DNA of 64,000 nucleotides, from positions 22,322,501 to 22,386,500 of the forward strand of contig OY727094.1 in NCBI GenBank assembly GCA_963402885.1. The letters are read 5' to 3'. This DNA is from Antedon bifida (taxonomy: Eukaryota > Echinodermata > Crinoidea > Comatulida > Antedonidae). Under the pieces are notes generated by a model. It had not been told where the DNA came from. It searched no databases and saw only the letters and a list, made by a program, of their open reading frames with translations. The first letter of the stretch is position 1. Every line of letters begins with the position of its first letter. Position numbers and translations under genes: made by a program. Of the stretch, positions 1 through 64,000 are shown piece by piece.

Positions 1-640
1 ACATCCAAATAGATATTTCACTCAGACATGCCTCAACTTTACGTATAAGTATTTTCTAAAGTTATGATGACTTCTGATAGGGTGATGACAAAAACCTCCA
101 TTACAATTGAATATAAAGATTGTCACTGGCTTTCATTTAGTGTATGATTTAGCGTTCTACGGCAAGTAGTTCAAGCATTTGTTGTAATTTTTAACCAAAA
201 ACGAATGAAAATCAGTATTTTCTAAATTTATGATAGGTTTATGACAAAAACTATTACTATTACAATGAACACACACATTATCATTGGCTTTCATTTAATG
301 TATGATTTATCATTCTACTATAAGTAGTTTACGAGATAACATTTTTTTTTATTTTTACCCAAAAATTAGTAAAATCAGTATTTTACATATACAAGCTCTA
401 ATTGCAATGTAAATTTAAAATGTCTTTTTGATATCCATTCCCATATAGTTAGGGCAGTTTTTAAAAGTTGTTTGAAAAAAATTCAAGCATAAGTTACAAA
501 ATACTTGTTATTCATTAAAATAAAAAAATGAAATTTTACCAAAAAAAAATGGAAAAATGAGTTTATTTTCCATATATTTTGTAAAATATGACTCAAAGAG
601 AATTGATTCATTTTATCAAATACTGTGCCATAAAATAAAG
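1..640. other. AT-rich non-coding stretch
   Basis: No frame with coding character is visible. There is local similarity between the sequence near 60-200 and 200-340 (both carry a 'tatgataggt...ttcattta(g/a)tgtatgattta' pattern), suggesting an old tandem duplication of about 130 bp. Nothing else is recognised. Confidence 0.5.
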
Positions 641-659
641 ATATTGGTAAAATTGCGTG

Positions 660-1330
660 AAAAAATAGGTCATTGACCTATGACCCGAAAGTTCAAAATC
701 ACTTGAGAATCAGATGTACCCAGTATTTTTACCTTTCGGATGTTGTGATGTCATCGTATGGCCACATAAATGTAAAATATAGGATTTTTGCCTCTTTCGT
801 CATAGCTCATAACATTTGATAGAGCGCATTTCCGCTTATCCGTACCTCAATTTCCTCAAGATTTTAATATGTTTTATAGCTCAATCACTTATCTTTCGCA
901 TGAGTTACAAATATTTTAATTTTGATGACATCATCATGTTTAAAAATTTGAATAACCTGGGTCACTTATTTTCATCCTTACAGTAAATTTCAATATGTTA
1001 TAGTTTGTCAAAATGAAAAGTGACCCTCCTGGTTAAAACGTATTATCGAAGCTGTTTAATTGTAGATATGGATTCATGTAACATTTTTGCTTATTGGATG
1101 TTGTGACGTCATCATATGGCCAATTGAACTGAAAAAGTCGGATTTTCATCTTTTACATCTTAGTTCACCACATGAAGATCTGTATTATTCTTCTTTCTTA
1201 TTTTTGTGCATCGCGTTTCTCTAAAACATAACAGTTCCTAATTTTGTCAACATTTATGTGAACTTGTGCTCCTCCTATTTGTGACTTGCAAGCGATTTTA
1301 TGAATTTCAATGTTTGATCAAAGATTAAAA
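660..1330 (+). repeat. Dispersed repeat with 'gtgacgtcatcatatggcc' motifs, copy 1
   Basis: The motif family (ttggatgttgtgacgtcat, then atggccA) occurs twice here, near 735 and 1090, so the copy contains about two monomers of roughly 360-380 bp. The order of landmarks (gagcgcat, then a cttatcttt...catgag block, then gatga(c)atcatcat and ttgaataac) is the same as at 42.5-43.1 kb. Inverted copies lie near 15.4-15.8 and 49.1-49.8 kb. No coding frame is seen. The class is unknown; at 43.3 and 49.1 kb members end in a short palindrome (aattcgtca/tgacgaatt), which hints at a DNA element. Confidence 0.7.
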
Positions 1331-1752
1331 TATATATATATATGCATTATTTTTACAAAACGTCAAAAATTGCAGGTCTAGTGTCTTTAATAAGGATTTA
1401 CAATATGTCAAATTCTACGAACTTATTAACAACAAAATATATAAAAATAAAGTCATATTAAGGGGTGGAATTGTTTTATAATGTTTCTGTCCTACTATGC
1501 GCAATAGCTTTAATTAAAAATGATACAATTACTGTAAAAAAAATAAGGAAAAAAATTGTTTTATCTTGGTAAAAATCATAGGCCTATATGCTATTTTTAA
1601 TTATTATTAATTAGTTATTTAATACAAATATTCTAATAGTATTCATATTGAATATTGAACATAAGTCTCTCTTTTTAACTTATTAAAACAAGTTCTTATG
1701 GAAGATAAACTTTCTAAGAAATGATCAATTGTTTATATTGAGTTAGTGTCAG

Positions 1753-2774
1753 TGGTACAATGGCCTGTGTGGAATCTGGTTAGTTTTACAAATGGTACAA
1801 TGGCCTGTGTGGAATCTGGTCATTTTACAAATGGTACAATGGCCTGTGTGGAATCTGGTTAGTTTTACAAATGGTACAATGGCCTGCGTGGAATCTGGTT
1901 AGTTTTACAAATGGTACAATGGCCTGTGTGGAATCTGGTTAGTTTTACAAATGGTACAATGGCCTGTGTGGAATCTGGTTAGTTTTACAAATGGTACAAT
2001 GGCCTGTGTCGAATCTGGTTAGTTTTACAAATGGTACAATGGCCTGTGTGGAATCTGGTTAGTTTTACAAATGGTACAATGGCCTGTGTGGAATCTGGTT
2101 AGTTTTGCAAATGGTACAATGGCCTGTGTGGAATCTGGTCATTTTACAAATGGTACAATGGCCTGTGTGGAATCTGGTTAGTTTTACAAATGGTACAATG
2201 GCCTGTGTGGAATCTGGTTAGTTTTACAAATGGTACAATGGCCTGTGTGGAATCTGGTTAGTTTTACAAATGGTACAATGGCCTGCGTGGAATCTGGTTA
2301 GTTTTACAAATGGTACAATGGCCTGTGTGGAATCTGGTTAGTTTTACAAATGGTACAATGGCCTGTGTGGAATCTGGTTAGTTTTACAAATGGTACAATG
2401 GCCTGTGTGGAATCTGGTTAGTTTTACAAATGGTACAATGGTCTGTGTGGAATCTGGTTAGTTTTACAAATGGTACAATGGCCTGTGTGGAATCTGGTCA
2501 TTTTACAAATGGTACAATGGCCTGTGTGGAATCTGGTCATTTTACAAATGGTACAATGGCCTGTGTGTGGAATCTGGTTAGTTTTACAATGGCCTGTGTG
2601 GAATCTGGTTAGTTTTACAAATGGTACAATGGCCTGTGTGGAATCTGGTTAGTTTTACAAATGGTACAATGGCCTGTGTGGAATCTGGTTAGTTTTACAA
2701 ATGGTACAATGGCCTGTGTGGAATCTGGTCATTTTACAAATGGTACAATGGCCTGTGTGGAATCTGGTCATTTT
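1753..2774. repeat. 40-bp minisatellite, 26 copies
   Basis: The unit reads tggtacaatggcctgtgtgg, then aatctggttagttttacaaa. Twenty-six copies were counted from the ggcctg core. Two subtypes occur: a 40-bp form with ggttagtttt and a 39-bp form with ggtcatttt (copies 2, 10, 19, 20, 25 and 26). Copy 21 carries an extra gt and is shortened at its end. Point variants (gcgtgg in copies 4 and 14) are few, so the array is young. Open frames across it are artefacts of the repeat. Confidence 0.97.
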
Positions 2775-4020
2775 CTGCTTTCTAAGTAATTGGTTCTTGC
2801 TTTTTTAATTTTTATGTTTGTCCCTTTAAAATTGATTCTATCTAACAGATAATATTATATACATGGTAAAGTATATTTTTATATTTAACATAGTCGTTTA
2901 TTGTTGTTATAAGGATTTATACAGACATTTTTTGAACATTTTAAAAACCTTTCATATCCATTTAAGGCATCCTTTAACTGGTCATTTGAAATCAAATAAA
3001 CTAATAATATAGCTTATTTAAAAATACTTTTCATTGAACTATATTAAATTTCCATTACTAAAAAAACAACATTTAAATAAAATCACTTAGCAGTGCACAT
3101 TATATCATCTAAATTAATGTGATTCAATGACCAATAAGGAAGCAAGCTCAAGGCACAATCTTAATGAATAATGTTTCATCAAATTAGCATTACAACGCTT
3201 CATACAGCAACATTCCCATAACTGTTAATATCCTGATGTATGAAAGTAAATGTCTCCTAACACACCACAATGTATTCTTACAATCTGATTTATAATTAAA
3301 TTATATTATTAATTGTTCCGGGTAAAAGTTCTATTTTACAGTTCTAAAATGGTTCGCACATTCAGATTTTTGAGAATTGCACAGGCTAGCCTTCGACATT
3401 GCTTTAAGATAGAAGCAGCGGATTAATTGAATTCTAAATAGGACAGTCAATCTTTCAACTCATAAAATATTCTCCCAATACAATTATTCAAATTTCTGCA
3501 ATAATGAATATTTTCTATTCATGTCATTCATATGTAATAATTCTTTATTGAAAAAAAAAACATTTAGGGAACAATATATACTACGGCGCACTTGAAAGCT
3601 TAATCAACAGCAGTGTCAGCAACAGCAATCTATTAATAATTGCGTGGGACATGAATCTTAAGACCGGAACTGGATATTATCAGAGTTTATGACATGCATA
3701 TATGGAAAAAGCAAGATAAACAACAGTGGGTACACTTGGAGATGGCAATGAGATATAAACTCACACACTTACAAAGTGTTTGATATGGGTTATGCAAACA
3801 GTCAGAAATAAAACACTTATGTGACCCGATCTGTATCGATATATTGTGTGTAAAATGAAAACAACTTTTTATTTCCGCACATACACATAACAAACATAAC
3901 ATTTCATTTATATGGTGATTTTTACAAAGCGCCTGACAGTACAAAACAAACATCAAAAATCTTAAATAAAAAATGCAAGAAACACAAGATACACAGGCCT
4001 GCTATGGATACTGACGTCAT
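2775..4020. other. Non-coding, nothing recognised
   Basis: AT-rich sequence without a supported gene. The 89-residue minus-strand frame near 3687-3956 has no domain or splice context that I recognise. Confidence 0.4.
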
Positions 4021-4021
4021 C

Positions 4022-4990
4022 GGTCGAGTCACTTAATCATCCCACACTGTAAATGGATCTTAAGTTTACTTTTAAAAAGTGAAAGTGAGGGTGACTTACG
4101 AATTTCAACGGGCAGTTCGTTCCAATATTGAGGTCCAAGGACCGAAAACAAACTGCTACCAGTGGCACCATAAATCTGTGAGTGTCCATGTCTGTTGAAA
4201 ATGTTGTAAGTAAACTGGTGCGCGTTTGCTAAGGCAGTTATACACCTGAACTAGGATCTTGTATTTAACTCGGTCTTCTATACATAGCCAATTTAGTTGA
4301 CGTAACAAAGAAAAAGCACTCGTACGTCTAGATACCTGAAAAAGAGTGGAGCTGTGGCTTGGTTGTTATGATGCTTGACTACCAATCTAAGGGTCCTGGG
4401 TTCAAGTCCTGTCATACGTCAGGATTTTTTTCTCATGACAATTTGCAATTCCACTCCCAAAGACTTTGTTTATGTAGAGCATCTTGTGCTTATGTTTGTC
4501 GTTTGAACAGGAGAACCACCTTTGAGAGAAGGACAGTGATTGATGTCACTTGTGGTTATCCTTGGCAATTTGCCTAAAATTGAATAAAAATTTTTTTTAA
4601 ATAAATAAATAAAAAAACAAAAAAACAATCGGGCTGCGTGATTTTGTATTGTTTGCAAGGCATTAAAATTATTTTGCGACATCCCACCAAAAACAAATTG
4701 CAATAGTCTATGCGACTTAAGATCTTAATAGAAATTAGCGACTTGTTTAACCTTAGATACATGCTCATTCATTTTTAGGTGTTCATCAAGGAATACACCA
4801 ATATTTTTAACAACCTTTGACGGACGCACAACTGCTTCGCCAATTTGGAGCTCAATGTTAAGTGCATTACAATTAAATCGTGGGGGTGAAAACAAAATTA
4901 TCTCCGTTTTGGAGTCATTTAATTTTAGTTTGTTGTCATGCATCCAATCTTTTAATCTATTAATTGCGATGATGCACCATAGCAACACAC
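4022..4990 (-). mobile_element. LINE relic (reverse transcriptase C-terminal half), minus strand
   Basis: Read on the minus strand, 4988-4725 encodes the reverse transcriptase thumb region typical of CR1/L2/Jockey-like LINEs (N-x-L-K-L-N-x-x-K-T-E-I, then K-N-I-G-V-F-L-D and H-V-S-K-V). It continues through the SRIDYCN..LVG block to QNHAAR near 4625. After an inserted SINE it resumes near 4330 with LNWLCIEDRVKYKILVQVYN and a P-V-Y-L motif, the usual C-terminal 'HWLP.R...FK' block. Frameshifts and stops are present and the 5' half is absent, so it is a dead 5'-truncated copy. Confidence 0.88.
4335..4625 (+). mobile_element. tRNA-derived SINE inserted in the LINE
   Basis: The head carries a tRNA-like A box (gtggcttggttgttatgatg) and a B box (gggttcaagtcctg). 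The tail has ggacagtgattgatgtcac followed by ggttatccttggcaatttg and an AT-rich end with several aaata repeats. The same tail ends a second SINE at 14.9 kb. It separates two parts of one LINE frame, so it inserted after the LINE. The 72-residue frame across the head is not a gene. Confidence 0.85.
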
Positions 4991-6349
4991 GCAGTTCGAG
5001 AAACTTCGAAGAACCAAATTTTAAAAAATTGTTTCATAGTAAATCAAAGTTTTCATTGGTTCCTTCTTTAAACTCCGCCCAAAACTTCCATATTCAGAAT
5101 GTCAAATGGATGAGCTTTATTTTGTAGTGGGACCTTTCAACATTGTGCAGCGAACTGGCAATCAAAATTTCGTCAAACTCGGCCACTTTCAACTGAATTT
5201 ACGCACAATTTTAGCATAAATCGAGAGGAAAATGCAAAAACATGTAATCTGCCAGGGTAGTCGATTTGGACGTGTTTTGACTGATTACGTGAATTTTGAA
5301 ATGCCCACAAAGAGAGGGTTTTGCCAGATTGGGTTACATTTTATGACAAAGATCGTATGATGTTGTTACTAAATCTAGGTCTTACAGTGGGATTGTTGTA
5401 GAAACTCATCATAGACTAGTAAAAGCTCTGGATGCAGTATATTAAAGATGAAACCAAAAAAGAAAGGACAGAGAAATTGACGCAGAAAATTTAAATGATA
5501 GGACTAACCAGGGAAATGTTAGGATGAAATTAGTATGTTTTGCCAGACCAAGTCACGTTTTCTGTGATAGTCAGCTTAACAGCTCATATGCATCAAGGCA
5601 ATTAGAGACAAGCTTCAATCACATATTTTTCAGGAAGAGTTTAACGCATAAACCTCCCAGTCATTCACAGATTTATTTATCACCATTTGGCAAATAGCCC
5701 AAGAGGAAATCATGGGCCATGGCCCAACACAGAATTGGGAACCTCTGGGAACAGATCATTCATTGGCAGAGCTAGTTCAAGCACTTTCAGAATGCTTTCT
5801 ATTAGTAATATTTGAACCAGCATTTGAACCTAATGGCCAATGATTGAAAAAAGACACTTATACCCTTTTCACATCTGCATAAATGTATACAACTTATAAC
5901 AAGGTTTGAGTTATTACACATTTTCATACATATATATGCGAAACCTGACAAAAACCTTGGAAGGAAAGCGTAGTTGCGCGCTATTTTATTACTATGATTG
6001 GTCAGTTTAATACTAGGGCAATACACACGCACGCAATAAGAACTCTGAACATCTCGGAACAAAAACAGGCCTCTCATCAGTATGTTTTTCTCCCGAGATT
6101 TCACAGAGTGTGAAATCTTTTTTCCACAAAATTGTATTCACACTATGCAAACCTAGTTACAACTTGTTACATTTTGCAGATGTGAAAAGGGTATAGGTCT
6201 TAAAATAAAAAAAAATTAAATAAATAAAAAAATAAAAATAAAAAAAAACAAACAAAAGTTTATGACATTATGGCTATGTTCAGACCCATGGCGTTATAGC
6301 AAGGTCACATTACAAACCGCAGAGAAAAAAACCAGAGTGTAAGCGTCAT
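4991..6349. other. Non-coding, nothing recognised
   Basis: No supported gene. 'acaacttataacaagg' near 5889 and 'acctagttacaacttgttac' near 6150 bracket a stretch whose ends also share 'cccttttcacatctgca' (5865) and 'gcagatgtgaaaagggtat' (6177). That is an inverted pair about 330 bp apart and looks like the terminal repeats of a small MITE spanning about 5862-6197. Confidence 0.5.
5862..6197. mobile_element. MITE-like element with about 20-bp terminal inverted repeats
   Basis: The left end (tatacccttttcacatctgc) is the reverse complement of the right end near 6178-6197 (gcagatgtgaaaagggtata). A second inner inverted pair (caacttataacaagg / ctagttacaacttgtta) lies just inside. No coding frame is needed to explain it. 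The 100-residue minus-strand frame inside is probably chance. Confidence 0.72.
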
Positions 6350-7528
6350 TCAGTTTATAATAATAATAAATCAGGCTTGATAGAGCGCATTATGCTAAAA
6401 GCCCCAATGCGCTTTACAATTAATTAGTCAAAAGATAACTTAAATGGATGAGTTTTTAATAATTGTTTAAATGTACGATGGTGGATGCTTGTTGAATTGC
6501 AGGTGGTAAGTCGTTCCAAAGAGCAACTGATGTGTGTAGAAGGACGGACAGAGTGTGAGAGAAGAGACTCAGCGGAAGTCCTCAGAGTTCTTTTAGGAGC
6601 ATATAATTTGATGAGTTCTTTTATGAATGTTGGTGAAAAGTTGTGCATGGCTTTGTATGTAAGCAACAGAATCTTAAATGAAATCTCTGCACAACAGGAA
6701 GCCAGTAAAGCTTTTTTTAAAGTGGGTGTCATATGTTGACGAATGGGAACATGATGGATTAAGCGGTCTGCAGTATTCTGCACTCGTTGGATGGTGTTTA
6801 TTTAACTTTGCTGGTAAGCCACACAGAAAGGAATTACGATCCAGCCGAGATGAAACAAAGGCGTGGACAAGGATTTCAGTTGACTTCGAAGATATTTCCG
6901 AATGCTTCTAATGCGTCAAATTGCTTGAAGCCCAGCTCTATAGATATTTGTACACGATTGAACATTGTAAGTAAAGAATCCTTTATAACCCCAAGATTCT
7001 GCAATGTGTGGAAGGTTTAATGGATGATCCTCCGATTATCTCTGAAGGGGTCAGATTCGCAGGTTTAAAGCGGGAGGAGAAATGAATGAGTTCGGTTTTT
7101 GCATCATTCATGATTAGCTTATTGAACCATGAACGAACCGCAGAAATGCAGGTTTCCAGCTTTTGACAGCAGACTTATGTTGGCCAGGGTTAAAAGAAAT
7201 AAATAGCTGAATGTCATCGGCATAAAAGCCATAGCTTTAACATTGTGACTAGCAATGAGGTCCAAGAGTGGAGAAATAAATACAATTTTAAAAAGAGGGC
7301 CAACAATCGACCCCTGTGGAACACCACATTTTAAGGTTGTAGGATTTGACATGACATTGTTGATTGCAACAGATTGCGATCTGTCATTGAGATAGGAAGA
7401 TACCGTAATGCAATGACAGACAAGCTAATAACTGGTGATGATAATAGTGTCAAATGCGGCACTGAAATCCAAAAGTACTATTAAAACTTCGTACGTTTTT
7501 CAAGAGCTAACAAGATGTCATTTCGTAC
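6350..7528 (-). mobile_element. LINE relic (L2/CR1-like), minus strand
   Basis: On the minus strand, motifs run in the order expected for a reverse transcriptase. NDILLALEK comes first, followed by LLDFSAAFDT, CGVPQGSIVGPLF, YGFYADDIQLF (in a shifted frame), then the C-terminal QNTADRLIHHVPIRQHMTP and FKILLLTYKAMH. The 3' end has the 'ttgtaaagcgcattgggg...gcgctctatcaa' hairpin followed by a short att repeat, as in L2-type elements. The catalytic YADD survives, but frameshifts break the frame between 7010 and 7530. The copy is 5'-truncated at a minisatellite. Confidence 0.9.
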
Positions 7529-7612
7529 ACCGACTTGCAACTCGCACTTTCCGACCCGCAACTCGCACTTTCCGACTCGCAACTCACATTTGCCTACTCG
7601 CAGAAAAGAAAC
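7529..7612. repeat. 20-bp minisatellite 'cgacccgcaactcgcacttt', locus 1
   Basis: About four degenerate copies (cgacttgcaactcgcacttt, cgacccgcaactcgcacttt, cgactcgcaactcacattt, and a final ctactcgcag) directly abut the 5' end of the truncated LINE. The same unit occurs at 21.6-21.7 kb. Confidence 0.85.
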
Positions 7613-8136
7613 CCTCCTTTGTGATACCCCTCCATGCTAGGCCCAATTCTCACATGGTTTTGCCAGGGCAAAGAGGGCTTCCACAAGCTGAACAATCCAA
7701 ACAAAGGAGGTTGCACATTGCCAGTGTACAGCCTATGATAGGTTGTTTCTTACCCACATGTTTTCATCATAGGCCTAGATCTCAGCCCTAATGTTAAGGT
7801 TGTAGGATTGTGAGCCATATCGATAACAGTATTTGACGCAGATACAAATGTTCTATCTAGAACTACTGTATAATAACTTTATTATAATAAACTATACAAA
7901 GTACACATCTACACAGTAGGAATAAATATGGAAGAGTGATTCACATAGAAGAATGTTATCATCTTAAGGAGTGAGCTAAGCAATGATGGATTGCTTTGTG
8001 GTCTGGGGACAGTTCAGGTATATCATCTATTTCTTAGAACAGGAACTTTCACTTATCTATAGGTGAATGACCAGTAGGCTATTGGTAACATTTATTGTAC
8101 AATGAGAGCACAATTTAACACCTAAAAAAATAGTTA
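7613..8136. other. Non-coding, nothing recognised
   Basis: No gene or clear repeat recognised. It separates the minisatellite from the first gypsy fossil and may include unrecognised 5' sequence of that element. Confidence 0.35.
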
Positions 8137-10900
8137 GTGATAGTTTTTACAAACTTGCACGTACATCATGATGACATACTTTCTAAGGGACTGATCCACT
8201 TAAAAGTCGACAGTGGAGCCAGTGGAAATACGTTACCACTGAGAATATTTAAAAAAATGTTTAAAGAACAATCAGTTGACATTAAGCAAGATTATACTGA
8301 TCTGTATTCATACAGTAGACATAAAAATAAGTATCTTGGTTCGATAAATCTTTGACTACAACGAACAGATAGCGAAAGATTTCTACATATAGGTTCCATG
8401 ACGTAGATGGTCCAGCATTAATTGGGAAGAAATCAAGCGATTGCATGGGGCTAATTACATTTGATGAGCACATGACATAGTGCCGTTACTATGACATCCA
8501 CATTTGTTGATCACACAACATCAGTTAAACTGATAAACTCAGTCGAAGATATGAAATGGAATTTTCCTGAATGTTTTGATAAAGTTGGCTGTTTTAAAGA
8601 GCCAGTAGATCTCCATCTGACACCAGATGCAAAAACCTTACATCGACGCTCCACGACGTTGTCCAATTCACATGAAACCAAAGATTAAAGCTGAGTTGGA
8701 TAAAGGAAGACAGGTGATAATTCCTGAAACGATGAAAAACGATATTCTAAAGCAACTTCACGAATCACACCAAGGTGTTGAAAAGACACGAAAGCTGGCT
8801 CATAAAAGCGTGTACTGGCCGAAAATAAACACAGACATCGATGAAATTTGCCAGAACATTTTATTTTATAATTATTTAATTAATGACAATCCCATTAATA
8901 GGGTGCAATCGCAAAAAGATCTTGGTGTTCTTATTGATAGTTCCCTTTGTTTTTCTTTTCATATTGATTATCTTGTTGGCAAGTGCAATAGACTGCTTGG
9001 GCTGATGTGGCGTAATTGTAAACATTTTGACAGGCAAACCAAAATCCACCTTTATTATTCAATTATCTATCCCATTCTCAACTTTAGTTCTGTTATTTTT
9101 AATTCTATTTCGAAAACTCAGTCTACGCGCATTCAGCGTCTGCATAACCGTTTTTTACGCTACATCAGCCACAACCAGAATCCTGACTTTTATTTCCATG
9201 TCCGATCTCCTGAGTCTCGTAGAACCTTTTTTGATCTTGTTTTTTTGTATAAATGTATTAATTCTTTATTTGACTGTAACTTAGTTAGTAATTTTTATCT
9301 TAAAGTCCCTAGTCGTCGTCTTAGAAGAAATACTACTTTTCATATTCCTTTTAGTAGAGTAAATGTTTTAAAAAATGGTTTTATTAGTAGATTAAGTCAA
9401 ACTTATAATTCTTTTACTTTAAGAAACCCTGAGTTGGATATCTTTAGTAATAATTTCCGTAAGTTTTGTAACATTGTTAGTAGTTTAGTTTAATGTTTTT
9501 TATTGTATATGTTCGTGTTTGTCTGTGTTCCCTCCTGTAAGTGGTGAACCATGAGCTCACTGTTGGTTGGGAAATGAATAAATAAATAAATAAAATTTGT
9601 CAGGAATCAAAGCAACCTATGATTATGCATGAAAAACCCTCTAAACCATGAATAAAGCTTGGGACTGATTTATTACTACAGCAGATACCCTGTTGTAAAA
9701 CTACTTGGATCTACACGATCTGTAATTAACACAACAAAGGGTTTATTGGAAATTGTTCTGAAATATTCTCCGATAATGGTCCTCAATTCCAGCAAGAGTA
9801 TGACGAATTTTGCGCTGAATGGGGCATTGATCATACCACGAGTAGCCCAGGAGATCCTCAGTCAAACGGGTTCATTGAGCGACAAGTTCATTACATAAAA
9901 CCCATCATAAAAAAATTGTTAAAAACCGGCGGAGATATTAACAAAGCACTGTTGAATGTTAGAGCTACACCATTGGAAACGGGTGTACCAAGTCCAGCCG
10001 AACTAATGTTTAATCGACCTATACCAACATTAACACCAAGTCATCAAGCAGCAAACAACTCACAACAAGAAGAATATTGTAGAAACTGCGACAAGCTACG
10101 CAGCGGCAAAAAGAATACGCAGATAAAAACATGCATGAACTCCTACCTATTCCTGATGGAAGCAATGTTCGAGTTTTTGAGTCCGCAATGGAAACCTGCG
10201 ACGATTGTGGAAAAGTGTGTCCACCCAAGATCATATATTATACAAGCGGAAAACGGGAATCTGCTGACGAAATCGCGTACATTTGAGGAAGTTACCTCAA
10301 CAGAATGCCCAAATCAATGGAAGCACAGCACAAGAGAATGTTGTACCAACCTCGCAACCGATAGACCAAAAATCAGTCTTTTTCGAATATGAGTAACACA
10401 CGCTCTAAGAGAAGTGTGAAACCTCCTACGCGATTAATTGATTGACGCGATTGACAAGTTTCAAAATGTATGTTCTTACCACTGATTGTTTTAAAGTTGG
10501 AGTTCTAGGAAATTAGGAACATTTGAAGTTTTTATTTTTGAACATTTGAACGTTTATAGTTAATACAGTTTTGAACCTTTTGGACAATTATGGACACTTA
10601 AATAAATAACTCTTAACTATTCATTAACTATACTATACTGTTATAAAAAACAGGGGGATGTAGTAATATCATAATGTGTGTATGCTGCCCCCAAATACTA
10701 TAACCATAACAACGCTACTGCGCACTAATGGCAGTTCTAATACAACGGCATATTGAAAAATAATACCGATTAATAGTTATACATTAAAGGTTAATATAAT
10801 CATTACGAGTCTAGTAATCATTAAAGCCTATATATCTAAAGTACAGAAGTAACCAGTGTAGCGTGTATAGGCCTAGCCTTGCTGCACTGTAGAATTTAAT
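8137..10900 (+). mobile_element. Ty3/gypsy LTR retrotransposon fossil, copy A
   Basis: Parts seen in order: an aspartic protease segment with the DSGAS active-site motif (about 8.15-8.35 kb), the start of the reverse transcriptase region (8.5-8.7 kb), an integrase zinc-binding stretch ending in V-Y-W-P (8.7-8.85 kb), the integrase core (9.65-10.0 kb) and a C-terminal tail. A purine-rich tract just before 10659 and a TG start there suggest the 3' LTR begins at that point (to about 10.9 kb). Most of the reverse transcriptase and RNase H is absent and several breaks are present. It is clearly broken and old, and carries a younger LINE insertion. Confidence 0.85.
8857..9592 (+). mobile_element. 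5'-truncated LINE inserted in the gypsy fossil
   Basis: An open frame from about 8860 to 9493 gives the C-terminal part of a non-LTR reverse transcriptase (Q-K-D-L-G-V-L-I-D-S-S-L, F-H-I-D-Y-L-V, R-I-Q-R-L-H-N-R-F-L-R-Y-I). A short 3' UTR ends in (taaa)n. The flanks read aaatttgccagaa (8844-8856) and aaatttgtcaggaa (9593-9606), a target-site duplication of 13-14 bp with two differences. The frame is open to its stop, so this copy is younger than its host. The 288-residue frame starting upstream fuses gypsy integrase to this LINE and is not one protein. Confidence 0.93.
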
Positions 10901-10904
10901 ATGT

Positions 10905-13240
10905 CAGGGAAATATGTCGATATAAAGATACAAAGTGAACCACACACAGGTTCTACGTAGTTGACGTGCCCAGTCCTGCCATATTAGGTTGGAAGTCATC
11001 CAATGACCTGGGCATAATATCAGTAAAACCAGATAACTAAACCAATTGAGGAGAAGACCACAAAAACCACCCAATGACAATCGAAGAGCTAAAGAAACAA
11101 TACCCTGAATGTTTTGATATAATAGGCAGCTTTACAGGAGCAACGCCAATTCACCTAAAAGATGATGCACAACCATACATCGACGCACCTAGGAAGTGTA
11201 GTATACACCTTAAACTGAAACTAAAAATAGAACTAATAAAAATGGAACAACAAGGGATAATCAAAAAAATTGACCACTATACAGACTGGTGTACCAGCAT
11301 TACAACCAGCATAAAAAAGGATGGAAGTTTATGTATATGCTTAGACCCAAAGAGACTCAATCAAGCGATGCCCGCACAAAATACCAACACTCGAAGAACT
11401 GACACCACAATTTGAAAATGCAAAATACTTCTCATTATAAATTACCAATCGCCATACATATCAAAGCTTGCAGAAACTGCACAACCGATTAGAGAGCTGC
11501 TAAAGAAAAACGCTGTATTCTTGTGGCAAGATGTCCACCAGGAAATATTTGAGAACATTAAACATTCCGTAACAGAAACATCTTGCCTACAATACTGTGA
11601 CCCAAATAAAGAAACTACCATTAGAGTTTCCGCCTCACAGAAAGGCCTGGGGGCTTGTTTGGTCCAAGATGGTAAACCAATCGCATTTTCATAAAAAACG
11701 TTAACGTCTACACAACGGGAAACACTAGCTGTGGTCTTCAGAGTTACTGGCTTCCATATGTATCTATTTGGTAAGCACTTCAAAGTAATCACTGACTACA
11801 AGTCACTTATAGAAATGATATGGCTGAAGCCCATCAAATGTGCTCCACCAAGATTACAGAGACTCTTTGTCAAATTGCAAGGATATGACTTTGATATTCT
11901 ATACCGCAAAGGAAAAGATATAGTAATGGCAGACACATTAAGTCGACTCCCTAACCCATCAAAAACAGCAGAAATATCGCTAGACATCGGAGTAGATGAG
12001 TTACAAATATATCTGGTAAACTTTGGAGAAACAAAACACAACTAAGATCAGAAACCTAAAACACTCTGAAACACGTTATCCAGGAAGGAGGTCAGACCAA
12101 ATCACGGCCTCTATTGGACATTCAGAGACGAGTTGGGCGTGGAGACGGAATAATTTTCAAGTGCTGACAGGTTGTCATTCCTGAAACACTACACAATGAC
12201 ATATTAAACCAACTACACCAGGGACACTTTGGAAATAAAAAAACAAGGCGACGTGAATCTGTTTATTGGCCAGGACTTACAAAAGACAAACTCATAAAAC
12301 AATGCACAACAGGCCAAACATTTCAACACCAACAACATTACTACCACATAAAAACCCATCAACGCCATGGACCAAGCTTGGAACAGATCTGTTCACCCTA
12401 CATGGACAAGACTACCTCATCATAACTGATTACCACTCAAAGTATCCAGTCTTACACAAATTAGAAAGCACCAAATGCCAAGCAGTTGCAAAAGCCACAG
12501 CCTCTCTCTTCAGCATATTTGGGCCACCACAAGAGCTCATCTCAGACAACAGATCACAATATACCGGCGAGCCATTCCAGCATATGTGCAACAAATGGGG
12601 CATCAAACACACAACATTGTCACCAAGATATCCCAGATCTAACAGACTCGCAGAGAGAATGGTACAAACAGTGAAGACAACATTTAAAAAATGCATAGCA
12701 AACAATGACAACATCAACTTAGCACTAACTATACCATAGAGCAACAAACCAGTCGATTGTAAACTACCATCACCAGCTGAAATACTATTAAAATACCACT
12801 AAGAACAAACCTCCTAAGTTACCATGACACATCTCAAGCAAAGCAGGATAACCATGAAAGATGAATGATTAAAGTAGGAAAATGAAAGAAAATCATGACA
12901 AACATTCTGGTAAAGAACTTGTTCCAATTCAGGTCAACCAGCGTGTTAGAACGTATGATGCAGATAAATCACATACATGGACACCAGCAATTGTAAAGGA
13001 AGCGTGCAAAGAACCTCGATCATATATAATGGAGACACCTAATTCAACCAATCTTCGCCGAAACAGAAGCCAACTCAGAGACATCCAACCTCGGAAAGTT
13101 CAAACGAAACACCAAACCAACAACCAAATCCTACTCTGAATGCCAACAATGCAGTTACACCCAAAAACAAAATCACCACACAAAGAGGCCGAATAATAAA
13201 GAAACCAAACAGACTGATAGAAGGCAACTAAATTAACTAT
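10905..13240 (+). mobile_element. Ty3/gypsy LTR retrotransposon fossil, copy B
   Basis: Parts in order: the start of the reverse transcriptase (11.07-11.4 kb), the RNase H domain (11.45-11.98 kb, ending in the A-D-T-L-S-R motif), an integrase zinc-binding stretch (12.18-12.3 kb), the integrase core (12.35-12.75 kb) and a C-terminal basic tail (to about 13.23 kb). The central reverse transcriptase is missing. Its protein is close to copy A in the shared segments, so both belong to one subfamily (K02A2.6-like gypsy polyproteins). It is broken, with several breaks, and looks old. A candidate but unproven 3' LTR lies between 13.25 and 13.93 kb. Confidence 0.87.
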
Positions 13241-13434
13241 CAGACTGTAAATATGTTATGAAATAAAATGTTAAAGTTTTCAATGTTATAAAAAAAAAGC
13301 ATAAATACTGAAATATGATCGTATCGTATCATACATTACCTAAACTTCTACAAATAGTAATATAACCAAATGTTAGGGACAGTTGTTCAAATTAATCATC
13401 ATATTGTAATCTGTGAATACAATATAATAATTAA

Positions 13435-13800
13435 AGATGTATTGTCCCCCTGAAAAAATAATTCTTAACAACATTTTTGTTGAATATGCCATTTTAATGT
13501 CACCTAATAGTTATCCACTTTGACCAAAAATTGGATCGAAAAAAAAATGTATTTACCTAAAAAAACTGTAATTTAAAGCAAAAAATTGTCAAATTGGCTT
13601 CCAGCCAATGGGGTTTTGGTTTAATTTAAGCATTTATTTTGTCATTTTATAAGTGAAAACATTATTTTTTTGTGGTTTTTTTTCTACGGAAGTGATTAAC
13701 TTTATTATAACTACAAAATAACATATTCAAAGTCCGATTTAATTAATCCATACTGTACCTCTATGATAAATCGCATAAAGGTTATAGCACCACCTGTTGG
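13435..13800 (+). mobile_element. TTAA-flanked MITE fragment (family AGATGTATTGTCCC)
   Basis: TTAA at 13431-13434 is followed by AGATGTATTGTCCC, the terminus of the complete element at 43658-44189. The inner sequence (gttatccactttgaccaaaaattgg) matches that element's inner sequence as well. No matching right terminus is seen, so the copy is truncated or has diverged. Its right limit is approximate. Confidence 0.7.
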
Positions 13801-14580
13801 TCGCTTAATGTATAGATAGACAGCACGCTACTATGGGATGCACGGATGATGGAGACAATAAACTTGTCCTCAATCCTGATCCTTGTCCTTGTTTCATATT
13901 GTTCTCTATCACCTCATTAGTTCAGAAACATACATCAGTTAGTAGCCTAGTTTTTTTTAAAAAGTTGTATTTGTTTGTAGTCTAGTTAGGCCTTATTCTG
14001 GCCTTTTTTGTTGTTGAAACCCATCTCACATTGATGATACCCATCTCACATTGATGATACAGGATATTTTAGTCTAGGTCTAACCTTGTTTCGCGTCATA
14101 ACAGGAAACGTTCTGATTGGATACAACATTGAATTGCACTAGCGCCTTATGCAAAAACGGTACTATTAACCGTTTTCAACTGATATGCTTCAAGCGTCGA
14201 ACAATGCGTTATACGCTAACCCCTAACTGTTCAGACACATTTTTTTTAACGTTGTACGCTAAAATTGCCATGGGTCTTAACAGGGCCTATGACTATTGTT
14301 CATCATCATTATCAGGTAGCATGTATCACACACATTCCATTAACCACTAAAAACAACAGTTAAAAGCGTTGGTGGTGTTTAAAGTACACATACTTTGGTT
14401 TATTATATACGATTACTCGTAAGTGACAAATACTTGGGATTGTAATTCTGCTTTAGCATTGATATTAAATCATCTTGAGTCATATTAAGAGATTTTACCA
14501 GCTTAGGCCTGTCTGTGTGTGTTTGTTAACTGTGTTCAAACAACAATAAGTAGCGGACAGAAGTAACCTTCTTTATGTAC
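13801..14580. other. Non-coding; short direct repeat
   Basis: It contains a 20-bp unit (cccatctcacattgatgata) repeated twice near 14020-14060. The stretch near 13780-13930 ('...caataaacttgtcctcaatcc...') resembles the end of an LTR but has no proven partner. No gene is supported. Confidence 0.4.
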
Positions 14581-14584
14581 CCAA

Positions 14585-14667
14585 GCAACTGCTGAGCTTG
14601 AACATACCAGTAAAGCTTCAATGAAGGGTTCGAGGCCGACTCGCTCCTAGTTCTGGTGGTGGAACAA

Positions 14668-14699
<32 letters not shown>

Positions 14700-14905
14700 A
14701 CAGTGTACACAGTTATAACCTGTGTGCACTTTAAAGAACCCAGTTCATTATTCGAAAAGAGTAGGGGGTTACCCCGGTGAACTGTGGTTCACAAAATAGC
14801 CCCTGTATCAGGGGGATTACCACCTATCTGATAGGACAGTGATTAATTCACTATTGGTAATCCTTGGCCACATTGTCTAAAGACATAAAATTAAAAAAAA
14901 AAAAA
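14585..14905 (+). mobile_element. SINE with conserved metazoan core
   Basis: A degenerate tRNA-like head ends in a B box (gggttcgaggccgac). The centre has ttaaagaacccagt-type sequence (ctttaaagaacccagttcat), then cgaaaagagtagggggttac and cccggtgaactg. The 3' part reads ggacagtgattaattcacta, then ggtaatccttggccacattg and poly-A. The tail matches that of the SINE at 4335-4625, while the central domain is absent there. From memory, the core resembles SINE cores of echinoderms and hemichordates. Confidence 0.85.
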
Positions 14906-14949
14906 ACATTGTTCAAGAAATCGTTTGTTGCTATGGACACTACAAATCA

Positions 14950-15401
14950 AATGAATAGGAATAATACCAAACAAAGACGATGACATTCGAAAAAGGGATG
15001 ATGATTACTTAAAAGAGAAAGACATATATTTTGCGCTAAAAGACACCATTGACTGTGACCATCTCGTTGGTGCACAAAAGATTAAAAATGATCATAGTGA
15101 ACGTATCAAAGCGATATAGTCCAGTTTAAACATCAAAGGTAAACAAGTTAATTTCTTCAGATCTGAGGATGCAGTGAGAATTCTTACAAAAGATGTCCCA
15201 TTATCTGTAAGAAACAAAGAAATATTGGACACCTTAAAAAAGCTAGGATGGATTAATGGAAAGCTTTCACAATTTTTGAATGGTGATAGGGCTGTATTGG
15301 TTGAAACTTTTAAAGGAAGTCTACCAAGGTTTACCAAAATCAGTGATAGAATCCTTCATAAAGACCAAATAATGTGCTCTATTAAATGTGATGAGCTATG
15401 A
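14950..15401 (+). pseudogene. Unrecognised coding remnant
   Basis: One frame runs from about 14952 to the stop at 15399-15401, broken only by a single TAG near 15117. It reads KDDDIRKRDDDYLKEKDIYF at the start and later VPLSVRNKEILDTLKKLGWI, then FLNGDRAVLVETFKGSLPRF. It looks like a genuine protein (charged, balanced composition) and ends in CDEL. The family is not recognised. It starts just 3' of a SINE poly-A and has no visible intron. It may be a retrocopy or part of an unrecognised element. Confidence 0.5.
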
Positions 15402-15780
15402 CGAAAAAGACAAAAATCCTATATTTTATATTCGGGTGGCCATACGATGACGTATATAATAAAAATAAATGTCACCGTTTATTTTAGAAACTATGAAGGT
15501 TTAAAAAAGACATAATTTTGACAAATTTTTGAACTTTTTCATTAAAAACACGCACGAATTGTCTAATTCTACGTGCGCATATGACGTGATTTTAAGCTGT
15601 AATGGTTTAAAATTTGGTAAACTAAACACTGTATAACGTTATATTCAGTTTAGCACAGATGAAATTACGAGACCCATCGTTTAATCCAATTTTTTAACAT
15701 GATGACGTCACCAAAATGTAGCACAAAGATACATACATATACATATGGGATCCTCCTCTTCTAGCAATTTCGGAAGATAA
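15402..15780 (-). repeat. Dispersed 'gacgtcatcatatggcc' repeat, copy 2 (inverted)
   Basis: Reverse-complement landmarks of the 660-1330 repeat are present: ggtggccatacgatgacg near 15435 and acatgatgacgtcaccaaaa near 15696. The phrase 'cacgaattgtctaatt' also occurs in copy 4 at 49.56 kb. Confidence 0.68.
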
Positions 15781-17029
15781 TTATCTATATATTAATGCTA
15801 CTAAATTGTTTGCGTATATTACGTATCTCCTCCAAAAGTATGTGCTCACATTTTGCACACTGACGTTTATTGATGGGTCGCACACGATAGGCTATGTCAA
15901 TTTCCTGAATTTTAAGGATAAACACCAAAAAAAGGCAAAAAATAGCAGTAATTTGACGTCTCAGCGACCATGTTGCGTCACTGTATAAACTATGCAACCT
16001 CCTCTGTTGTGTACCGCCATGGCCGTATCTACAAATACCATGCCGGGCCGCCAAAAAACAGTCTTTAGTCAACCGTATCAAATGATCGCATCGTTGAAGT
16101 TTTAATTAATTACACCTATTCTTTGAACAGAATGATTTTCGTAAATCACGGTTTGGCTCAGTGAGTAAAACGCTGTGGCCGTAAATATTTCCGAATTGTA
16201 TTCTTGATAATTTGTTTGTTTGTTTTTTTTTAATAATTGTCAGTGGCCGGGAAGAGTGTGCTTTTATTACATTTAATCATGCCATGCGAATTATTATTAA
16301 GGCAGTTACTTCTAGACCACAATTTAATTACAAAAGTAGCAAGTAGGTAACAAAATCTACAACACAAAAAAAATTGCAAAATATCAAAACCAAAAAAAAA
16401 TGAAAATGAATAAATTTAACAATTCATGTTTCCGCAGCAATGTGTTTTTCATTCGATTAATGTCCACTTTTATATTTTATCTATATGTATCAAATAATTA
16501 ATACACCATGAAAAACCCCAAAATAATATAGTTTGGTATTTTATACTTTTGTTAGTGTTTGCGCGCATCATCTAATTCACACAGCACAATTTTTTCTTTA
16601 GCATCTTTTATTTTGTCAAGTCTAAACAGTAAAAAATAAAGTCTAAAGCTCCATATCCAGTATTGCTTTCATTTTTAACTTTCAGATATTTCAAAGTGAA
16701 GGGATAGTGTATAACAAAATGAATGGTTCCGTAAATATAACTGATTAAAAATATGTATATTTTTCCACAAATTTGCATTAAATTACCTATTCTTTAGCAA
16801 ACGTTTTCTAAAGTTTACCTATCTAATTTTTAAACTTTTGCTTTTGCAGTGTGCGAGCATGAAAGAAATATTTCTCCTTGATGCGAGAACACATCTGTAA
16901 AATCATCAATTTGAAGGATTTAAAGTTACTTTTATGTGCTTCTCCTTCATAAAAGTACTAAGGCCTAATTCTAAGTTGTGGTGTGCATGAAGTATTCACA
17001 ATAAAATTAGTTAACAAATTTGGTATCGA
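15781..17029. other. Non-coding, nothing recognised
   Basis: AT-rich. Two opposed frames of 60-98 residues near 15.8-16.1 kb have no support from domain or splice signals. Confidence 0.4.
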
Positions 17030-17400
17030 AATTAGTGGTTGATTTTTGTTACATTAGTGGTTATGTTTACATTAGTGGTTGATTTTTGTTACATTAGTGG
17101 TTATGTTACATTAGTGGTTATGTTAAAGTAGTGGTTGATTTTTGTTACATTAGTGGTTATGTTACATTAGTGGTTATGTGGTTTATCAGTCTATCCACCT
17201 CTCGTAAGCGACCTACTTTCTAAAATGAGCACACACCGTAAGCAACGATCTCTCTTAAGGGACTCCTTCTCATAATCGACCACCTCTCGTAAGTGACCAC
17301 CTCTCTTTGACGATGGTCGTTCAATAGAGTTGGTAATTTACGAGAGTTGGTTGTTACAGGAGTTGGTCGATTATGAGAAGCGGTCCCTTATGCTTTGGAT
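17030..17400. mobile_element. Small fold-back element, relative of the 29.5-32.6 kb element
   Basis: The left part has direct repeats of acattagtggttatgtt. Then comes one arm with 'ccacctctcgtaagcgac' and 'ttctcataatcgaccacctc' phrases (17205-17305). The other arm has the inverted phrases 'gatggtcgttcaatagag' and 'ggtcgattatgagaagcggt' (17310-17390). The hinge is near 17308. The same phrases make up the long arms at 31.4-32.4 kb, so this is a shorter member of that family. Confidence 0.85.
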
Positions 17401-17729
17401 AATTCAGATAGACTGGATATCAGGCGCGGATTTAAGCGGGGGCTAAACAGGCTTTAGCGCGCCCCCCCCCCCCCTAAAATTTATCAGCCATGTCTTTTTT
17501 AAATAAAATAATGACTATTTTTATTTTTCTGCAACCCGACGGATCGTTTATCATTTAGGCCCGGGCCTAGTTTAGTTAAGTTATCTTAATAAACGGTCGC
17601 TGAATAACGAACGTTGTGTGTGATCAACATGGAGTAGAGCGTTCTCAACGTTTGGTTGAATACAACGAAACTTTTCGATAGGTGGTGTTATGCGTATCGG
17701 GCACGTTGGTTCCGTTTGGAACCCACTAA

Positions 17730-17862
17730 AGCCTGTTTTCCTGTCGACGTCAAGTTGAAATGATAACGATAGAAATCGTTAACATTTCAATGTTTACGTA
17801 GAGGATCGCTGATTATTGTTAACGATAGCGTCGACTAACGTCAACAGGAAAACAGGCTTTAA
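17730..17862. mobile_element. 133-bp MITE with 17-bp inverted ends and TA flanks
   Basis: AAGCCTGTTTTCCTGT at the left end is exactly complementary to ACAGGAAAACAGGCTT at the right end. Both ends are flanked by TA. A second inner pair (gataacgatagaaatcgtta, gttaacgatagc) strengthens the hairpin. TA duplication suggests a Tc1/mariner-type MITE. Confidence 0.8.
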
Positions 17863-17959
17863 GTAAAATGATGTCATGTTAAAGCATGTCGTCACTTCGA
17901 TCCAATTTAAATAATTATTATGTGACATTTAATTGGCAAATTCAACAAAAAATATTTAA

Positions 17960-18165
17960 AGACCCATTCCCTACAATTTGTGACGTTTTCTAAAAAAAAT
18001 AATGCATATATACCACCTTAAAAACATTAGGCCTAAGCCATGTCATTCCTTTTCTTAAATGTACGTTTTATGGTAAATTATGATAAAAAGAGAGAAACAT
18101 GCACTACCTAAGTAGCTTGCAGTGAATGTTCTCTCGTGGACGGTCTTTAGGCCTAGCCTTTTTCT
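17960..18165 (+). mobile_element. Left-end fragment of the TTAA element found at 41311-43653
   Basis: TTAA (17956-17959) is followed by agacccattccctacaattt. The next 200 bp match the left end of the FET-intron element almost throughout (for example tggtaaattatgataaaaag and cctctcgtggacggt-type sequence). The match stops near 18165, and no right end is seen nearby. The small opposing frames here are chance. Confidence 0.82.
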
Positions 18166-18566
18166 AGGCCTAATTATTTGTTCGGGGAAAATATCTTTAT
18201 GATGTATCTCATTGTCCATGGTGTTCAGGAGATATTTCATAGCACAATATCTACAAATGTCATTGTACTCTTATTTATTCAGTGCGAGTTGTGTGATCCT
18301 CTTAACAAAAAACACATGCGCTCTAATCTATGCCTTACAGTAGGCCTATGTTCGTTTACATATTTTGTATAGCTGCATTCACTGAAGCTGTTGTTTTTGA
18401 TAAAATAACAATCCCTAAATCAGTCTTGAAAATGTCAGATACCGAAATTTTTCCAGGGCCTTGGGCCCTTGGCGGACCCCTGGCCCCCTGCTACTCAATA
18501 TAAAAGTCAAATCAATATTCATATATTTAGCCCCCCTTAACCTACAATGCTGGATCCGTCCCTGAC

Positions 18567-19440
18567 TGTTATATCAACATACTTTGAATTAAAGACAACA
18601 TTGATAGAGCAGTTTCATTATTTACAGTGTGAGTATGTTCCACCACTCAAGTAACATACAACAGCAACCACACACAAACACTACATTAGACTACTATTAG
18701 AAAAATCTATACATAAATTAGGTTTATTTTATACTTCAACCTTGTACAGTAGCAATAGTGTAGTGTCATAATTATCAAAATAATGACATTAAAGTATTTG
18801 TTCCATACTATAATAATACTGTTAATTAAGGTCAAAGTGTATGAAGCTGAATTTGTGGATTTGGTTGGCACATCTGCTTTTGATTTTATTGAACACAATA
18901 TATAAAAAAATACTGAAGATCATTATTTTAATTTAAGCCATTAATATTTCAATATGTCACTCGCATGCTGGTAACGCATGGTTGATTTTTATTGTTGCTG
19001 ATAAACCTTTCTTTGTGAACTATATTATAATAATTATAATAATTTATTGGAAACTTCACTTTTACAACTGTGGCACACTTTGATGATAAAGGTGCGTCCA
19101 ATTAATAACTTAAAATGAAACAAAATAAATGTTGTGTGAAATACAGCATACAAAAATAAATACAAATATTAAAAATAAATCAAAATATATAAAAATAATA
19201 GAATATAGTGTGAAATACAAAATATAAGGCATACACTAATAAAAAAAAAATTAAAAACTTGAATTGAATTGAATGAATCAAAATAAATAAAAATGTTTAG
19301 ATACACACAAAACATAAATTTAAACAAAGATACTTAAAAACTTGTCAACATTAAATAGACAAAAATCAAAATGATATACAAAAGTTGAAAAGCAATTTAT
19401 AACACAACATTGACATTAGTAGTTTAAAAGAGCACATCAT
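18567..19440. other. Non-coding, nothing recognised
   Basis: AT-rich, with runs of aaaataaa-type sequence at 19.1-19.3 kb. Part of it may be the unrecognised 3' end of the minus-strand LINE that follows. Confidence 0.35.
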
Positions 19441-21010
19441 TTCTTCCGTAAAGATTTAGTGATTTACAGAATTTGTCAATTAAAGATTTAATAATATTAT
19501 CAAATCATTGTCATTGCCTAGAATGAGAAGAGTTTTGTTGATTACATCTAAATTTTGAAAATAGTCATAAAAATTAAGAGATTAAGATTAAGTTCCAAAA
19601 GTTTTAGAAATTTGGTTTTTTCTTTCTTCTTATAGAGTGGTACATGAAAGTGCATAATGGTTTCTTCATTTCTGTTGCACAATTTACAACAACCATTAGC
19701 ATTAGAGTCATTTGACCATTTAGATGTTTTTCTTTCAAAGGGAAGTTTCAAGTTTTGGTTCATTTTTTATAATATTCAATTGATGTTTTACTTTTACCAT
19801 CTTCAACCCAATGAGAGAGAGCTAGATCTTTCATAATTATTTTTGTATTGGAAGCTCAGTGGGCATCTACCACAATTATCAATGATATTTTGAACACATA
19901 ATGGAATTTTAAATGAGAGATCATTCAAGTTCTCTTTCAATTTAGTGTTTTCAGTAATATCCTAGGCCAACGTTCGTCTTCCATCTTTAAAATTCTTTCC
20001 ATATAATTAATTCTATGTACATTTTGAATATATGAAATTTTTGACCACCCAAGTTCCCCATAAAGAGTAGCACAGGGGGTATTCCGAGAGGCCTTAAGGA
20101 TAAACCTTGCCATTTGTAATTGTAATCTTTCAATTCTTTCACAATCACTTTTACTACCAACCCAAATAGTACTACCATAATTTATTGATGGAAGTGCAAT
20201 TGTTCGCCAGAGGTTATCACCATAATTTGCTTTCAGTTTCATCTTTGTCCGTTAGAAGAGATAAATTTCTTATTATATTTTGTTTTAAGATTCTGGTGGG
20301 GTTTCTGGACTGCAGCACAGTTCATGACTGTATTTTAATAAATACCCGTCACAATGATCGCCTGTGCTCCCGACATCAAGCATCAAGGACACAGGCTTTT
20401 TTCCATGCTATAGCAATCAGGTTACCCTGTGTCTGGGACCAGCTTCCCAGACCTAGAAAGCTCATTAGAAAAGTTCATATTCATTTTGATTCGCTGTAAC
20501 TGTATTTTGTCTTTATGTCTTTTATGTGTAAACTGACTTTGGGGTTGGGTCAACCGGCTCAGCTACAGTGATTAAGTTCACTTAGGTTGACCCTGGTCTC
20601 CCCAATTTCAGTTTTTTTTTGTTATGTATACTCAAATAGACCAAATAAATAATTAAATGAAATAATATACTCTATTAAAATTGTTTAATTAACATATTCT
20701 ACATGGCTATGGTCATTTGCACCTCTTGATATCATTACACCTAGATATTTATATGTTTCACACTCAGTTATCGACTGGTTTCCTAATTTCCATAATTTGT
20801 GTTTATCTATTTTCTTACCTGCAACAAGTACATTTGATTTTGTTGCTCATTTTCAGCTAATAGCACAATATCATCTGCCCAGAAATGGTCTCCTTGCCAT
20901 ATATTATTAATATGTACTCCTATATCATTTGATTTTAGAGTTTTTGGGGGATTGGGTGTTCCCCTCCCAGCCTCAGAACATTTTTGAAAAAATAGATGCT
21001 TACACACTGT
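19440..21010 (-). mobile_element. LINE relic, minus strand, split by a second LINE
   Basis: On the minus strand the reverse transcriptase motif FWADDIVLLAENEQ lies near 20.9 kb. It is followed, beyond an insertion, by ALPSINYGSTIWVGSKSDCE and AR-F-I-L-K-A (20.24-19.94 kb). A C-terminal knuckle follows (C-K-L-C-N-R-N-E-E-T-I-M-H-F, 19.70-19.63 kb). These are the usual C-terminal parts of a non-LTR element. The second residue of the active-site box reads W-A-D-D instead of F/Y-A-D-D, and frames are shifted between blocks. It is a dead copy; the clade is not assigned. Confidence 0.85.
20285..20662 (+). mobile_element. LINE 3' end inserted in the opposite orientation
   Basis: A plus-strand frame ends at 20499 with HQASRTQAFFHAIAIRLPCV and W-D-Q-L-P-R, the C-terminal block of a LINE. 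A 3' UTR (gtgattaagttcacttaggt) and an aaataaataattaaatgaaa tail follow. The 3' UTR resembles the LINE tail at 30.87-31.0 kb. It interrupts the minus-strand LINE, so it is the younger of the two. Confidence 0.8.
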
Positions 21011-21600
21011 TTAACAGGCTAGAGCAACTGTTTCCATCACATTTAATAACAAATGTTACATAATGTAAATTTAAATAAATCCTTCCTAAATACTGTATGG
21101 ATCTTTTTCGACGAACTAATAATAAACTTTGATCGAAAAACACAAAATTAACATTTGGTAATGCGGTACTCCGAAAATGCCTCGATAGTGCATGTGTTGT
21201 GTACTGTGTTTTGTTGGTGGTCTGTTAACCTTAGATATATACCCTATAGCCGGGTGAATAACTCAATGTAATTTAGTATACAATGATTGCAGTAATCACC
21301 ATGTCTATAACACAAATCAATAAAACGCCAAATACGCCACACACTTTTTTTCGGCCGTGTACATACAAGACATATCATGTTTATTTTTTGCCTATGAAAT
21401 AATAAAAGAACACCATGTTTCTCGTTTATTTTTATCGTTTATACTGCATACCATTATTATATAAAAAACCTACACGAGAAAAAAGTTCACGATATTACAC
21501 TCCACTCAAGGGTGTAAATATACCACGCTAACGCTTGCATACACGGAGGACCAAGGCGGTAATTAACTGAAATGGAAAATGGTGTATTTTGGAGAGTGAT
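21011..21600. other. Non-coding, nothing recognised
   Basis: No gene or repeat recognised. Confidence 0.4.
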
Positions 21601-21610
21601 AACGTCACGC

Positions 21611-21737
21611 ATTTTCCAACTCACACTTTTCGACAGGCAACTCTCATTTTCCGACCCGCAACTCACATTTTCCGACCCGCAACTCGCATTTCCCGACCCG
21701 AAACTTGCATTTTTCCAACCCGCAACTCGCATTCGCA
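21611..21737. repeat. 20-bp minisatellite 'cgacccgcaactcgcatttt', locus 2
   Basis: Six degenerate copies in a row (for example ccgacccgcaactcacattt). The unit is the same as at 7529-7612. The open frames on both strands are produced by the repeat. Confidence 0.9.
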
Positions 21738-21825
21738 AACAATATAAACAATTTCATTTTTTCCATATTTAGGCCTGGCTAACTAAGCCTAGGCTAGGCC
21801 TGATCGACTTTAAACAACATCATTG

Positions 21826-21900
21826 GGAATTTCGCGCACCCTTTATTTTCGCGATAGTTGTTCAATCCCGAAAATAAAGGGCGCGCGAAAATAAAGGGCT
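21826..21900. repeat. Short perfect-stem hairpin
   Basis: cgcgcaccctttattttcg pairs with cgaaaataaagggcgcgcg around a loop of about 18 bases. The right side continues gaaaataaagggctttacag. It looks like the terminus of a MITE, but its partner end was not found. Confidence 0.65.
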
Positions 21901-22339
21901 TTACAGTAATTCATTTGTTGATCTCACCGGGCGATGTTTTCATATATGTCTTGCACAAAATCGCGAATATCTCTACCTAAAAAGTGGGTTTACTTTTGTT
22001 TTACTGTTACGATTTACTTTTTTGGTACCATTGTAAACCTAATTATTTTAGTCTAAATTGCATGTCAATCAGATCACAAATGTAGTTTCAATCAGCTTGT
22101 GAGTGATATATTAAGCCTATGGCTTAAATATAAAAAAATATACAGTACACAGATAAGTTGTGTGTCAATACTTTATTATTGGGTTCAATGAGAACCACTA
22201 CACAAATTACCTTTTTTAACTAGCTACAGTAAGCAAACTCAATTCAAGGTTAAGCGTGTGGGCTGTGATCATGATGTATAGCGAAACAGACCTACTACTA
22301 GGCCTAGCCGTAGCAAGGCTTGTGTAGGCCAAGGCAATC

Positions 22340-23128
22340 TAACAACAGGACGCTAAGATCACGAAAACTAAGACCCCTAAGACCTAAGATCACGAAACCT
22401 AAGACCCAAGACCTAGATTGCCAATAATTCCCTTTCGCACCTGTCTTGTATTTTAACTCTAAATGTGTTAACCAACTTTTTCCTAAATACCACACATTAG
22501 AATTATTACTTTTATGAAGAAGAATCAATAAAATAACAAATAAGATTTTACAGACTTTTTTCATGCAAATTTTCAATATGTTCAATATTTGCGTTTCTAT
22601 GGAACACCAAAAGAGCAACATTATTAGCTAAAAACTATGTAGAATCCATCTATTTAACGCATTTTTTTTGATGAAAAACATGTTCAATTTCAATATATTT
22701 TATCACTGTCAGTGTCAATACAAATAAAATGTTACTGTTGATACTTTACATGGTTTCGTTAGTTGAATTAATTTGGAGTCAAATGCAAGGCAGGTGCGAA
22801 ACGGAAACACCCCCTGAAACCAATGCAATGGAGTAAATATATATCAACAAACAAACCGTCAAGTTTGTTTGTTGTGAAACAAAGGTATATATTTATTCAA
22901 CGGGCAAAAATAGTGTGAGTTTATTTCTGTTTGTAATAAGTATTTCATTAAATTTATGGTAAAAAGCATTAATAAATGAAACCTACTATGTTTAAATTAT
23001 GTATAGATAAACAATTGTTTTTAAGCTGTCGTATATCTTAGAATTTGTAATCTTATGTCTTGGGTCTTAGATTTCGTGATCTTAGGTCTTAGGGGGTCTT
23101 ACGTTTCGTGATCTTAGGTTTTGTGACA
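22340..23128. mobile_element. Inverted-repeat element built of 'cctaagatcacgaaa' repeats
   Basis: The left arm (22345-22425) consists of aagatcacgaaacctaagac-type repeats. The right arm (23042-23128) is its reverse complement (gtcttaggtttcgtgatctt type). A second inverted pair lies further in (ttcgcacctgtcttgtattt near 22433 against gcaaggcaggtgcgaaa near 22785). A third is the palindrome near 22835-22895 (caacaaacaaac / gtttgtttgttg). The nested pairs would fold almost the whole 790 bp. No transposase is seen. Confidence 0.78.
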
Positions 23129-24000
23129 CCCCTTTAAAATATGTGTCTGATTTTTTTAACGAAATAGTTTAAAATAGACATCTAACATTTTTTATTGATT
23201 TGTTCGAAGTAGACACAATATTTCAGATTTAACAGTTATTTTAAATTTTTACTTTTTTCCCGTGAATTAAAATTTTGCTACCGTTAACCTTCATCTTGAC
23301 AATGTTGACATTAAAATGCATAAAATCAGATGATGTTTAAATACTCACTTTATTGTAATGTTTCCCTAAAAAAGTGCCTCTCATACATAATTGTATACAT
23401 TAATTTATATTGAAAATGGGAAGGGTTTTTGATTAAAGCACATGCTATCAATAAGTGTACGAATGATGAAAATGGTACCATTTTGGTACCGGTCCACTGG
23501 TGTCTGTTACTAAACATTTTGAGGAAGGAATTGGCCAAGCGTTTAAGGGCAGAGACTAATCGTTTCGAAAATAGAGGTAAACCCTTTGATCTAGGTGAGC
23601 TCAGCGTTCCTGATGTTAGATTGCCTAGGCCTAGCATATTTTTTACAAGTCAAAGTTCAGATTCGACTGTATTATATGTTTAAAACGCCCCTGCTCAACA
23701 AGTAGACTGGGCCTACAATGATCCAATGGAATATTTTATTGGCTGATAGTCTTCACACCTTGATGAAAAGTGTAAATAGTGGCCTAACTGTCTACGTACA
23801 ATGTTTTAATTTTACTTTTTTGCAAAATATGTTTTATCATAAATTAATTTTTTCTAAATAAAAAATTGGGAGAAATTGAACTGAGATGATTGTCACATTT
23901 GAAAACTATAGTCTAGTATAGCGCCCTCTCTAGAGTGGTAGGCATAGGACCCTAGCATATTTCAAGGTATTGTTGCGGCAACAAAATTTGCATATTGTTC
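23129..24000. other. Non-coding; one unassigned open frame
   Basis: A plus-strand frame of 84 residues (23429-23683; DENGTILVPVHWCLLLNILR) has protein-like composition but no family that I recognise and no clear splice partner. I do not call it a gene. Confidence 0.3.
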
Positions 24001-25080
24001 GCCCTGTGAGGCGAAGCGTCGTCTAGCGTGGTTTGCGAAATGTTAGGCACTCAATCTCTCGACATTATTGCGTTGAGTCATTAATTCCCACAGCCAATTG
24101 TGCGGGACATCTAGGAGTGATTGTTTAGAGCTTATTTATCGTGGGGCGCAGTGTGCATTGGTTGCACCTAACTGTATAAGCCTGGCCTTTTATAAGAATT
24201 GGTAGAACCATGATGCTCATATTATTGTAGTTCAGTTATAAACCGACGGACTGGGGTGAGCGCAGTATCGCGGATTGAAACTCCCGACAAGTCTAAGCAG
24301 CCTTTGGCAGTGGACATTGTGAGTATATAAGTTATACTTAATAGTCGCTTGATAAAAATGTATGTTTCTTATGATAATTGAAGTTCACCATAGAATTTGT
24401 TAGTATTGTTTATATATGTCTGATTTAAATATAGTGTCGCCTACATTCAAGTCCATGAAGTTACACTTAACAATCTGTAAATTGTACAACCGGAGGAAGT
24501 CTGAAAGCCACAGCCATTTTGACCACGTTAACCACTGGAAGAAGAGACGGCTAGCGTGTGGAACTGTAGCTGACACTTGGACATTCGAAAAGATAACTTG
24601 TTGTTGTAAATCCGCAGTAGTATTTACTCTGTAAACCCTGAGTGGCAATTATTGTAAAGTTGTTGAGAAGGGTAATATCATTGCAGACACCCTGGTAATT
24701 GGAGACGGGTTACGTCGTAATATATTAATCCAGATTTATAACAAATTTAATGTTATTGATAAGAACCATACTGTAAGAGTCCTGGTAATTGGAGACAGGT
24801 CATACGTAGATTTATTATCCATAAGGTTAAATTATTGCCCTCAATTGTGGTCACTCACTTGTTTGAGGCCTATGGTTTTTGTGTTTGTATCGTTTTGTGT
24901 TTGTTCGTGTGTAATAAGAAATTATCATAGAAGAATAAATTGATTTTGCATTCGGTATGTTGTATGAGACTCCTTTTGTTGCATACCTAAGACAGAAGCT
25001 AGACCTTCGGTCCAAATTGTTCATTCGTGATTTTCATGGTGACAATGATAATAAATTATATTTCAATTTTACCATATTCT
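24001..25080 (+). other. Possible transcribed unit of unknown kind
   Basis: The stretch is less AT-rich than its surroundings. It has a TATA-like ccttttataag near 24187, a good splice donor (cattgtgagta, 24317) and a 72-residue open frame (24416-24634; starts M-S-D-L-N-I-V-S-P-T). It also has a 20-bp phrase repeated about 120 bp apart (cctggtaattggagacgggt near 24690, cctggtaattggagacaggt near 24781). It may be an LTR with a leader, or a host non-coding transcript. No function is proposed. Confidence 0.3.
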
Positions 25081-25099
25081 GATTAGTAACCTAAATAAA

Positions 25100-25190
25100 A
25101 CATTGATCCATACATGGAGGTATCATACCTCCATCCATGATCCACATGGAGGTATAAAATTAGATCTAATTTTATACCTCCATGATTGAT
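25100..25190. repeat. Perfect 40-bp palindrome with a partial second one
   Basis: Positions 25145-25184 form an uninterrupted palindrome centred on agatct (catggaggtataaaattaga and its complement). Just upstream, catggaggtatcatacctcc repeats the same outer words. It looks like a fold-back remnant. Confidence 0.85.
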
Positions 25191-25678
25191 CAGTATCAAA
25201 GTAAATAAAGTAATAAGTTAACACAAAATATTAAGAAACTCTCACGTTCGTTTATCAAGAAATTGGGAGGTCTTATAATCTGTCGACAAGAAATAATACC
25301 AGGCATTTATTCAGACACCAAGATTATCAAATTTGACAGTAGAGGTCTCCCGTGCGCCTCCCGTGCATGGTGTGCATATACTGTACTACCTGGATCTACC
25401 TGGTTTCTAACTAAAATACTAGAGTTGAAAGTGGGAACTTTAAATTACAACATAATTCAATCTACTTTAAGCCTACACTGAAAATGGTTAGTTTACCTTA
25501 TTTTGCGATATACAATCCTTTCTTGATGAATTTTTCGAAAAGAGTATGTACAGTTATCACAGTTTGATAGTAGAAAAGTAAAATAACAAACTATTTTATA
25601 GAAACTTCCATTTTATCAAACAAAAATACTGCATTAAGAACAAGGAAAATGAGGGCAGTAGACAACAAATCTACATCA

Positions 25679-26385
25679 CGCTAACACGCATATTCAACAC
25701 GCCTACGAAAAGTGTATATTAATAAAATTTTAATTGCGAAAAAAGTTACGTGGCGGAATCCTAAAATTTGGTGGATTCTCTGAGCCCGTTTATACAACAC
25801 GCAAAATTTGGAAATGTCCCCAGGGTATTGTTTTGACATCCCGTTAAATATCTGTGCTGTTAAAATTTGGGCCAAATTCAGTATGTGCCTTTTTTTTTAT
25901 ATTTTAAGCGATTTAGAACCCTAATGAAATGTTGACATAATTTGGCAAAATTTAGCATAGTTTTATCCTTATTTTAAACCTTGTTTTCAAATTTCAAAAG
26001 CAGATTTAAAAAATCAATAACTGTAGAAAATAAATTTTAAACGAAATATCATCCTTTATATTAATAAACTCATAAATTCATAATACATTATCAGTAGGCA
26101 ACACAACTTGGGATTATTATTATTTATTATATATTATATTTAAAATTTAAAAAAAAGTTTTCAAAATATGATAAAACTATGCTTCATTTTGCCAATATTT
26201 GATTAGCGTTAATGTTATTGTTAAGCGCTAAATCAGTTAAAATATGCAAACAAAATCACAATTGTATAACGAGAGGTCAAAGCTCTGGGAATCCACACAA
26301 CATTTTAGGATTCAGTCAAGTAGCCTTTTTCGCAATTAAAATCATCTCATTACATAGCGTGTTGAATATTCATGTTATAGCGTAG
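25679..26385. mobile_element. About 700-bp long hairpin element
   Basis: The left end (cgctaacacgcatattcaac) and the reverse complement of the right end (cgctataacatgaatattca) match. The similarity runs inward along both arms: ttttaattgcgaaaaa, tgaatcctaaaa with a ggattc pair, and gcatagttttatcc with its complement. Each arm is about 300 bp around a centre near 26035. No transposase frame is present. Non-autonomous fold-back or MITE class is inferred. Confidence 0.82.
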
Positions 26386-26414
26386 TATAGTTGTATAAAC
26401 GCGCCTAGACTTTT

Positions 26415-26604
26415 TTAGTCCAGTCGGCGTGTCGATTTTTGGGTTCTACGATTATATCGGTCGCGTTTCAAATCGGTCGCGTTTTATTGCAGTAGTGCTA
26501 TTTTGTAGGTTAGTCCAGTCGGCGTGTCGATTTTTGGGTTCTACGATTATATTGGTCGCGTTTCAAATCGGTCGCGTTTTATTGCAGTAGTGCTATTTTG
26601 TATG
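26415..26604. repeat. 95-bp tandem duplication
   Basis: Units at 26415-26509 and 26510-26604 begin ttagtccagtcggcgtgtcg. One base difference was noticed (atatcgg against atattgg), so the duplication is very recent. Confidence 0.95.
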
Positions 26605-26908
26605 GAGCGGGATGCATGCGAGCGGGATATACATTTTCTTCGTTTTTTATAGATTTAATTGATATTTTTTAGGAACTAGATTATTTAATTTATGTGGATA
26701 TTTTTTATTTCGGTAATACATATTTATTATCAATAATTAAATTGTTTATTTTTATTTTACAAGTCTCGGAGAAGGATCTGTTTGTTTCAAAATGACATTT
26801 CTAAACACGTTTAAATATTATTTTAGGCATATGCCTAATATGTTAACATTATGTGTATTGTGATTAATATTGAGAATATACCTCTGTGTCTTTTGTTATG
26901 CAAACAAT

Positions 26909-27299
26909 TACCGTAAATATTCTAATAGTAATAGTGACTATTAGAGTAACAAAAACTGGTCGTTTATGACAGCCGTATTTTAAAAATAAGGAGATAATGC
27001 ATGACGTTGGTCTCGGGAGTGGGGGAGGATTGGGTGTTTTTGAGTTTATAAAATAAAGTTAGAGTTCAAACTAATTTGTTTATATTCGATCGTACGGTCG
27101 TACTGTTTTATTATTTTGCTATGAGTTGCTGACCGGAAAAGTTGGGTGGGTTACTATTTCCAGGTGCCTAATAGTAGGCCTAATAGTAGGCCTAATAGTA
27201 ATCCACTACTCTAATAGTAACCCCCCTTTTAATAGTAACCCACCCTAAAAAACAATCAAAGAATAATAACCCAGGGTTACAATTAGAAGATTTACGGTA
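26909..27299. mobile_element. MITE with TACCGTAAAT ends
   Basis: The left end TACCGTAAATATTCTAATAG matches the reverse complement of the right end TACCGTAAATCTTCTAATTG. Inside lie repeats of cctaatagtagg. No coding content. Confidence 0.8.
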
Positions 27300-27634
27300 C
27301 GTTCAAGAGAACAATTTATATAATATAATATAACAATAATGTTTACAATGTAGGCCTACTATAGCCCGTAAATTTTTATCACCGATACTGTGGCAGATAG
27401 GCCTATATCCATGTCGTTAACAACATATTATTCGATTACCTTATTTTTATTTCTATTTTATTTATGTCTATTATGTAGGATATTAGTAGGTGTATAATAA
27501 TTATTGTTGAGGCAAATCACGGGTATATTTTTATTTCTAATGTTTAAAATAGTCTTTAGTAAAATCATATATGCGGATGGTTAAAAGGCGAGTTACTGAA
27601 ATAAACCATCGGCGCTGCGTACTCAAGTAGTATA

Positions 27635-27712
27635 CGTATGAAACGCCATATGTGCCAAAATATTTATCTTTTTACTAATATTAACACAAAACTCCGTCTG
27701 GAACCCAGACTA
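27635..27712 (+). repeat. Dispersed repeat, also at 29357-29436
   Basis: atgaaacgccatatgtgcca, then atttatctttttactaatat and ccgtctggaacccaga, recur at 29357-29436 in the same orientation with a few differences. The class is not recognised. Confidence 0.85.
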
Positions 27713-27820
27713 GAGTTGTTGTAGTATAAAGTTTGAATAGCCTTAGTTTTACAGCCGTCTAATAAACTTTACGTGATATTCGATTTTGTCGAAAGCTGGC
27801 GGTATAAATTACGCAATTTG

Positions 27821-27946
27821 ACGATTGGTGTGTACTGCATGACGATTGGTGTGTACTGCATGACGATTGGTGTGTACTGCATGACGATTGGTGTGTACTG
27901 CATGACGATTGGTGTGTACTGCATGACGATTGGTGTGTACTGCATG
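27821..27946. repeat. 21-bp minisatellite, 6 copies
   Basis: Six identical units that begin acgattggtgtgtactgcat, with a final g. All frames on both strands stay open because the unit is a multiple of three; none is a gene. It directly abuts the 5S-derived SINE. Confidence 0.97.
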
Positions 27947-27954
27947 ACACATTG

Positions 27955-28296
27955 AAACACCGGTTCTCGTCAGATCACCGAAGTTAAGCAACGTTGGGCC
28001 TGGTCAGAGCTTGGGTGAGAGACCATCTGGGAATATCGGGTGCTGTATATGGAGCTGGGGTCCCGTTAAGCATTTGAAATCAGCACTGCTGACTCTTATG
28101 GCAGCCCCTGCATCTAGTATCTGCCTCAGAGGTATTTGCTTATGCCTTTCCTCTGGTCATGGTGGGCACTGGACGAGAGAATGTTAGGACCAATCAAGGT
28201 GCTTTAAACAGTCCTGGCTTTGTTTGTATCAAACCTGTTAGTGGCGGTAATTATCGCTGTTGGTTTCGATTGAATAAAATAAAATAAAAAAATAAA
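27955..28296 (+). mobile_element. 5S rRNA-derived SINE (SINE3 class)
   Basis: Positions 27961-28048 match eukaryotic 5S rRNA from about base 30 to the 3' end: tctcgtcagatc, aagttaagcaacgttgggcc, tggtcag...cttgggtgagagacc and tgggaatatcgggtgctgta. The internal control region for RNA polymerase III is therefore largely retained. A body of about 210 bp follows (atctgcctcagaggtatttg) and an aataaaataaaataaaaaaa tail. The 5' part of 5S is missing. It is a retroposon rather than a functional 5S gene because of its body and tail. Confidence 0.93.
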
Positions 28297-29498
28297 TGTG
28301 AACTGAAGGTACGTTTTGCTGACGGGGATCCTGTTTAAGAAACACGCACGTGTTATGTGTGTCAAATAAAACGGACAAAACACATACGATCGTTGTCCAT
28401 GGCCAGAAAAGAAGACGTCTATTACTAATAACCATCTTTTCTGAAACGTCTATAGGCCTCCTGCACGTGTTTTTGTGAACCGACGTATAGACCTAACTTA
28501 CGTGTATACGTACCATAGTTTTTAATTTGAATAGGCCTATATTTTATTTCTTCATTTATAATAATCATTTTAATGTAAATAATTACGCAAGTACAACTCA
28601 GTGTCTCACATACGCCGTTCTCACATCTATAATGTACATAGGCCTACTCTAGGCCCGGTAGATTGATTTATAACGGCATATTATCTATACATTTTATTAT
28701 TATCCTAAAACAATGCTCACGTGAGAGTGGCTGAATGCAAAAATCATCATGCATCATGGCCTTCCTTTATTTATTGTATAAACCTCATTGAGCTGGTATC
28801 CACTTGCAGGTATAGAACGAGTTTCGTAATTAACCCTGTGATTAAAAAATACGTAGGGCCTAATAGGCGCGTCTACTTGTTTAACTATTAAATTATTTCA
28901 ACATTTTCGAAACTTTAAAACAGCGGAATGCCAATCTTTTCAAAAACTTGCACAATCAAACAAAAAACATTTTTAAAACGATTTTCTAAAAGAACACATT
29001 ACAATTCATTGAAACCTGTTAGATAAAATGACAATAAAATAAAATAGGAGATAGGCCTAAACTTAATTTACTGTACAAAAATGTATAAAATAATACCGAT
29101 TAAGGTTTTAAAAAATGTCAATACTGTATTATTAGAATTTCTATATTCCAAATTAACTAAAAACATAATGAGCGTTTTCATTAAAAACGTACCCAGTTTG
29201 CCCCATACAAATAAAACGCGACCGATCGTAAGTAATATGATAAAACGCGTATCTAGCGGCGCTCCATACAAAATACCGGATGTTGATTGCGCCAAGAATT
29301 CTTGGGGTCAAACCACGTGACTTGTGTTCGCCTGGGCGTGTTTCAGCACAAATTTATACCTATGAAACGCCATATGTGCCAAAATAGTTATCTTTTTACT
29401 AATATTAAGTCAAACACCGTCTGGAGCCCAGAATAAAACACGCCCTATATATCATGTTGAATAGACAGATAGGCAACGTATCTCGATCGTTTCTATTT
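28297..29498. other. Non-coding, nothing further recognised
   Basis: Apart from the repeat copy at 29357-29436, no gene or element is recognised. Confidence 0.4.
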
Positions 29499-29729
29499 CT
29501 GAAGATTCTTAAATTGTATTGGTCCACAAAAACAATATTTAAAACTATAAATGCAATGTAAGATCATTATTTGTTGCATAGGCCTTGTTACGACCGCTAA
29601 TGTAGAAAATGTATCGCCAGCTAATGTTGAAACAACCGCTGTTGATTCGATTTTAAGTATTTTTTCTTGTATCCCTTAGTTATTTTTATAAATTTGTCTA
29701 ATATAGTTTAGATATTTAGATATAATATA

Positions 29730-29914
29730 ACAGATATCGCCTTTTATATCGGTAAAATATAAGATTTAACATCCCCTCGGGATGATATTATGTTCTCGGG
29801 GAATATATATTTCCCTCAGCTGGCGCTTCGGGAAATATATATTCCCTCGAACATAATATCATTCCCTCGGGGATGTCAAATCTTATATTTAACCTCTAAG
29901 CAGTCAATATCTGT
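29730..29914. mobile_element. 185-bp palindromic MITE, copy 1
   Basis: Ends are ACAGATAT...ATATCTGT. The inner arms (ttaacatcccctcgggatga and gttctcggggaatatatatt against their complements) flank a loop ctcagctggcgcttcg. The flanks read ataatata and ataatatt, consistent with an 8-bp target duplication or with slightly longer ends. Confidence 0.9.
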
Positions 29915-29923
29915 ATAATATTA

Positions 29924-30003
29924 CATAGCCTATGTAAATACGTGAACGTGATTGGTTGAAACTGCGTCACATGACTACCGCTGCGAGGATCGTAAATCGT
30001 ATA
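29924..30003 (+). repeat. Dispersed 80-bp repeat, also at 35868-35947
   Basis: agcctatgtaaatacgtgaa, then cgtgattggttgaaactgcg and gctgcgaggatcgtaaat, recur at 35868-35947, where the copy runs straight into a tRNA-like sequence. Confidence 0.85.
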
Positions 30004-30139
30004 TATCCTCGAGAACGATGATATTGACCGATTAATTTTCGCGTAATTATCGTGTCCTCTGTCATTAAACATATACATTCTCGAGTTCGATGATATTGAC
30101 TGTGTAATTTTCGTGTGGCAACACTCGCGTTTGCCGATA

Positions 30140-30235
30140 AATAAACAAAAGTCATCTACTGGATTTGAACTCGGGTGGAATTGTCACTCCACCATCGCAC
30201 TATGCAAGACCGTTGCGCCACGCAGCTTGCTTGAA
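30140..30235 (-). mobile_element. tRNA-like sequence (SINE head or tRNA pseudogene)
   Basis: On the minus strand an A box (gtggcgcaacggtcttgc) and a B box (cgagttcaaatccag) are spaced as in tRNAs. The arms pair imperfectly, so it is not called as a functional tRNA. Confidence 0.6.
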
Positions 30236-30409
30236 GAAATTATTCATCTAAACTATTTAAACTATGCATACATAGCGCCCTCATTTGTTATTAGTCCTCC
30301 CGATATGTGATGAAACACCGTTTGTGATTGGTCAATACTCACGGTAGTAACCTAGTAACTACGCGCTGAACATCCGGTGATTCGGCTAGCTCACCTCGAA
30401 GAGAAGACG

Positions 30410-30565
30410 ATGAATTGTTTATTCGGCCTACCTGATTATAATATTATTATTAATAGGCTTATTGATGGAAATTCTCCTGTTAATTTAAACGACCTAGGCC
30501 TAAGTGAATATTTTATTGCCAAGGAATCATTAATTAGTAATTATCTGTATATTATTCTTCGCAAG
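30410..30565 (+). CDS. Candidate first coding exon of an unknown gene
   Basis: An ATG after gaagagaagacg opens a 52-codon frame (M-N-C-L-F-G-L-P-D-Y, then NRLIDGNSPVNLNDLGLSEY) ending exactly at a strong donor (cgcaag|gtaagg). The composition is protein-like. No downstream exon is visible: the next sequence is a MITE, a LINE tail and the fold-back arm. It lies inside the block that interrupts the fold-back element, so it may be a captured gene fragment or part of an unrecognised element. The family is not recognised. Confidence 0.35.
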
Positions 30566-30672
30566 GTAAGGTGTCTAGGCAGGAGGCTTGTTTACATACA
30601 ATACAAATACTATATAGAATAGGAGGCCTAGCCTAGCTTCACCAGCAGACTTGTTCTTGGCTATATAATATA

Positions 30673-30858
30673 ACAGATATTGCCTTTTATATCGGTTAAA
30701 TATAAGATTTGACATCCCCTTGGGAATGATATTATGTTCTCGGGGAATATATATTTCCCTCAGCTGGCGCTTCGGGAAATATATATTCCCTCGAACATAA
30801 TATCATTCCCTCGGGGATGTCAAATCTTATATTTAACCTCTAAGCAGTCAATATCTGT
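30673..30858. mobile_element. Palindromic MITE, copy 2
   Basis: Nearly identical to copy 1 at 29730-29914. The flanks on both sides read ataatata exactly, an 8-bp duplication that would suit hAT-type insertion. Confidence 0.9.
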
Positions 30859-30865
30859 ATAATAT

Positions 30866-31001
30866 ATCATAGTTGTTACTTTGGGAGTATGGAGTCTAAA
30901 CTCTTATTATAGTGATTAGGTTCACTTTTAGGTTCCTGCCTACTCCCTTAGTTTCTGTGTTTTTGTATGTTTGTAACTGGTTTTTGGCAATAAATAATAA
31001 T
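30866..31001 (+). mobile_element. LINE 3' tail
   Basis: gtgattaggttcacttttag, then tttctgtgtttttgtatg and a caataaataataataat end, resemble the 3' UTR of the LINE at 20285-20662. It forms the right border of the block that splits the fold-back arm, suggesting that the block arrived by LINE-type insertion. Confidence 0.6.
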
Positions 31002-32644
31002 AATGTAGAGCAATCCACCGCTAATGTAGTAAAACCTCCAGCTAATGTAGTAAATAAAAATCAACACCAGCTAATATAGAACGGTCAACAGCTAATGTAC
31101 TGTAGTATAAACAAACATTGCCTCCCAGCTATGTAGTTACTATCGCCAGCTAATGTAGAAAATATTATATTTTATTTCACAAACCTCCCTATGTCTAAAT
31201 TATTTGCAAATGCATCTCTTTACTTATGCTTGGTTCCCACTTGAGACGCAATGCAAGGACGTAACGCAACGTAAGTGAGTTGACCAATCACAAGCTATGG
31301 ATTATTTAAACTGTCGCTTGTCATTGGTCAACACGCTTGCATTACGTTTACGTTCTTACGGTGCGTCGTAGTGGGAAACAAACTTTAGCTATCTCGTAAA
31401 CGATCGACTTTCAAAACGCGGCCATCTCGTAAGCGACCATACATCGTGAGCAACCGCCCTCGTTAGCGACCACTTCTATTTAACGACCACCATCTCTGTT
31501 AAGGGACCGCTTCTCATAATCGCCCACCTCTTGTAAGCAACCACCTCTCTTAACGACCACACCTCTCTTAAAGACCACATCTTTTAAAGGACCACAACCT
31601 CTCTCTCTCTCCCCTAAGGGACCACTTCTCATAATCGACCACATCCAATAACGACCATATCTCGTAAATGACCACCTCTATTGAACGACCACCATCTCTG
31701 TTAAGAGACCACTCATAATCAAACACCTCTCGTAAGTGATCACCTCCTCTCATAAGGGACCGCTTCTCATAATCGATCACCTCTCGTAAGCGACCACCTT
31801 TCTTAACGACCACACCTCTCGTAAGTCACCACCTCTTTTAAAGAACCACCAACTCTCGAAAGGAACCGCTTTTCATAATCGACCACTTCTCGTAAGCGAC
31901 CATTTCTCTTAACGACCACACCTCTCGTAAGTGACCACCTCTTTTAAGGGACAGCAACCTCTCTCTCTCCCCGACGAGAGGAGGTGGTCGTTAAGAGATG
32001 TGGTCGATTATGAGAAGCGGTCGTTTAACAGAGACGATGGTCGTTCAATAGAGGTGGTCACTTACGAGAGGTCGTTGTTACGGGAGATGGTCGATTATGA
32101 GAAGCGGTCCATTAAGAGAAATGGTGGTCCCTTAAAAGAGGTGTGGTCGTTATGGGAGGTTGTCGATTATGAGAAGCGGACGTTGCTTACGATGTATGGT
32201 CGTTTTAGGGAGATGGTCGCTTGTTGAAAGTTACGAGAGGTGGATAGATTGATAAGTAAAGAGAGAGGTGGTCACTTACGAGAGGTGATCGATTATGAGA
32301 AGCGGTCCCTTAACAGATATGGTGGTCGTTCAATAGAGGTGGTCGCTAACGAGGGTGGTTGCTTACGATGTACGTTTTGCTTACGAGATGTCTCCTTTTT
32401 GATAGTCGATCGCTTACGAGAGGTGAATAGACTGTAAAGAGATGCATTTGAGCTGGTGTTGATTTTTATTTACTAAATAAGCTGTTGGTGTTTCTACATT
32501 AGCTGGCGGTTTTACTACATTAGCGGTGGATTGTTCTACATTAGCGTTTGTTTCGACTTTAGCTGGCGTTTTCTACATTAGCGTTTGTAACAGGCCTATC
32601 TTACATTATTTTTGTTTTAAGTGGGCCAATACAATTATCTTCAG

Positions 32645-33116
32645 ATAAACCCTTTGTTGATTGTCGAAGCTCAGCATCATGTTGTTAGATTGATCGTTAT
32701 GAGCATGGATTCATGTTATGAGCTAATTGCAGTGTGTGCGTTATAGAGAAAACTTGTATGCATCATCTTTTTTTGTCATTAAATTGTATACAATCCTCTT
32801 AGTTAAACAATGAGTGAGTTTTTATATACTGTATTCAATTATTTTATTTATATTATACTCAAATATAGAATGTAAAATCTGTAAATATATTTATGGAGAA
32901 AACTATGAACAATCAGCCGATTACAATGAAACAATATATAGAATACTAGAAGTATTATTATCGGTAGTTTTTGTCTGAATAATGATGGTATACCATAATT
33001 TTTCACTTCTGATTGTCAGATTGAATAGTGTATAGGCTATTTAAAAGAAATTTTATTGTTCGATTGAATTTACTGAATGTAATCTTCCACATTTAGTCCA
33101 CATTCGCCCTCTAACA
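32645..33116. other. Non-coding, probable 3' UTR of the next gene
   Basis: Lies directly 3' of the rolling-stone-like stop codon on the minus strand. AT-rich, with a minus-strand AATAAA (tttatt on the plus strand) near 32842. No other feature seen. Confidence 0.45.
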
Positions 33117-34316
33117 TTACATAACAGTCGCATATGGTGATTCAAATCCCAAATTCTCGTAAATTGGAACGTTTATTTCCACTGATTCTGTGTTATCTTG
33201 GCACACGATCGGTTTCTGGTTTGAAACAAGCATTCGTAAACAATAGATACTCCACATACTGGCTTGAGAAATTACAACAGCAATTAACAGACATAACACT
33301 GAAATAATGGCCGTAAGAAAATCTTCACCATAGTCTGTGAGATCATAAATATAATGTTCACCATGTTCATTAGTTCCACCAGCCAACCAGTAAACAACAT
33401 TAAAAAATACGTATAAAAGTCCAAACCACCACGTGTAATGAAAGTGTACAAAGTGCACGGGCGTTGCAAAAAGTACTAGTTCGATCAAAGAAAGAACCGA
33501 TGGAATGACGGTTATGTGGATAATGTCGACAAAGTCAAATGCAGTATTTGGTTTATCATACAAGTTCAAAACATACACTGACGTCCAATAAACTGTAGAA
33601 ATTATAAACGATGTGTTACATGAAATATTAAAAAGAAGCCATTGTGTTTTTTTGTTTATTGACATTTTGTGCTGTATACGGCGTTTTACGACCATCCGTT
33701 GAAATGCGTTTGACTGATTGAATATTCCTGAAAAAAAAATATAGGCCTACATTTTTATACATATCAACAAAAAATGCCTATAGAATAGAACTCAACCCTG
33801 TGTTTACTATATTTGACGAGGAGGCGTATACGTTGGGGTTGTGATATTGAGACGAATTTGCTATCAATTTAATATAATATGTCATATCAAGTATAAAACA
33901 AACGTTGTATTGTATTGTATAAACATAAAATTATTAGATCTTGGAAATTTGGACTGCTGTTGGGATTATACCGACACAAATCAAATAGATAATTGAATGA
34001 ACAACTTACTCTCATTCACCTGTCGACCAATAGTACCTGGTCCGTTAGAACTTATAGCTCTATCCCTCGTCATAGCGTTTTCCTTTGAACTATCTTCATC
34101 TTCTGTGTTAGATCTTGTAAAAATGATACTATTTAACATAGCGATGACGTTGTATATGGAAAATACAATTACCGACCAACTGGTTACGTATATAAATAGG
34201 CGGAAGCCCATTTCTTCCATAAATCTTACTAGATACAATATCAAGAAGACAATGTAATAGAAAGCCACAACTATGCGATAAATGACGTATGTCAATCGAT
34301 TACAACATAAAGGGCA
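33117..34316 (-). CDS. Rolling-stone-like multispan membrane protein (partial 5' end)
   Basis: Two exons join cleanly on the minus strand: 34316-34010 and 33727-33117 (stop TAA or equivalent at 33117-33119), with a donor gaga|gtaagt and an acceptor ttttcag|gaat. The joined frame has no stop. The protein is strongly hydrophobic, with about six membrane segments: VVAFYYIVFLILYLV, LFIYVTSWSVIVFSIYNVIA, a loop with acidic residues, WLLFNISCNTSFIISTVYW, VLSLIELVLFA, WWFGLLYVFFNVVYWLAGGT and a last segment before W-S-I-Y-C-L-R. The Y-W-L-A-G-G-T...Y-I-Y-D signature is that of the rolling stone (Rost) family, known for myoblast fusion in Drosophila. The role here is unknown. The exon starting at 34316 opens in frame without an ATG (CPLCCNRL), so one or more 5' exons remain unfound upstream of 34.3 kb. 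The C-terminal tail has tyrosines (P-I-Y-E-N-L) that could be a sorting or SH2-type motif. Confidence 0.88.
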
Positions 34317-35860
34317 CTGAAAAGATAAGATAATGAATAAAGTGAATTTATTTAAGTTAAAATAAAACTACTCGGCCTATGAATAAAATACATTATTGAT
34401 TTAAACCAAAGCAATGTACAGTAGTTATTACTGCAAGTCTATATAGGCTATACTTCTGTACGCTTTGCATGATCGATAATTCACCGTCAAATTTGCAATT
34501 ACATTTTAAAAAATATTAGAAACAAGTATTTTGGAGACAATTTTTACATAATTTGCTCTAGTGTGGCAAACGTTGAATTATTGTTGGTATTTTGTTTGCC
34601 AACGTCCAATAAGCTTACCTTTGTTTGACATGGCAATTGATTTGACAATTATTCTCCGTTGTTTTTTGCTTTTCTTTGTTTTTTTTAACTTGACTATCAT
34701 GATGATATGTTCTTTTATTTGTTTTCTATATAATTTGTTGATCTTTTTTAAACCCTTTGTAGTTTTTTTTTTAGTTTGTTCTTTGTTTTAAATTTTTACC
34801 TTACCTTTCTTTCTTTGTATTCATTCACATAATCATAAATAATCATAGTACAAAACAAAAGAATGGAAAGGGAGAACGTAGCCTACGGCCGCCCATTTTA
34901 TGGGATATATTTCGAAAGTACATGAGTATACGAAATAAAACATATACCTAAATAGTTTGGGCGTTTGATGACAATTCCGTAAAACACCGTACGATGCCGC
35001 CGACACTAACAGTATCTTCCCACTGGTTTCGCGCTATCTCTTTGTACTCGACTCGCACAATTCGATCCTCAATCAAAAATGGAGGATTTAAATATGGGAT
35101 TTCTGTGAGTTGTTGCTATTGGATGAAGAAGTTGGGATCCATGTGATGAGAGTTTCTTGTTCTTCTACTACTCTTTTATCCTATTTTACCGATTAAGGTG
35201 TATTTATTCCATGGATTTAAACCAACGTATGATATCGATTAAGTTTTTGTTATACAGTAACAGTAGTTAGGCCTAACAGGTAGGCCTAGTACGACTATTA
35301 GGCCTAGAGCTAGACTAGACTTAAAATTACCTGCCCTTTTGTAAACGTGTCATTCTCCTTTGTAGATAAGCCCAGATCTTCGCAAGAAACATGGCAACAA
35401 CTCATGTTCTAAACTTGTGTGTGATATAATATTAATAATAACTATTATTGTTATAAAACCGGAAATTAAAAATTCTTGATTTGGTTGTTCACGTCGTCGT
35501 CCACATCGACTATTTCAAAACAAAGACTGCCGTTCCTACAATCGTGAAATAACAATGCACCTTATATTCTTTTGTTCGTTCTTCAACCGTGATACGTTTT
35601 CCCTAAGTAAAGGAATGATTCACTATTCTTTCTACCATTATTATTAAATAACCAGTGAATAATAGTGAATATACTAGCGGATATAAAGGAGCATGCCCTC
35701 CTCCCACACTTTTAATTTCTATATTAATATCCATAAAAACTGATTTTCGATATCATAATTTATGTAAAATGGCTTTCACTCAGGTGGATTCTGGCTTGAA
35801 ACTGACCCTTAATAAATAATTATTATTCTATTTTTTATTACTAATATACATGTAACCGTT
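34317..35860. other. Promoter-side region of the rolling-stone-like gene
   Basis: It should hold the missing 5' exon(s) of the minus-strand gene. On the plus strand, atggaggatttaaatatggg (35080) leads straight to a donor-like tct|gtgagt and could be a first exon of an unknown gene. No second exon could be fixed, so it is not called. Confidence 0.3.
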
Positions 35861-35867
35861 AATATTA

Positions 35868-36035
35868 AATAGCCTATGCAAATACGTGAACGTGATTGGT
35901 TGAAACTGCATCACATGACTACTGCTGCGAGGATCGTAAATCTATATATACCATGAAAGCCCCAGTGGTCTAATGGTTAGGACAGCTGCATATCAAGCAG
36001 ACAGTCCGAGTTCGAGTCTCTCGGTTCACAGATTT
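35868..36035 (+). mobile_element. tRNA-like SINE head with 5' repeat
   Basis: After the 80-bp repeat shared with 29924-30003 comes a tRNA-like sequence (gtggtctaatggttaggaca for the A-box side, gagttcgagtctctcgg for the B-box side). The 3' end ggttcaca pairs only partly with the 5' side and the T-stem loop is too long. It is therefore a SINE head or tRNA pseudogene, not a reliable tRNA. Confidence 0.6.
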
Positions 36036-36039
36036 TCTC

Positions 36040-38408
36040 ATCTTTATCGTTTCAAATTAATTAATTAAACTTCAGTATATCACCGGGCGGTTTAGAATTA
36101 ATGTTCTTTGCCTGATGTGTAACTTTTCTGGCAGTTTTACTTATCGTTTTGATTTAGCTTTTCGCTTTTTTTTTTGTATCTCCATTGAGATCCAGCCACT
36201 GATACCCACAGCATTGTCATTTTTTTAGTAATTTGCCTTTGGATTTATATATATACCCACAGCATTGTCATGGGGGGAAAAATGGGGATTTTTGTCCAAA
36301 TCTGCACGTATTACTTTCTCGACGTTTCGATCAATATACTTTATCGTCCTCACGTACCACAAACTTTATATCAACATTTGATTTCGCCATGCAAACCTTC
36401 AAACAATAAACATGGGACATAACATAATTGTAAACATAATAACCCTATATTCAGTAGGTCAAATGTCAATAACTTTACTTCCGGTCATTTCACATTACAT
36501 TTAATCAAATGTTCTATTACAATACAATAAATATATAAAAGGGCTGAAACCGGAGAACTTTAGCATGAGGGCGTTTTTTTTAATGGCTGCTAAAATTCAA
36601 TATCAAGCATAAAACATTACATTTTGGATATTTAGTGACGAGAGTAAATCATTTAGTCTAGTAGGAAGGAAGGGTTACCGAGATATGACCCTTATGTAAA
36701 AACAAGGTCAAAGGTCAAAAGTGGCATTTCCGGCCATTTTGAACGAAAACTTTTCATTATAATACATAGAAATGTGCATATTCTGAACAATTTAAGACCA
36801 AAATCAGACCTCTATGATCACTCTTTGTCAAGTACCGTCTATATTTAGGATTTTGATAAATCCAAGATGGCCACCAAAATGGCCCCTAAAAAACCCCATG
36901 GGACAATATTTCGTCTTGGGAACATCAAAAAATGGTAATTATATATATTCAGGATTACAAAAATGTACATTAAAAAAATACATCATGGGGTGCACGGTAA
37001 CCCCTCCTTCCTACCCTACTAATTAAGATATCATTGAATAGTTAATGTGGTAACATATGAGAGCGCCTTTCAAAATCGCCGCCAATATTTAAAAACAGTC
37101 CAACAGCCTTATATTCAAATAAATTTGCTTAAAGCTGGTGGCTTTTTAGAAACTAAAATTGTGTATTTTATTGTTATAAGGACTGCAAAAAAATGCACCC
37201 TAGATATTTAACATCACAGGTGCATTTTTATATTTAACCGAAAATAACCCCCAAAAAACTAAAAACAATGAAATAATTATTCATTCACTACATACATTTT
37301 ATTTAGGTGTACACAATCTTTAGTGAATATTTTTTAATCTGACACCGACTTAATTATTTTAATTTTGTTCCACCATTTTTTTCAAATGTTAAGATGGCAC
37401 ATTTTATGCTTCGGTAATTAAAAGAATGGCACAAATCACCAAGTACAATAACAAGTACAGAGAGTGTAAATGCATTTAGGAAATGTAGTTAAAAGGGCAT
37501 AGCATCCAAACTTAATTTTTAACTTCACTCTAAACTTGTTTTTAAGTATTTTAAAATTATTTGTTTTTTAATACTATTTTATTAAGTTTTAATTTTATTG
37601 ATTTTGATCAAATAAATGATTACAAAATAGAGTTGACGATTGTGGATCTGGCAGACAATGGAAAGCTGACAAAAGGTACGCGAATTAACAATTCTTGTAG
37701 CTTTTACAATTGGATCAAACAATTTCAGTCAATACAGACATTTTAATCCTTTGGAGCACTATAGTGGAAAAAAAAGAGTGTCGTTGATTATGAAAATCTT
37801 GGATTTGACATAGAAATAGAATGACATTGGGAAGCTACTAAATGAAACAAAAGAAACACAGGATACTGCGAGAGTGACCATTACAATGGTTGAAATAGTT
37901 TTAGTAAATACAGAATGTCATTTTAATAACAGTCACTAGTTCACTACTAGGGCCAGACTTATTTGCACGGTGAATCAAACCTAACCCCAAATTTTCATAT
38001 TGCAAATGTTGAATGAAATAAACCTTTTGCAGAGTATACTTCATATTCAAAATATTTATCTCAATGTTATAAATACTGGATGTGGTATTAAAATCTCTCA
38101 ATGTCAAAGATAAAGCACAAACTAATTTTATTAACATCTACTAAGATTTATTTAACTTTTTTTTTTAAATCACAACTCTAAACTGCAACAAATATCAACC
38201 TTCATATTGGCAACAACATGTGAAGAAGTTCAGGCACGATCAGACATTTTTTTTAGATTAACATTAAAAAAGGCTTACATACTAATTTTTCACATAATGA
38301 CGAGTCATACACAATAGTAAAATTGTTTGCAACAGATAGCATCAATTGTTTAACAATGCATGAGCATCAAGTACCACAACTTATTTTACAAAAAAAGTAA
38401 CCGCAAGA
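36040..38408. other. Non-coding; includes the 3' UTR of the FET gene
   Basis: The right part is 3' to the FET stop codon. Two near-repeats of acccacagcattgtcat lie at 36207 and 36256. The stretch at 36.55-37.02 kb (ccgagatatgacccttatgt, aaggtcaaaggtcaaaagtg) looks like a dispersed repeat, without a second copy in this window. Open frames here are not supported. Confidence 0.4.
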
Positions 38409-41400
38409 TTAATAGGGGCGATCTCGTCGCTCTCTTCTGTGATCATCACGCCCACCACCCATTTTGAATCCACCACCCCCTTGGCCCCCGCGGAATCCTC
38501 CACGACCACCTCCGCGTCCACCTCCACGACTAAAACCACCACGTCCACCACCACGGAAATCTCGTCCTCCTATAAGAAAACATTTTTAACATTATTTGTA
38601 TGCAGCTTACATTGTGTTTTATAACACAGCTAAATAAATGTTATTTGTTATATGTACACAGACTACAAAATAAATAAATGAATGATGAAAATCAAAAACA
38701 TGTAAACAGTAATTATCAATTCAGGACAAATATATATTATAACTGTTAGTTCCACCAATTTAACTCAAACATTATTTGTATATTATACCGTATCAAATTT
38801 GTATGCATGGCTATAATTACTGGATTTCCAAGTACTTGATAGATTTGCAGTACTAAAACGACATAATTATTGAATTAAATTATTATTTATTTTTTATTAT
38901 TATAATTTTTACATATTCTTACCATCTCCTCTTCCTCCACCCCCACCTCCTGGTCTTGCTGTCTTACACCTATTACAGGTATCCCTCCATGCAAAGTTGT
39001 TGTTACCGCAAGTGCTGAAATTAAATGAAAATTGTTTAGTGTTCAATACAATCCCAATTTAAATCCAATTAAGACTGACCAATTGTTATCTAATATACAA
39101 ATAATGAATGTTTAGTGGAATAGTACAAATGATGGCATGAGGCAAAACCGAGTTGAAATATAACCTTTCTTCATCATTCACCAAATGACATTCACTATTT
39201 GTTTTATAGAACATCATCAATAAATTCCTGTCATTTGAATAAACAGCAGGCCCCCTCAATTACAAACCCCAATTCAACAAATTCTCAATTTTACAAACGC
39301 AAATTTATGACATGATAAAATACGTATGTAAATATATTCATAATACTAAGTCCAGAAAAGAAAACCCTATTACCAAATAAAACCGTCCAAAAAAACATTG
39401 TGCCGGCCATGCTAGGCCGCATAGCTTCATACAAAGGTAGCCATCATTGCCATACAAGATCATTGTTGCCAAAAGTGTATGAATTGAGGTATGCTGCTAT
39501 GCATACGAAGGTAGCCGTCATTGCCATACAAGATCATTGTTTCCGAAAGTGCATGAATTGAGGTATGCTGCTATGCATACGAAGGTAGCCATCATTGCCA
39601 TACAAGATCATTGTTGCCGAAAGTGCATGAATTGAGGTATGCTGCTATGCATACGAAGGTAGCCATCATTGCCATACAAGATCATTGTTGCCGAAAGTGC
39701 ATGAATTGAGGTATACTGCTATGCATACGAAGGTAGCCATCATTGCAATATCTGAGTCATGGTTGGATACTTCAGTATTGGATCAGGAAGTAAATATTCC
39801 AGGATTTAACATTCTAAGAAAGGATAGAAATATATCTGGCGGGGCGTTTGTATATATGTAAGAGAGCCGTTAACTTAATCAAAGAGAGGGATACATATTT
39901 TGGCAAGGCAAAACAATGAAGGATCATGAAATTCGCAAAAAATACTGTGCATTACGCAATAAAGTTCAACGGCTTGTGAAATCAGCAAAGAAAGATTATT
40001 TTCTTGGGGAAATTTATGATTTTTTGTTTTCTGCTTTATAGTAATATGTTTCGAGGACCACTATGGAAACAAGCTTTTGAGCTTATAGAGTCATCCTCTT
40101 GCTCTCATATTTTGTAATCATTGATTATATGTATTTTTTGTAACTATTTTTTAAATAGTGAGCAATAAATATAAACAAACATTAAGATTCTGTGTGTTTT
40201 ACTATGTATGTTGAATAGTTGTAATATTCTTGCAAAGATATTCTCCATAACTAAAAAATGTATTGCAGATGAAGTAGTATTCTATATATACAGTATAAGC
40301 TTAGAGTTTGCAAATTTGTTTTTGGTTTTGATAGGGATGAAATATTTCCGAAATAAAAAAAATTGAATTGAATACCTTTCTGGACATGTCCAATCACCAT
40401 CTCTTGAAGGTCCACCACCTTGACCACCACCTCCACCACCACCACCACCACGTCCTCGTCCACCGCGGAATCCACCTCCTCTTCCTCCTCTATCTCCACC
40501 ACGTCCAAATCCTCCTCCACCAACACCGCCTCTACCACCTCCTCTACCTACAATATGAAGAAAAAACTTGTTAGTATTAACGAGTAACTAATTATTATTT
40601 TTTATTAATGTTCAGCAAGCATATTTGCATCAGATATATTTCGTGAATAGAATCATTTCATTACATCATACAAGAGGTGTCCGAGTATCATCATATACAA
40701 AAGCTAATTAACATCGCTTACATCACAACCAGAAGGCAACACAATTCATTTCCATTCTGGTTATTGCCATGACAGTATGTTTTTGAATACAAACTTACCA
40801 TAGTTTGACGTTGCTGGACGTTTTGCTAGTTCTACTTTCATGATGTTTCCATGGAAATCTTTACCTGAAATTACAATATTACCTAATTTAGCACGGTTAA
40901 AACAAAGCATTGAAGAATTAATAATAAAATCAAGAAACATCCTGCAAATACAATAGTACAACACAAACATGCCTTCAAAAGCATAATGCAACAGAAGTAC
41001 AGTTGTATGCAAATTAAGAAGCTCTAGATTAATTTACAGATTTTTAGAATTCCTAACACAAAAACAAGCTTCTCTGCGCCAAAAAAAAAACCATTTGCAA
41101 AAGTTACTTACCATTGAACCAATCGATGGCTGCTTTGGCTGTTGGAGGGTCATCATACGTTACAGTCACTTCTCCTTTAGGTACATTTTGATTGTGCTTA
41201 TCTCTGTATACCCACACTTTGGGTTTACCAGTTCGTTTGTCCATCTAAATTAAAAATAATAGTAGTAGTAGTATTTAATAAATAGGTTGCTTCAAAATTC
41301 CCTTATTTAAAGACCCATTCCCTACAGTTTGTGACATTTTGTAAAAATAATGCACATATATTACTTTTAAAACATTAAACCAGGTCATTCCTCGTCTTAA

Positions 41401-44400
41401 ATGTACATTTTATGGTAAATTATGATAAAAAGAAAGAAACAATGCAACTACCTAAGTAGCTCGCGATAAATGTCCTCTCGTGGACGGTATTTAGGCTTAG
41501 CCTAGTTAGCTATGCTCACGATAACCATTCACGTTTTCGCAAATGGCGATTGGAGTGGTCAATGCGAAAAATTGATATCATTCACAAAACTTGTGAAAAT
41601 ATTTTTTCTTTAAAATCTCAAACTTTCATCTGCCTAGGCTCCGAATAAAGTTTTATGGAAACCACAACGACTTCGATACCGTCGCCAGCCTATAACTATA
41701 AGCGATAGCAATGTAGAGATATTACTTGCCTATCAACAACGTTTTTTTCACGTTACTTGAGTAAATTAAAACAAGATTAGCCCGATGTATAGTTGCTGCA
41801 TTAATTAGGTGATCATTTAGAATAAAATGATCACCTATTGTTATTGTATAAAATCTTTATTATTTTTTTTCTTTTTATTGTTTCTGTACACTATTTTGTG
41901 TAACAATTATCTCAAAAAGTTTAATGTCAATGATTACAAAAATTTCAGAATATCTTTCAAATAATATAACTTAATCCTAATAAGCTTTCCAGCGTGATCA
42001 CTCATCCGTGACGACATTTATACGCCATTTTGCGAAATCACATTATCAATCATATCTCCATAATTCATTATCACATATTAATGAAATTCACTACACGTAA
42101 ACTTCAGATCAAGGGTAAAAATATTAGCAAATAAAAACGCACGCGCACGTAGTTTCATCACGTGTTAAAAATTTAAAACGCTCAAAATTAAGTTTTGATC
42201 AATTTAGAGCATGAATTAGGCCATTTGCGTGTTTCAAAAAATTGCTGCGCAAAAATGCGTTTTTGCGCGCGCGATACTTAAAAAGCGTAAAAAATATGAA
42301 TTTTTTTTACAAATCTCATTTTACTCACCATCCTTAGTACATTCACCAAATTTGAGTCAGTTCCGACTTAAAATAACGCTATACGAGCACGTTAAAAATG
42401 ACAAAATGCGCACATTAATTTTACAAAAGTTCTGAAAATGGTGAAAAATAGGTCTTTTTTAAAATGAAAATATTTCTTCAGAATGCAAGATGACCCCCGA
42501 TTTTTTTAACTTATTCTGGAAGCCATTGAGTTGTAGATATGAATTCATGTACACATTTTACTTACAAAATGTTTTGACGTCATCAAATGGCCACTTGAAT
42601 TTAAAAATTAGGATTTGTTATCTTTTTGTGTAGATTATCACATTCAACAGAGCGCATCTTGGTTATGTGTGCTCGAATTTCGCACAACTTTCAGTATGTG
42701 CTTGCTTAATTAATTATCTTTATCATGAGTTGACACTATCTTCATTTTAATGACGTCATCACGCGTAAAAACTTGAATAACGTAGGCCGTGTAATTTCAC
42801 CTTCGCAGTAAATTTGAATATCTTACAGCTCTTCAGAATTGAAGGTTACCTTGATGATTATAATTTATTATGAAAGCTGATGAAATGTAGATATTAATTC
42901 ATATAAAAATTAAGCCTATCGGATGTTGTGACGTTAACATATGGCGAGTTGAAGTGAAAAAGTAGTTTTTTCATATTTTTCGTCAAAGTTATACACAATT
43001 CAAAGAGCGCGCACAGCGCTTCTACTTGCCAAATTTTTTTCCAAATCTTATATTTTTTTGCTCAATTAATTATCTTTCGAAATTGTCATCTTAAAGTTTA
43101 GTTTGATAACGTCATCATGCCAAAAAATTAGAACATGTGTGTCCCGTAATTTCACCTATGCTACACTGTATATAGATATACAGTACTGTATATACTGTAC
43201 ATATTGTATATGGCATATAGGCACAACTCAGCACTATAAGCATATAATAGGATGGCATACATCAACATTTTCCGATCGTATGTTAACGTACGTGCATGTT
43301 TAAAAAAAATTAATTTCAGTAAAATGATAAAAATGATCACCTATAATTCGTCAAAGTGACGAATTAAATTCTAGTTGTCTTTTTGTTTTTGCCAGACTCT
43401 GTTGATACAAATTGGGGGAAACTCGGTATTTGGCTTCGTGATCGAAAAGTGGGTGAATTACACAATAAAAACAAAAATATCAATCCGCGCGCAATGCACG
43501 TTAGGATTTATAGCGGGCCACTAAAATTATTAGAATCGTCTTATTTTTCACATTTTAACGAAAAAAGGACCTCAATAGGACCATACAGTAATTTTTACAT
43601 TATATGTAGTTTGTTACCTTAAATTAGATCTAAAAAACATAGGGAATGGGACTTTAAAGATGTATTGTCCCTTGAAACACAAAAAATGAAAAAAAAAATA
43701 TTCTAAATTTAAATTGGCCATATCAAAGTTATATTAAAGTTATTCACTTTAGGTCGAAAATTCGAGCCAAAAACAAGTTTACGTAATTAACAGGTAAATT
43801 AATTTGATTACATTTCGTCTGGAAAATCGTCACGAGCGAAAGTAAACAAAGATTTCAAACCACGAGTATGCATTATGCATGATGCTAATTAGGATTGTTT
43901 ACAACTCGTCACAGTTGAGAAGGTTTTTCACACAGATTGCGAGGAAGTTTTATGATTATGCATACAGAGTAGCCAAATAAGCGCGTTGCATTATGAGATA
44001 TGTTTTGATCGAAAACTTAGACTGGAAGTCAAAGTTATTTTTTTTAACAAAAAAACGTCTGTATTTCAGTTAAATTATTTTTTTTTTGACTAATTTTTGG
44101 TGAAAGTTAATAACTATTATGATACTTCAAACTTTTTTTCAAAATATAAAAAAAAATTTTTTTTTATTAGTCAAAGGGACAATACATCTTTAATGTACTC
44201 ATAATAATAATAATGGTAGTCTTATATAGTGCCTAATACAATGATTTTAAGCACTGAAAAATGATCCATAAAATATTCAAAATAGAAGAAAAGCAGAGAA
44301 ACCATTTACACCACTCTGTTACCTTAATAACACCAATGTTGCCAAAAAACTCAGCAACTGCTTCTTCCGTTACATTAGTACCAAGGCCACTGACAAATAT

Positions 44401-47400
44401 TGTATCATGCATCTCAATCATTTCTGTATCTGTAATAGAAAATGCAAACACTTCAAATAATTCATACTACGAATAATGACATTGTACAACATATTAATTG
44501 TTAGCATCATTGACTTACCTCCACCATATCGGCCTGCATTTCCTCCACCACCTCCACCAGTACCGGCTCCTGGTCCACTTCCCCTGCTGCTTCCACCTAT
44601 GAAAGTAATTTTCTTAAATTAACATACTTGAACTATTTTACCTATGTTTTAAATTTTAAAAAAAATGATACTCCTTTAACCCTTTATTGCAAAAGTGACA
44701 TTAGACCTACAATATTTCCCTGTTTAGCAGTAGTATTTTAATTACTACCCAACAAATTTGAATTAAAAAGTATAAAATTATAGGTCTATTTACACTATCT
44801 TTGTATTGTAACATTTATTGGAACAGCACCATCTTTCTACCCTTTTTACTTTTACAACCATTATCAGCGAGCCTAATCCATTGAATTTGATACCAGACTT
44901 AATACCTCATTTGTGTTTTAAAACAATTATTATTTTCGGAAATATATACACTGTATTATATATATTTTAGACCAAGACCAGTTGATAGGAATAAATTTTA
45001 TTTGTTAAAAAAATGTGTCACCATTAAAAATGTAATTCATTAGATTCACTGTTTACATTTAGAGTACCCATTCTTTCCCGGAAGATTTATTTAGCGTTAA
45101 TGCAGACCTGTATACAGTTTGATCACAAATTATTCTATTCACACAATATTCTAATTAAATAACAATGAAAATAAAACAACTTTATACTGTATAAAATAAA
45201 TAAAAAACCAGGAGTTGGATATTGTCAATTTCGGACTAGGTATACAACAGTACACTCTTGATACATGAAACTTAATTTTAGGAACACGCTGCATTAAAAT
45301 CTGTATGAAAGGTTTAAAAAAACTCTTGATATAATTGTTATAGGAGCAGATTTATTAGCTTGTTGTACACAAGGCCCACTAAATTTCATAAGATGAACTC
45401 TGAATTGAGCATTTTGACCACTGTACGAGATGCTAATTATTCTCGAACTGCTAGTCAAAACAATGTAAAACTAGCTGTTCAGTGATGTCAAGAAAAGGTT
45501 TTAAAACTTTTGAGTAACGGACGCTTGCCAAATATTGACTAACTTACCGTCCCTATTGAAGCCGCCACCGCGTCCCCCACGGCTACGATCACTGTAATTA
45601 AGAGAGGAATGCTTAGGTGATGGGATAAGAAAGCGTAGTTTGATACCTCCAAAGTTTGGGGTCATCAAACTAAACACCCTTAATTCCCAATCACACAATA
45701 AGCTCCTCATTTTCTTTTTTTTTTCTCAGTCCGCTGTTTATGAAGAAATTCTTGGAGGCTGAAAATTGGCATGTACAATCTATACAATTTACCTATCTAA
45801 ACTACCAATATACAATATGTAACACAACTTATATAAACAACTTCTTTCAACATACTAAACTTCTTAAATATATAACTACAAGTTAATCTTGGTATGGTTT
45901 CTTTGGAAAGCCAACATTCTACAAGCCAAGGGTAAATTTATGTTACTGTACTTCTGAAACCCAAAAATGTTGAATGTGACACGTGGAATGGAAGATATGT
46001 ATTAGTGTTTATTTGTTAAAAGTAATTATGATGTTTGCCCTACTCTGATGTATATATTGAGAACACAACATTGTAATAATTTCATGTTACTTGAATCTCT
46101 TGTTACCATCCAGCATAGAGTTATTTGTATATTCCCAGATCCTACTCACAACAACCTAATGATTTTGATGTTTGCAATATTATTGTGATCGGTCTGGCAA
46201 GGTATTTTTGCCTGAAACAATCTATTGTATTTGAAAAATAATAAGAAACTTTTCCATAAATTACTAAATGACAAATCTAAAATTACTTAAGCTACTAAAT
46301 TGATACACTATAACAAAACATTATTATCAAGTTAAATTCATTGTACAAAGTTTAAATTTAGAACCTAACAAAATAATGTAAGTAATATAATTTTCACAAA
46401 TTTTCATAAATCATAAAATATAAAAGTATTTATACCAGTTTGAAGCCAATATATCAGAAAATATTCCAACTAAAAAAAGAAAAATCCCAATATACAATAA
46501 TTTATACTTAATTTGGTTATTACCTAGGAACAAACTGTTTTGACTATGTTAACACATGTAGAAAAACAAAGTAAATTTCTTGTAAAATCTCTCATATTGT
46601 AAAAACAAGGCAAATCAGCCACAAGCCACAAATCTATTAGTTGTAAATCTTGATATACAAATTGTTGCAGTTTCAACATTTTTAGTAGCTATTTAGCATT
46701 GGAGAGGTATTGGTATAGACAAAGCACAATATGTAATTTTAAAACCATATTTTTAATATCTCTTGTTACCAAAAATGGGAGTTAGACAAATTGTTATGGT
46801 TAATGATCTTGTTTTTGTGACAAGTGGCTGCCTCTTGTTTTCAATATTGTATTGCATTGATAAATTTCAAACAAACTGAATTTTAATTTTTTTTAAAGGG
46901 CACAAACACTGAAATGTTATTCTACTTTATTATTATTTCTTGATTATATTTGTGCTCTGTCTACCTGTGGACTAGAAAAAAACTTGGGAAGAAAACATTG
47001 GCAATAAAGGCATTGTGGTTTCCACGACTTCAACCATTCACTTCCATTATATATTTACAATGTATATAACAATAATTTAAATAATTGCATATTCTAACCA
47101 GCTTTAAAGTGTCCATATTTACTTGCCCTTTACTAAAACTATACTTACCTTACGCATTTTAAAATTTGTACATACCTTTATTATTATTTTTTATGTAAAA
47201 TATTTGAAATTTGAGGCACAAGATATAACCACAATCTGGTATGTAAACTCTTTCACTAATTTAAACCCTTTTTAGGCCAACTTTAAAATAGAGAACCTAA
47301 ATTTCTACAATATCACTGTATGTCAAAAACGGTATCTGCTATAAATTTCATTCATAATTTTACCAAAACGTGGAATGAAAATATGTGAAGAGTTAAACCA

Positions 47401-49862
47401 TGTTTGGGCACACTGTTTAGCAATTAACAATATCAATGACAGCATTTTTAGTTATGTAATCCTTCATGTATATTTATCCATTAAACAGGGAAAAACTTAC
47501 CCAAAACCTCTGCCACCTCCACGATCTGATCCTCTTCCCCTTCCATAACCTAAAAATTAAATATTGTCCTGAATATTTGCTTTCAAGTTGGACGCAATAT
47601 TAATTAATTTGAATGTTATTCTTTTGCCTTGTTTGTTTCAACAAGTACTTAGAAAAGGAAAAATGAATGTTACCTCCTCCACCGTTACCATAACTACTTC
47701 CACCATAACCACTGCCTTGACCACTACCATAGTTGTTTGATCCACCTTAAAAAACAAATTTGGGACACAAAATAAACTACAGCATTTAAACTTTCTCTAC
47801 AAGTAACTCTAAGAGGGTTGAAGGAAAAAGCAGAGAAAAAGCTTTTATGTTAAAAGTTTGGTACCATAATACATTTTATTTTGCTTCAGTATTTTGTTTA
47901 TTATTTTGGCTTTGCACACCAAGGATAACCCAATAAGTATAAATTAGTACGACTAATGTGCAAAAGAAAAATGGCCCCAATAAACCCTTACGTGTCCACC
48001 TTTTTAATGATTACTGACCAAGCGACGGAAAGATACTGTGGGAATAGTCACCTAAGGCAATCAAAGGGAGGAGATTAAGAGTCACATTAGTGCATATAAG
48101 CTGTTTTAATAAGATATAAAAAGCACCTAATTAGTGGTAGGGGGAAGACACTTATTTACACCAGAATGTGACTATTGGTTTATTACGTTTTATTGTTTGT
48201 GAATGAATTGGTTTATTACGTTTTATTGTCTGTGAATGAATTGCTTTACCATCATAAGTGTTTCCAGCTCCACTACTACCACCACCAGACGATCCACCAT
48301 AGCCAGACCCAGATGATGGGGGTGGATTAGGTTGTGGGTAATTAGGTGCTCCACCACTATAACTTGATGATCCATAATTTGACTGACCTCCAGTTGAGCT
48401 TTGTCCGTAACTTGGTTGCTGACTACTATAGCCAGACGGTGGAGCATAACCACTGCTACTTGTATTGCTTGCAGTTGGTGGTTGCTGCTGTGACTGTTGG
48501 CCGTAAGAACTTGGAGGTTGACCGTAACTACTTTGTTGGCCTGTAATGTAAAAGTGAACTAGACATCACTTTTTTTTAAAACATTTTTGACATTTTATTG
48601 GTCTACTACAAAGTGACACAACTTACCAGATTGACCATAACTTTGTGGTTGAGTTGAGCCTCCATAGCTTGGCGTTCCATAGGATGAGCTTACCGAGCTA
48701 GCAGCCGGTTGTTGGCTGTATTGTGAATAGTTAGATTGTGCTGCGGGTTGTTGGTAAGATTGCTGTGGTGGTGGAACTTGTCCTGGTTGATCATAGCCAC
48801 TAGATGCTGCTCCTGGTTGACCACCATAACCCTGCTGCAAAAACATTTCATTCAATTTAACATTTGAACAAAACTCTTGTGGGCTATGAACGAACCTTCA
48901 ACGAGGATATAGTTTAAATTGCAACACAAAGAACAGGCAACTTAATGGCAAATTGGTAATCTACAACAATGAAAAATGTTCAAAACACCCCCCGATTTAT
49001 TTACCTGGTACGAAGGCTGTTGGCCATATGATTGTGTAGAACCTTGTTGAGGTTGAGGATAACCACCGTAACTACAAAAATAAAAAAAACTAGATTTGAA
49101 CTCGTCACTTTGACGAATTAGTTATCCGCAAAACGCCATGTGCACGTACACTAGAAAATGCGAACAGAAAAAGATTACAGCACTTATGACCTGATAATAA
49201 TTATGTTGTTGGTGCTAAATTCTAAAGACTATTTTATGCCTTATTATAGTATATACAGTATAATACTGTATACATACTACATACAGTGTAGTATTACTGG
49301 ACCCACCTTTTATTCAAATTTTTAACATGATGACGTCATCAAAATTAAACATGAAGATAACAGTTTCGGAAGATAATTGTTTTAGCAGCACCATATTAAA
49401 TTGTTGAAGAAATTTCTGATACATAGAATTGAGATGCGCCTTCTTTTAAATAAGATGAACTATAACGGAAAATCTGAATATCCGACTTTTTTAAAATTCA
49501 ACTGGCCATATGATGATGTCACAACGTCTGATTGGCAAAATGTTTTTCATTAAAAACGTGCACGAATTGTCTAATTTAATGTGTTCGTATGGCGTTATTT
49601 AAAGTGGAAAAGGTCTAAATTGTTTTCATAATTACTAGGAAATGCTTGAAAAATATAATGTTTTTTTTTTTTTAACATGTTTTTCATATTCCATGCGCAC
49701 CTTACACGTAAAAAATTTCGCGCGCATGAGAATTTTTGACATGTGCATTTAGAAATTTTAAATGCGTGTGCGCGCGTAACTTTTTGTGAAACATGCCATT
49801 TTTAAAAAATGTATTATTTATTACTTACCTCTGCTGGGGTTGTGCATTGTAACCACCATACT
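38409..49862 (-). CDS. FET family RNA-binding protein (FUS/EWSR1/TAF15, cabeza type)
   Basis: Fourteen exons on the minus strand join in one frame with consensus splice sites: 49862-49829, 49071-49005, 48834-48627, 48540-48250, 47745-47674, 47549-47501, 45591-45548, 44596-44519, 44429-44323, 41244-41112, 40864-40799, 40547-40376, 39014-38923, 38569-38409 (stop 38409-38411). The visible part is about 524 residues. Order: an SYGQ/Q-rich prion-like domain (1-215; [20 protein letters not shown]), RGG (225-280), RRM (about 287-380; [20 protein letters not shown], then VWVYRDK...[12 protein letters not shown] and [10 protein letters not shown]), RGG, a RanBP2-type zinc finger (W-T-C-P-E-S-T-C...W-R-D-T-C-N-R-C), RGG, and a C-terminal RRERRDRPY, which fits a PY-type nuclear import signal. 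FET proteins act in nuclear transcription and RNA processing. The first exon carrying the ATG was not found; the first seen exon starts inside codon x-AG. Introns carry a LINE relic, two TTAA elements and a dispersed repeat. Whether it is closer to FUS, EWSR1 or TAF15 cannot be told; invertebrates usually have one FET gene. Confidence 0.96.
39433..39752. repeat. 74-bp tandem repeat, about 4.3 copies, in a FET intron
   Basis: The unit begins aaggtagccatcattgccat and ends tgctgctatgcatacg. Copies start near 39433, 39508, 39582, 39656 and 39730, and the last runs directly into a LINE fragment. Few differences separate copies 2-4. Confidence 0.92.
39753..40020 (+). mobile_element. LINE relic in a FET intron (endonuclease and linker fragments)
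   Basis: [20 protein letters not shown] followed by [12 protein letters not shown] is the APE-type endonuclease block of a non-LTR element. About 100 bp later, [20 protein letters not shown] with AKKDYF is the linker before the reverse transcriptase. The two blocks are far apart in a whole element, so a large internal deletion has occurred. It lies antisense to the FET gene. Confidence 0.82.
41311..43653. mobile_element. 2.34-kb TTAA-flanked element in a FET intron
   Basis: TTAA (41307-41310) is followed by AGACCCATTCCCTACAGTTT. The right end is ACATAGGGAATGGGACT followed by TTAA (43654-43657). The ends are inverted copies (AG(A/T)CCCATTCCCTA). TTAA duplication is the hallmark of piggyBac-type insertion. 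No transposase is seen. It contains a gacgtcatc repeat copy at 42.5-43.37 kb. A fragment of its left end lies at 17960-18165. Confidence 0.85.
41800..43377 (+). repeat. Dispersed 'gacgtcatcatatggcc' repeat, copy 3
   Basis: The motif occurs near 42575 and 42920, about 350 bp apart, as in copy 1. The right border carries atgatcacctataattcgtc, then the palindrome with tgacgaatt. The same atgatcacctat occurs at 41829, which may be the left border. It sits wholly inside the TTAA element. Confidence 0.68.
43658..44189. mobile_element. 532-bp TTAA-flanked MITE abutting the previous element
   Basis: AGATGTATTGTCCCTT on the left is exactly complementary to AAGGGACAATACATCT on the right. TTAA lies at 43654-43657 and 44190-44193. 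The left TTAA is shared with the 41311-43653 element. Similarity between the arms continues inward (gttattcactt / aagttaataac). Related ends lie at 13435 and 57745. Confidence 0.92.
48177..48242. repeat. 33-bp tandem duplication beside a FET splice donor
   Basis: ggtttattacgttttattgt plus ttgtgaatgaatt-type sequence occurs twice in a row, ending about 7 bp from the donor of the 48540-48250 exon (donor at 48248-48249 on the minus strand). It is a recent local duplication in the intron. Confidence 0.85.
49089..49800 (-). repeat. Dispersed 'gacgtcatcatatggcc' repeat, copy 4 (inverted), in a FET intron
   Basis: It begins ctagatttgaactcgtcact with the palindrome ending ttgacgaatta, the inverted form of the right border at 43345-43377. 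It contains aacatgatgacgtcatcaaa (49325) and actggccatatgatgatgtc (49503). Confidence 0.72.
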
Positions 49863-49958
49863 CTAAAAATAGGAAAATAAAACAAAACGTTCATAATATT
49901 TAGCTTGTGCTTGTTGCTTTTGTGTTTCATAACAATACAAATCATATAATCTACAGTA

Positions 49959-51367
49959 CAGAAAGAAATTACTGCTTCGTATCTACGCGTAGCCTTTCGT
50001 AGCCTACGCGTAGGTAGATCGTAGGTCATTGTTCTCTCCTACGATGTATTGTTCGTAGCCTACGATGTATTGTTTGTAACCTACGATGTATTGTTTGTAG
50101 CCTACGATGTATTGTTCGTAGCCTACGATGTATTGTTCTCTCCTACGATGTATTGTTCTCTCCTACGATGTATTGTTCGTAGCCTACGATGTATTGTTAT
50201 GATAATTACGTAGGGTGGTTCGTAGGGCTAGTAAACACCATTGTTATCGCCCTTAGAAGCATTGACAATGCAGACAAACAATGTATTGTTTGCTAATTAA
50301 AATCCTAACTAAAGATAGTAGACGTCAATTTTTGTAGCCGCCCTACGTATCGGTTATCCTAATTTGAACGGAAATCCGCCGACGAAACGACATCGGGCCG
50401 GTGGACCTCAGCTCACGTAGAGAGAGTCGAGGCTAGCCTGTTTCGGCGGCCTACACTAAAAATTATTTAATCCTACCTTGGAATACCTACGAATTATAAA
50501 AACAACGACACCTAACCCAACAAAATATATGCAAAATAAATATATATTCCATATTAAGATTTAACATAGGCCTGGCTTAGGCCTTTTAAAATGATTACGA
50601 CATGTGTAAAGAAAAAAGCCCGAACAGAATTTGGAGTGGAAAAAACATGTGAGCAGTTTCAGAGAGAGAGTATTATGTTTCATGTCATGTGACACAAAAT
50701 CCAGGTACACGATCTTATTAATCGTCGTCAGACCGGCAGCCACCCTCTTGTACTAAGTTAAAAAAAACATGTGAAAGATTGCGGTAAAGTAGAGAGTATC
50801 GCGTTTCATGCCATGTGACCAAAAAAAACTAGGTCTGTATTAATTACGGTCTTCTGTCGGCAGTCTTTTTGAGCGACCGATTGAACGTTCTGATACTATA
50901 TTTAGAATGAATTGTTTACGATCTTTTTTTTCTCGGCATCGTTTCTGGATGGACTGGACGTTCGCTATATTATTATTAGTTGGCCTGTTCGTTGCGGTTC
51001 ACCTGTGTTGGATCGTGTCTCTATGTTTACATCATGGGAAATTTATATTCGCCGTTGAGTAGGTAAACACGCACGAAGGAAAAGATTACGATTAAAAAAT
51101 ATTATTTATTTTTTAGTAATTTACAACTTGGTCCTCCGCCAGTTAAATTTAACACATTAATTTCACACCTTCTTAATTACTTCACTAAGAACATCGCAGG
51201 GTTGTTTATATAGGTTACGAACTCCCTACGAAGTTCAGAACGTAGCTCATTGAAAGTTGTTTATTGAGGTTACGAAGCCAAACAATGGAACCTACGAAGC
51301 CAACAACGTAGCCTACGTTCTATCTACGAAGCTACTTCGTAGGTAAAGTTGCAGTACTTTCTTTCTG
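49959..51367. mobile_element. 1.41-kb element with CAGAAAGAAA ends and 22-bp subterminal repeats, copy 1
   Basis: The left end CAGAAAGAAATTACTGC is the inverted form of the right end GCAGTACTTTCTTTCTG. Left subterminal sequence is an array of about eight cctacgatgtattgttcgta units (50035-50205). Right subterminal sequence has related inverted words (aacaacgtagcctacgttct, ctacgaagctacttcgtagg). No transposase frame. TA flanks are possible but not certain. It probably lies upstream of, or in the first intron of, the FET gene. Confidence 0.85.
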
Positions 51368-52521
51368 TACTGTAATGCAAACCCGCAAAACATGGCAAAC
51401 CCCATTGAACCAACATAAAAGTTACTAAATAGTGTGTGTACTACAGACTTGGTATGTCAATTTAAAAAAAATTTTTGTCAACTACATACGTACGGTATGG
51501 GAACGAAAGGCATACGTAAAACATGGGATTCATAAAATCCAGGTTGACCTTAAATTGACCCCAAATCAGGAGATCATAGCTAAAAAGGCTGCCGTGTTTG
51601 CCTACTTTACTGTACAATATGCAGGTGGTCACTAGCAGAAAGAAATTACTGCTTCGTATCTATGCGTAACCTTTCGTAGTCTATGCGTAGGTAGATTGTA
51701 GGTCATTGTTCTCCCTGAACGTAGCCTACGATGTATTGTTCGTAGCCTACGATGTATTGTTCGTAGCATACATGAATTGTTCGTAGCATACATGAATTGT
51801 TTGTAGCCTACGATATTATTGTTTGTAGCCTACGATATTATTGTTCGTAGCCTACGATGTATTGTTATGATAATTATCTACGCGTCGATCGTAGCTGGGC
51901 TCGCACTGGCCGATCGCCGATTGACGTTTCGAAGCAAATATTCCATGAGAAGCGACATTCTTCGCCATGCCTCGTGTGCAGGAAAGACTAGTTCCGAAAA
52001 TGGAACAGTCCACTGCGGGGGTATCCAATCATAATTTAACGCGCTAATACATGCATACCATGCAAATTGCCTGGGCGACGGTAATTTAGTAATAAGCTGA
52101 GAATTGAACCCCCCTGCAAGGAAAATGGTAAATACTTTTATTTTCGATAGGGATTATTTTTTCAAGTGGTTGGTCTTGTTGGCCTCTTCGCATGACGACC
52201 ACGCAAAGAAAAATAAAACAATGTAGTTTATCAAACAGGAATATAAATTAGCTTCAATTCAATACTAAATTCCCCAGATTTTGATAATGAGAAAGACTCA
52301 AACATTTAATTTTTATCGGAAAAATTGACATTTGAGGCGGATGTACATAATAATAATAACCGATTTACATATCAAAATAAAGAGTATTTAAAGCCTGATA
52401 ACATGCAACAAATATTACTCCACCACCTATTATGGTCGCCGAGCGATCGTGTTTTGAAAATGGGTAGGTGTTTTCCGAAGTTATTTTTAGCGCGCGGATT
52501 TCGGCTCGCCGGCTTTTGTAC

Positions 52522-55478
52522 GGGTATTGCTAAACTGCGCAAACTGCGCAAACACTGCGCAAACTGCGCAAACAACAAAAAAAGCTGCGCAAACCTCCTT
52601 CAAAACAATTATTATTGATTAGAACACAACTAGAACTATATAGGGAGACAATTTATGAGAAAAAAAATTTGAAATTCCTTTAAGTTTGCCTTTTTTTGGG
52701 TGAAAAACTTCAATTTTTGGGAAAATTACTGATTTCACAGCGCAAACAACAAAAAAAGCTGCGCAAACCTCCTTCAAAACAATTAATATTGATAGAACAC
52801 AACTAGAACTATATAGGGAGACAATTTAAGGGAAAACAAATTTGAAATTCCTTTAAGTTTGCCTTTTTTTGGGTGAAAAACTTCAATTTTTGGGAAAATT
52901 ACTGATTTCACAGCGCAAACAAAAAAAAAAGCTGCGCAAACCTCCTTTAAATCAATTAATATTGATAAAAACACAACTAGAACTATATAGGGAGACAATT
53001 TATGAGAAAAAAAAATTGAAATTCCTTTAAGTTTGCCTTTTTTTTGGGTGAAAAACTTCAATTTTTAGGAAAATTACTGATTTCACAGCGCAAACAACAA
53101 AAAACGCTGCGCAAACCTCCTTTAAATCAATTAATATTGATTAAAACACAACTAGACCTACATAGGAAGACAATTTATGAGGAAAAAAAATTTGAAATTC
53201 CTTTAAGTTTGCCTTTTTTTTGGTGAAAAACTTCAATTTTTGGGAAAATTACTGATTTCACAGCGCAAACAACAAAAAAAGCTGCGCAAACCTCCTTCAA
53301 AACAATTAATATTGATAGAACACAACTAGAACTATATAGGGAGACAATTTATGGGAAAACAAATTTGAAATTCTTTTAAGTTTGCCTTTTTTTGGGTGAA
53401 AAACTTCAATTTTTAGGAAAATTACCGATTTCACAGCGCAAACAACAAAAAAAGCTGCGCAAACCTCCTTTAAATCAATTAATATTTATTAGAACACAAC
53501 TAGAACTATATAGGGAGACAATTTATGGGAACAAAATTGAAATTGCTGTATTAGTTTGCCTTTTTTGGGGGGAAAAACTTTAATTTTTTTGCGAAAATTA
53601 CAGATTTCACAGATTCAAAGGTTTGCGCAAACCCCATAAAAAGCTGCGCAAACCTCCTTCAAATCAATTAATATTGATTAGATAACAACTAGAACTATAT
53701 AGCGAGACAATTTATGGAAAAACAATTTGAAATTGCTGTAAGTTTGCCTGTTTTTTTTAAATAAAAAATTTAAATTACAGATTTCACAGATTTCAAGGTT
53801 TGCGCACACTGCGCAAACACCAAAAAAAGCTGCGCAAACCTCCTTCAAACCAATTAATATTGATAAGAACACAACTAGAACTATATAGGAAGACAATTTA
53901 TGAAAAAACAATATTGAAATTCCTGTAAGTTTGCCTTTGTTTGGGTAAAACAATTTTTGGGAAAATTACAGATTTCACAACGCAAACTTTAAAAAAAAAC
54001 AGAAACAAGAAAATTTTTTTTTTTTAAATATAACTTTATTTAATGAAATGTTTCGCAATTATTTACCTTCAAGGTTTTTTTATAACATTCTACTGTATTT
54101 CCAAATCAACATCATGTAGGTTTGCGCAGGGTTTTTTTAGGTTTGTGCGATTTACACTGTAAAATCTGACATTTCACCCAAAAAATGATGTTTTTCGCCC
54201 AAAAAAAAGGCCAACTTACAGCAATTTCATAATTTTTTTTCATAAATTACTTGCCATGATAGTCCTAGTCATGATAGAACCAATAATAAGTGATTTGGAA
54301 GAGGTTTGCGCAGGTTTTTTTTAGGTTTGCGCGATTTACACTGTAAAATCTGACATTTCACCCAAAAAATTATGTTTTTCGCCCTAAAAAAAAGCCAACT
54401 TACAGCAATTTCATTATTTTTTTTCCATAAATTACTTGCTATGATAGTCCAAGTCATGATAGAACCAATAATAAGTGATTTGGAGGAGGTTTGTGCAGGT
54501 TTTTTTTTTTGGTTTGCGCGATTTACACTGTAAAATCTGACATTTCACCCAAAAAATTATGTTTTTCGCCCCAAAAAAAAGCCAACTTACAGCAATTTCA
54601 TTATTTTTTTTTTCATAAATTACTTGCTATGATAGTCCTAGTCATGATAGAACCAATAATAAGTGATTTGGAAGAGGTTTGCGCAGGGTTTTTTTTGGTT
54701 TGCGCAATTTACACTGTAAAATCTGACATTTTACCCAAAAAATTATGTTTTTCGCCCCAAAAAAAGGCCAACTTACAGCAATTTCATATTTTTTTTTTTC
54801 ATAAATTACTTGCCATGATAGTCCTAGTCATGATAGAACCAATAATAAGTGATTTGGAAGAGGTTTGCGCAGGTTTTTTTTTGGTTTGCGCGATTTACAC
54901 TGTAAAATCTGACATTTCACCCAAAAAATTATGTTTTTCGCCCAAAAAAAAGCCAACTTACAGCAATTTCATAATTTTTTTTTCATAAATTACTTGCTAT
55001 GATAGTCCTAGTCATGATAGAACCAATAATAAGTGATTTGGAAGAGGTTTGCGCAGGTTTTTTTTGGTTTGCGCGATTTACACTGTAAAATCTGACATTT
55101 CACCCAAAAAATTATGTTTTTCGCCCAAAAAAAAGGCCAACTTACAGCAATTTCATTATTTTTTTTTCATTAATTACTTGCCATGATAGTCCTAGTCATG
55201 ATAGAACCAATAATAAGTGATTTGGAAGAGGTTTGCGCAGTTTTTTTTTGGTTTGCGCGATTTACACTGTAAAATCTAACATTTCACCCAAAAAATGATG
55301 TTTTTCGCCCAAAAAAAAAGCCAACTTACAGCAATTTCATAATTTTTTTTTCATAAATTACTTGCTATGATAGTCCTGGTCATGATAGAAACAATAATAA
55401 GCCATTTGGAGGAGGTTTGCGCAGGGTTTTTTTTGGTTTGCGCTTGGTTTGCGCAGTTTGCGCAGTTTAGCAATACCC
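52522..55478. mobile_element. 2.96-kb fold-back element of inverted tandem arrays, 9-bp target duplication
   Basis: The left end GGGTATTGCTAAACTGCGCA and the right end tgcgcagtttagcaataccc are inverted copies. Both sides are flanked by CTTTTGTAC (52513-52521 and 55479-55487), a perfect 9-bp duplication. The left arm is an array of about eight units of roughly 180 bp (ctgcgcaaacctccttcaaa...ggtgaaaaacttcaattttt). The right arm is an array of related units of about 185 bp in reverse (gaggtttgcgcaggtttttt...cacccaaaaaattatgtttt). The hinge is at 54.0-54.1 kb. The reading frames inside (up to 165 residues) are repeat artefacts and no transposase is present. Confidence 0.93.
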
Positions 55479-55699
55479 CTTTTGTACCTCCTTTTTAACT
55501 CGCGTTTTCTATTAAAATATTTAATAAACATTGATTAAAAAGATATATAAATAAACTCTTAAACAAGATCTTTCTAGACATATAAATTTTATTCACATGG
55601 CTACATAAGAAATAGTATATTTTTAACTTCAAAGACATGTCACTTTTTGAAATTTCACGAACGTGTTAAAATCGCCTTAACGAAAATACGCTTCATTGG

Positions 55700-56862
55700 G
55701 ATACCTAATGATAGTCCTAGTCATGATAGAACAAATAATAAGCCATTTGGAGGAGGTTTGCACAGGGTTTTTTAGGTTTGCGCGATTTACACTGTAAAAT
55801 CTGACATTTTACCCAAAAAATGATGTTTTTCGCCCAAAAAAAAAGCCAACTTACAGCAATTTCATTATTTTTTTTCCATAAATTACTTGCTATGATAGTC
55901 CTAGTCATGATAGAACAAATAATAAGCCATTTGGAGGACGTTTGTGCAGGGTTTTTTTAGGTTTGCGCGATTTACATTGTAAAATCTGACATTTTACCCA
56001 AAAAATGATGTTTTTCGCCCAAAAAAAGCCCAACTTACAGCAATTTCATTATTTTTTTTCCATAAATTACTTGCTATGATAGTCCTAGTCATGATAGAAC
56101 CAATAATAAGTGATTTGGTGGAGGTTTGCGCAGGTTTTTTTTAGGTTTGCACGATTTACACTGTAAAATCTGACATTTCACCCAAAAAATGATGTTTTTC
56201 GGCCAAAAAAAAGGCCAACTTACAGCAATTCCATTATTTTTTTTCCATAAATTACTTGCTATGATAGTCCAAGTCATGATAGAACCAATAATAAGTGATT
56301 TGGTGGAGGTTTACGCAGGGTTTTTAAGGCTTGCGCGATTTATACTGTAAAATCTGACATTTCACCCAAAAAATGATGTTTTTCGCCCCAAAAAAAGCCA
56401 ACTTACAGCAATTTCATTATTTTTTTTCCATAAATTACTTGCTATGATAGTTCTAGTCATGATAGAACCAATAATAAGTGATTTGGTGGAGGTTTGCGCA
56501 GGTTTTTTTTAGGTTTGCGCGATTTACACTGTAAAATCTGACATTTCACCCAAAAAAAAGCCAACTTACAGCAATTTCATTATTTTTTTTCCATAAATTA
56601 CTTGCTATGATAGTCCTAGTCATGATAGAACCAATAATAAGCCATTTGGAGGAGGTTTGCGCAGGTTTTTTTAAAATTTGCGCGATTTGCACTGTAAAAT
56701 CTGACATTTTACCCAAAAAATGATGTTTTTCGCCCAACTTTCAGCAATTTCATTATTTTTTTTTTCATAAATTACCTGCTATGATAGTCCTGGTCATGAG
56801 AGAACCAATAATAAGCCATTTGGAGGAGGTTTGCGCTTGGTTTGCGCAGTTTAGCAATACCC
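55700..56862 (-). mobile_element. Half fold-back element: one array and one terminus
   Basis: About six more units of the right-arm type (tttgcgcgatttacactgta, tgacatttcacccaaaa) end in ttggtttgcgcagtttagca followed by ataccc, the same terminus as at 55478. No left arm is present; the sequence starts near gggatacctaatgatagtcc. It is a solo arm or a deleted copy. Confidence 0.85.
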
Positions 56863-57192
56863 GCATTGTTTCTCATGAACAATAGTGAATGAAAACTTGC
56901 TATAGAAGAGCATTGTTTCTGATAGGTGTGAAAACAAAGTGAGACAAGCTAATAAATTTAAAAATATTATATTACACTTTACAGTATATATTTTTTAGTA
57001 ACGTACAAGGTCCTCCACCAGTCGAAATTAATTTCACATTTAAACACATTAATTTCCACACTTTGTTACTTTACTAAGAAAATCGTTGTTGTTACGATAC
57101 GAAGCCAAACAATTTAACCTACAAAGCCAACAACGTAGCCTACGTTCTATTTACGAAGCTACTTCGTAGGAAAAGTTGCAGTATTTTCTCTG

Positions 57193-57740
57193 ATATTAGG
57201 TATCCCAACTTTTTCTTTCAGTTTACCTTAAAGAACTTAATGTAATTAGCATTTTGCAATTTAAATGATTAAAATCCGATTACCCGTTCTAAATTTCTGG
57301 TTATTTAAAATATACGATTTTTTGCCTAAAAATGGTGTTTTTTGCAGTTAAAATTTAAATTTCTAATGTTATTAATATGGTATTGATTTGAATCTATAGG
57401 GTATAACAATGAATGCAATACCTTTGATTTAAAAAAAAATTGAGTTATCATAAAAATATGATATTTATAGACATGATTCCAGTAACTAATTGATGGTAAC
57501 TAATTGAGACTGGAAAAGTTAAAGTAATGTATAACTGATTTAGGCATTTTTTTAATGTCTAAATACATATTTTAAAGATAACTTATTAAAAGAAATATAT
57601 CAAAACAAAAGTATATCAAACTATAACATACAACAATATATAGTAAATCAACTGAAACACATCTAAAATGATATTAAATTTTACCAATTTCATATAAGAC
57701 AATATTATAAATTCGTAAAAAATCACATTGAATCTTAGTG
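57193..57740. other. Non-coding, nothing recognised
   Basis: AT-rich without a supported gene or repeat. Confidence 0.4.
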
Positions 57741-57744
57741 TTAA

Positions 57745-58010
57745 AGTTGTATTGTCCCCCAAAACATGAAAAATAAAGATGAAAAAAATCAAATTTTGAA
57801 TAGACCATTTTGTAGTTATACTAAAGTTACTCACTTTCGCCCAAAAAAATCCGGGAAAAAAAACGATTTTACTTACCAAAAAACCGATTTAAAATCATCA
57901 TTTTTTTCGAACTCGGAGCGCTCATATTTCAAAATACTGTCGTTTAATCATCAACTAATGAATATGCACGATATGCTAATGACCACATACTTTTTGAGCG
58001 ACGGCCGCCG
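57745..58010 (+). mobile_element. TTAA MITE fragment (third member)
   Basis: TTAA (57741-57744) is followed by AGTTGTATTGTCCC, and the inner sequence (gttatactaaagttactcac) matches the element at 43658-44189. The right end was not found, so the limit is approximate. Confidence 0.7.
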
Positions 58011-58396
58011 GTAATCGAAAAAAAGTTTAGGGCCTAGTGTCGCGATTATCGGAAAACTTGTGCGCTTAGAGCGTGAAAGATTGTTTTTGCATCCGATTGT
58101 CGAAAAGATAAAAAGCCTGAAAATCTAAATGGATTTATCGGTAGGTGGAATTGTTTACATTAGTTATACGCACTTTAGATACTACTCCTAGGCGCCCTAG
58201 ATGAATAGTAAAGATGACCCCAATGGATCAAGAAGAACACCTCTTCACAAGTCAACAGAATGGCTGGTCCGTCCCGTCCCGGGAGGAGAGCAAGGACGAT
58301 AGGCTCTCATCTCAATTAGGCCTATCTACTCTTTCTACTAGGTAGAGGCCTACTCTTTCTACTAGGTAGAGGCCTACCAATAAGGAGGGAATATAC

Positions 58397-58466
58397 AGTA
58401 TTTTGATATCAAACCATAATCAATAGAAATTGACTGTGATCAAACCAAAAGTAATCATGTCACACT
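58397..58466 (+). repeat. 70-bp direct repeat, also at 59533-59602
   Basis: gatatcaaaccataatcaat, then agaaattgactgtgatcaaa and ccaaaagtaatcatgtcaca, occur upstream of the P2X7-like exons and again in the intron after exon 59200-59442, with two or three differences. A neighbouring phrase (attcaagtatttatttgatt) is also doubled at 59506 and 59628. Confidence 0.9.
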
Positions 58467-58806
58467 GTATCCGTTTTTTTTCTTCTCCATTCTGTTTGGC
58501 CCATCCATAATGTCCTACTAGGCTACTCTAGTAGGCCCTAGTCCTAGGTTTATATGTCTATGCTAGAGTCCTGATAACTAGGAAACCTGCCTATGCTAAA
58601 TAAGTACTAGACACTAGGCCTAAAGTAAATGAAAGGTATACTTTGCTAGGATTAACTGTACAAATATTATGTTTGCAGCATATATAATTTTATAAATACA
58701 GTAATATTATTTTAATACATACTGTAAGTACTTGTGTTGTTTCCTATATAGGCCTAGTGCATATATTTATTTATTTTTTTTGTGTTGTACCTAATATAAT
58801 TTGTAG

Positions 58807-60067
58807 TTATTTTCAAGTACATCATCTGAACCGTCAAGTCCAGAAGTAGGTTTAAGACAAAGGCAACGAGGAAGGGGAAGAGGACGAGGTAAAGGAAGAG
58901 GGAGAGGAAGGAGAGGGAGAGGAAGGAGAGGGAGAGGAAAGAAAGATGGAACCCATATTGTTCTACAACAGAGAGAAGAAAACATTTCTGTAAGAATTTT
59001 TTATTTTGTGGATATATGTCTAGAATGGAGATTTAAGAACGTGAATGTTTTATGATTATTTTTTTAAGTTATGTATCATGGAAAACCAAAAACATAGGAA
59101 AGTTATTGGATACCAGCATCCCAAATAAATAGCTTTAAAAATGAAAACATTGGTTTTGTAAATTACTATATTTATATGCAGCCTGTATTTAATTTGCAGT
59201 CAAAAATAGATGCACTTAATGAGAATGAAGTCCGGAATCTTTTAAAAGAGGCAGCAAAAAAAAATCCTGGCTTGATTCTAAGTGTTTTGGATAGGCAACA
59301 GCTGCCTGAAAGAGGACATCACCCAGATGCTGATGGAGCTGCACCAGACTGGTGTGTGTGCCACGCCTGCCGTGAGATGCCGACACAGGTAGAGCGAATG
59401 TGTTGTGGATATAATCCCGATAATTGCACATCCCTACTTCCAGTAAGTACAATATTTTAATTTTTTTTAAAGAAAAATTGCTTTACATTAATATTAATTT
59501 TTATTCAAGTATTTATTTGATTTGATACTTTGGTATTTTGATATGAAACCATAATCAATAGAAATTGACTGTGATCAAACCAAAAGTAATTATGTCACAC
59601 ATTGCTTTACATATCATTGATATTAATTATTCAAGTATTTATTTGATTTGGTATTTCTAGTTTTAGCAACTACATAAAAAAAAAGAAGAAATATGACCAA
59701 CCCCCTTATTTTAAACAATTAATCCCCCATTTGTATCACTTTGCAACATATTTAATACACATAAATATAGTAAAGAAATTTTTAACATTTAACAACATTT
59801 TTTTAGGACTTTGAACTGCTTGTTCTGAATGAGGCAGTGTTAGACATTGCGCGGGCATACCGGCAAGATGTTTTAGTTGCCCCATTAGACAACAACTGGA
59901 GCAGAGGCCATAGGCATACTGCCTACAGACAGTATATTTTGTGGCAGCATGGCAGACTTGGCATAGGAATTCGCAGGACTATTCCAAGTTGCTGCGTTTG
60001 GAAAATACGAGACCGCTATCCTGATGAATTCGGCCAATACGTTGGGTTCCAACCAGCTCGTATATAA
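58807..60067 (+). CDS. P2X7 C-terminal 'ballast' domain protein without a channel
   Basis: Three phase-0 exons join without a stop: 58807-58989, 59200-59442 and 59807-60067 (stop TAA 60065-60067). They give about 228 residues. Residues 1-61 are basic and Arg/Gly-rich ([20 protein letters not shown]). Residues 62-228 carry the zinc-binding ballast domain known from the cytoplasmic tail of vertebrate P2X7. Cysteines lie near 113, 115, 118, 129-130 and 137 ([10 protein letters not shown], then E-R-M-C-C-G-Y), with [11 protein letters not shown] in the middle and [20 protein letters not shown] at the end (P2X7: S-C-C-R-W-R-I-R-K-E-F-P). No P2X channel segment lies upstream, so it is a stand-alone member of the family thought to be the source of the P2X7 tail. 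An ATG exon was not fixed; M-A-G-P-S-R-P-G-R-R at 58260 is a candidate with no good donor. Function is unknown. Confidence 0.9.
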
Positions 60068-60265
60068 AATCATTGTACATTATTTATAAATAAAACAAAA
60101 ATATTTTGTTCATATATGATGTAATGGGAAAAAAAAAAATATTACAGGGAATATTTTGAAATTGTAATATGAGTACATAATAAAAAATGAGGTAATCATT
60201 ATATCTATTATACTACTGTATAATATATTATATTACTGTATATCAATCATGAATTTCTGGATTAT

Positions 60266-63200
60266 TCAAAATCGTGATAATTTGTCATCAACTAATTGCT
60301 GTGTTGGTGGTGGCTGAACTTGAGCAATTGTTGGGCAAATTCTTCTAGGATCATTTACATCTAAATCCAATGCTGCCTTCAAACTGGTATCGTCCATTAA
60401 TCGCAGCTCAACAACCATTTCAAACAAGGTTTGGATGTACCCATACGTTTTCTCTTCTTTGACAGGTACCACTGTCCACCTTTTGCTTTTTTTGTTAAAT
60501 AAACGTTGATACCTAATAAAGAAAAGCAGAATATTGTGGGCCAAGTGAATTACAATTTCACATTGTTTAATTATCACTGTATATAACAATGTATCATTTA
60601 TTGTGAGAATGTTAAATTGATCATGTTTATATGGAATTTGGAAAGCAGATCACATCCACAAATTGCTGACAGTTGAAACAAATACTAAATTAACTAGAAA
60701 GTATACCGTGTGGTCCCATCATTATTCTTTTTTATGGGTCTCTGGTGGTTTGATGTATAATCCAATGCTGCTATTAGATTTCTTGCCTTGTAAACTGGTG
60801 GGCTATAGGAAAAACGCTTAGCAGCATACATCAGAATGCACTGGTGGAAATTTTCCAATTCAGCTGTTCCTCTAAATATAAACAATACATTGCTAATTAT
60901 TACTAAATGTATAATTTATAGAACAATTTAACATTTATTGTTTACTGTAAAAAGAATAAAAAATCCTATTTCAACACAGTAGGTTCTCAATACAGTTTTT
61001 TTCTACATCCTACACAAAGTACTCACCGGAAATTGAGCCAGTATGGAATCTTGTTGAGGAACCTTTTGCCCAAAACAATGTTCCTCAATGCATTATGTGC
61101 TGGATCGCCTTTTGCTAACCAGCCTTTATCTCTATCTGTTTCTAATGGGCCATGGCTGCAACAGGCCGTTCCACTATCACTGTACGACAACATCCATTCA
61201 TGTTCGTTGACGACATGGTGGATAATTCCACACCAAATACCCTTTTATTGTATAAACCACAAAGAGAAAATTATAATAAAAAAATTATAATCACTGACAC
61301 TGGAATTGTCAAGATTATTAACATATCATACATCCTGGTACAGTTAAATGCATTTCTGTTATTCATCATACATTAACCATAGGCATACTGTACTTACCAT
61401 GAATTCATCATATGTGTTTGCAACCTCGCATGTATGCCAGAAATGGTTCACAATGTCTTGGCTCCAACTTAGTAATGCTTTGCACTCTTTTTTCTGTCCT
61501 GCCTAGTAACATATATTCAGAAAATAAAGTTAAGAACATGAGTTTACAGCAGGAATCTTATGACTACATATTTTCTATGTATTTATTTGTATTAGTTGAA
61601 CTTAAGATTGCCCCTGGCATTAATCTGTCCAGCTGGAAGCGTTACCCTCTATAAATAAAACAAAATACAAAAAATAATAAATACAGTATTCAAACTTACT
61701 GCAACCAACTTTTTTGCCAGATTTTTTGCAGCATGCCAGATATCATGAGAATGTTTTATCTCTGGATAATCTTTTTCTGATAAAAAAAAATACACAATAG
61801 CACATTTTATATAATGGATATACAATTCATGCAATTTTAAATACTGTGAAAATTTTACTTTAATAACATTGGCATTATCAAGTATAATCTAAGTTTAATG
61901 TCATAAATTTTACAGAAAAGAAATACATACTCATTATTGCACCAATTTGCATATGTGCATCTGTAACACATTCAATCACCCTAACATTTCGTTCCTCAAG
62001 AAATTTTAGGCTGTCTTGAAATCCGACCTTTTCCATTGCTGTACTCTTACCACCGGTTTCACGCTTGTCCAGGGTTATAATTGACAGAATGCTTTTGTCT
62101 GCATTGTTCATCATGGTGTAGGTACAGAATTGTGCGGAATGGCCTGGGCTGTCCATTCTGCCATCTCCTAAATATAAAGATTTAGTAAATTTATTAGATT
62201 TCACGGTTTACAAATTAAACCATTTAACCCTCGATATATCAGAATTTAGTGTAAATTACAAAACCTACCAAGCAAAACAACCTCCTTTCCTTCATGACTT
62301 TTTAGAATCTCCTCCTGTGTTTTATCCCATAACTTGTTTATAGATGGAACCAGATAGCGTCTTTGTATTCTGTAAAATGTGTTATAATTTACTATATGCA
62401 GTTTCATGAACTTGGCAAACAAAGCTATCTTTCCATAGTTGTTCCCAGAAGCCAATATAGCAGTTGATGTTAACAGGTCACCTCCATGAAGATGGTTCTT
62501 CAAAATTGGTTGGGAACACCACTTATTGTTTAGATGCCCATTAACACATATCTTAAAAATATAACAAGTATTAATTAATAGATACAGTACTATAGTGTCT
62601 TTTATGAGAGATCACCACTAGAACAAGAAATTTAGCAGAAACTTTTTTTACTGTTCTTTGCTATTCAATCATGTACATGGTATGTTCAAAAGTGATGAAA
62701 GTGATGTCCTACCCATTTAAAATATATTGCTGATCCAATAAACTTTGTGTTCATGTTGACAGGCTTGTTGCACGTTTGCTTGGAACAGGTTTTATTTACA
62801 GTCATGGACGCCAAAGATTTTAAACAATTTGCATACACCAAACATGTCTCATCATTGAGGAGTATTGGAGAATCTTCCATAATATTGACATGTTTAATAT
62901 TGTCAGAAGATTCTTTATCGGTTTCTTCTTCTTCCTCATCATCACTGTAAAATTCCTCCTCAAATTCCTCTTCAGAAAAAGTTGTTTCTTGCAGATCAAG
63001 AGCTGCAGTAGGACTATAATAAAGTACAATGAGACTTTATTCAAACTTAATTGCTTTTCATGAAATTAAGATTACTTATTTTATCAAATTACAATTAATT
63101 AATACACAATTTTAGTTTACTACCAATGTAGACTAGAATTTAGTTTTAAGTTTTGACCACAGATTCTTTATGTAGAATAGTATGGAATATAAATTAACCA

Positions 63201-63706
63201 TTTCCTTCGACTATAAAATAAAAATAAAAGCACACTATTGTCAAGTCACTGGCATTATGAACGGCAATAATATGTAGTACAGCTTTAGTAATTGCATTTG
63301 AATAAAATTTAAACAGTAGTCTTAAAATAGGCATTACACAATGACAATGTTACATGTAAACTTACCACAGGAAGATATTAAAAGGAGGGTCGTAGTCTGG
63401 ATCATCATCATCATACTCATCCTCATCATCATCTGATTCACTTATGTCAATTTCAATAGTCATACTAGAAAAACAAGCATAACACAGTTTTAATTGCAAT
63501 ACAATTGTCTACCTAACTTGACATTGGTTGATGGATATTAAATGATTTGATTTCTATGGAATTTGAATTCAATGTTTATGTACTGTACAATCACCATAAA
63601 CTGTTCACCATCAGTACAACATGCATTCTTTGTTATTGCAAAATATATTTACTTTGACTTTCCAGCATTGCTTTCATATTCTGCCTTTCTTTCAGTATCT
63701 CTTTCA
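60266..63706 (-). CDS. Multi-exon transposase-like protein with RNase H-like fold
   Basis: Ten exons join in one frame on the minus strand: 63706-63653, 63464-63366, 63013-62713, 62551-62269, 62167-61931, 61776-61700, 61502-61398, 61241-61027, 60871-60707, 60512-60266. They give about 593 residues with no stop; the 5' end lies beyond. In order: an acidic region (20-100), a Cys/His region (K-T-C-S-K-Q-T-C-N...I-C-V-N-G-H...W-C-S-Q-P, 130-165), then RNase H-like landmarks G-D-G-R-M-D-S-P-G-H-S-A (246), V-T-D-A-H (313), SHDIWHAAKNLAKKL (334) and GTAELENFHQCILMYAAKRF (458). The last is a likely acidic catalytic position. The pattern is that of uncharacterised transposase-like proteins common in fish and invertebrates; the superfamily is not assigned. 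Intact frames and consensus splice sites suggest a host-maintained or recently active gene. It ends 198 bp from the P2X7-like stop, tail to tail. Confidence 0.85.
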
Positions 63707-64000
63707 CTAAAAATAAAAAAATATCATTTAAACCATTGAATATTCACCCTTTTCAATTGTAAAATATTGTTTAAATAAATAAATTACATTGTATAGTGCA
63801 TCATTACAGATTTACTGTACATTCACTTGTCAGTGACCTTACAGAAGGAGTTATTATTTACTAACAATTTACATTGAGTGCCTTTGAAGCCCACCATCAC
63901 ATACCATTCCCAGAAGTATCACATCACATCTCCCAGGTCACAAGAAACATAGAAAATGTAATGATTCTTAACAAATATAATATACCAATGCCATCTGATA
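63707..64000. other. Intron or upstream part of the transposase-like gene
   Basis: The exon at 63706 begins inside a codon (xxT), so at least one upstream exon exists, here or past the window edge. None could be fixed. Confidence 0.5.

Follow-up and report, generated by a model that had tools for sequence, protein, structure and literature searches.

The convergent gene pair

In the window (the whole stretch of Antedon bifida DNA that was analysed, 64,000 nucleotides on contig C7), a plus-strand gene for a protein with the ballast fold of the P2X7 cytoplasmic tail, referred to below as KolX, converges on a minus-strand gene for an RNase H-like DDE transposase, with 198 bp between the two stop codons and no internal stop in either frame, as had already been described in a sequence-only reading of this DNA. 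Both gene models were built from splice signals and reading frame, and all joins are GT-AG and in frame.

KolX is encoded by four exons in all (232 aa, stop codon at 60065-60067, +), counting a probable short first exon, MDLS, that corrects the sequence-only reading; this exon (58129-58140, +) was placed from its start codon, donor and frame, and the same 12 bases are present in the two further copies of the element described below, on contigs C14 and C8. Exon 2 (58807-58989, +; splice signals and frame) encodes a basic Arg-Gly-rich tail (Arg or Lys accounts for 17, and Gly for 13, of the 38 residues at positions 18-55) and is shortened in the C8 copy by an in-frame deletion of 15 nt. The first zinc-cysteine cluster (C117, C119, C122, C133, C134 and C141) lies in exon 3 (59200-59442, +), and the remaining ballast fold, including an RH pair, C208, C209 and the stop, in exon 4 (59807-60067, +). 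The protein matched the Pfam family P2RX7_C (PF20478, E = 1.4e-31), i.e., the ballast fold that characterizes the second protein of Kol0 elements, as well as the P2X7 chains in the PDB (E = 1.5e-17), and shares 39% identity with the P2X7 ballast domain (PDB 9e3m) over the domain. All eight cysteines align to P2X7 cysteines, and seven of them are also retained in a distant KolX of the same genome. The calculated pI of the whole protein is 9.7; at the level of sequence, the earlier description of a basic, RG-rich zinc protein is confirmed.

The transposase model runs through 13 exons from 65210 to 60266 (-) and encodes 778 aa, with the stop at 60268-60266; the ten exons counted earlier are those inside the window, and the complete gene has three more past its end. 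These are exons 1, 2, and 3 (65008-65210, 64363-64623, and 64047-64136), followed by exon 4 (63653-63706), the acidic exon 5 (63366-63464), exon 6 (62713-63013), exon 7 (62269-62551), exon 8 (61931-62167; D432 in GDGRxDSPGHSA and D500 in VTDAH), exon 9 (61700-61776; the DxxH signature, D521 and H524), exon 10 (61398-61502), exon 11 (61027-61241; an H2CH zinc-finger-like motif from H578), exon 12 (60707-60871; E648), and exon 13 with the stop (60266-60512), all on the minus strand. Motif reading gives a DDD/E triad with a C/DxxH signature between the second D and the E (D432, D500, D521xxH524, E648), where D432, D500, and E648, picked by motif, are the putative catalytic residues. The H2CH-like motif lies between C/DxxH and the last E, and was also present by eye in the transposases of two other loci (L016 and L021). 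The best Pfam match of the transposase was MULE (E = 0.016, below the cut-off), and no match above the cut-off appeared in a Pfam search at E up to 10; its identity rests on the motifs, the element ends and relatives in the same genome.

A THAP domain is usual in the Kolobok superfamily (PMC6004289), and the parts of PMC9587614 cited here do not give it as a defining feature. None was detected by Pfam in the whole transposase or in its N-terminus, nor by tblastn in any of the three copies of the element. The same tblastn approach found THAP in 12 examined loci (L016, L017, L021, L022, L039-L042, L044, L045, L073, and L075), three of which were confirmed by Pfam. The N-terminal module standing in the place of THAP received no name from Pfam; its closest relatives in the genome are found on C11 (48%) and C7 (35%), with no transposase within the 4 kb read around the C11 relative. 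As a separate observation on the host, the COX1 gene (contig C27), compared with mammalian COX1, has AAA at 4/4 Asn, ATA at 10/14 Ile, and TGA at 6/6 Trp sites, a codon use that corresponds to code table 9 (echinoderms and flatworms) and makes an echinoderm the likely host.

Element ends, copies and short derivatives

The two genes lie in an element of 7,810 bp counting both TTAA (57741-65550, no strand assigned), the last 1,550 bp of which are past the window end; the unit is thus larger than the 58807-63706 proposed before. The portion inside the window (57741-64000) is supported by an identical copy on C14, a 97% copy on C8, and by the ends and length. The left TTAA target duplication occupies 57741-57744, and its right counterpart 65547-65550, outside the window. 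A 16-bp terminal inverted repeat starting with AG follows on the left (57745-57760, +), and the right one, AGATGTATTGTCCCCC on the minus strand, has its final base at 65546, so that the boundaries read TTAAAG(T/A)TGTATTGTCCCCC, inverted at both ends (four target bases plus the 16-bp repeat). The two repeats are identical at 15 of 16 bp, with one mismatch. The sequence-only reading had proposed a search for terminal inverted repeats and target duplications outside 58-64 kb; both are present, the right-hand ones past the window end. The termini (AG ... CT) follow the 5'-RR ... YY-3' pattern of Kolobok elements, and the TTAA-specific 4-bp target duplication of this superfamily flanks all three insertions. 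A direct match between the left and right ends was not observed at E 1e-5 when the whole element was compared with its identical copy. The KolobokP type, which has long terminal direct repeats (about 450 or 660 bp), was considered and rejected, as such repeats were not found between the element ends.

With 494 bases of the ballast gene as query, three places were recovered in the host genome. The copies on C7 (the window) and C14 are identical over 7,811 bp and have different flanks; that on C8 measures 7,747 bp and aligns in two pieces with 96.5% and 97.2% identity; KolX and the transposase are without internal stops in all three. For each insertion, the flank pairs were joined around a single TTAA and searched in the genome, and uninterrupted paralogous sites with one TTAA at each join were recovered for 3/3 insertions, on C15 (87%), C14 (94%, at a distance of some 4 kb from the insertion itself), and C11 (95%). 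The C7 insertion has the weakest of these empty sites, with 87% similarity and small gaps close to the junction.

The C7 and C8 copies also permit a comparison of coding and non-coding divergence. Changes were seen at 12 of 3,018 coding vs. 68 of 4,651 non-coding sites (Fisher p = 2.6e-6), and indels were multiples of three in 3/3 coding and 4/24 non-coding cases. Within the coding part, 7 of 630 synonymous vs. 4 of 2,382 non-synonymous sites differ (p = 0.0025), and per gene the synonymous vs. non-synonymous counts are 3 vs. 1 for KolX and 4 vs. 3 for the transposase (p about 0.04 each; one of the eight substitutions in the transposase falls outside the single-change codon count). These small counts suggest that selection may have acted on both genes.

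Beyond the complete copies, the 20-base end occurs at 6,614 genome sites with at most one mismatch, compared with zero for the reversed control. Among the first 100 end sites listed, 44 make 22 facing pairs less than 1 kb apart, where about one pair would be expected by chance, and 19 of these 22 are 293-359 bp long. An exact match to the left-end variant is found at only 23 genome positions, which implies that most sites bear the other end type. One derivative of 516 bp on C8 (L081) consists of the left 20 bases fused to the last 500 bp of the element, with 98.6% identity and TTAA at both ends. Such short elements may have been mobilised by the transposase of the 57741-65550 family.

Pairing of KolX and transposase across the genome

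In order to place the pair in its genomic context, KolX and transposase loci were collected separately. Forty-two P2RX7_C-matching stretches, together with four recovered by the exon search only, were merged into 38 KolX loci, and a 450-aa piece of the transposase used as query gave 99 stretches, which were merged into 38 transposase loci. At 23/38 loci, KolX has a transposase match no more than 2 kb away, and in all 23 the genes are tail to tail; at one further locus (C12:13984701) KolX stands in tandem with a transposase match 6.8 kb off. The remaining 14/38 KolX loci had no transposase match nearby, and reading of the sequence at six of them (L054-L058 and L075) revealed a more diverged transposase, again tail to tail. 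In total, 29 of the 38 KolX loci could be shown to face a Kolobok transposase tail to tail and none is head to head, with the reservation that copies of one family are not independent. Three loci with scores similar to L075 (C11:17831892, C12:20522705, and C14:13272819) were kept outside the 29, as were L051, where an opposite-strand transposase-like frame was noticed by eye (weak match, E = 0.54), C16:18903122, C8:19338362, C8:21081145, and C8:21084859. A weak same-strand match of 19 residues was seen at one of these C8 loci. From the transposase side, no KolX match was found within 20 kb at 15/38 loci with the thresholds used, meaning that KolX has been lost, has gone undetected or is dispensable there.

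The distances of KolX and transposase are correlated over the nine families readable in both (Mantel r = 0.83, p = 4e-4, from short inputs of about 50 aa for KolX and about 100 aa for the transposase), and remain so after dropping one of two close families (r = 0.74, p = 0.0097). No fusion of a P2X channel with a ballast domain was found in the genome; 12 P2X stretches are located at two places on C7, roughly 490 kb from the closest KolX match. When viral contigs were screened for KolX, 19 stretches fitted a pattern, none of which was confirmed.

Relation to known elements and the possible role of KolX

The kind of element described here is known. Kojima and Bao 2022 (PMC9587614) report that Kolobok elements of the Kol0 lineage, whose type is Kolobok-1_XT, encode KolX with a ballast fold and pair it with the transposase in other animals; they also derive the tail of P2X7 from KolX. 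The element resembles Kol0 in duplicating TTAA, in its AG/CT ends, in a DDE transposase that has DxxH and a zinc-finger-like motif, and in encoding a further protein with the ballast fold of the P2X7 cytoplasmic tail, and stands apart, relative to the parts of that paper cited, by a transposase with 13 exons, no detected THAP, and facing genes. KolobokP likewise combines a Kolobok transposase with a downstream accessory protein on the opposite strand, but there the accessory is a His-Me nuclease and the terminal direct repeats measure 450 or 660 bp (PMC9587614). The XKol elements of Xenopus share TTAA, AG-starting ends, and the DDE and H2CH motifs, and their length of 6.8-13.9 kb spans the size found here, whereas their transposases carry THAP (PMC6004289). 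Regarding P2X7 itself, the guanosine pocket involves five named residues in the portion of PMC7016195 cited (R546, H547, R574, R578, and K583). KolX shares the eight cysteines of the zinc region and has equivalents of R546-H547 and R578, and differs by the absence of R574 and K583 equivalents, the absence of a P2X channel fusion, and a basic Arg-Gly N-terminus. Among the literature matches listed for the KolX/Kolobok-P2X7 link, no paper beyond PMC9587614 appeared.

Taken as a unit, the pair very probably makes up a cut-and-paste DNA transposon of the Kolobok superfamily (Kol0 type) that is autonomous and has moved recently; the probable Kol0 assignment follows the published definition and the ballast fold of KolX. 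Cut-and-paste movement into TTAA by a DDE transposase is well supported by the anatomy: the transposase would recognise the AG-starting inverted ends, cut the element out by catalytic steps like those of the superfamily, and insert it into TTAA, which would thereby be duplicated, with KolX, encoded tail to tail, as the second protein of the element. The sequence-only reading had left the choice between a two-gene mobile element and a domesticated pair. The former is supported by the inverted repeats, the TTAA duplications, the three copies, and the empty sites. A host locus of two genes, domesticated from an old Kolobok element, would also explain open frames and purifying-type divergence, and P2X7 and Nanor have been argued to be domesticated KolX (PMC9587614), but the identical copy elsewhere and the intact ends, together with the duplications and empty sites just named, speak against it; since the unit moves whole, we regard domestication as very improbable. 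We give practically no weight to the idea of two unrelated host genes brought together by chance, because they travel together in three copies and the tail-to-tail pair recurs at 29/38 KolX loci; the earlier suspicion of a real link was right, and already in print. The condition set there for refuting a link, adjacency in this genome alone, does not hold: the pair recurs at other loci here and is published for Kol0-lineage elements of other animals (PMC9587614). A piggyBac-type element would use TTAA as well, and a few piggyBac families have a KolX-like C-terminal part (PMC9587614). Nevertheless, the AG ... CT ends obey the Kolobok RR/YY rule, the GDGR-D...TDxH...DxWH...H2CH...E motifs match Kolobok relatives in the genome, no piggyBac Pfam match was obtained at E up to 10, and KolX has all eight cysteines, which piggyBac versions mostly do not (PMC9587614), making this assignment exceedingly unlikely.

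What KolX does for the element is a matter of more cautious interpretation. The reading we tentatively prefer is that it could act in the nucleus as an accessory to the transposition complex; its Arg-Gly tail would bind nucleic acid and its zinc ballast would act as a protein- or nucleotide-binding platform. This preference is based on the co-inheritance of KolX, on the apparent selection on it and on its basic, zinc-bearing character, as well as on the DNA-processing proteins that fill the same slot in other Kolobok lineages (exonucleases, RecQ, and a His-Me nuclease; PMC9587614). It is also quite conceivable that KolX is a host-facing passenger, e.g., a factor that counters silencing or acts in expression, retained because the element spreads better with it: linkage, selection and co-divergence fit any beneficial role, 15/38 transposase loci show no KolX nearby, and unrelated accessory proteins replace KolX in other Kolobok lineages (PMC9587614). 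Against such a passenger stand, not decisively, the basic Arg-Gly tail and the nature of the unrelated accessory proteins listed in PMC9587614: these being nucleases or helicases, DNA processing is suggested as the task of the accessory slot. A more far-reaching version of the accessory reading, which we consider unlikely, would make KolX a cofactor strictly required for transposition and co-inherited over a long time, with a zinc ballast that detects a guanine nucleotide or nucleic acid via the conserved RH...R pocket; it would also make the P2X7 cytoplasmic tail a reused transposition-control module, and the N-terminus of the transposase a different DNA-binding module that replaced THAP and serves the same kind of inverted ends.

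The Kolobok-KolX kind of element and its link with P2X7 were already published, and our results confirm that link rather than open it; what is new is a recently mobile family, a THAP-less transposase unlike its THAP-bearing neighbours, and ends matching 6,614 genome sites. That the facing layout is kept in nine families and that the two proteins diverge in parallel speaks for KolX being of use to the element, and the intact frames and identical copies offer a natural test bed for the role of the ballast fold before it became the tail of P2X7.

Surroundings of the C14 and C8 copies

The copy of the Kolobok element on contig C14 that is identical to that of the window (C14:5468739-5476547; loci L004 and L007) is directly preceded by a C-type-lectin-like coding end, which matched PF00059 with an E-value of 2.6e-4 and 22.1 bits, slightly below the Pfam cut-off of 22.6, and a 94% paralogue without the element lies approximately 4 kb from this copy. 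On contig C8, the copy at C8:22910054 breaks a repeated sequence that was matched many times across the genome; by eye, this repeat resembles a non-LTR retrotransposon, and a Pfam search of it gave no match.

Separate KolX pieces and a relative of the transposase's N-terminal module

Decayed pieces of KolX, the P2X7-ballast protein of the element, are clustered at C8:21081145-21087425 (L012, L013, and L015), where they are 63–65% like exon 3 of the window KolX and no clear transposase was seen in the stretches read. The unnamed N-terminal module of the transposase has a stand-alone relative (48%) at C11:12745121-12745306 (L080), with no transposase match within the 4 kb read there.

Internal repeat and short elements

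Within the element, the KolX introns carry a 68-nt direct repeat (97% identical; window 58398-58465 and 59533-59600). Two short non-autonomous elements with ends of the same kind were also observed in the window: one at 13431-13750, whose parts match the right end (13431-13592, 81%) and the left end (13650-13748, 76%) of the element, and one at 43654-44193, with both ends present and two mismatches in each.

At C8:2707863-2708378 (L081, 516 bp), the left 20 bases of the element are fused to its last 500 bp (98.6%). L081 is an internal-deletion derivative of the window's element, and likely a newborn short element.
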